In this document: piece by piece, positions 1-36,899 of the stretch
Layout of the letters: each line of letters starts with the position of its first letter
How positions within the stretch are numbered: position 1 is the stretch's first letter
Source of the DNA: Gammaproteobacteria bacterium
GTDB taxonomy: Bacteria > Pseudomonadota > Gammaproteobacteria > UWMA-0217
Direction of reading: 5' to 3'
Assembly: GCA_027081275.1 (NCBI GenBank)
Contig: JALWKV010000225.1
Coordinates: 1-36,899 of the forward strand
Length of the DNA: 36,899 nucleotides
The notes under the pieces: model-generated
What the model was told of the DNA's origin: nothing
Database searches by the model: none
The model's input: only the letters and a program-made list of their open reading frames with translations
Position numbers and translations under genes: made by a program

Positions 1-112
1 ATGTGCTGCCAGAAACAACGACGACAAGTCGTTGTTTCTGTGAGAAAAGGAAAAATCGCACTTTTTCCTTTTCGTGTGTCGCAAAGTCCTGGACGGACTT
101 TTGCGACACCCT
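1..112 (+). repeat. Triple-hairpin repeat, copy A
   Basis: Three hairpins stand in tandem. Positions 10-40 form a perfect 13-bp stem with a 5-nt loop, 44-73 form a perfect 12-bp stem with a 6-nt loop, and 76-109 form a roughly 14-bp stem with one bulged base. The same unit occurs at 4171-4282 on the opposite strand with about 7 differences over 112 bases. Homology runs to the first base of the window, so the element probably continues to the left. It reads in the same direction as the gene that follows it at 339. I do not recognise the family; a REP/BIME-like or MITE-like dispersed element is the general class it resembles. Confidence 0.85.
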
Positions 113-338
113 CCCTGGAGAGAGACGGCTGCATGGATGCAGGAGGTAGGGCAGGTGACTGTTCTGATCCTCGGGGAATTCCTTGCCGGGGCTGCCCCAT
201 GCCTGGTCGATGCTGTGCGCCGCGGCGGTAATCTGAACTCCGGCAAGCACTGCCGCGGAATCAGGCTCCCGAGGAGCCTCTCTCTGCTGGTAGACTGGGG
301 GTAACTGACGGCCCGGCCCTTCCGCTCCAACCCCCACG
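113..338. other. Intergenic region upstream of the thioredoxin-like fusion gene
   Basis: No convincing gene is seen; the short open frames here are in repeat or GC-rich sequence. Two further hairpins are visible: 220-226 pairs with 252-258 (7 bp, long loop), and 263-269 pairs with 273-279 (7 bp, 3-nt loop). Neither is followed by a T-tract, so I do not call a terminator. No known riboswitch pattern was recognised. The promoter of the gene at 339 should lie here but I could not place it. Confidence 0.5.
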
Positions 339-1646
339 ATGAACGAACTCGCTGCTCGCTACCTGCTCCTCCTGCTCGCACTGCTTGCGCCGGCCCTATG
401 GTGCGCGCCCCCGCAGGAGGCGCAGCTGGCGCTCGATTACGGCACGGAGCTGTCGCTGCTGACATTTCCGGCACAGACTGCCGATACATTCGCCACGCTG
501 ATCTGGGCACCGTCGGAGCACGGCCTGCAGCAGGCCGAGATCGACATCGCCGAAGCGCTCGCCCGACAGTTGGCGCCGGCCGGTTTCGAAATCGTCGTGC
601 CGGACTATTTTTCATCCTATTTTCTTCCGCCCGGCGCCAGCGCGCTCGACCAGGTGGCGGCCTCATCGCTGACAGCGCTGTTGCAGGCGCTGCGCCGGCG
701 CCATGCGGACGATGGCGACTACCGCATCTATCTTGTCGCCGCCGACAAGGCGGCCGTCAGCGCCATGCAGGCGCTGCGCCAGCTGCAACAGGAAGCGCCT
801 CTTCGCAATACCGCGCTGATCCTGCTCAACCCCGACGTGACGACCGGACCGCCGACGCCCGGCAAGCCTGGCCGCTACCACCCGATCGTGACATCGACCA
901 ATGCGCCCGTCTTCATCGTGCAGGCGGAAAAATCGCCGTGGCGACTGACGCTGCTGAAGCTGCAGCAGGCGCTGGGCGCGGGCGGCAGCGATGTTTTCGT
1001 TCGACTGCTGCGCGGCGTGCGCGATCGCTTCTATTTTCGCCCCGACGCCACTGCCGCCGAGAGTGAAATGGCGCGCCGCCTGCCCGCGCTCGTCATTCGG
1101 GCCATGCAATTGCTCGAACCCCATGTCGGCAACCCGCGTCAGGCCGCTGCCATCGCAACCGACCCCGGGGCGAAGAAACAGTCCGCTCACGCCCGCGAGC
1201 GCCGGCTGCGACCCTACGACGGTCCACAAGGCCACACGCTGGCGCTGCCGGACCTCGACGGCAACATGCGATCGCTGGAGTCATGGCGGGGCAAGGTGGT
1301 GCTGCTGAATTTCTGGGCGAGCTGGTGTCCGCCCTGCGTGCATGAAATTCCGTCGATGGTGATGCTGAAAAAGCGGTTGGCCGACAGGCCTTTCGAGATC
1401 GTCGCCGTCAACCTCGGCGAGACGAAAGCAGAGGTGCTCGCCTTTCTGCGGCAGCATCCGGTCAATTTCCCGGTGCTGCTCGATCCACGCAACGAGGCGG
1501 CCAGGGCGTGGCGCGTCAGCGCCTACCCCACCACCTTCATCATCGACCGGGCGGGGAATATCCGCTACGCGCTGGCGGGCGGTCGCGACTGGGCCGATGA
1601 CGCCACCATCGAACTGCTGCGGAGACTGCTCGACGAGAACGCATGA
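339..1646 (+). CDS. Secreted fusion protein: alpha/beta-hydrolase-like (DUF3530-like) domain plus TlpA-type thioredoxin domain
   Basis: The protein has 435 residues. Residues 1-22 form a typical signal peptide (a hydrophobic Leu/Ala run ending near WCA), so it should act in the periplasm or on the inner membrane face. Residues about 25-250 resemble the DUF3530-type alpha/beta-hydrolase fold. The position where a GxSxG nucleophile would be expected reads roughly VAADKAA, so esterase activity is doubtful. Residues about 285-435 are a TlpA/ResA-like thioredoxin domain with the redox motif WCPPC at 329-333 (Cys330, Cys333) and the cis-proline region YPTTFII. Such domains reduce or exchange disulfides, for example in cytochrome c maturation; the target here is unknown. 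The gene converges on lon with a 28-bp gap. The thioredoxin call is firm and the N-terminal assignment is tentative. Confidence 0.8.
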   Translation: MNELAARYLLLLLALLAPALWCAPPQEAQLALDYGTELSLLTFPAQTADTFATLIWAPSEHGLQQAEIDIAEALARQLAPAGFEIVVPDYFSSYFLPPGASALDQVAASSLTALLQALRRRHADDGDYRIYLVAADKAAVSAMQALRQLQQEAPLRNTALILLNPDVTTGPPTPGKPGRYHPIVTSTNAPVFIVQAEKSPWRLTLLKLQQALGAGGSDVFVRLLRGVRDRFYFRPDATAAESEMARRLPALVIRAMQLLEPHVGNPRQAAAIATDPGAKKQSAHARERRLRPYDGPQGHTLALPDLDGNMRSLESWRGKVVLLNFWASWCPPCVHEIPSMVMLKKRLADRPFEIVAVNLGETKAEVLAFLRQHPVNFPVLLDPRNEAARAWRVSAYPTTFIIDRAGNIRYALAGGRDWADDATIELLRRLLDENA

Positions 1647-1674
1647 GCGGCACGAACGGCGCGTAGCGACTCCG

Positions 1675-4071
1675 TTACTTGAGCTTGCCGAAGCAGATTT
1701 CCGCCACCTCCTCGTAGCGGCTGACGAAGTGGATCGTCATCCCTTCGCGGATATGCTCGGGCAACTCGTCGTAGTCGCGGCGACAGGCCTCGGGCAGAAT
1801 AAGCTCGCGGAGCTTCACTCGCTTCGCCGCGATCACCTTTTCCCGAATACCGCCGACCGCCAGCACCCTGCCCGTCAGCGTCAGCTCGCCGGTCATCGCC
1901 AGATTGGCCTTGACCCGCTTACCCAGCGCCAGCGACAGCAGCGCCGTGGCCATGGTGATGCCGGCACTCGGACCATCCTTCGGCGTGGCGCCGGCCGGGA
2001 CATGGAGGTGGATGAAGGCGTTGTCGAAATAGCCCGCCTTTTTCGTCTGCTCATCGACGAAAGCGGTGATGAAGCTGTGGGCGATCTCCGCCGATTCGCG
2101 CATCACGTCGCCGAGCTGCCCGGTCAGCTTCAGGCCACGGCTCTTCTGGTGGACACGCGTGGCCTCGACATCGAGCGTGCTGCCGCCCATCGAGGTCCAG
2201 GCCAGACCGGTGACGACGCCGACACCCTTGTTCGGCTTCTCGTCGGAAAAAATCGGCCTGCCGAGGTATTCCTCGATTTTCGGTCGCGTGATATTGACCG
2301 ATTTCGCCTTGCCGTCGAGCAATTCGACGACGGCCTTGCGCACCAGCTGGCCGAGACGCTTGTCGAGGCCGCGCACGCCGGCCTCGCGCGAATAGCCGTT
2401 GATCAGAAATCGCAGCGCCGCGTCCGACAGCTTGATCTGGCTGGCGCTGACGCCGGCATTCTCGAGCTGGCGACGCCACAGATGCTTTTTCGCAATGGCG
2501 AACTTCTCGGACGCGATGTAGCCGGCGAGATGGATCACCTCCATCCTGTCGAGCAGCGGTTGCGGAATGGTGTCGAGCTGATTGGCGGTGCAGACGAACA
2601 GCACCTTCGACAGATCCATGTGGACGTCGAGATAGTGGTCGACGAATTCGCTGTTCTGCGCCGGGTCGAGCACCTCCAGCAACGCCGAAGCCGGATCGCC
2701 CTGATAGGAGGCGCCAAGCTTGTCGATCTCGTCGAGCATGATGACCGGGTTCATCGTCCCGGCCTCCTTCAGCGCCTGCACCAGCTTGCCCGGCATCGCG
2801 CCGATATAGGTGCGGCGATGCCCCTTGATCTCGGCCTCGTCACGCATGCCGCCGAGGCTGAAGCGATAGAACCTGCGCCCCAGCGCCTCGGAGATCGAGC
2901 GACCGATCGATGTCTTGCCGACGCCGGGCGGACCGACCAGCAGCGTGATGGCGCCGGACACCTCGCCCTTGAACGCGCCCACCGCGAGGAATTCGAGAAT
3001 GCGTTTCTTCACATCCTCCAGCCCCTCGTGGTCACGATCGAGAATCTTGCGCGCCTTCTTCAGGTCGAAGGCGTCTTCCGACAGGACGCCCCAGGGAACC
3101 TGCGTGATCCAGTCGAGATAGTTGCGGCTGACGCCGTATTCGGCGCTGCCCGACTCCAGCACCGCAAGCTTCTCCAGCTCCTCCTCGATGCGCTCGGCCA
3201 CCGCCGGCGGCAACTCGCGATCCTTGATGCGCTCGCGGAAACGCTCGATGTCGGCCGTACGCTCGTCCTTGGCGATGCCAAGCTCCTTCTGTATCTCCTT
3301 GAGCTGCTCCTTGAGAAAGAACTTGCGCTGCTGCTCCGACATGCGCGCATCGACGCGCTCCTTGATCTCGGTCTGCAGCCGCGCCACCTCCAGCTCCTTG
3401 CGCACCAGTTGCAGCACCAGCTCCATGCGCGGCAGCAGATCGACCGTCGCCAGCACCTGCTGCAGTGCATCCTTGCTGGCGCTGGTCAGGTTGGCGACGA
3501 AGTCGGTGAACGGTCCCGGGTTATCCGGGCTGAACTGGGTGAGAAAGATCTTCAGCTCGCTGCTGTAGATCGGGTTGAGCGGCAACAGCTCCTTGACCGT
3601 GGTGATGATGGCATTGGCGAAGGCTCGGACCTTGAGTTCATCCGGCTCCACCGACTGCGGATATTCGACCCGCACGACATAAGGCGGCTTGTCGGAAAGC
3701 CACTCGACGACACGGAAGCGCGCGAGGCCCTCGGCGATGAAACGAATCTGCCCGTCCAGCGCCTTGGGATCGTGCATGCGGACGAGACAACCGATCTGCT
3801 CGAAGTCGTCGGGTGCGGGTATGCCGTTGACCTCGTTGTTGAGCAGCAGCAGACCGATCTCGTGCCCGTCGGTGCGCCCCACGGCCTGCACTGTCTCCAT
3901 CCACGTCTGCTCGTCGAGAAACACTGGCATCGACTGCGCCGGAAAGAAGGGGCGGTCGGACAGCGGAACGAGATGAATGACCGACGGCAGGACATGATCG
4001 CGCACCAGCAACTCGGCGTTGCCCCGCCCTACCTCTATCGGCTCTTCGACCCTGTCTTCAGCGTTGGACAT
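1675..4071 (-). CDS. lon: ATP-dependent Lon protease (endopeptidase La)
   Basis: This is a cytosolic AAA+ serine protease that degrades misfolded and regulatory proteins. With the start chosen here it has 798 residues, the usual length. The N-terminal LON substrate domain covers about residues 20-215. The AAA+ module has Walker A GPPGVGKT at 380-387 and Walker B around VIMLDEIDK at 443-451. The protease domain carries Ser702 in PKDGPSAG and Lys745, with the 43-residue spacing seen in E. coli Lon (Ser679/Lys722). The open frame extends 46 codons upstream to 4209, but that extension is translated from the hairpin repeat and has no Lon similarity. The ATG at 4071 has a purine-rich GGGAG upstream and begins MSNAEDRV, so I prefer it. 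No sigma-32 promoter was found by eye. Confidence 0.96.
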   Translation of the reverse strand: MSNAEDRVEEPIEVGRGNAELLVRDHVLPSVIHLVPLSDRPFFPAQSMPVFLDEQTWMETVQAVGRTDGHEIGLLLLNNEVNGIPAPDDFEQIGCLVRMHDPKALDGQIRFIAEGLARFRVVEWLSDKPPYVVRVEYPQSVEPDELKVRAFANAIITTVKELLPLNPIYSSELKIFLTQFSPDNPGPFTDFVANLTSASKDALQQVLATVDLLPRMELVLQLVRKELEVARLQTEIKERVDARMSEQQRKFFLKEQLKEIQKELGIAKDERTADIERFRERIKDRELPPAVAERIEEELEKLAVLESGSAEYGVSRNYLDWITQVPWGVLSEDAFDLKKARKILDRDHEGLEDVKKRILEFLAVGAFKGEVSGAITLLVGPPGVGKTSIGRSISEALGRRFYRFSLGGMRDEAEIKGHRRTYIGAMPGKLVQALKEAGTMNPVIMLDEIDKLGASYQGDPASALLEVLDPAQNSEFVDHYLDVHMDLSKVLFVCTANQLDTIPQPLLDRMEVIHLAGYIASEKFAIAKKHLWRRQLENAGVSASQIKLSDAALRFLINGYSREAGVRGLDKRLGQLVRKAVVELLDGKAKSVNITRPKIEEYLGRPIFSDEKPNKGVGVVTGLAWTSMGGSTLDVEATRVHQKSRGLKLTGQLGDVMRESAEIAHSFITAFVDEQTKKAGYFDNAFIHLHVPAGATPKDGPSAGITMATALLSLALGKRVKANLAMTGELTLTGRVLAVGGIREKVIAAKRVKLRELILPEACRRDYDELPEHIREGMTIHFVSRYEEVAEICFGKLK

Positions 4072-4170
4072 TTCTCGCTCCCTTTTTCCTGTACGGTTGT
4101 CTCTGGATCCGATCGCGGCATGGTTCGCCAAGGCAGGCCAGCGGCATCTGGCCGCTCCTCCCTCTGCGAG

Positions 4171-4282
4171 AGGGTGTCGCAGACATCCATCCAGGACTTT
4201 GCGACACACGAAAAGGAAAAAGTACGATTTTTCCTTTTCTCACAGAAACAACGACTTATCGTCGTTGTTTCTGGCAGCATAT
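4171..4282 (-). repeat. Triple-hairpin repeat, copy B
   Basis: This is the inverted partner of the repeat at 1-112, with hairpins at 4243-4273, 4210-4239 and 4174-4207. The first two stems are identical to copy A; the bases that differ in those two hairpins fall only in their loops. The third stem is weaker than in copy A. It reads in the same direction as lon, ending about 100 bases upstream of the lon start. Confidence 0.85.
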
Positions 4283-4295
4283 CCTTGTACTGCGC

Positions 4296-4332
4296 GAGGT
4301 TGCCGCAAAGCTACCGCTTTTGCGACAACCTC
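4296..4332 (-). repeat. Fourth hairpin adjoining repeat copy B
   Basis: A stem of about 16 bp (4296-4311 with 4316-4332) with a 4-nt loop, one bulge and one G-U-type mismatch. Its core TCGCAAAA resembles the third hairpin of the neighbouring repeat, so it may be a related or additional module of the same element. The corresponding place for copy A lies outside the window. Confidence 0.6.
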
Positions 4333-4479
4333 TGCGAATGGGGAACAGACTGCGGGCATCGGCGGCGCCCTGTTCCCCTTGCGACGGCCTCCCTATGGTG
4401 GGGGCGAAAAGAAGGATTTGCAACTTCCCCGCGGCGGCAACGGCGAAGCGACGGGATCGGAGAATGGGGGATCGGAGAG

Positions 4480-4506
4480 AAAAAAATGGCCGCGTGAAGC
4501 GGCCAT
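4480..4506 (-). terminator. Rho-independent terminator of the chemotaxis operon
   Basis: Read on the minus strand, an 8-bp perfect GC-rich stem (4499-4506 with 4486-4493) closes a 5-nt loop and runs directly into a T-tract (4480-4486). It lies 23 bases after the stop of cheX, the last gene of the operon. Confidence 0.88.
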
Positions 4507-4529
4507 TTGGAGCGCTTTTCGTGCCGACC

Positions 4530-5009
4530 CTAGAGCGTCACGATGGACAGATGTCCCTTGCCGTAGTTGGGGATTTCCACCTCGAATTTGACGCCGGGCG
4601 CGTTCTTGATGACCTCGACCGAATCGTCGGGCACCTTATCGATGCCTTCGTACATGTCGGTCAGCTTCAGGTGCGGCGTGGAGTCGTTCATCAGCAGGCG
4701 GGAACAGATGTTCATCACCTCGTAGACGTTCTCCTGCATGACCGGCGAAATTTCACCACTCTCGGCTGCATCCTCGGCTCCGCCCTTGGGCATCATCGAC
4801 AACGCGGCGCCGCCAAAGGCCGCAAACGGTACGTCGCAGGTGCAGGCCGCCACCGTCTTGCCCTCCTGATCGACAAAAAGGCCGACCAGCGCGTCGTCAT
4901 CGATGGTCGGATTTTCCTCGGCCTTCTTGACTACCAGCCCGTCACCGTAGAGCATGCTCAAGACGCCCAGCGTCTCCCTGTCAGCGGGAATATTGTATTT
5001 GGTATCCAT
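4530..5009 (-). CDS. cheX: CheX/CheC-type CheY-P phosphatase
   Basis: The protein has 159 residues. It carries one copy of the ExxN signature of the CheC/CheX/FliY family, in VYEVMNICSRLL, with Glu97 and Asn100 as the predicted residues that direct hydrolysis of phospho-CheY. The rest (a glycine-rich FAAFGGAALSMMP stretch at about 62-74) fits the CheX fold of alternating strands and long helices. A single motif suggests CheX rather than CheC, which usually has two. It is the last gene of the operon, 14 bases after a cheY gene and just before the terminator, a position consistent with switching off that CheY. The exact subfamily is uncertain. Confidence 0.75.
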   Translation of the reverse strand: MDTKYNIPADRETLGVLSMLYGDGLVVKKAEENPTIDDDALVGLFVDQEGKTVAACTCDVPFAAFGGAALSMMPKGGAEDAAESGEISPVMQENVYEVMNICSRLLMNDSTPHLKLTDMYEGIDKVPDDSVEVIKNAPGVKFEVEIPNYGKGHLSIVTL

Positions 5010-5023
5010 TATCAGATTTTTCC

Positions 5024-5392
5024 TTATCCCATGTATTTGTCGAGTACTTCAGCAAAGCTGTCGGCGGTAAAGGGCTTGGCGATCAGAAAATCGGCACCGG
5101 CCTCGTCGGCAATGGCGCGCATCTCGCTGGTCGCTTCGGTAGTGACAAAGCCGAAAGGCTTGTCGTAGCCCTCATCCTTGATGGCCTTGAGAAATTCGGG
5201 ACCATTCATGTTCGGCATGTTCCAGTCGGAAAGAATGATATCCGGATTGAACTCACGGACCTTTTCAACCCCCTTTGCACCGTCTTCGGCTTCTTCGATA
5301 TCGATGTCGTCGTAACCGGCATCACGCAGCGTCTTTTTAACAATCATACGCATTGCACGGCTGTCATCAACAATCAATACATTCATAGTCAT
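5024..5392 (-). CDS. cheY: CheY-type response regulator (second copy, operon distal)
   Basis: This is a stand-alone receiver domain of 122 residues. The acidic pocket is Asp9-Asp10, the phosphoacceptor is Asp56 in LSDWNMP, the switch Thr is at 84/85 and the conserved Lys is 106 in AKPF. There is no output domain, as expected for a CheY that binds the flagellar switch or acts as a phosphate sink. Met3 is an equally likely start and would give MNVLIVDDS. It lies between cheB and cheX. It differs clearly from the operon's first cheY, so the two are not a recent duplication. Confidence 0.9.
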   Translation of the reverse strand: MTMNVLIVDDSRAMRMIVKKTLRDAGYDDIDIEEAEDGAKGVEKVREFNPDIILSDWNMPNMNGPEFLKAIKDEGYDKPFGFVTTEATSEMRAIADEAGADFLIAKPFTADSFAEVLDKYMG

Positions 5393-5436
5393 CTCCCGTT
5401 TTGTCGTTAAATCTTCCTGTTCACCGGGTCATTAAA

Positions 5437-6576
5437 TCAAATTTTCTGGATCTGGCTAATTACTTCGTTCGCAATTTCCTGTAAAGGCTTGAGCTTGACC
5501 ACGGCGCCGCGCTTGTAGGCCTGTCCGGGCATGCCCCAAACCACACTCGTCGCTTCGTCCTGCGCGACGGTATAACTGCCCGCCTCGCGCAATCTTTTCA
5601 TCGCGTCGGCACCGTCATCGCCCATTCCGGTCAACATCACAGCGACGGTTTTGCGCGGCGCGATCTTGCAGATCGAATCGAACATGACCTCGACAGACGG
5701 TTTGTGCTGGTTCACCGGTTCCGAATCATCGAGGTGACAATATAGCTTCCCCGCGCTGCTGCACACCACCAGATGGCGGTCTCCAGGCGCGATATAGACA
5801 TGACCGTTGACGATCTCCATGCCTTCCGTTGCCTGCGCCACCGTCATTTCGCAGATCGCGTTCATCCGCTCGGCAAACGAGGCGGAAAAGGCCGCTGGAA
5901 TGTGCTGGGTTATGACCACCGGTGGCATGTCGGCGGGAAAGCGCGTCAGAACCTCCTTCAGCGCCTCCGTGCCGCCGGTGGAAGAACCGATGGCAACCAT
6001 TTTTCCCGACGTCAACGACATCCGGGACTGCAACCGCTGCATGCTGCTGCCGGTGGCCGCCGTCGACGCGGGCCTGGACTGAACGGGCACCGCCGCGACG
6101 TGCGGACGAAAATTCTGCACCCTGGCCCGCGAAGCATTTTTCACCTTTTCGATAATGCCGCGCGTATAGTTGTTGAGCACGGCCTCGGACTTGACCTTCG
6201 GCTTTTCGATGAAATCGACGGCGCCGAGTTCCAGCGCGTCGAGCGTCGCGGTCGAACCTTCCGATGTCAGCGCCGACACCATGACCACCGGCATCGGTCG
6301 CAGCCGCATCAGATTGCTGAGAAACTGGATGCCGTTCATTCCCGGCATCTCGACGTCCAGCGTCAACACATCGGGATTGAGCGCCTTGATCTGCTCGCGC
6401 GCCTGATAGGCGTCCGCCGCCTGTCCGACCACTTCTATATCCGGGTCCGACGAGAGAATGCTGGTCAGCATCTTGCGCATCAACGGCGAATCATCGACGA
6501 CCAGCACCCTCACCTTGCCGCCACCGGCGAAACACGGCGTTCCCCTGTCCGTATAACTGTGATTCTGCATATTCAA
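5437..6576 (-). CDS. cheB: Chemotaxis response regulator protein-glutamate methylesterase CheB
   Basis: CheB removes methyl groups from, and deamidates, glutamyl residues of chemoreceptors, opposing CheR. The 379-residue protein has an N-terminal receiver domain (about 22-140; acidic pair Asp28-Asp29, phosphoacceptor Asp74 in LTLDVEMPGMNG) and a C-terminal catalytic domain (about 190-375). The catalytic triad is visible: Ser199 in IGSSTGGTEA, His225 in TQHIPAAF, and an Asp in GMGDDGADAM around 317-321. A linker of about 45 residues separates the domains. An AGGA sequence precedes the chosen start. It follows cheD after a 125-bp gap that holds no gene, and precedes cheY. Confidence 0.95.
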   Translation of the reverse strand: MNMQNHSYTDRGTPCFAGGGKVRVLVVDDSPLMRKMLTSILSSDPDIEVVGQAADAYQAREQIKALNPDVLTLDVEMPGMNGIQFLSNLMRLRPMPVVMVSALTSEGSTATLDALELGAVDFIEKPKVKSEAVLNNYTRGIIEKVKNASRARVQNFRPHVAAVPVQSRPASTAATGSSMQRLQSRMSLTSGKMVAIGSSTGGTEALKEVLTRFPADMPPVVITQHIPAAFSASFAERMNAICEMTVAQATEGMEIVNGHVYIAPGDRHLVVCSSAGKLYCHLDDSEPVNQHKPSVEVMFDSICKIAPRKTVAVMLTGMGDDGADAMKRLREAGSYTVAQDEATSVVWGMPGQAYKRGAVVKLKPLQEIANEVISQIQKI

Positions 6577-6701
6577 TATCCTGGGTTATGTTGCCCGCCC
6601 CGGGTTCCCGCGATGATGATCGAGGCTGACAACGACTCTGAAACCAGTTGCTTGCTCGTACTCGCCTGCAAAATGCCCGACCTCCGGCCTCCCGGCCAGG
6701 T

Positions 6702-7322
6702 TCAGACAAAAAGCTCGACGTCTCCGCGCAGCGGCTTGCTCGTTAACGTATCGAGCATGCTGCGATCCTGACTGGCCACATCGCTGCCCGCCTCGAGCTT
6801 CTTCAGCAGCAATCTGCCGGTCTCGGGAAAATAGATGATCTTGCGCGCCCACATGCCACCGAGGTCCTTACCGGCCACACGATAACCCTCGCTGGCGAGA
6901 TAGTGGCAGACAAACTCGGCATTGGTCCTACCGACATCCTGCCCGATGCCACCGATATTGGCGCCGCCGAAAACCTTGATCTCCAGGTTCTGCTTGCGGC
7001 CGCCATACTTGACGATGTCGTTGATGAGATGCTCCATCGCGAAATTGCCATAACGCAGGGCGTCATCGACGACGCCGTGATGCGCCCCCTTGAGCGGCAG
7101 CATGAAGTGATTCATGCCGCCGACACCACGTTCGGGATCTCGAATGCAGGCGGCGACACAGGAGCCGAGCACCGTCGTCAGCACATCATCGCTCCGCGTG
7201 ACGTAGTATTCGCCCGGCTTGATCTTGGCCATGACAGCCTGGTATTCGCCGTTCCAGTAGCGATGCACGTTCTCGAAGCCCGGCAGCGGCGGCGGCAATT
7301 TCCTGTGTCCGTGAAGCGGCAT
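6702..7322 (-). CDS. cheD: Chemoreceptor glutamine deamidase CheD
   Basis: CheD deamidates specific glutamines in chemoreceptors to glutamates, making them substrates for CheR and CheB; in some bacteria it also binds CheC. The 206-residue protein shows the family's catalytic residues: Cys55 in TVLGSCVAACI and His72 in GGMNHFMLP, followed by the glycine-rich KVFGGANI segment. The first 25 residues are a non-conserved extension. It starts 4 bases after the cheR stop, so translation is probably coupled. CheX in the same operon is a relative of the CheC partner, but whether this CheD binds it is unknown. Confidence 0.94.
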   Translation of the reverse strand: MPLHGHRKLPPPLPGFENVHRYWNGEYQAVMAKIKPGEYYVTRSDDVLTTVLGSCVAACIRDPERGVGGMNHFMLPLKGAHHGVVDDALRYGNFAMEHLINDIVKYGGRKQNLEIKVFGGANIGGIGQDVGRTNAEFVCHYLASEGYRVAGKDLGGMWARKIIYFPETGRLLLKKLEAGSDVASQDRSMLDTLTSKPLRGDVELFV

Positions 7323-7326
7323 CGTC

Positions 7327-8160
7327 TCAACTCGCCTTCTTGTAGACGGTCTTGCCGAGCAGCTCGAAGCGGTCGGTCACCTTGTAGAGCGCCTCGGAAT
7401 GGCCGACGAAAAGGCGGCCATCCTCGGCCAGAATATCGGCGAACTTCGCAAACAGCTTCGTCTGCGTCGGCTTGTCGAAGTAGATGACGACGTTGCGGCA
7501 GAAGATCACGTCCATCGGCCCCTTCATCGGCCACTTTTCCATCAGGTTGAGCCGCCGGAAGGTGATCATTTCGCGGATCTCGGAACGCACCCGAACCTTA
7601 CCGGCATTCGGTCCTGTTCCCTTTTCGAAATATTTTTCGGCGTAGACGGAGGGAATTCCCGCGATCCGATCGGCGTCGTAGACGCCTGCCGCGCCGTGGG
7701 CCAGCACTTCCGAGTCGAGGTCGGTCGCAAGGATCTTCAGATCCCAGGAAGAGATCCCCGGCACCTTCTCCTTCAGCGCCATCGCGATCGAATAGGGCTC
7801 CTCACCGGTGGAACAGCCGGCCGACCAGATGCGAATGCGACTGCCCCGTGGCTTGTTCCTCATCAACGTGGGGATGACATCCTCGGTCAGCATCTCGAAA
7901 TGGTGCATTTCACGGAAGAACGACGTCAGATTGGTCGTCATCATGTTCGTGAACTGCTCCAGTTCCTTGGGGTCACCACTCTCGAGCAGCTTGATGTAAT
8001 CGGCAAAGGAGTCCAGCCGCAGCGTCCACAGGCGTCGGGTGACACGACCGTAGACCAGCTCCCGCTTGTTGTCCGCAAGATGGATCCCGGTCAGACGCGC
8101 CGCCAGGTTCTTGAAATAATTGAAGTCGGAATCGGTAAATTCATACTGTCTCTGCGCCAT
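7327..8160 (-). CDS. cheR: Chemotaxis protein methyltransferase CheR
   Basis: CheR is an S-adenosylmethionine-dependent methyltransferase that methylates glutamates on chemoreceptors. The 277-residue length is typical. An N-terminal helical domain (about 10-75) is followed by the conserved TNLTSFFRE (76-84), the SAM-binding RIWSAGCSTGEEPYS (about 110-124) and CRNVVIYFD (221-229). Its start codon overlaps the stop of the preceding gene by one base (TGATG), a sign of coupled translation. The adjacent cheD and nearby cheB complete the receptor modification set. Confidence 0.96.
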   Translation of the reverse strand: MAQRQYEFTDSDFNYFKNLAARLTGIHLADNKRELVYGRVTRRLWTLRLDSFADYIKLLESGDPKELEQFTNMMTTNLTSFFREMHHFEMLTEDVIPTLMRNKPRGSRIRIWSAGCSTGEEPYSIAMALKEKVPGISSWDLKILATDLDSEVLAHGAAGVYDADRIAGIPSVYAEKYFEKGTGPNAGKVRVRSEIREMITFRRLNLMEKWPMKGPMDVIFCRNVVIYFDKPTQTKLFAKFADILAEDGRLFVGHSEALYKVTDRFELLGKTVYKKAS

Positions 8161-8669
8161 CAGAAAAGCTCCACGGCATTGTTGTTGTCATTTTGAATGT
8201 TTTTCTCTTCGAGCGCTTCGGCGTCGGCCCAGCCCTGCTCCACCAGCATCGCGTGCAGCAGGGCCTTTTCATCCTCCAGCGTAAAGTTGGAGAGGATGCG
8301 TTCGTAGATCTCCGACTCGGTAACGGACTGATTCATCGTCATGCAGGCCATCGACTGCTCCAGCACGATGATGACGTGGTTCATCCGCTGCGTGAGACGA
8401 TCATAGAACTGGAACGACTGCAGCGAGTCGTTCATCACCGCCTTGATCCGCTCCACGGTCTGCGCGACGCCGGCGCCCTCCTCCCCGGAGCGGCAGTCGG
8501 CAACGCCGTCGACGAGCTCGTCCAGCAGTGTCGCCACCTCGATGAAGTTCGCCGACAGTTTGGCTACCCCTTTTTCACTGGACGACATCGCGTTTCTGAT
8601 CTGCGCGATGCTGATCTCCAGCGGATGCACTGGGGACGGCGATATGTTCCGATCAGCGCTATGACTCAT
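8160..8669 (-). CDS. Small helical protein with a CheZ-like DxxxQ motif (candidate CheY-P phosphatase)
   Basis: The protein has 169 residues and I do not recognise it as a named family. It is predicted to be mostly helical. In the segment SFQFYDRLTQRM the residues Asp90 and Gln94 reproduce the DxxxQ spacing that CheZ uses to hydrolyse phospho-CheY, also in an FQ-rich helix. It is shorter than typical CheZ (about 200-215 residues) and lacks an obvious CheZ C-terminal CheY-docking helix, although its tail is acidic and hydrophobic (ending AVELF). I chose the ATG at 8669, because the longer open frame would run back into the STAS gene and has no RBS advantage. Position between the STAS gene and cheR, with a one-base overlap onto cheR, makes a chemotaxis role very likely. 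The phosphatase role is an inference from one motif. Confidence 0.65.
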   Translation of the reverse strand: MSHSADRNISPSPVHPLEISIAQIRNAMSSSEKGVAKLSANFIEVATLLDELVDGVADCRSGEEGAGVAQTVERIKAVMNDSLQSFQFYDRLTQRMNHVIIVLEQSMACMTMNQSVTESEIYERILSNFTLEDEKALLHAMLVEQGWADAEALEEKNIQNDNNNAVELF

Positions 8670-8707
8670 CTGCTCGATTCCGGTAGGTAAGAGGGAGGTT
8701 CCAGCAA

Positions 8708-9001
8708 TCAGGACTGACAACCGAGCTGCGAAGCTTCGACGCCGATTCCCTTGATGAAATCGGCCACGCCCGGTTGCAGATCGTTCGCGGTCAGCGCCTT
8801 GCCTGCGCTGTTGCAATGCTGTGCCATGACCAAAAGCAGTTGCACACCGGCGGTATCGATGCTGGTCAGGCCAGAGAGATCGAGCGTCACGCCTCCCTCT
8901 GCCTGGATGGGCCCTTCGACCTGCTTCTTGATCTCGGCGACATTGGCGATGGTGAGCTGTTCGGGCAGCTTGATCGTGGCGTTCGCAGTATTATCACTCA
9001 T
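8708..9001 (-). CDS. STAS-domain protein (anti-anti-sigma-like)
   Basis: The protein is a 97-residue single STAS domain. The diagnostic loop and helix are seen in LDLSGLTSIDTAGVQLLL (about 40-57). In phosphorylatable STAS proteins such as SpoIIAA the position after the Asp is a Ser; here it is Thr. STAS proteins act as protein-protein switches, often against kinase or anti-sigma partners, but no RsbW/SpoIIAB-like kinase is seen here. CheA in this operon is a HATPase, though I have no evidence for direct contact. It is separated from cheW by 142 bp and lies 38 bp before the DxxxQ gene. Its role is unknown, and presence in chemotaxis operons is the main clue. Confidence 0.85.
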   Translation of the reverse strand: MSDNTANATIKLPEQLTIANVAEIKKQVEGPIQAEGGVTLDLSGLTSIDTAGVQLLLVMAQHCNSAGKALTANDLQPGVADFIKGIGVEASQLGCQS

Positions 9002-9143
9002 GACGGCACCTCTTCTTTATTATTGTTGTTATCGGTCGTTGGCATTGCTTGTAACGGCGGCCACCCGCGCCGCAATCACCCCGGATTCATTCCGGCTTGC
9101 TGGTATCAGTCACGGCACACGGGCGCCAGCCACACATCTACGA

Positions 9144-9668
9144 TCAATTCGGCAGCTGAGCGATTTCCTTGCCCACCTCAACCTCGATCATGTGATTGAT
9201 ATTGAGCAGAATGATCATTTTTTCGTCCACGGTGGCCAGCCCCTTGATGTACTCGGTGGAAACCACCGTGCCCATCGAAGGCGTATTTTCGATCGCGGCC
9301 TCGTTGAGGTTGTAGACCTCGGACACCGCATCGACGACCATGCCGACGACCCGCTCGGTATTGTCTTCGCTGCGCGTCTTGACGACGATGACGACCGTGG
9401 TCGGTCCGAAATCGCTCTTGTCGAGGCCGAAGCAGTTGCGCAGGTCGATGATCGGCACGACGGTGCCGCGCAGATTGATGACGCCGAGCACGTGATCCGG
9501 CGTGTTCGGAATCGGCGTCGCCCCTTCCCAGCCCTTGATCTCCTGCACGTTGAGGATGTTCAGCCCGTATTCCTCCCCGGCCAGCATGAACGTCAGATAC
9601 TGATCGGTGCCCTGATTGATGTGAATGTTCTTTTCAGCTGTGCTGTCTGTTGGTGTCATGTTCTGCAT
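9144..9668 (-). CDS. cheW: Chemotaxis coupling protein CheW
   Basis: CheW links chemoreceptors to the CheA kinase. The 174-residue protein is a single CheW domain: QYLTFMLAGEEYGLNI at about 23-38, then PNTPDHVLGVINLRGTVVPI (about 54-73), and ERVVGMVVDAVSEV further on. There is a polar N-terminal tail of about 20 residues. It begins 19 bases after the cheA stop. The 142-bp space after it (9002-9143) contains no gene. A sequence resembling a FliA -10 box (CCGATAA) is present there on the minus strand, but no matching -35 box is seen. Confidence 0.96.
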   Translation of the reverse strand: MQNMTPTDSTAEKNIHINQGTDQYLTFMLAGEEYGLNILNVQEIKGWEGATPIPNTPDHVLGVINLRGTVVPIIDLRNCFGLDKSDFGPTTVVIVVKTRSEDNTERVVGMVVDAVSEVYNLNEAAIENTPSMGTVVSTEYIKGLATVDEKMIILLNINHMIEVEVGKEIAQLPN

Positions 9669-9687
9669 GGCAAAAGCTCTCTTTGAT

Positions 9688-11829
9688 TTATGCCGCTTCT
9701 AGGCTGGTATTGGTGATCTTTCCCTGACTGAGCAGATGCTGTCGTATCAGGCTCGCTACATCCATGATCAAGGCCACGGTGCCATCCCCGAGAATGGTGG
9801 CGCCGGACAGCGCGTCGACCTTGCGGAAATTCTTTTCCAGGCTCTTGATGACCACCTGCTGCTGCCCCTGCAATTCGTCGACGAACAGGCCGACACGCTT
9901 GCGCTCCGCCTCGACCACGACCAGCAGGCCGTCCTCGAAATTGGTGACATCGGTCTGCAGGCCGAAGATCTTGTGCAGCCGCAACACGGGGATGTATTCG
10001 TCGCGCAGTTTGTAGAGGTCGATCTTTCCCTTGTATTTCTTGATCAGCTTGGGGTTGATCTGCAGCGACTCGTCGATGGACAGCATTGGAATGACGTAGG
10101 TCTCGGTGCCGACCTTGACCAGCTGGCCGTCGATGATCGCCAGCGTCAGCGGCAGGCGGATGCTGATGGTGCTGCCCTTGCCCTCTTCCGAGATGATGTA
10201 GATCTGGCCGCCCAGCTCGTTGATGTTCCGGCGCACCACGTCCATGCCGACGCCCCGACCGGAGATGTCGCTCACCACCTCGGCGGTGGAGAAGCCCGGC
10301 TCGAAAATGAGGTTGTTGATCTCTTCGTCGGTCAGTTTTTCATCGGGGGCGATGATGCCGTTTTCCACTGCCTTCTGGAACACCCGCTCCTTGTTGATGC
10401 CGGCACCGTCATCGACCACCTCGATGACGATATTGCCGCCTTCGTGATAGGCCTTCAGTTCGATGGTGCCGGTTTCCGGTTTGCCCAGCTCGCGACGCTT
10501 CTCCGGCATTTCCAGGCCGTGGTCGAGCGAGTTGCGCACCAGATGGACCAGCGGATCGGCGATCTTCTCCAGTACCGTCTTGTCGAGCTCGGTGCTCTCT
10601 CCGGAAATGACCAGTTCCACTTTCTTGCCGAGCTTCGAACTCATGTCGCGAACCAGTCGCGGAAAGCGGTTGAACGAACTGCTGATCGGCAGCATGCGGA
10701 TCTGCATCGCCGTCTCCTGCAGCTCCCGGGAGTTGCGCGTGAGCTGGCTCAGGCCATCCCGCAGAGACTCGATCTGCGACATGTCGAATTCGTCGGTGAA
10801 CTGGCTCAGCATCGACTGGGTGATGATCAGCTCGCCAACCAGATTGATCAGCGAATCGATTTTCTCGATGCTGACGCGGATCGATCCCGATTCGCCGGAA
10901 GGCTTCTTCTTCGCCTTGGCCGGTTTTTTCGCGGCGGGCTTTTCCGCTTCGGCGGTGGGCGCGGCAGGGGCCGGCTTTTCCGCGGCCGCGGCTTGCGGCG
11001 CTGGCGTTTCGGCCTTCGCCTCCGCTTGCGCAGTCGGGGCCGCCTCGGCCTCGGCCGGGGCCGAGGCCTTGCTCTCGCTCGCCGCAGCCTCGTCGGTCAG
11101 CGGCGTGATGCTGATATCGCAGTCTCCCTCGATCCAGGAAAAGACGTCGCGCACGCGCTGCTCATTGACCGTGGTGATCAGCTGCAGGCGCCAGCCGAGA
11201 TAGTTCTGCTCAGGATCGAAATCCTTGAAGTTCGGGACCTTGTTCAGGTTGCAGACGACATTCAGCTCACCGAGCTGGCGCAGCTCGTCAAACAGCCGGT
11301 AGGGCTCATTGCCGGTCTTGAGAATATCGGGTTGCGGATAGAAGTCGATGACCCAGCCCTTTTTCGCGCCTTCCGCCGATTCGGTGGCGGGCGCTTCAGC
11401 TTCCGGCTCGGACGCGGCGTCGGCACCCCCACCCTCTTCCTTGTTCTCAAGCATGACCTCGAGCCGCTTTTTCAGATCGTCGACCCTTTTTTCGTCGATC
11501 GGCTCCTCGTCGCGGGCCGCGTCGATCATTTCCCGCAGACAGTCGACCGACTCCAGCAGCAGATCGACCGCCGCCGTCGTCACTTCCCGCTCACGCGAGC
11601 GCATCTGATCGAGCAATGTCTCCATGACGTGAGTGAACCCGGCGATCTCGTGCATGTCGAATGTGGCGCTCCCCCCCTTGATGGAGTGCGCGGCGCGAAA
11701 GATCGTATTGATCTCCTCGACATCGACCTCGCCGTTTCCAAGATTCAACAGTCCTGTCTCCATTACATCGAGGCCTTCCGAACACTCTTCGAAGAAGACC
11801 TCCAGAAATTCAGACATATCCATGGACAT
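9688..11829 (-). CDS. cheA: Chemotaxis histidine kinase CheA
   Basis: CheA autophosphorylates under receptor control and passes phosphate to CheY and CheB. The 713-residue protein has the P1 Hpt domain with His48 in AAHSIKGGSATF, and a P2-like domain at about 158-245. A long Ala/Pro/Glu/Lys linker follows at 248-312, then the P3 dimerisation helices (about 316-380). The HATPase domain has N-box HLVRNSLDHGLE (429-440), G1 VVDDGAGI (471-478), F-box IFEPGFST (508-515) and G2 GRGVGMDVV (524-532). The C-terminal CheW-like P5 covers about 560-700. A GAGG sequence sits about 8 bases upstream of the chosen ATG; a second in-frame Met three codons later is possible. The gene lies 77 bases after cheY and 19 before cheW. 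Confidence 0.97.
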   Translation of the reverse strand: MSMDMSEFLEVFFEECSEGLDVMETGLLNLGNGEVDVEEINTIFRAAHSIKGGSATFDMHEIAGFTHVMETLLDQMRSREREVTTAAVDLLLESVDCLREMIDAARDEEPIDEKRVDDLKKRLEVMLENKEEGGGADAASEPEAEAPATESAEGAKKGWVIDFYPQPDILKTGNEPYRLFDELRQLGELNVVCNLNKVPNFKDFDPEQNYLGWRLQLITTVNEQRVRDVFSWIEGDCDISITPLTDEAAASESKASAPAEAEAAPTAQAEAKAETPAPQAAAAEKPAPAAPTAEAEKPAAKKPAKAKKKPSGESGSIRVSIEKIDSLINLVGELIITQSMLSQFTDEFDMSQIESLRDGLSQLTRNSRELQETAMQIRMLPISSSFNRFPRLVRDMSSKLGKKVELVISGESTELDKTVLEKIADPLVHLVRNSLDHGLEMPEKRRELGKPETGTIELKAYHEGGNIVIEVVDDGAGINKERVFQKAVENGIIAPDEKLTDEEINNLIFEPGFSTAEVVSDISGRGVGMDVVRRNINELGGQIYIISEEGKGSTISIRLPLTLAIIDGQLVKVGTETYVIPMLSIDESLQINPKLIKKYKGKIDLYKLRDEYIPVLRLHKIFGLQTDVTNFEDGLLVVVEAERKRVGLFVDELQGQQQVVIKSLEKNFRKVDALSGATILGDGTVALIMDVASLIRQHLLSQGKITNTSLEAA

Positions 11830-11906
11830 TGCTTATACCTCAGCTCTCATGTTTGGTGTGTTGTCGGTCCCTGGCAACCTGTCGGCACGGCACCTTGTCT
11901 ACCGGT

Positions 11907-12266
11907 TTACAGAACCTTGTTTATCGTGTTTACGAGCGTCTCGGGGTCGAACGGCTTGACGATCCAACCCGTTGCGCCCGCGTCCCGTCCCTTCATCTTG
12001 CTCTCCACCGACCCTTCCGTGGTCAGCGTCAGAATCGGCTTGCCGTTGTAGGCGGCCAGTCCCCGCAGGCTGCGGATCAGCTCGATGCCATCCATCTCCG
12101 GCATATTGATATCGGTCAGCACCAGGTCGACGTCCAGCTCCTGGGCCATTTCCAGCGCCTCGACGCCATCCTTGGCTTCGTAGACCTCAAAACCGGCTCG
12201 TTTCAATGTGTAGGCGACCATTTGACGCATCGAGGGGGAATCATCCACCGCCAATATTTTCTTCAT
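11907..12266 (-). CDS. cheY: CheY-type response regulator (first gene of the chemotaxis operon)
   Basis: This is a single receiver domain of 119 residues with acidic residues Asp8-Asp9, phosphoacceptor Asp52 in VLTDINMPEMDG, Thr82/Thr83 and Lys104 in IVKPF. A GGAG ribosome site stands 5 bases before the ATG. It heads the operon and precedes cheA, the arrangement usual for the CheY paired with that kinase. A candidate sigma-54 promoter lies about 70 bases upstream. Confidence 0.95.
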   Translation of the reverse strand: MKKILAVDDSPSMRQMVAYTLKRAGFEVYEAKDGVEALEMAQELDVDLVLTDINMPEMDGIELIRSLRGLAAYNGKPILTLTTEGSVESKMKGRDAGATGWIVKPFDPETLVNTINKVL

Positions 12267-12647
12267 TGTTACTCCGCTTTTTAATAAATCAGGAAAAAAT
12301 CGATTGGTGTTGCAACAACCTCCTGCCAGAACAGTTAGGCAAGTTTGATGCCAACACCGGCAATGTCATAAACGCCGACGAGCCGTAGCCTACGCACAGC
12401 CGCCCGTGATTGCTCGCTCAGTCCCCGACAGCGCCGTCGCCACCTGTTGCCGTTGCCGCGGCCAAGCGTTGCCGCGCGGCGAATCCGTCGCCCATCGTGC
12501 GAGATGCCCGCCATGAAACGGCCGTTGCCGTTTCGTTTCATGACCGGAAAACCACACTCCGTCGGCAGCGGCGCGGCAGGCGCCCTGCATCGTCGTTCTT
12601 TTACGTTATAAAGCGTTCATCGCAATACAGGCAGAAGAGCTTCGACC
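12267..12647. other. Divergent intergenic region upstream of the chemotaxis operon
   Basis: No gene is supported; the overlapping short frames here lack RBS and family resemblance. The region holds the candidate sigma-54 element for the minus-strand operon (12338-12353), a 10-bp palindrome TGTTGCAACA at 12308-12317 close to the expected transcription start, and an 8-bp perfect hairpin (12515-12522 with 12527-12534) with a 4-base loop. An upstream activator site for a sigma-54 activator would be expected about 80-200 bases from the promoter, but I could not identify one. Confidence 0.5.
12338..12353 (-). promoter_or_regulatory. Candidate sigma-54 (-24/-12) promoter for the chemotaxis operon
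   Basis: On the minus strand the sequence reads TGGCATCAAACTTGCC. The family consensus is TGGCACG-N4-TTGCW. The invariant GG and GC dinucleotides are present with the required 10 bases between them; the mismatches are at the CG after TGGCA and at the final W. The predicted start near 12327 would leave a leader of about 60 bases before cheY. It is the only good match I noticed in this gap in that orientation. Confidence 0.55.
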
Positions 12648-13199
12648 ATGGACAGAACCGACAGACAGGAAGAGGATCACAGTCTGTTCAACCAGACGAC
12701 GGAGGTCGGCATTACGCTGACCGGTGAACAGGCGCAGTTGCTGCAGGAGTCGCTTGATCAGCAGACGATGATACAGGGCGGCGCCATCGGACTCTCCGAC
12801 ACCGCGGTCGGCCAGAACGGCCAGCACTATCTCGACAATAATCTGCCCGATACCGAGATCGATCCGATGGCCCAATCGCGGGATATCGTGCAGCTAGATC
12901 AGAAGCGCTTCGAGCAGCGCTTCCTCGAAATCAAGCGCCACGTGCTCGGTTTCCATTCACTGCTCGAAAAGGGATACGAGACGCTCATCACCGTGGCCGG
13001 CTTTCCCGAATTTCCCGAGGTCCGGCTGCGGAGCATCAGCATCTACCCGTCGGGCGCGATCTATGTGGAGGGGGAAAACAGAAATGGCGACTGGGTGAGC
13101 ATCTTCAACCACCTCGACACCATCAGCTACGCGCTGACGAAGCAGCGTGCGACGCAGCGAAAGAAAAACGTGCAGGAAATCGAATTCAATTTTCTATAA
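12648..13199 (+). CDS. Hypothetical protein, 183 residues
   Basis: I do not recognise a family. The protein is hydrophilic with no signal peptide or membrane segment. The N-terminal third is rich in Gln, Asp and Glu. The middle (about 80-110) looks like an amphipathic helix (DQKRFEQRFLEIKRHVLG). The C-terminal part (about 125-165) alternates hydrophobic residues as in beta strands, with PSGAIYVEGENRNGDWVSIF as the most distinctive stretch, then a basic segment with KKN near 174. A GAAGAG sequence precedes the ATG. It is divergent from the chemotaxis operon and converges on a HAD phosphatase gene 87 bp away. Coding is supported by length, RBS and non-overlapping position. Confidence 0.65.
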   Translation: MDRTDRQEEDHSLFNQTTEVGITLTGEQAQLLQESLDQQTMIQGGAIGLSDTAVGQNGQHYLDNNLPDTEIDPMAQSRDIVQLDQKRFEQRFLEIKRHVLGFHSLLEKGYETLITVAGFPEFPEVRLRSISIYPSGAIYVEGENRNGDWVSIFNHLDTISYALTKQRATQRKKNVQEIEFNFL

Positions 13200-13286
13200 C
13201 TGCCAGGCTCGACCCGGTCGGTGCGTGGAATGCACCCTGCATCGTGCCCAGAGGCGTGGCGTGCATTTCCACCACCAGAAATACTG

Positions 13287-14001
13287 CTACGCCCGCTCGC
13301 GCAACAGAAATTCCGGCAGTTCACTGACGTGCGAGACGACCAGATGCGGCAGCAGGTCGTGCTCCCATTGCAGCTGCTCTTCCGGCGTCACCCATGCGGC
13401 CATTGCACCACAGTGCAGCGCGCCGATAACGTCGCGATCGGAGTCATCGCCGACATGGAGCATTTCCCCGACGGCGACGCCGGCCTTGTCGGCGGCGGTC
13501 TGGAAGATGACTTTTTCCGGCTTGGCGGCGCCGGCCTCGGCCGAGGTGACGGAGAAGTGGAAGCAGTCGCCGAGCCCGACCTTGTGGATGTCGGCGTTGC
13601 CGTTGGTGATCGAGCCGAGAATGAAATGCTGCTTCAGCGTCAACAGCGTTTCACGCACGCCGGCGAACAGTTCGACCTGGTTGCGCGCCTCCCAGAAGAC
13701 GAGAAAACCCTCTTCCACCACCGACTCGTCGGCGCCGCATTCGGCGGCGATCTGCGCCAGCCAGTTCTTGCGCAGCCGCGTCAGGTCGAAGGCCTGATGC
13801 TGGTTGGCGCGCATGTAGTCGATGCGGTTCTGGATCAGCGCGTCGAGGTCGTAGCGCGCGGTGATGCGGGGATGGTGCTGCTGTAGCCAGTGGTAGAAGG
13901 TCCGCTCGGCGCGCTGGATCACCGGCTTGCATTCCCACAGCGTGTCATCGAGATCGAAGGTGATGCAGCGAATGCGCTCGCGGTGCGGCGCGATGCGGTG
14001 G

Positions 14002-14018
<17 letters not shown>
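13287..14018 (-). CDS. HAD-superfamily phosphatase (YigB/YjjG-like)
   Basis: The protein has 243 residues. HAD motif I is TFDLDDTL with nucleophile Asp22 and acid/base Asp24. Motif II is probably SITNGN (about 135-140), a Lys sits in AAKPEKVIF, and motif III/IV acids are in HVGDDSDRDVIGA. A helical cap of class C1 lies between motifs I and II. E. coli YigB acts on FMN and YjjG on nucleotides; the substrate here cannot be read from sequence. The start overlaps the preceding yjbQ-like gene by 17 bases, so it is probably the last gene of the crcB-serS group. Confidence 0.85.
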
Positions 14019-14433
<415 letters not shown>

Positions 14434-14443
14434 CGCCTGCGCC

Positions 14444-16022
<1,579 letters not shown>

Positions 16023-16026
<4 letters not shown>

Positions 16027-16394
16027 AGTGCCCTCCCGAGCAGGACGCCCGCAAACGTCGCCGCCAGGCAGAGCAGCACACTGACGAGGATGTTCGCCAG
16101 CGCCGTCAGCGTGTCGCCCTGCTCCAGCAGATTGAAGGTCTCCAGCGAAAAGGTGGAAAAGGTGGTGAAGGCGCCGAGAAAGCCGATCAGCAGAAAGGCG
16201 CGAATCTCGGGGCCCGAGACCAGCCGCTCCACCAGCAGGATCGCCAGCAGCCCCATCAGGAAGGAACCGATGACATTGACGCCGAGCGTTCCCCAGGGAA
16301 AGCCGCGACCGAAGCGGTCATAGAGCGCGGTGGAGACCCAGAAGCGCATCAGTGCGCCGGCCGCCCCACCCATGGCGATGGTGATTGCCTGCAT
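16023..16394 (-). CDS. crcB: Fluoride channel CrcB/Fluc
   Basis: Fluc channels export fluoride as dual-topology dimers in the inner membrane. The 123-residue protein has four predicted membrane helices. Family signatures are GGAAGALMRFW (about 9-19), NVIGSFLMGL (about 40-49) and the phenylalanine-box region FLGAFTTFSTFSLE (about 72-85). No fluoride riboswitch pattern was found in the 73 bases upstream. It is divergent from glcD. Confidence 0.95.
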
Positions 16395-16467
16395 GGATCA
16401 GTCCGGAATTCGTCACTCGTTGACAGTTGGCTTACTATTCTGCGGCAAACGGCCACTACATGACACC

Positions 16468-17958
16468 ATGCAACCCGATCGCACTCCCGCCACGATCCCG
16501 GCCGACGCCCGCCGTCGCTTTCTCAACGCGCTGCGCCGCGCGCTTCCCGAAGGCGCGCTGCTGACCGAAGCCGAAGAGCTGCATCCCTACGAATGCGACG
16601 GCCTCTCGGCCTACCGGCAGGTGCCGATGGCGGTGGCGCTGCCGGACACACTGGCGCAACTGCAGCAGGTGGTGCGCATCTGCCACCATCACGACATTCC
16701 CGTCGTCGCGCGTGGCGCCGGCACCGGACTCTCCGGCGGCGCCTATCCGCTGGAGGATGGCATCATTCTCAGCCTTGCGCGCTTCAACCGCATTCTCGAC
16801 ATCGACCCGGCCAACCGGCTCGCCACCGTCGAGCCGGGGGTGCGCAATCTCGCCATCTCCGAGGCGGCCGAACCTTACGGCCTCTACTACGCGCCCGATC
16901 CGTCGTCGCAGATCGCCTGCTCCATCGGCGGCAACGTGGCCGAGAATTCCGGCGGCGTCCACTGCCTCAAATACGGGCTGACCGTCAACAACGTGCGGCA
17001 GGTGAAGATCGTCACCGCCGACGGCGAGCTGGTGACGCTCGGCGCGGAGACCTTCGACGGTCCCGGCTACGACTTGCTGGCGCTGATCAACGGCTCGGAA
17101 GGGATGCTCGGCATCATCGTCGAGATCACCGTGCTGCTGCGCCCACGCGCGGCGCGGACCACGGTGCTGCTGGCGCCGTTCGACGACATCGCCCGGGCCG
17201 GCGACGCCGTGGCCGCGATCATCGCCGCCGGCGTCGTTCCGGCCGGGCTGGAGATGATGGACAAGCTGACGCTGGAGGCGGCCGAGGCCTTCGTCCACGC
17301 CGGCTATCCCACCGACGCCGAGGCGCTGCTGATCTGCGAGCTGGACGGCAGCGACATCGACGTGGACGCCGAAACGGTGGCGGTGAAAAAGATCCTGCAC
17401 GACGCCGGGGCCAGCGACATCCGCGTCGCCGACGATGCCGCCGAGCGCGCCCGCTTCTGGGCCGGTCGCAAGGCCGCCTTCCCCGCCGTCGGCCGCATCG
17501 CGCCCGACTACTACTGCATGGACGGCACCATCCCGCGCCGCCATCTCGGCAAGGTGCTGGAACGCATCGGCCAGCTGTCCGGGCAGTACGGCCTGACGGT
17601 CGGCAACGTCTTCCACGCCGGCGACGGCAACCTCCACCCGCTGATCCTGTTCGACGCCAACCAGCCGGGCGAGCTGGAAAAAGCTGAGCGATTCGGCGGC
17701 GACATCCTCGAGGCCTGCATCGAGGTCGGCGGCACGATCACCGGCGAACACGGCGTCGGCATCGAAAAGCTCGACCAAATGTGCAGCCAGTTCGACAGCG
17801 CCGAGCTGACCCAATTCCACGCCGTCAAGGCGGCCTTCGATCCGAAGGGCATCCTCAATCCCGGCAAGGGCGTGCCGACGCTGCATCGCTGCGCCGAATT
17901 CGGCATGATGCATGTCCATCATGGCGAGCTGCCGTTCCCGGAACTGCCCCGTTTCTAA
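16468..17958 (+). CDS. glcD: Glycolate oxidase FAD-linked subunit GlcD
   Basis: GlcD is the FAD-bearing subunit of the membrane-associated glycolate oxidase that converts glycolate to glyoxylate. The 496-residue length matches E. coli GlcD (499). The FAD_binding_4 domain has VVARGAGTGLSGGA at about 80-93 and the SIGGNVAENSGG segment. The C-terminal FAD-oxidase domain carries FHAGDGNLHPL at about 382-392 and GEHGVGIEK. The open frame extends upstream, but the ATG at 16468 gives the family N-terminus. It heads glcD-glcE-glcF, with a one-base overlap to glcE. No glcC regulator or glcB is in the window. Confidence 0.96.
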   Translation: MQPDRTPATIPADARRRFLNALRRALPEGALLTEAEELHPYECDGLSAYRQVPMAVALPDTLAQLQQVVRICHHHDIPVVARGAGTGLSGGAYPLEDGIILSLARFNRILDIDPANRLATVEPGVRNLAISEAAEPYGLYYAPDPSSQIACSIGGNVAENSGGVHCLKYGLTVNNVRQVKIVTADGELVTLGAETFDGPGYDLLALINGSEGMLGIIVEITVLLRPRAARTTVLLAPFDDIARAGDAVAAIIAAGVVPAGLEMMDKLTLEAAEAFVHAGYPTDAEALLICELDGSDIDVDAETVAVKKILHDAGASDIRVADDAAERARFWAGRKAAFPAVGRIAPDYYCMDGTIPRRHLGKVLERIGQLSGQYGLTVGNVFHAGDGNLHPLILFDANQPGELEKAERFGGDILEACIEVGGTITGEHGVGIEKLDQMCSQFDSAELTQFHAVKAAFDPKGILNPGKGVPTLHRCAEFGMMHVHHGELPFPELPRF

Positions 17959-19025
17959 TGCAAAACAACGATATAGAGAAACAGCTTCAGGAGCAGGTGA
18001 AAGATGCCGCGGCGGCCGGCGAGCCGCTGCGCATTCGCGGCGGCGACAGCCGCGCCTTCCTCGGTCGCGCGGTGGTCGCGCCACGCATGCTCGACACCCG
18101 CGATCACAGCGGCATCGTCCTCTACGAGCCGTCGGAGCTGGCCATCACCGTGCGCGGCGGCACGCCGCTGCGGGCCTTGATCGATGCACTCGCGGCGGAG
18201 CATCAGGAACTGCCGTTCGAACCGCCGAGCTTCGGCGATGAATCGACCATCGGCGGCGCCGTCGCCTCCGGCCTGGCCGGACCGCGACGACCCTGGAACG
18301 GCGCGGTGCGCGACGCGCTGCTCGGCGTCAAGCTCGTCAACGGCAAGGGCGAGGTGCTGCAGTTCGGCGGACAGGTGATGAAGAACGTGGCCGGCTACGA
18401 CCTGTCGCGGCCGATGGCCGGCGCCCACGGCACGCTCGGGCTGCTGCTGGAGGTTTCCCTCAAGCTCAAGCCGCTGCCGCCGGCCAGCGTCACGCTGGTC
18501 CGCGAAGAGGAGAAGCACGCCGCGCTGGAGACGATGCGCCGGCTCTACCAGCGGCCGGGCAACCTGAGCGGCGTCGCCTGGATCGATGGCCTGCTCCATC
18601 TGCGGCTGGAAGGCTATCCCGAGGCGATCGAGGCCCGCGCCGCCGAGCTGGGCGGCGAACGGCTCGACGACGCCGATGGCTTCTGGCGATCGCTCAACGA
18701 TCAGACGCATCCCTTCTTCTCCGGAGACAAGCCGCTGTGGCGCCTCGTCGTCAAGCCCGCCAGCGGCGACATCGACCCGCCGGGCGAGGAGCTGATCGAC
18801 TGGATCGGCGGCCAGCGCTGGATTCGCAGCGACGAGATTCCCCTGGCGCTGCGCCGGCTTGCCGCCAGCCACGGCGGCCATGCCACCCGGTTTCGCGGCG
18901 CCACCGAGATCGATTCGCCGTTCCATCCGCTGGAGCCGGGACTGATGGCGCTGCACCGCAACCTGAAGCGGGCGCTCGATCCACAGGGGCTGTTCAATCC
19001 CGGCCGGATGTACGAGGGGCTCTGA
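17958..19025 (+). CDS. glcE: Glycolate oxidase subunit GlcE
   Basis: GlcE is the second flavin-binding subunit, shorter than GlcD. The 355-residue protein has a degenerate FAD_binding_4 domain: PLRIRGGDSRAFLG near the start, TIGGAVASGLAGPRRPW (about 97-113) and KNVAGYDLSRPMAGAHGTLG (about 141-160). The C-terminus ends NPGRMYEGL. The start ATG overlaps the glcD stop (TAATG). It is required with GlcD and GlcF for activity in E. coli. Confidence 0.95.
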   Translation: MQNNDIEKQLQEQVKDAAAAGEPLRIRGGDSRAFLGRAVVAPRMLDTRDHSGIVLYEPSELAITVRGGTPLRALIDALAAEHQELPFEPPSFGDESTIGGAVASGLAGPRRPWNGAVRDALLGVKLVNGKGEVLQFGGQVMKNVAGYDLSRPMAGAHGTLGLLLEVSLKLKPLPPASVTLVREEEKHAALETMRRLYQRPGNLSGVAWIDGLLHLRLEGYPEAIEARAAELGGERLDDADGFWRSLNDQTHPFFSGDKPLWRLVVKPASGDIDPPGEELIDWIGGQRWIRSDEIPLALRRLAASHGGHATRFRGATEIDSPFHPLEPGLMALHRNLKRALDPQGLFNPGRMYEGL

Positions 19026-19027
19026 CC

Positions 19028-20248
19028 ATGCAGACCAGACTGCCGCCGCAACTGCTCGACACACCACTGGGCCGCAAGGCCGACGCCATCCTGCGCGCCT
19101 GCGTCCACTGCGGTTTCTGCAACGCCACCTGCCCCACCTACCAGCTGCTCGGCGACGAGCTGGACGGGCCGCGCGGACGCATCTACCAGATCAAGCAGAT
19201 GCTGGAGGGGGAACCGGTCTCAGCGAAAACCCGGCTGCATCTGGACCGCTGTCTGACCTGCCGCAACTGCGAGACCACCTGCCCCTCCGGCGTGCGCTAC
19301 CACGAACTGCTGGACATCGGCCGCGAGCTGATCGAAGAGAAGGCGCCGCGCCCACTGGCGGAACGGGTGAAGCGGCACGCGCTGCTGACGCTGCTGCCGA
19401 ATACCGACCGCTTCGCCAGAACGATGAAGCTGGCCAGGCTGGCCGCGCCGCTGCTGCCAGAGGCGCTGCGCCGCAAGCTGCCGGAGGAGACGGCAATCCA
19501 GCCGCTGCCGCAACCGGCCAGCCATCCGCGCAAGATGCTGCTGCTCGACGGCTGCGTCCAGCCGGTGCTGAAGGGAGGGATCAACCGCCACCTCGTCACC
19601 ATTCTCGACCGGCTCGGCATCGAGACCATCATCGCGCCCGAGTCCGGCTGCTGCGGCGCAATGGCCCAGCACATGGGCGACAGCAAGCTGGCAAAACGGC
19701 AGATGCGGGCCAATATCGACGCCTGGTGGCCGCATATCGAGGCCGGCGCCGAGGCGATCATCTCCACTGCCAGTGGCTGCGGCCTGATGCTGAAGGAGTA
19801 TGCCGACCTGCTCGCCGACGACCCGCGCTATGCCGAGCAGGCTGCCCGCGTCTCAGCGCTGGCAAGGGATGTGGTCGAAGTGCTGGAGCGGGAAGACCTG
19901 GCCCCCTTTCGCGCGGCGATGCCGACGACGGTCGCCTTCCATCCCCCCTGCACGCTCCAGCACGGACAGAAGCTGGCAGGGCGCGTCGAGGCGCTGCTGA
20001 GCTCCCTCGGCTTTCGGCTGACGCCGATCCGCGACAGCCACCTTTGCTGCGGCTCCGCCGGCACCTACTCGCTGTTCCAGCCGGAGATCGCGACCAGACT
20101 GCGCGACAACAAGCTGGAGAATCTAGAATCCGCCACGCCGCAGTACATCGCCACCGCCAACATCGGCTGTCAGGAACATCTGCAGGGCGGCACCGACACG
20201 CCAGTGGTCCACTGGATCGAGTTGCTGGGGACAGTACCAGGAGCGTAG
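19028..20248 (+). CDS. glcF: Glycolate oxidase iron-sulfur subunit GlcF
   Basis: GlcF passes electrons from the flavin subunits to the quinone pool. The 406-residue length matches E. coli (407). Two 4Fe-4S ferredoxin motifs lie near the N-terminus: CVHCGFCNATCP (about 22-33) and CLTCRNCETTCP (about 75-86). Two CCG cysteine-rich domains follow, with SGCCGAMAQH and HLCCGSAGTY. It starts 2 bases after the glcE stop. Confidence 0.96.
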   Translation: MQTRLPPQLLDTPLGRKADAILRACVHCGFCNATCPTYQLLGDELDGPRGRIYQIKQMLEGEPVSAKTRLHLDRCLTCRNCETTCPSGVRYHELLDIGRELIEEKAPRPLAERVKRHALLTLLPNTDRFARTMKLARLAAPLLPEALRRKLPEETAIQPLPQPASHPRKMLLLDGCVQPVLKGGINRHLVTILDRLGIETIIAPESGCCGAMAQHMGDSKLAKRQMRANIDAWWPHIEAGAEAIISTASGCGLMLKEYADLLADDPRYAEQAARVSALARDVVEVLEREDLAPFRAAMPTTVAFHPPCTLQHGQKLAGRVEALLSSLGFRLTPIRDSHLCCGSAGTYSLFQPEIATRLRDNKLENLESATPQYIATANIGCQEHLQGGTDTPVVHWIELLGTVPGA

Positions 20249-20280
20249 AATCCGGCCGCCTCGAACCACGGCCATCGCCC

Positions 20281-20817
20281 ATGTTACGCAAAGCACTCTA
20301 CAACTTCAGTGCCCGGCTCCCCTGCCGCCTGATCCACACGCGGGACAAGCGCTATCTGGAACGCTACTACCTGGGCCGGTTCCTTGGCCTCACGTTCTAT
20401 CTGCACCGCTTCGTCGGCAGCGACGGCGACCGCGCCCTGCACGACCATCCGTGGAAACAGGCCGGCGCCCTCTGCCTCGCCGGCGGCTACGTCGAGCGCC
20501 GCATCCGCTGGTTCAACCCCGAGACCGGCTACGACACCTACGAAAGGAAGATTCGCCCCGGCCGCTTAAACCTCATCCGCGCCGCCGTCTTCCACCAGAT
20601 CGTCTCCACCGAGCCCGATACCTGGACACTGTTCTTCCACACCCCCAAGATCAAGGAGTGGGGCTTCATGGAGATCGTCACCCGCAAGGACGGCGACGGC
20701 GTCGAGCGCACCCAGCCGCACTACTACGGCGACCTCGACGGCCAGAGCCACAGGCGCTGGTGGGAAGTGGTGCCGAAGGGCGCGGAGTGCGACCGGGCGC
20801 CGTTGCTGACGCGGTAA
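20281..20817 (+). CDS. Cupin-like hypothetical protein
   Basis: The protein has 178 residues. A cupin-type metal site is suggested by His54 and His56 in ALHDHPWKQ, Glu72 in GGYVERR, and His105 in AAVFHQIVS, on a predominantly beta pattern. Aromatic residues are frequent (YYLGRFLGLTFYLHRF). No signal peptide is seen. It begins 32 bases after glcF and may be co-transcribed, but no functional link to glycolate oxidation is evident. The substrate and enzymatic nature are unknown. It converges on the antiporter gene with a 9-bp gap. Confidence 0.75.
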   Translation: MLRKALYNFSARLPCRLIHTRDKRYLERYYLGRFLGLTFYLHRFVGSDGDRALHDHPWKQAGALCLAGGYVERRIRWFNPETGYDTYERKIRPGRLNLIRAAVFHQIVSTEPDTWTLFFHTPKIKEWGFMEIVTRKDGDGVERTQPHYYGDLDGQSHRRWWEVVPKGAECDRAPLLTR

Positions 20818-20826
20818 CGCCAGCGC

Positions 20827-22785
20827 TCACCCCCTCAAGCGCCGCTCGGCCGCATCCAGCCCGTCGACCTTACCCTTGAGCACAAGGATGTCACCGGCTT
20901 TCAGGAAGGTATCCATCTTGTGGCCCGGGACGCGGATGCCGCCGCGCATGATGTGCTCCAGCTCGGCATCGGCGCGTTCGATGCCGACTTCACGCGGCGT
21001 GTGGCCAACGGCGAAATCCCCCTCCCTGATGATCACGCTGCGGCGGTGCATGTCGTGGCTCGCCGTCTCGCTGTCATCGTCGCCGGCGTGGAAGAAGGCC
21101 AGCAGCGGCGCGTACTCCTCGGCGCGGATGTCGTTGACCAGCGTCTCGATGGCATCGGCCGGCACGTCGAGCAGTGCGAGCAGTTGCGCGGCGAACGTCA
21201 GGCTGGTCTCCAGCCCTTCGGGAAAGACCTCGGCGCCGGTGGCGCGCAGTTCCTCAGCGTGGCACGCGTTGCGGCAGCGCAGCAGCACCGGCAGACCCTG
21301 CCGCAGAAAGCGGGCATGGCGCGCAACGCGAATCTCCTGTTCCGGCTCATCGAAGGTGACGGCCACGGCGCGAGCCCGTTCCAGTCCGGCGGCTGCCAGC
21401 ACGCCGCTGTTGGTGGCGTCGCCGAAGACGACCTCCTCGCCGGCATCGGCCGCCTGCCGCACCCGTTCGATATCCAGGTCGAGCGCCAGGCTGTCGATGC
21501 CGGCATCGCGCAGCAGGATGGCGAGATTCTGACCGAGCCGCCCGTAGCCACAGATGATGACGTGGTCGGCGAACTCGTCACCGATGGCCGAGACGGCGTC
21601 ATCGGAACCCGGGGCAGGCCCCGCATCCGGCGCAAGCCGGGCGGCGACGGCGCCATTGTAGCGCACCAGAAACGGCGCCAGCACCATCGACAGCACCATC
21701 GCGGTCAGCAGCACCTGTGCCGGCTGCTGCGGCAGCAGACCAAGACTCAGCCCCAGCGACAGCAACAGCAGACCGAACTCGCCTGCCTCCGACAGGCTGA
21801 CGCCGGCGCGCCAGGCAGCGTTGGCACCCAGCCCGAAGGCGCGCGCCAGCGCGGCGATGACGCCCAGCTTGAGCAGCAGCAGACCGACGAGAATGACGGC
21901 GACCCAGTGCGGCAGCTGCCAAAGCACGCGCGGGTCGAGCTGCATGCCGATGGTGGCGAAGAACAGGCCCAGCATCAGATCGCGGAACGGCCGGATATCG
22001 GCCTCCATCTGGTGGCGAAATTCCGACTCCCCGAGCACCATGCCGGCCAGGAAAGCCCCCAGCGCCGGCGACAGCTCCAGCGCGTGCGCCATCGCCGCCA
22101 TGCTGGCGACGACCAGCAGCGCCGCAAGCATGAACATCTCCAGCGAACGGGTACCAGCCACCCAGCGCAGCAGCGGGTGCAGCAGTTTCTCGCCCAGCGT
22201 CATCATCACGATGAACAGCACCGCCGCCTTCAGCATCGGCAGCGCCAGCGCCATGGCCAGGCCGCCCTCGGCACCGGCCAGCGCGGGAATGATCGCCAGC
22301 AGCGGCACCGCGGCCATGTCCTGCGCCAGCAGAATGCCGACGGCCGCCTGACCGTGCGATGCGCCCAGTTCCATCTGCTCCCCGAGCTGCTTCAGCGCGA
22401 TGGCGGTGGAGGACATCGCCAGCGCCGCGCCGATGACGAAGGCGGCCTGCGGCGTCAGCCCCGTCCACCATGCGATGGCGGCGAACAGCACCATCGTGAC
22501 GGCGATCTGTGCGCCGCCCAGCCCGAGCACCAGCCGTTTCGCCGCCAGCAGTTTCGGCAGCGAGAATTCGAGCCCGATGGTGAACATCAGCAGCACGACA
22601 CCGACCTCGGCGAGAAAACGCGTCTCGGGCGAATCCGGCAGCCAGCCGAGCAGATGCGGCCCCGCCACCAGCCCGGCGGCGAGGTAGCCGAGAATCGGCG
22701 GTACGCCGAAGCGCACGCACAGCGCCACCAACGCCGCGCCCAGCGCCAGCAGGATGAAAATCACTTCGAGCAGATTGTGTTCCAT
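20827..22785 (-). CDS. Kef-type (CPA2) cation:proton antiporter with TrkA-N and TrkA-C domains
   Basis: The protein has 652 residues. An N-terminal membrane domain of about 12 helices (1-385) has the CPA2 signatures PPILGYLAAGLVAGP (about 29-43) and ALAMSSTAIALKQL (about 121-134). A cytosolic Rossmann TrkA-N domain begins near 408 with VIICGYGRLGQN. A TrkA-C domain covers about 570-650. This architecture matches KefB/KefC/YbaL potassium efflux systems. No KefF/KefG-like quinone reductase gene is adjacent, so glutathione gating cannot be inferred. The transported ion is unproven. Confidence 0.93.
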   Translation of the reverse strand: MEHNLLEVIFILLALGAALVALCVRFGVPPILGYLAAGLVAGPHLLGWLPDSPETRFLAEVGVVLLMFTIGLEFSLPKLLAAKRLVLGLGGAQIAVTMVLFAAIAWWTGLTPQAAFVIGAALAMSSTAIALKQLGEQMELGASHGQAAVGILLAQDMAAVPLLAIIPALAGAEGGLAMALALPMLKAAVLFIVMMTLGEKLLHPLLRWVAGTRSLEMFMLAALLVVASMAAMAHALELSPALGAFLAGMVLGESEFRHQMEADIRPFRDLMLGLFFATIGMQLDPRVLWQLPHWVAVILVGLLLLKLGVIAALARAFGLGANAAWRAGVSLSEAGEFGLLLLSLGLSLGLLPQQPAQVLLTAMVLSMVLAPFLVRYNGAVAARLAPDAGPAPGSDDAVSAIGDEFADHVIICGYGRLGQNLAILLRDAGIDSLALDLDIERVRQAADAGEEVVFGDATNSGVLAAAGLERARAVAVTFDEPEQEIRVARHARFLRQGLPVLLRCRNACHAEELRATGAEVFPEGLETSLTFAAQLLALLDVPADAIETLVNDIRAEEYAPLLAFFHAGDDDSETASHDMHRRSVIIREGDFAVGHTPREVGIERADAELEHIMRGGIRVPGHKMDTFLKAGDILVLKGKVDGLDAAERRLRG

Positions 22786-22897
22786 GGTGTTTCCTTGTTA
22801 CCGGTTCCGCTGCGGATGTCGGTGCCGCCTTCGTTATCGTTGGCAAAGAGATCCGGATGAATTCGGGCAATACAGGGGAATTTCAAGACCTTGCCCG

Positions 22898-22906
22898 TGC
22901 TATGAT
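22898..22906 (+). promoter_or_regulatory. Candidate extended -10 promoter for the Uma2 gene
   Basis: TGCTATGAT has the TGn extension and a TATGAT hexamer (5 of 6 to TATAAT), 30 bases before the ATG at 22936. No good -35 hexamer is present at 16-18 bases, which fits an extended -10 promoter. Confidence 0.4.
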
Positions 22907-22935
22907 TCCAACACCCTGACGATACCTGATGACAA

Positions 22936-23490
22936 ATGCAAGCCAAGGAAATCACCCGCCTGAGCAACGAGGAATATCTGCAAGGCGAGCTTGAAAGCGA
23001 GGTACGACACGAGTTCTATGACGGCCTGGTCTTCGCGATGGCCGGCGCGGGAGAAAAACACAATATCATTGCCGGCAACCTTTTCAGCGCATTGAGACAG
23101 AAGTCCCGTGGAACGCCGTGCCGCACCTTTATCGCCGACATGAAGCTCTACATTCCCGCGCTTAACCGCTTCTACTATCCCGACATTCTGCTTACCTGCG
23201 ACCCTGAGGACGATCACGAGTATTTCAAGCAAAACCCCTGCCTGATCGTCGAGGTACTCTCTCCCGCAACCGAGAACATCGACCGCAGGGAAAAGCTGCT
23301 CGCCTATCAGGACATCCCCTCGGTCAGGGAATACCTGATGGTCTCCCAGGACGAACATCGAATGGAGCTGTATCGCCGCAGCGGCGACCACTGGCAATAT
23401 TTCCTGCTGGACGACGAGGCCGATGTCCTGGCGCTGGAATGCATCGATCTGAAGCTGACCATGGCCGAGGTCTACGAGGACGTGCCGTAA
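22936..23490 (+). CDS. Uma2-family (DUF820) PD-(D/E)XK nuclease-like protein
   Basis: The protein has 184 residues. It begins with the family pattern EEYLQGELESEVRHEFYDG and carries the nuclease-fold acids: Glu26/Asp29, Asp83 in YYPDILLTC, Glu106 in IVEVLSP and Lys120 in RREKLLAY. Uma2 proteins are widespread, often in multiple copies, and have no clear cellular role; a restriction-like nuclease activity is predicted from fold only. The gene stands alone between the divergent antiporter and the yrbG operon. Confidence 0.9.
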   Translation: MQAKEITRLSNEEYLQGELESEVRHEFYDGLVFAMAGAGEKHNIIAGNLFSALRQKSRGTPCRTFIADMKLYIPALNRFYYPDILLTCDPEDDHEYFKQNPCLIVEVLSPATENIDRREKLLAYQDIPSVREYLMVSQDEHRMELYRRSGDHWQYFLLDDEADVLALECIDLKLTMAEVYEDVP

Positions 23491-23533
23491 CCGTTTCGCG
23501 GCGGCAAAAACATCACTCGACGGCCAAACCCGG

Positions 23534-23539
23534 TATAAT
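23534..23539 (+). promoter_or_regulatory. Candidate sigma-70 -10 element for the yrbG-kds-lpt operon
   Basis: A perfect TATAAT followed by a GC-rich discriminator lies 33 bases before the yrbG start. The -35 region at 17 bases (CATCAC) is poor, so the call rests mainly on the -10 box and its position in the 81-bp gap after the Uma2 gene. Confidence 0.45.
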
Positions 23540-23571
23540 CGCGCGCTTCCAAACCGTCGGCCCATCCATCC

Positions 23572-24543
23572 ATGCTGCTATCCATCATTGCCGTCGTCCT
23601 CGGTCTCGTCCTGCTGGTCTGGAGCTCCGACCGTTTCGTCGACGGCGCCTCGGCCATCGCCGCCAACCTCGGCCTGTCGCCGCTGATCATCGGCATCACC
23701 ATCGTCGGCATGGGCACGTCGGCCCCGGAGATGCTGGTCTCCGGAATCGCCTCCTGGCAGGGCAATCCATCGCTCGGGGTCGGCAATGCGATCGGCTCGA
23801 ACATCGCCAATATCGCGCTGATCCTCGGCGCCACGGCGCTGGTGGCGCCGGTGGTGGTCTCCTCCGGGCTGATCCGGCTGGAGCTGCCTATATTGATGAT
23901 CGGCATGCTGCTGGGGCTGCTGCTGATCCTCGACAACCACCTGAGCTTCGCCGACGGCGCCATTCTGCTGGCGTCGCTGTTCATCGTCATGGGCATCCTG
24001 ATCCGCAACGCCATGCGCGTAAAGGCCACCGACGCGCTGGTGGGCGAGCTGGCCAACGAGGTCAATGCCGAGATGCCGCTTCGCACGGCCATCATGTGGT
24101 TTCTGGTCGGCCTGATCGTGCTGCTGGCGAGCGCGCGAATGCTGGTCTGGGGCGCGGTCGAAATCGCCACGGCCATCGGCGTCAGCGATCTGGTCATCGG
24201 TCTGACCATCGTCGCCATCGGCACCAGCCTACCGGAACTGGCCGCCTCGATCGCCAGCGCGCGCAAGGGCGAATCCGATCTCGCCGTCGGCAATGTCATC
24301 GGCTCCAATCTGTTCAATCTGTTCGCCGTCATGGCGATACCGGGGCTGATCGCGCCGACGCCGCTGCCGCACCAGGTGCTCGTTCGCGACTACCCGCTGA
24401 TGCTGGCGCTGACGGCGGCGCTGTTCTTCATGGCCTTCCGCTTCCGGGCCAGCACCAGCGAGCGGCGCATCCACTGGTTCGAAGGCATCGCCCTGCTTGC
24501 GGTATTCTTCGGCTATCAGGCCTGGCTGTTTCTCGACCCATGA
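23572..24543 (+). CDS. yrbG: Calcium/sodium antiporter YrbG (CaCA family)
   Basis: The protein has 323 residues with about 10 predicted membrane helices in two inverted halves. Each half carries the alpha-repeat signature: GMGTSAPEMLVSGIAS with GNAIGSNIANIALI, and AIGTSLPELAASIAS with GNVIGSNLFNLFAV. These repeats form the ion site in Na+/Ca2+ exchangers. E. coli YrbG is the named relative, although its physiological ion is poorly defined. The gene leads the LPS operon and its stop overlaps the kdsD start by 4 bases. Confidence 0.93.
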   Translation: MLLSIIAVVLGLVLLVWSSDRFVDGASAIAANLGLSPLIIGITIVGMGTSAPEMLVSGIASWQGNPSLGVGNAIGSNIANIALILGATALVAPVVVSSGLIRLELPILMIGMLLGLLLILDNHLSFADGAILLASLFIVMGILIRNAMRVKATDALVGELANEVNAEMPLRTAIMWFLVGLIVLLASARMLVWGAVEIATAIGVSDLVIGLTIVAIGTSLPELAASIASARKGESDLAVGNVIGSNLFNLFAVMAIPGLIAPTPLPHQVLVRDYPLMLALTAALFFMAFRFRASTSERRIHWFEGIALLAVFFGYQAWLFLDP

Positions 24544-25517
24544 CACTGCCCCGACAACAACTGCTGACGCTGGCGCAAGAGGTGCTCGACACCGAGGCGC
24601 AGGCTATTCTTGCGCTCAAGGGCCGCATCGACGGCGCCTTCGCCGATGCCTGCGAACGCCTCTACGACTGCCGCGGCCGCATCGTCGTCACCGGCATGGG
24701 CAAGTCGGGCCATATCGGCGGCAAAATCGCGGCGACGCTGGCCAGCACCGGCTCGCCGGCCTTCTTCGTCCACCCCGGCGAGGCCAGCCACGGCGATCTC
24801 GGCATGATCACCGCCGACGATGTCGTCATCGCCATCTCCAACTCCGGCTCGACCAGCGAGATCCTCGAGATCGTGCCGATCATCCGCCGTCTCGACGTGC
24901 CGCTAATCGCGATGACCGGCAGTGCCGCGTCGCCGCTGGGGCAACTGGCCGACATCCACCTCGACATCTCGGTGGAGAAGGAGGCCTGCCCGCTCAATCT
25001 GGCTCCCACCTCCAGCACCACGGTGACGCTGGCGCTGGGCGACGCGCTGGCCGTGAGCCTGCTGAAGATCCGCGGCTTCACCGCCGAGGACTTCGCCCGC
25101 TCCCATCCCGGCGGCAAACTGGGCCGGCGGCTGCTGCTGAGCGTCGGCGATGTCATGCACAAGGAGGCGGACATTCCCAGCGTCCGCCCCGGCACACCGC
25201 TGACCGAGGCGCTGATGGAGATGACGGCCAAGAGCCTCGGCTGCACCACTGTCACCGACGGGGACGGACGGCTCATCGGCATCTACACCGATGGCGACCT
25301 GCGCCGCACGCTGGACCGGCAGGTGGACCTGCGCCAACTGACGATCGACTCGGAGATGACCAGCCCCTGTCGCAGCATCACCGCCGATGCGCTGGCGGTG
25401 GACGCGCTCAACATGATGGAGCGGCACAACATCAACGCCTTGCCGGTCGTCGATGGCGAAGGCAAGGTGATCGGCGCGCTGAACATGCTCGACCTGCTGC
25501 GCGCCGGCGTGGTCTGA
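24540..25517 (+). CDS. kdsD: D-arabinose-5-phosphate isomerase KdsD
   Basis: KdsD converts ribulose-5-phosphate to arabinose-5-phosphate, the first step of Kdo synthesis for LPS. The 325-residue protein has an SIS isomerase domain (about 30-175) with VTGMGKSGHIGGKIA and SHGDLGMI, then two CBS domains (about 205-325). The length matches E. coli KdsD (328). The ATGA overlap with yrbG sets the start. kdsC follows after 51 bp. Confidence 0.96.
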   Translation: MTLPRQQLLTLAQEVLDTEAQAILALKGRIDGAFADACERLYDCRGRIVVTGMGKSGHIGGKIAATLASTGSPAFFVHPGEASHGDLGMITADDVVIAISNSGSTSEILEIVPIIRRLDVPLIAMTGSAASPLGQLADIHLDISVEKEACPLNLAPTSSTTVTLALGDALAVSLLKIRGFTAEDFARSHPGGKLGRRLLLSVGDVMHKEADIPSVRPGTPLTEALMEMTAKSLGCTTVTDGDGRLIGIYTDGDLRRTLDRQVDLRQLTIDSEMTSPCRSITADALAVDALNMMERHNINALPVVDGEGKVIGALNMLDLLRAGVV

Positions 25518-25568
25518 AAAACTCCCCTCGACGCGCTTCATATCAACCAGCCAAACAGGGAAAGACTC

Positions 25569-26090
25569 ATGGAACAACTCAACGAAACAGCGAGGAAAAT
25601 AGAACTGGTGATCTTCGACGTCGATGGCGTCCTCACCGACGGCTCGCTGTTCATTGGCGATGACGGCCAGGAGTACAAGGCCTTCAACTCGAAGGACGGC
25701 CACGGCATCCGCATGCTGCAGGAGTGCGGCGTCGGCGCCGCCATCCTGACCGGACGCCAGTCGGAGGTGGTCAGGCACCGCACCCGCGATCTCGGCATCG
25801 AGCTGGTGATGCAGGGATACCGCGACAAGCGCCCCGCCTTCGAGGCGTTGCTGAAGGAAACCGGGCTGACGCCGGAGGTGATCGCCTATGTCGGCGACGA
25901 TGTGGTGGATCTGCCGGTGATGAAGCAGGTGGGGCTCGCCATCGCCGTGGCCGACGCCCACCCGATGGTGCTGGAACACGCCGACTGGGTGACGCGCGCC
26001 GCCGGCGGCCGCGGCGCCGCCCGCGATGTCTGCGAGTTTCTGATGCGGGCGCGGGGCGTGCTCGACGAAAAACTGGCTTCCTACCTCTGA
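25569..26090 (+). CDS. kdsC: Kdo-8-phosphate phosphatase KdsC
   Basis: KdsC hydrolyses Kdo-8-phosphate to Kdo. The 173-residue protein is a capless (C0) HAD phosphatase with Asp17 and Asp19 in IFDVDGVLTDG, AILTGRQSEV as motif II, and YVGDDVVDLPVM as motif III/IV. C0 members form tetramers. The gene lies between kdsD and lptC, as in E. coli. Confidence 0.96.
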   Translation: MEQLNETARKIELVIFDVDGVLTDGSLFIGDDGQEYKAFNSKDGHGIRMLQECGVGAAILTGRQSEVVRHRTRDLGIELVMQGYRDKRPAFEALLKETGLTPEVIAYVGDDVVDLPVMKQVGLAIAVADAHPMVLEHADWVTRAAGGRGAARDVCEFLMRARGVLDEKLASYL

Positions 26091-26107
26091 CCACCCACTG
26101 ACCGCCG

Positions 26108-26650
26108 ATGTCCCGCTTCCACCTCTTTCTGCTCGCCATTCTCGCCGCCGTGGTGGTCGCCTGGCTGGCCACCGGCGAGCAGTCGGAGGAGGAAGCCGAA
26201 ACGCCGCTGGCGATCGAGGACGACTACTACCTCGACGATTTCGAAATGACGGTCTTCGATCACGATGGCCGCATGACCCACCGCGTCTCCGGGCGAAACC
26301 TGCGGCAACTGAGTACCAGCCACGACTTCGAGATGGCGGCGCCCCGCTTCGTGCTGTCGAGCGATGCGGGCCACTGGAATATCGACGCCCGCTCGGGCTG
26401 GATGGACGCCGCGATGACGCAAGCGAAGCTGCGCGGCCAGATCAGCGCGGTCGGCCAGACCGCCAACGACCGGCTGCTGCTGACGACCTCCGATCTCGAC
26501 ATCGACCTGGCCGGAAAGCGGGCCTCCACCGATGCGCTGGTCAGCATCACCCAGGGCGACAACCGTTTGCGCGGCGAGGCGCTGACGGCTAACCTTCAGA
26601 CTCACCGGCTGCGCCTGCACCACAATATCGAAGGTTACTATGTCCCGTAG
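26108..26650 (+). CDS. lptC: LPS export protein LptC
   Basis: LptC is a bitopic inner-membrane protein that receives LPS from LptB2FG and hands it to LptA. The 180-residue protein has one N-terminal membrane helix (about 4-22), then a periplasmic beta-jellyroll with repeated strands (for example DDFEMTVFDHDGRMTHRVSG). It overlaps lptA by 11 bases. Confidence 0.92.
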   Translation: MSRFHLFLLAILAAVVVAWLATGEQSEEEAETPLAIEDDYYLDDFEMTVFDHDGRMTHRVSGRNLRQLSTSHDFEMAAPRFVLSSDAGHWNIDARSGWMDAAMTQAKLRGQISAVGQTANDRLLLTTSDLDIDLAGKRASTDALVSITQGDNRLRGEALTANLQTHRLRLHHNIEGYYVP

Positions 26651-27125
26651 ATTCAGATGCTTGCAAGCGCTTCTTGTGGCGCTTTCACTGGCAACGACAG
26701 CCGCGTCGGCGGCGCAGGGCGAGCCGGTGAAGATCTCCGCCGATACCCTCGAACTCGACCAGAAGCAGCAGTCGACCACCTACAGCGGCAACGTGCTGCT
26801 GACCCAGGGCGAGATGCGCTTGACCGCCGACTCGCTGACCGTCTTCGTCAAAGACGGCAAGCTGGGACGCATCGAGGCGCGCGGCAACCCGGCCCGCTTC
26901 GACAGTCGACTCAAGGATGGCACGCCGGTCAGCGGCGAAGCGGCGGAAATCCGCTTCGACAGCGCCGCCGGACTGCTCGAGCTGATCGGCGACGGCAGGC
27001 TGACCCAGGGACAGAACCGGATCGAGAACGACCATATCGAATACGATCTCAGCCGCGGCAACCTCAAGGCCGGAGGCAAGAAAGCCAGGAAGCGCGTCGA
27101 AGTGATCTTCCAGCCGAGTCAATGA
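26640..27125 (+). CDS. lptA: LPS transport periplasmic protein LptA
   Basis: LptA forms the periplasmic bridge that carries LPS to the outer membrane. The 161-residue protein has a signal peptide (about 1-25, ending ASAAQG), then the OstA/LptA jellyroll: [13 protein letters not shown] and [20 protein letters not shown] are diagnostic. The last residues are basic (KKARKRVEV). The start overlaps lptC and the stop overlaps lptB (ATGA). Confidence 0.94.
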
Positions 27126-27847
27126 GCATCCTGCGCGCCGCCAATCTGAGCAAACGCTTTCGCAAGCGCCCGATCCTCCGCGATGTCTCGCTGGAGGTGA
27201 GAAGCGGCGAGGTGGTCGGCCTGCTCGGTCCCAACGGCGCCGGCAAGACCACCTGTTTCTATATCATCGTCGGCCTGATTCCGCCCGACGGCGGTCGCAT
27301 CACCCTCGACGAGCAGGACATCACCGACAGGCCGATGCACGAACGCGCCCGTCTCGGCGTCGGCTATCTGCCGCAGGAGGCGTCGGTATTCCGCAAGCTC
27401 ACCGTGGCCGACAACATCATGGCCGTGCTGGAGCTGCGCCGGGGTCTGGACCGGCGGCAGCGCATCGACCGGCTCGACGCCCTGCTGGAGGAGCTGCAGA
27501 TCGAGCATCTGCGCGACAGTCTCGGCATCAGCCTCTCCGGCGGTGAACGGCGCCGCGTCGAAATCGCGCGGGCGCTGGCGACGGAGCCGTCGTTCATCCT
27601 GCTCGATGAACCATTCGCGGGCGTCGACCCCATCTCCGTACTGGACATCCAGCGGATTATCACGCATCTTGTGGAACGCGGCATCGGCGTCCTGATCACC
27701 GACCACAACGTCCGCGAAACCCTGGGCATCTGCTCCCGGGGCTACATCCTCCACGACGGCCGCATGATGGCCGAGGGCGAGCCGGAAGCCCTGCTTCACA
27801 ATCCGGACGTCAAGCGCTTCTACCTTGGCGAAAACTTCACCCTGTAA
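27122..27847 (+). CDS. lptB: LPS export ABC transporter ATPase LptB
   Basis: LptB powers LPS extraction from the inner membrane together with LptF and LptG, which are not in this window. The 241-residue protein has Walker [10 protein letters not shown] (about 38-46), the Q-loop in [12 protein letters not shown], signature [15 protein letters not shown], Walker [14 protein letters not shown] and the switch His in [11 protein letters not shown]. The start is fixed by the ATGA overlap with lptA. Confidence 0.97.
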
Positions 27848-27879
27848 CAGTTCTCAGTTTCGGCGCGGCAACGCATAAA

Positions 27880-27895
27880 TGGCATGATTATTGCT
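27880..27895 (+). promoter_or_regulatory. Candidate sigma-54 (-24/-12) promoter upstream of rpoN
   Basis: The sequence TGGCATGATTATTGCT matches the consensus TGGCACG-N4-TTGCW at 11 of 12 defined positions, with the GG and GC exactly 10 bases apart. It lies in the 82-bp gap between lptB and rpoN. The predicted start near 27906 leaves a leader of about 24 bases to the rpoN ATG. Confidence 0.65.
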
Positions 27896-27929
27896 TAACA
27901 GCGCGCCGCGCATCGGGCATAATCGGGCC

Positions 27930-29414
27930 ATGCTCAAAGCCAATCTACAGCTTCGCATCGGCCAGAATCTGACGCTGACGCCCCAGCTGCAACAGACCAT
28001 CCGTCTGTTGCAGTATTCGACGCTGGAGCTGCAACAGCAGATTCAGGAGATGATCGAGCAGAACCCGCTGCTCGATCTCGAGGAGCCGGAACAGACGAGC
28101 AACGAGCCGGCCATCGAGCAGGAGAACCCCTACGCCTCGGCCAGCAGCGAAACCGAGCTGCCGGGCCCCGACGCCACCCAGCAGATCCCGGCCGAACTGG
28201 CCGTCGACTCCAGCTGGGACAGCATCTACGACAGCCCCCCACCCCCGCCACGCAACAGCGACGCCGTCTCGGCCTCCGACCTGCTGGAGAACCAGCCCGG
28301 CGCCGCCGAGGAGCTGACCGACCATCTGCTCGAACAGCTGGCGCTGATGCCGCTGGGAGAGCGCGACAGGCTGATCGGTCAACACCTGATACTGAACATC
28401 AACGATGACGGCTATCTCGCTGAACCCATTGAAGAAATACGACAGGAGGTTAACGACACGCTGGACCTGGAGGATGACGACGCCATCGACATCGAGTCAG
28501 TGCGGGTGGTGCAGCATCTCATCATGCAGTTCGATCCGCCGGGCTGTTGCGCGGAAAATCTGCAACAGAGCCTGATCAGCCAGATTCGACAGAGCGAGGC
28601 GGATGGCACGACGAAGGAGCATGCGCTGCTGATTCTGGAACGCTGCTTTCCCGAGCTGGAGAAGCAGAACCTGAAGAAGCTGACGGCCCGCAGCGGCCTG
28701 ACGACCGGCGAGGTGGAAGCGGCGATCGAGCTGATCCGACGGCAGAATCCCCGCCCCGGCGCCGAATACAGCCAGAACACGGCGGACTACGTCACCCCCG
28801 ATGTCTACGTCACCCAGCACGAGGGCGAGTGGCTGGTGTCGCTCAATCCGGAGATCTCGCCGCGTCTGCGGGTGCATCCCTACTACTCGACGCTGGTCAA
28901 GCGCGGCGACAAGAGCGCCGACAACCAGTACATCCGCGAGCAGTTGCAGGAGGCGCGCTGGTTCATCAAGAGCATCCAGAGCCGCAACAGCACGATCCTG
29001 CGGGTGGCCGAGGCGATCGTCGAAAAGCAACGGGCCTTCTTCGAGCAGGGCGAGGAGGCGATGAAGCCGATGGTGCTGCGCGACATCGCCGAGGAGCTGG
29101 AGATGCACGAGTCGACCATATCCCGCGTCACCACCAACAAGTACATGCTGACGCCGCGCGGCATGTTCGAGTTCAAGTATTTCTTCTCCAGCCAGCTCGG
29201 CACTTCCGACGGCGGCAATGCCTCGGCCACCGCCATCAAGGCGATGATTCGCACGCTGATCAGTGAGGAAGATCCGCAAAAACCCTTGAGCGACAGCAAG
29301 ATTACCTCTATCTTATTAAACGAGAAAGGCGTGAAAGTGGCGCGGCGCACGGTAGCCAAATACCGCGAAGCCATGCACATTCCCCCATCCAACGAGAGAA
29401 AGCGTATTGCCTGA
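27930..29414 (+). CDS. rpoN: RNA polymerase sigma-54 factor RpoN
   Basis: RpoN directs polymerase to -24/-12 promoters and needs AAA+ activators. The 494-residue protein has region I (about 1-50, Gln/Leu-rich, QLRIGQNLTLTPQLQQTIRL), an acidic region II (about 52-120), the core-binding domain, a helix-turn-helix region and the RpoN box ARRTVAKYRE at 471-480. The ATG at 27930 gives the standard N-terminus; a longer frame begins with a non-ATG codon inside the candidate promoter. Gene order lptB-rpoN-hpf-ptsN is as in E. coli. Confidence 0.97.
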   Translation: MLKANLQLRIGQNLTLTPQLQQTIRLLQYSTLELQQQIQEMIEQNPLLDLEEPEQTSNEPAIEQENPYASASSETELPGPDATQQIPAELAVDSSWDSIYDSPPPPPRNSDAVSASDLLENQPGAAEELTDHLLEQLALMPLGERDRLIGQHLILNINDDGYLAEPIEEIRQEVNDTLDLEDDDAIDIESVRVVQHLIMQFDPPGCCAENLQQSLISQIRQSEADGTTKEHALLILERCFPELEKQNLKKLTARSGLTTGEVEAAIELIRRQNPRPGAEYSQNTADYVTPDVYVTQHEGEWLVSLNPEISPRLRVHPYYSTLVKRGDKSADNQYIREQLQEARWFIKSIQSRNSTILRVAEAIVEKQRAFFEQGEEAMKPMVLRDIAEELEMHESTISRVTTNKYMLTPRGMFEFKYFFSSQLGTSDGGNASATAIKAMIRTLISEEDPQKPLSDSKITSILLNEKGVKVARRTVAKYREAMHIPPSNERKRIA

Positions 29415-29605
29415 TAACAACCACCAAGGCTTGCTCCCCTCCTCCCGGATACACACTTCGGCGTATCCCTCCCGTTCTCACCCAGCTTTACACCGCGCCA
29501 GCCATTGCGACCCGCAACACGGAAGATCCGCCCCGCACCACGGCCATCGGCGGACAGCGGTGCCTCGCGGCTGGCGACTTTTCATCCAACCTAAGGAGAT
29601 CCGTT

Positions 29606-29947
29606 ATGCAACTGACGCTGACAGGACATCATGTCGATATCACTGACTCGCTGAGAAACTACGTAACAGAAAAATTCCAGAGGCTCGCGCGGCACTTCGA
29701 CCAGGTGCTCGACGCCAAAGTGATACTCACCGTGGAAAAACTCCGGCAGAAAGCCGAAGCCGAACTGCACGTCAGCGGCGCCCGCCTGTTCGCGGAGTCG
29801 GTGGAGGAAGACATGTACGCTGCGTTGGACAAGCTCGTCGACAAGCTCGACCGTCAGGTCGTCAAATTCAAGGAAAAGCACCACAACCATCACCGCAACC
29901 ACAACGAAGGCTCCCGCCGCAACATGGTGGTGGGCGAAGCCGAATAG
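29606..29947 (+). CDS. hpf: Ribosome hibernation promoting factor HPF (short form)
   Basis: HPF binds the 30S decoding centre in stationary phase and promotes 100S dimers. The 113-residue protein starts MQLTLTGHHVDITDSLRNYV and keeps the beta-alpha-beta-beta-beta-alpha pattern, including EEDMYAALDKLVDKLDRQV. It lacks the extra C-terminal domain of long HPF. The tail is unusually His/Asn-rich (HHNHHRNHNEG, about 98-108). A strong AAGGAG is 7 bases before the ATG. The 191-bp gap after rpoN contains no gene. Confidence 0.94.
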   Translation: MQLTLTGHHVDITDSLRNYVTEKFQRLARHFDQVLDAKVILTVEKLRQKAEAELHVSGARLFAESVEEDMYAALDKLVDKLDRQVVKFKEKHHNHHRNHNEGSRRNMVVGEAE

Positions 29948-29963
29948 CAACGGGCCATCGACC

Positions 29964-30431
29964 GTGAATATTGCAACCCTCCTCCCGGCCGGTCAGATCC
30001 TTTGCGGACCGGAAGCCAAGAGCAAGAAACGGGCGCTGGAGATTCTCGGCGGACTGCTGGCGAAATCCTCCCCGAACCTTTCCGAGGAAGAAATCTTCGA
30101 TGGCCTCCTGCACCGCGAACGACTCGGCGCGACCGGACTGGGACGAGGGATTGCAATCCCCCACACGCGGCTGGCTGGGCTGGAAACGCCCACGCTGGCC
30201 ATGATCAAGCTGAACGAGGGCGTCGATTTCGGCAGCAGCGACAACGAGCCGGTCGACATCCTGTTCGCCCTCGCCGTTCCCGAAGACGACGCCGAGACGC
30301 CACTGAAGATTCTCGCCATGCTGGCCGAAATGCTCGGTGACGAGGACTTCGTCGCCCGGCTTCGCAATACCTGCAACTGTCAGGCGCTACACCAGCTGAT
30401 CACCCGCTGGCAGCCCCACATCGCCGCCTGA
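29964..30431 (+). CDS. ptsN: Nitrogen-regulatory PTS enzyme IIA (EIIA-Ntr)
   Basis: PtsN is the phosphate-accepting output of the regulatory PTS-Ntr chain; in other bacteria it controls K+ uptake, sensor kinases and nitrogen or carbon responses. The 155-residue protein is a PTS EIIA type-2 domain with the phosphorylatable His67 in GIAIPHTRL. The start codon is GTG, 16 bases after hpf. Confidence 0.94.
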   Translation: MNIATLLPAGQILCGPEAKSKKRALEILGGLLAKSSPNLSEEEIFDGLLHRERLGATGLGRGIAIPHTRLAGLETPTLAMIKLNEGVDFGSSDNEPVDILFALAVPEDDAETPLKILAMLAEMLGDEDFVARLRNTCNCQALHQLITRWQPHIAA

Positions 30432-30473
30432 GCCTCCGCCCGCCGTTGCGGCGGCCCGCATCCCCCTGATTCC

Positions 30474-31019
30474 ATGTCCACTGTTCACGGCGTCTTTCTC
30501 ATCGTCGACACGACCGGGGTCCTGGTCACCGGACCGGCAGGCATCGGCAAGAGCGAGCTGGCTCTGGAGCTCATCGATCGCGGGCATCGTCTCGTGGCCG
30601 ACGATGCGCCCCACTTCGAGACCGACGACGACCAGATCATCGGCCGCTGCCCGCCGCTGCTGCAGGACTTCCTGGAAATTCGCGACCTTGGCGTGCTCAA
30701 CATTCGCCGCCTGTTCGGGGCGCAGGCCGTCTGCGGCAGCCACCCGCTGGCACTGGTGATCGAGCTGAAACCGCGTGACCGTGGCGACAACAGCGAGGCG
30801 CAGCGCCTGTTCGGCGATTCCGGCGTTACCGAAATCTGCGGACGGACGATACCAACGGTCAGGCTCACGCCCAAGCCCGGCCGCAATCTGGCCATCCTGG
30901 TGGAGACCGCCATCCGCAACCATTTGCTGCAGCGAAAGGGTTATAATCCGGCGAGGGACTTTCAGCTCCGCCTGCAGAAGAAGCTAATAGAGCATCAAGG
31001 CGACCAGAACAAGAAATAA
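30474..31019 (+). CDS. hprK: HPr kinase/phosphorylase, kinase domain only
   Basis: HprK phosphorylates and dephosphorylates HPr on Ser46. The 181-residue protein has the P-loop GPAGIGKSE (20-28; Ala replaces the more usual Ser), RGHRLVADDA with His38 and Asp43/Asp44, and the HprK signature LEIRDLGVLNIRRLFG (about 67-82). It starts directly at the kinase domain; the N-terminal domain of about 130 residues found in many full-length HprK is absent, and only 42 bases separate it from ptsN. Short forms are known in alphaproteobacteria. No in-frame remnant of the missing domain was seen upstream. Confidence 0.9.
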   Translation: MSTVHGVFLIVDTTGVLVTGPAGIGKSELALELIDRGHRLVADDAPHFETDDDQIIGRCPPLLQDFLEIRDLGVLNIRRLFGAQAVCGSHPLALVIELKPRDRGDNSEAQRLFGDSGVTEICGRTIPTVRLTPKPGRNLAILVETAIRNHLLQRKGYNPARDFQLRLQKKLIEHQGDQNKK

Positions 31020-31076
31020 GGAATAGGCAGGCACAGCTGGCCCCGGCCAGAACAGGCATACAACCGGTCCATCCAG

Positions 31077-31937
31077 ATGAAGATCACCATCGTCAGCGGC
31101 CTCTCCGGCTCCGGCAAGTCCATCGCGCTGAACGCGTTCGAGGATGAGGGCTACTACTGCATCGACAATCTGCCGATCACGCTGCTGGAGACGACGGTGC
31201 GGGAGCTGGCGCGGAACCTGCCGACAGGCTACGAAAACATCGCGCTCGGCATCGACGCCCGCTCCGGCGGTCGCGCGCTGGAGGATCTGGAGCGCATTCT
31301 CGGCGTCTTTCGCGACCAGGGCTTCGAGGTGTCGCTGATCTATCTGCAAGCGAGCGAGGACGTCCTGATCAAGCGCTACAGCGAAACCCGCCGCAAGCAT
31401 CCGCTGACCCATACCGGTCTGCCGCTGGTCGAGGCGATCCGCGCCGAGCGCGACATGATGCAGGCCATCGCCGCCTTCGCCGATCTCGCCATCGACACCT
31501 CGCGGCTCAACGTCCATGAGCTGAGCATTCTGGTCAAGGAGCGCGCGCCGGGCGATTTCGACAGCGGGCTGTCGCTGCTGATCCAGTCATTCGGTTTCAA
31601 GCACGGCATCCCGCTGGATACCGATTTTCTCTTCGACCTGCGCTGCCTGCCCAATCCCCACTGGGAGCCCAAGCTGCGCCCCCATACCGGCCTGGAGCCG
31701 CCGATCATCGACTTCCTCGAACAGCACGAGGAGGTCGAGCAGATGTACCAGTCGATCCGCCAGTTCCTCGACCAGTGGATACCCCACTTCCGGAGCTGCA
31801 ACCGCAGCTATGTCACCCTCTCGGTCGGTTGCACCGGCGGTCGCCACCGCTCGGTCTACATGGCCGAAAGGCTGGCGGCGCACCTGCGCGAGACGCTCGG
31901 CGAACGCGTCCACGTCAAGCACCGGGAACTGCGATGA
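31077..31937 (+). CDS. rapZ: RNase adapter protein RapZ
   Basis: RapZ in E. coli binds glucosamine-6-phosphate and guides RNase E to the small RNA GlmZ. The 286-residue protein has a P-loop GLSGSGKS at 8-15, a Walker B-like region, and the conserved C-terminal VGCTGGRHRSVYMAERL. In bacteria without GlmZ its target differs or is unknown; no GlmZ was sought outside this window. The stop overlaps the next gene by 4 bases. Confidence 0.95.
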   Translation: MKITIVSGLSGSGKSIALNAFEDEGYYCIDNLPITLLETTVRELARNLPTGYENIALGIDARSGGRALEDLERILGVFRDQGFEVSLIYLQASEDVLIKRYSETRRKHPLTHTGLPLVEAIRAERDMMQAIAAFADLAIDTSRLNVHELSILVKERAPGDFDSGLSLLIQSFGFKHGIPLDTDFLFDLRCLPNPHWEPKLRPHTGLEPPIIDFLEQHEEVEQMYQSIRQFLDQWIPHFRSCNRSYVTLSVGCTGGRHRSVYMAERLAAHLRETLGERVHVKHRELR

Positions 31938-32353
31938 CGGTCGGCGTGCTCGTCATCACCCACGGCCGCATCGGCGAGGAGATGCTGGAGCAGGCCAGCG
32001 CCACGCTCGGCGTCTGCCCGCTGGAGACCGAAGCGCTGCCGGTCTTCCCCGAGTTCAACATCGACGAGATGGACAGCATGGCGCGGGTCGTCTGCCTGCG
32101 GCTGAACAGCGGCGACGGCGTGCTCGTGCTCACCGACATGTACGGCTCTACGCCGAGCAACATCGCGCTGCGGCTGCTCGACCTGCCCAATGTCGAGGTC
32201 GTCTCCGGCATCAACCTGCCGATGCTGATCCGCGTCATGAACTACGCCACGCTGTCGCTGTCCGAACTGCGCGACAAGGCCGTCAGCGGCGGCCACGACG
32301 GCATCGTCGCCTGCGCGCCCGAGCCGTCTAGAATCGAGCACGACGGACGCTAG
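31934..32353 (+). CDS. PTS EIIA component, mannose/fructose family (ManX-like)
   Basis: The protein is a single EIIA-Man domain of 139 residues. The phosphorylatable His10 is in LVITHGRIGEEML, and LVLTDMYGSTPSN (about 62-74) is the family's second signature. No EIIB, EIIC or EIID partner follows, so it is probably regulatory. The start overlaps the rapZ stop (ATGA), and HPr follows after 1 base. Confidence 0.92.
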   Translation: MTVGVLVITHGRIGEEMLEQASATLGVCPLETEALPVFPEFNIDEMDSMARVVCLRLNSGDGVLVLTDMYGSTPSNIALRLLDLPNVEVVSGINLPMLIRVMNYATLSLSELRDKAVSGGHDGIVACAPEPSRIEHDGR

Positions 32354-32354
32354 C

Positions 32355-32624
32355 GTGGTTCGCCGCAAACTCACCATCGTCAACCGCCTCGGCCTGCACG
32401 CCCGCGCCGCCGCCCGGCTGGTGGGGCTGACCTCCCGCTTCGCCGCGAACATCGAGATCGAGCGCGACGGCAAGAAGGTCAACGGCAAGAGCATCATGGG
32501 CGTGATGATGCTCGCCGCCGCCCAGGGCAGCGAGATCACCGTCACCGCCGACGGCGCCGACGAGGCCGAGGCAATGGAAGAGATCACCATCCTCGTGCGC
32601 GAACGCTTCGGCGAAACCGAATAG
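32355..32624 (+). CDS. ptsH: HPr-like phosphocarrier protein
   Basis: The protein has 89 residues. His15 in NRLGLHARAAA is the enzyme I-dependent phosphorylation site. Ser46 in NGKSIMGVMML lies at the exact position used by HprK in Firmicutes HPr. The start is GTG. It could equally be named NPr/ptsO because it sits in the PTS-Ntr neighbourhood. Enzyme I, which follows HPr in related loci, is absent here; mgtE comes next after a 141-bp gap. Confidence 0.94.
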   Translation: MVRRKLTIVNRLGLHARAAARLVGLTSRFAANIEIERDGKKVNGKSIMGVMMLAAAQGSEITVTADGADEAEAMEEITILVRERFGETE

Positions 32625-32765
32625 CCATAGCCATCCACGCGATGCACGATCAGCGGGACGGCTTCTCCTTTACCCACCACCCGATTGTCTGTAACCTCGC
32701 CCCACGCTGACGCCCTGCCACGGCAGGCGCCGCCCGACCGAATCCAGCCACTTACCCGAACACCC

Positions 32766-34121
32766 ATGGAAGCAACGCTTCAGCATCAACCGGATACCCA
32801 GCGCCAGCGGCTCACGCAGCTGCTGCGCAGCGGCCGGCTGCAGCCGATCCGGCGCATGCTGAACGCGCTTCACCCCGCCGAGATCGCCCATCTGCTGGAA
32901 TCATTGCCGCCCACCGAACGGCGGCTGATCTGGAGCATGGTCGAGCCGGAGGTGCGCGGCGACGTGCTGGTACTGCTCGGTCAGGCGGTCATGGAGGATC
33001 TGACCGACGAAATGGCGGTCGACGAGCTGGTCACCGCGGCCGAGCACATGGACACGGACGACCTCGCCGACCTGCTGCAGGACCTGCCCGACCGCGTCAC
33101 CCAACAGATCCTGCGCGCCATGGACCAGCAGGACCGGGAACGGCTGGAGTCGGTACTGGCCTACGGCGAGGACACCGCCGGCGGCCTGATGAACACCGAT
33201 ACGGTAACCGTCCGCGCCGACGTCACGCTGGAGGTGGTGTTCCGCTACCTGCGGCTGCGCGGCGAACTGCCGCCCCACACCGACAGCCTGTTCGTCGTCA
33301 ACCGCTACGAAAAGCTGCTCGGGCGGCTGCCGCTGACGACGCTGGTCACCTCCGACGCCGACCGGATGGTGGCCGAGGTGATGCCCGACGAGGTCGTCAG
33401 CATCAACGTCAACACGCCGGCCGCCGAGGTCGCCCATCTGTTCGAGATCCACGACCTGATCTCGGCGCCGGTCATCGACGACGACGGCAAGCTGCTCGGC
33501 CGCATCACCGTCGACGACGTGGTCGACGTGATCCGCGACGAGGCCGAGCACAACCTCCTCAGCCATGCCGGTCTGAACGAGGAGGACGACGTCTTCGCCC
33601 CCGTCTGGAAGAGCACCCGACGCCGGGCGCTGTGGCTCGGCATCAATCTGCTGACGGCGCTGCTGGCCGCCTGGGTCATCGGCAACTTCCAGGCGACGCT
33701 GGAAAAGGTCGTGGCGCTGGCCGTGCTGATGCCGATCGTCGCCAGCATGGGCGGCATCGCCGGCACGCAGACGCTGACGCTGATGATCCGCGGCCTCGCG
33801 CTCGACCAGATCGGCTCACAGAACACCTCCTGGCTGCTGTTCAAGGAGATCTCGGTGGGACTGCTCAATGGCCTGATCTGGGCGGGCGTCGTCGCCGGCA
33901 TCACCATTCTCTGGTTCGGCAACTGGCAGATTGGCGGCATCATCGCCGCGGCGATGGTCATCAACCTCGTCTGCGCGGCGCTGGCCGGCGTCATCATTCC
34001 GGTAATCATGGACCGGCTCCATATCGATCCAGCGCTCGCCGGCGGCGTCGTGCTGACAACCGTCACCGATGTGGTCGGTTTCCTCACCTTCCTCGGACTG
34101 GCGACGCTGCTCCTGACCTGA
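32766..34121 (+). CDS. mgtE: Magnesium transporter MgtE
   Basis: MgtE is a dimeric Mg2+ channel gated by cytosolic Mg2+. The 451-residue protein has the N domain of helical repeats (about 10-125), with LADLLQDLPD, then GEDTAGGLMNTD leading into two CBS domains (about 140-265). Five membrane helices (about 285-450) include the pore signature region PIVASMGGIAGTQTLTLMIR. I chose the ATG at 32766; the longer frame begins with TTG in a region without an RBS. No Mg2+ M-box riboswitch pattern was seen in the 141 bases upstream. Confidence 0.94.
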   Translation: MEATLQHQPDTQRQRLTQLLRSGRLQPIRRMLNALHPAEIAHLLESLPPTERRLIWSMVEPEVRGDVLVLLGQAVMEDLTDEMAVDELVTAAEHMDTDDLADLLQDLPDRVTQQILRAMDQQDRERLESVLAYGEDTAGGLMNTDTVTVRADVTLEVVFRYLRLRGELPPHTDSLFVVNRYEKLLGRLPLTTLVTSDADRMVAEVMPDEVVSINVNTPAAEVAHLFEIHDLISAPVIDDDGKLLGRITVDDVVDVIRDEAEHNLLSHAGLNEEDDVFAPVWKSTRRRALWLGINLLTALLAAWVIGNFQATLEKVVALAVLMPIVASMGGIAGTQTLTLMIRGLALDQIGSQNTSWLLFKEISVGLLNGLIWAGVVAGITILWFGNWQIGGIIAAAMVINLVCAALAGVIIPVIMDRLHIDPALAGGVVLTTVTDVVGFLTFLGLATLLLT

Positions 34122-34367
34122 ATCCTTCCCCCTACGCGCCCCACAGCGAAAACGGGACGCGGATCCGGGGCCCGGGGTCAACCCTCACAAAACCACTGTT
34201 CCCGCCATTTCTCGCCAATACCTTCGTGATCGCCATCCCTTCCTGAAATCCTGGCAGCCCTATCATGCGCATCCCGACACGGGGAACGCGCCACGGCAGA
34301 ACCGTCGGGACTCACGGAAAATTCAAATCAGGAACGTGCCAACAGCACGGGACGCAAGGAGCAGACC

Positions 34368-34607
34368 ATGGAAGCAGTCACAAGCAAACGGCGTATCGCA
34401 CTCGCCAGTCTCATTATCGCCGGCACCTTGTTCGGCGCCCAGTACAGCCACACCCGCCATGACGCGGCGCGGTCGCCCGCCCCCACGCCCACCACCGAGC
34501 AGCACAACATGCGCGCGCCGGCGCCGTCGAAGCCGATGCTCTGGGTGTTGGGATCGACGCTGCTGGGACTGGTCGGGCTGAAACGATTCGGCCTGTATCG
34601 GGGGTAG
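34368..34607 (+). CDS. Small membrane protein with PEP-CTERM-like C-terminal tail
   Basis: The protein has 79 residues. An N-terminal hydrophobic segment after a basic stretch (about 10-24) looks like a signal peptide or anchor. A Pro/Ala/Thr-rich middle (about 33-55) is followed by a second hydrophobic helix WVLGSTLLGLVGL (about 59-71) and a short basic end (KRFGLYRG). This final layout resembles PEP-CTERM/VPxxP-CTERM exosortase sorting signals, but a true VPEP-type motif is not present (APSKP instead). A good AAGGAG lies 6 bases before the ATG. It stands alone between mgtE and dcd. Function unknown. Confidence 0.65.
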   Translation: MEAVTSKRRIALASLIIAGTLFGAQYSHTRHDAARSPAPTPTTEQHNMRAPAPSKPMLWVLGSTLLGLVGLKRFGLYRG

Positions 34608-34617
34608 CGCGGGGCGC

Positions 34618-35184
34618 TCAGGTCTTGGGCAGCGTGACACCACGCTGCCCCATGTATTTCCCGCCCCGATCCTTGTACGAGATCTCGCAGTCCTCGTCGG
34701 ACTCCAGAAACAGCATCTGGGCGACGCCCTCGTTGGCGTAGATCTTCGCCGGCAACGGCGTGGTATTGGAGAACTCCAGCGTCACATGCCCCTCCCACTC
34801 CGGTTCCAGCGGCGTCACGTTGACGATGATGCCGCAGCGCGCGTAGGTGGACTTGCCGAGACAGATGGTCAGCACGCGGCGCGGGATGCGGAAGTACTCC
34901 ACGGTCCGGGCCAGCGCGAAGGAGTTGGGCGGGATGATGCAGACATCGGACTTCACGTCGACGAAGCTGTCCTCGTCGAAGGCCTTGGGATCGACGACAG
35001 CCGAATTGATGTTGGTGAAGATCTTGAATTCATCGGCGCAGCGGACGTCGTAGCCGTAGCTCGACGTGCCGTAGGAAACGATGCGCCTGCCTTCGATCCT
35101 GCGGATCTGGCCGGGCTCGAAGGGCTCGATCATGCCCTGTTCCAGTGCGGCGCGACGAATCCAGGAATCGGGTTTGATGCTCAT
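34618..35184 (-). CDS. dcd: dCTP deaminase
   Basis: Dcd converts dCTP to dUTP, the main route to dUMP for dTMP synthesis in many gammaproteobacteria. The 188-residue protein has [11 protein letters not shown] (about 109-119; Ser112 and Arg116) and the catalytic Glu137 in [12 protein letters not shown]. The C-terminal [12 protein letters not shown] covers nucleotide binding. It lies downstream of mrp on the same strand after a 107-bp gap. Confidence 0.96.
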
Positions 35185-35230
35185 GGCAACGAGGGGTCAG
35201 CGAATCGGGGAAGGCAAGACTACACGATTG

Positions 35231-35247
35231 CGTCGTCGCTGACGACG
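35231..35247. repeat. Short hairpin between mrp and dcd
   Basis: A 7-bp perfect stem (35231-35237 with 35241-35247) with a 3-nt loop lies in the 107-bp gap. No T-tract follows on either strand, so it is not a canonical rho-independent terminator. Confidence 0.4.
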
Positions 35248-35291
35248 AACCGGCGAGGCGGCACGGCGCCCCGCCGCGATGAGCGAACGGA

Positions 35292-36383
35292 TCAAGTATT
35301 CTGGATGACGATCTTCGGGAACTTCGCCTTGTAGTCCTTGGCCTGACTGGCCAGCTTGGCCGCGGTGCGACGCGCGATGTCGCGGTAGGCATGCGCGATC
35401 TTGCCTCCGGAATCGGCCACGACCGTGGGCTTGCCGCTGTCGGCCTGCTCGCGGATGTTGATGTCCAGCGGCAGCGAACCGAGCAGATCGACATCGTGCT
35501 CCTTCGCCATCCGCTCGCCGCCGCCGGCGCCGAAGATGTGCTCCTCGTGGCCACACTGGCTGCAGATGTGCGTGCTCATGTTCTCGACGATGCCGAGCAC
35601 GGTCACCTCCACCTTCTCGAACATCTTCAGGCCCTTGCGGGCGTCGAGCAGCGCGATGTCCTGCGGCGTGGTGACGATCACGGCGCCGCTGACCGGAATC
35701 TTCTGCGACAGCGTCAGCTGGGTGTCGCCGGTGCCCGGCGGCATGTCGATGACGAGATAGTCGAGATCATCCCACTGCGTGTCGGAGAGCAGCTGTTCGA
35801 GCGCCTGGGTCACCATCGGGCCACGCCAGATCATCGGCGTGTCCTCTTCGATCAGAAAGCCGATCGACATGGCCTGCACGCCGTAGTTCTCCATCGGCTG
35901 CAGCGAGTTGCCGTCGGTGGAGGTGGGCTGGCCACTGATGCCGAGCATGCGCGGGATGCTGGGGCCATAGATGTCGGCGTCGAGCACGCCGACGCGCGCG
36001 CCCTCGGCAGCCAGCGCCAGCGCCAGGTTGACGGTGGTGGTGGACTTGCCGACGCCGCCCTTTCCGGAGGCGACGGCGATGATGTTCTTGACGTTCGGCA
36101 GCGGGCTGAGGTTCTTCTGCACCGCATGGCTGACGATCTTCCAGCCCACCTCGACATCGACGCTGTCGACGCCGTCGATGGCCTGCACCTTGTCGGTGAT
36201 CTCCTGCGCCAGATCGTCGACGATGCCCTTGGCCGGATAGCCGAGCTCGACCTTGATCTTCACTGCGCCGCCATCGACGTCGATGGACTTGACGGCCTTG
36301 CTGGAAACAATGTCCTTCTCACCGTAGGGGTCCTTGATCTGTTTGAGGACCTCTTCGATCTGCGCCTGAGTTACTTCAGCCAT
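35292..36383 (-). CDS. mrp: Iron-sulfur cluster carrier ATPase Mrp/ApbC
   Basis: Mrp/ApbC is a ParA-family P-loop ATPase that binds and transfers Fe-S clusters. The 363-residue protein has an N-terminal DUF59/MIP18-like domain (about 1-88), the deviant Walker A GKGGVGKS at 107-114, DMPPGTGDTQ, and the cluster-ligating CxxC Cys274/Cys277 in ICSQCGHEEH. The ATG at 36383 gives MAEVTQAQ; an 8-codon longer frame is possible but less family-like. Confidence 0.95.
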   Translation of the reverse strand: MAEVTQAQIEEVLKQIKDPYGEKDIVSSKAVKSIDVDGGAVKIKVELGYPAKGIVDDLAQEITDKVQAIDGVDSVDVEVGWKIVSHAVQKNLSPLPNVKNIIAVASGKGGVGKSTTTVNLALALAAEGARVGVLDADIYGPSIPRMLGISGQPTSTDGNSLQPMENYGVQAMSIGFLIEEDTPMIWRGPMVTQALEQLLSDTQWDDLDYLVIDMPPGTGDTQLTLSQKIPVSGAVIVTTPQDIALLDARKGLKMFEKVEVTVLGIVENMSTHICSQCGHEEHIFGAGGGERMAKEHDVDLLGSLPLDINIREQADSGKPTVVADSGGKIAHAYRDIARRTAAKLASQAKDYKAKFPKIVIQNT

Positions 36384-36436
36384 GGGTACCTGCCTCCAAT
36401 CCGGCAATGAATACTGGTGTGTTGATCAGGCAGGGG

Positions 36437-36464
36437 ATTCTACACCAAGGGCGGGGGCAGCCAA
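36437..36464 (-). promoter_or_regulatory. Candidate sigma-70 promoter for mrp
   Basis: On the minus strand TTGGCT (36459-36464, 4 of 6) and TAGAAT (36437-36442, 5 of 6) are separated by 16 bases. The expected start near 36430 gives a leader of about 47 bases. Confidence 0.4.
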
Positions 36465-36582
36465 ATTGACATAGCGATACGCGGGTTGGCTCTACGCCGC
36501 ATTGTCCCGTCAAACCCCCGGCCACGAAATTTAGTGGACCAACTCGCTCATCTACTCTGTAGCAGACCATCAGGCTACCACT

Positions 36583-36661
36583 CCGTCATTCCCGCGAAAG
36601 CGTGAATCCAGTGCCTCGGCATGGATTCCGGGTCTCCGTTTCACTTCGCCCGGAATGACGG
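36583..36661. repeat. 79-bp nested inverted repeat (ATTCCCGCG-type)
   Basis: Ten-base perfect ends CCGTCATTCC (36583-36592) and GGAATGACGG (36652-36661) enclose an inner 7-bp pair (36604-36610 with 36622-36628). The motif GTCATTCCCGCGAAAGC is a form of a dispersed repeat found in many proteobacterial genomes. It contains no coding capacity and is likely a non-autonomous element or REP-like unit. Confidence 0.75.
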
Positions 36662-36732
36662 GGGAGCGGGGTGGTTCTTTCCTTTTTCCCACTCTGCCAA
36701 CGTTATGGGCATGGCTGGCGTCCTGCGTGTTT

Positions 36733-36785
36733 CGGCCCCCTCCCGTGGGGCCGAGTCCCTTTTTGTCTACAGCAACAAAAAGGGA
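36733..36785. repeat. Two tandem hairpins of a probable dispersed repeat
   Basis: The first hairpin pairs 36733-36739 with 36747-36753 (7 bp, 7-nt loop). The second pairs 36756-36766 with 36775-36785 (11 bp perfect, 8-nt loop). Similar tandem hairpins with a CTTTTTG-type arm occur between genes in other GC-rich gammaproteobacteria. A run of five to six A follows at about 36787-36792. Confidence 0.65.
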
Positions 36786-36841
36786 CGAAAAAATGCCGCC
36801 CAATCATCCCGCTTTTCCTGCGCTTCTCGGCCCGACCGGGG

Positions 36842-36892
36842 GTTGGCCGACGCGTCCATTCGCGCGGCCAACGCAGGCCATCCCTGGCCTGC
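36842..36892. repeat. Two adjacent hairpins at the window edge
   Basis: Positions 36842-36848 pair with 36866-36872 (7 bp, 17-nt loop with an inner GC-rich pairing), and 36873-36879 pair with 36886-36892 (7 bp, 6-nt loop). They abut directly. With the pair at 36733-36785 they form a string of four hairpins in about 160 bases, probably one repeat family continuing to the right. Confidence 0.55.
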
Positions 36893-36899
36893 CCCTGCG

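Follow-up and report, generated by a model that had tools for sequence, protein, structure and literature searches.

Gene X rather likely encodes the gammaproteobacterial counterpart of CheT, that is, a helical-hairpin phosphatase for one CheY of its own operon, whose C-terminal tail would dock on the adaptation machinery; the activity, the dimer, the substrate and the docking partner are what we infer. CheT is the closest characterized protein to X. The window, the whole stretch of DNA analyzed here, covers 36,899 nucleotides of contig JALWKV010000225.1 (assembly GCA_027081275.1) from a member of the Gammaproteobacteria. X lies there in a chemotaxis operon of the order cheY1-cheA-cheW-STAS-X-cheR-cheD-cheB-cheY2-CheX-like, which runs on the minus strand from 12266 to 4530 (Table 1). 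Its product reads MSHSADRN...SFQFYDRLTQRM...NNNAVELF, with D90 and Q94 inside SFQFYDRLTQRM. The original prediction placed the open reading frame exactly where we find it, naming no strand, and described it as coupled to cheR and as following a STAS gene; both descriptions are borne out, by the overlap of stop and start codons and by the Pfam match of the product encoded just upstream. STAS adjoins X in most of the X operons examined, and this conserved adjacency is the sole evidence for the further proposal of a STAS-regulated phosphatase. SpoIIAA-type STAS proteins have a phosphorylatable Ser at a site where the STAS protein of the window has D-T-A-G, so that a classical phospho-switch is probably absent. 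A gene for a ParA-like ATPase is found two genes upstream of X in four X operons (L101, L137, L140 and L163).

Table 1. Gene X, its sequence features and the neighboring genes of the operon
Feature	Position	Strand	Basis
Gene X, encoding a helical protein of 169 aa (putative DxxxQ phosphatase, CheT/CheZ-like)	8160..8669	-	ORF, alignment, AlphaFold2
X residues 85-94, S-F-Q-F-Y-D-R-L-T-Q; motif A-x-x-F-Y-D-x-x-x-Q; Q87, D90 and Q94 invariant	8388..8417	-	alignment
X residues 129-135, F-T-L-E-D-E-K; second patch conserved across the family (consensus Y-T-x-E-x-[ED]-R) and shared with the module on MCPs	8265..8285	-	
X C-terminus A-V-E-L-F, preceded by a polar linker; putative docking motif	8163..8177	-	conservation; disordered in AlphaFold2 model
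TGATG, X stop overlapping cheR ATG (translational coupling)	8158..8162	-	sequence
STAS-domain protein, just upstream of X	8708..9001	-	PF13466, E 6e-15
CheR	7327..8160	-	PF01739
CheD	6702..7322	-	PF03975
CheD C-terminus D-V-E-L-F-V, tail motif as in X	6705..6722	-	sequence
CheB	5437..6576	-	Pfam
CheY2, candidate substrate	5024..5392	-	PF00072
CheX/CheC/FliM-fold protein, invariant ExxN (E97-V-M-N100); second candidate CheY-P phosphatase	4530..5009	-	AlphaFold2 and PDB matches, no Pfam match
CheW	9144..9668	-	Pfam
CheA	9688..11829	-	Pfam
CheY1, candidate substrate	11907..12266	-	Pfam

X has no match among the Pfam and NCBIfam models, and searching 39 family members against both collections recognized no family, scattered weak hits aside. 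Relatives were found by a protein search in six of 56 related genomes and in the window's own genome, and many more among 369 genomes of the class searched with a profile of eight sequences; one scan of bacterial genome contigs returned 472 candidate loci, the best 80 of which were kept and include Shewanella, Methylophaga, Ectothiorhodospira, Gallionella, Zoogloea and Silanimonas. A contig scan with X alone as query gave no relatives, and none were found in a plasmid search. Judged from these sequences, X belongs to a large and widespread family that has no catalog entry. The claim that X is an undescribed component thus holds for its family, which is uncatalogued, but not in full, as CheT is a published precedent of the same kind. 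At least one DxxxQ occurs in 39.5% of shuffles of X, so that the motif by itself does not exceed chance, and the significance of D90 and Q94 therefore comes from their conservation across relatives rather than from the occurrence of the motif in X. Q87, D90 and Q94 are kept without exception by the 39 aligned relatives, whose identity to X is 18-43%, while F88, H98 and F169 are each conserved in more than 90%. The pattern used in the contig scan, QF[YH]D...Q, contains the two residues and so provides no test of them, but it leaves out the tail, which can be tested. Among the hits of searches made independently of the motif, Q-x-x-D-x-x-x-Q is kept in 50/50 distinct standalone relatives and in 30/30 longer proteins. 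The catalytic spacing of CheZ claimed for D90 and Q94 is hence both present in X and conserved, and homologues lacking the pair, sought as a refutation, were found neither among the 39 aligned sequences nor among the 80 motif-independent hits.

AlphaFold2, run with the 39-row alignment (mean pLDDT 75.9, pTM 0.57), predicts that helices 16-58 and 63-111 of X form a hairpin and that X has, besides, three short helices and a tail that is disordered, in agreement with the helical fold first proposed; no fold other than a hairpin, which would have spoken against the proposal, is indicated. The same proposal had D90 and Q94 exposed on the hairpin, and here the support is weaker than for the fold: the angle from the computed hydrophobic face is 117-168 degrees for the two residues (three window choices) and 117-177 degrees for Q87, D90, Q94 and H98 together, but the hydrophobic moment of the motif helix is non-significant (p 0.29), so that their exposure to solvent is plausible in the model and not more. 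Foldseek found no PDB match to the model at E<=0.001, hairpins being generic, and a sequence search of the PDB with X returned coiled-coil noise only.

X had been considered too different from CheZ to be given that name, and this assessment stands. PF04344 matches neither X, nor any of 39 family members, nor any protein of X's own genome, and direct hhalign comparison of the X family with 24 CheZ sequences scores 20.5, which is at noise level (maximum 29.8 in 60 heptad-block shuffles); judged by profiles, X lies outside the CheZ family. The two proteins nevertheless share several features: a helical hairpin (predicted in the case of X) whose second helix bears the D-x-x-x-Q, the composite motif A-x-x-F-[QY]-D-x-x-x-Q, and a C-terminal peptide that follows a linker. 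In CheZ, a conserved A-x-x-F-Q adjoins the D-x-x-x-Q (PMC7750401); in the corresponding A-x-x-F-Y-D-x-x-x-Q of X, the A is found in 27/39 and the F in 38/39 relatives. X is shorter than CheZ, lacks the T-G of FQDLTGQ, and ends in NNNAVELF where CheZ sequences end in VDDLLSSLGF, so that the CheY-binding peptide VDDLLxSLGF is missing. X and CheZ occur together in many genomes. In E. coli, K92 of CheY pairs with D143 of CheZ. As aligned by eye, neither CheY1 nor CheY2 of the window has a lysine at that position, and the contacts between X and CheY would thus have to differ from those made by CheZ.

A profile link between X and CheZ is provided by chemoreceptors. Among the genomes of the class, the lower-scoring hits proved to be short transmembrane MCPs (about 400 aa). 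Their C-terminus carries a module, with no annotated domain, that contains LQFQDR[VI]xQxLxHV and SYTMxxER and ends in [IV]TFF. Its LQFQDRxxQ-x-L-x-H stretch, its SYTMxxER and its tail have counterparts in X, from which it differs in being fused to an MCP signaling domain and in ending in TFF instead of ELF. In hhalign comparisons it matches the X family (98.9%, score 106; shuffle maximum 46), to which the profiles indicate that it is homologous, and also CheZ (69%, score 37.0, above all 60 shuffles with a maximum of 24.1), with FQDRVSQ placed on FQDLTGQ; ordinary MCP C-halves, a control of five sequences only, scored 23.5 against CheZ and 24.3 against X. The modules hit PF04344 at E of about 1e-4 to 8e-3, all below the curated cut-off, the hit at E 0.008 being in the right place. 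A joint X and MCP profile scores 26.0 against CheZ, not above shuffles (27.8), so that the bridge depends on the MCP module; with that limit, the chain from the X family through the MCP module to CheZ supports a remote relationship of X and CheZ. MCPs with the CheZ-like module, ending in [IV]TFF or ELF, were seen at L039-L049, L169, L171-L174, L176-L178, L180, L181 and L184, and these short receptors are possibly receptor-fused phosphatases; the 14 MCPs of X's own genome lack the module. A related internal module, LQNIDRVxQR ... YVMEEER, is present in a protein of mostly 1100-1500 aa (L179, L182, L183 and L185-L192; twice in L192) from small genomes of another class of the same phylum, and the part of this protein compared with Pfam gave no match.

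The closest parallel is with CheT. CheT of Sinorhizobium meliloti is reported to contain a DxxxQ, to dephosphorylate one of two CheYs, to have a CheZ-like AlphaFold model and to form a complex with CheR, and its operon contains a STAS protein (CheS), two CheYs, CheD and CheR (Agbekudzi et al., 2024, as summarized in PMC12654446). For comparison, we took as CheT the product encoded after rhizobial cheD (L198-L200), assigned by place and length, and extended the set to 13 alphaproteobacterial sequences. Q-x-x-D-x-x-x-Q is invariant in all 13, as in X, and their tails (GDFEAF, GDFDFF or TTELF, for example) are, like that of X, short, acidic/hydrophobic and end in F; both proteins are small (about 124 aa for CheT, 169 for X) and their operons agree in content. 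The CheT profile matches X plus MCP modules with the motif in register (hhalign 73%, score 34.9, a value reached by 0/60 shuffles, maximum 28.8); against the X family alone the match is weaker (40%, score 29.8, 1/60 shuffles higher) and against CheZ there is none. The differences are a low sequence identity, the absence from CheT of the Y-T-x-E-x-[ED]-R patch, an F in the CheT tail (DFEAF/GDFDFF) where X has I/V, and the gene order, cheT following cheD whereas X lies between STAS and cheR. Moreover, the X family is gamma- and betaproteobacterial and mostly found outside che operons, while CheT is alphaproteobacterial. The suggestion that X is a minimal phospho-CheY phosphatase is thus partly supported; the reading with the best support is a CheZ-like DxxxQ phosphatase outside the CheZ family, by the invariant D/Q pair, the composite motif, the profile chain and the match to CheT. 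More tentatively, and with the odds somewhat against it, X, CheT, the short-MCP module and the catalytic half of CheZ may be branches of one DxxxQ phosphatase superfamily across Proteobacteria, with many members orphan or receptor-fused.

X is found in the che operon of 19 genomes from several families (G000, G001, G003, G004, G031, G069, G134, G148, G169, G200, G235 and G747-G754), usually in the order STAS-X-cheR, although in a few genomes a single-sequence search did not detect STAS; other copies are mostly orphans, some near CheY-, CheW- or CheV-like genes, and those of Ectothiorhodospira, Shewanella and Methylophaga lie, in the loci read, outside che operons. CheZ is present in 11 of the 19 genomes and missing from eight. 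We had considered that operon-borne X replaces CheZ, since eight of the first nine genomes lacked CheZ (Fisher p 1e-5), but dropped the idea when eight further genomes and then two more proved to have it. The last gene of the operon, next to cheY2, bears on the same question: its product gives an AlphaFold2 model of pLDDT 89 with 21 PDB matches at E<=0.001 (FliM middle domains, CheX, CheC-like proteins and FliY) and is, by this model, a Pfam-invisible candidate phosphatase of the CheX/CheC type. Like X, CheX, CheC and FliY have CheY-P dephosphorylation as their job, proposed in the case of X, but with an alpha/beta fold and ExxN in place of the predicted all-helical fold and DxxxQ. The CheX-fold gene occurs in seven of the eight X-operon genomes without CheZ and in 0/9 of the CheZ-bearing ones searched; it tracks the absence of CheZ better than operon-borne X does (7/7 versus 1/10, p 0.0004, for genomes that are not independent); CheZ or a CheX-fold protein accompanies X in 18/19. 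With CheZ in 11/19 genomes and the ExxN protein in the operon, dephosphorylation need not depend on X alone. CheZ and the CheX-fold protein seem to take each other's place from genome to genome, with X present throughout; X is therefore probably not the only bulk phosphatase, and a CheT-like role, directed at one particular CheY and tied to adaptation, is preferred.

Candidate partners of the tail are CheR, CheY (as for the C-terminus of CheZ) and a protein that CheD also binds. The tail reads [IV][ED][LF]F in 74/74 relatives from the best 80 of the 472 contig-scan loci, and [IV]E[LF]F in 47/50 of the motif-independent standalone relatives. CheD of the window and of six X operons (L084, L094, L101, L137, L160 and L163) ends in [IV]ELF(V), like X, and rhizobial CheD (L198-L200) also has an [IV]E[LF]F end. 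The motif is possibly, as these sequences suggest, a common docking motif of adaptation proteins. The WxxF pentapeptide is a known CheR-docking signal, with which 5/14 MCPs of X's genome end (EVWEAF, EAWEEF, GGWQEF, QDWDSF and DDWDAF, among L212-L225); the tail of X resembles it but has no aromatic residue.

Alternatively, X may be a phosphatase whose tail binds CheY as the C-terminus of CheZ does, which would make it CheZ-like in both halves and leave no link to adaptation. The shared architecture, a helical DxxxQ hairpin followed by a polar linker and, at the C-terminus, a short conserved peptide whose last residue is F, is what one would expect; the presence of the same tail on CheD and its dissimilarity to that of CheZ speak against this reading, which we regard as unlikely though serious. 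To a similar degree it is doubtful that X serves as an adaptor or sink regulator for the receiver, binding CheY in either phosphorylation state through the stripe Q87-D90-Q94-H98 and delivering it by its tail to CheR/CheD at the receptors, without catalysis. Such a role would account for Q87 and H98 being conserved as well on this face, beyond the catalytic need of CheZ, for the tail common to X and CheD, and for the co-occurring CheZ or CheX-fold proteins, by which the phosphatase job may already be filled, but not for the exactly invariant D/Q spacing, that of the catalytic pair of CheZ and CheT, and CheT is reported to be active (PMC12654446). Still less probable is that X is mainly an adaptation protein, with a tail that mimics the receptor C-terminus and competes with, or recruits, CheR, CheB or CheD, a hairpin that serves as scaffold, and a phosphatase activity that is secondary or directed at CheB-P. 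The coupling to cheR, the near-universal tail found also on CheD, the DITFF-type tails of module-bearing MCPs and the reported CheT-CheR complex (PMC12654446) would fit, yet orphan X genes away from cheR keep both motif and tail, and [IV]ELF differs from the W/F-x-x-F pentapeptide. That the DxxxQ arose by chance, and that X is a coiled coil with a structural role in the array, as the frequency of the motif in shuffles (40%), the generic coiled-coil hits and the missing fold match might suggest, is very improbable and strongly disfavored by the 80/80 conservation, aligned members being 18-43% identical to X.

In the CheT-like reading that we prefer, X would probably dimerize into a four-helix bundle like that of CheZ and would dephosphorylate one CheY-type receiver of its own operon; D90 would place the receiver and Q94 the water for the attack, the parts played in CheZ by D143 and Q147. 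The [IV]-E-L-F tail, on its flexible linker, would dock X to a partner in the adaptation machinery, and this docking would tie the termination of the signal to adaptation. CheR is the first candidate for that partner, because CheT binds CheR and because X and cheR are coupled in translation.

In chemotaxis systems that lack CheZ, the way in which CheY-P is turned off is only partly understood. The X family, for which one scan gave 472 candidate loci and neither Pfam nor NCBIfam has a model, provides candidates for the missing phosphatases that can be put to the test, and sets the 2024 discovery of CheT in a wider group. Cells may thus have an overlooked set of signal-terminating enzymes and, if the superfamily reading is true, there would be chemoreceptors that remove the phosphate from their own CheY at the array.
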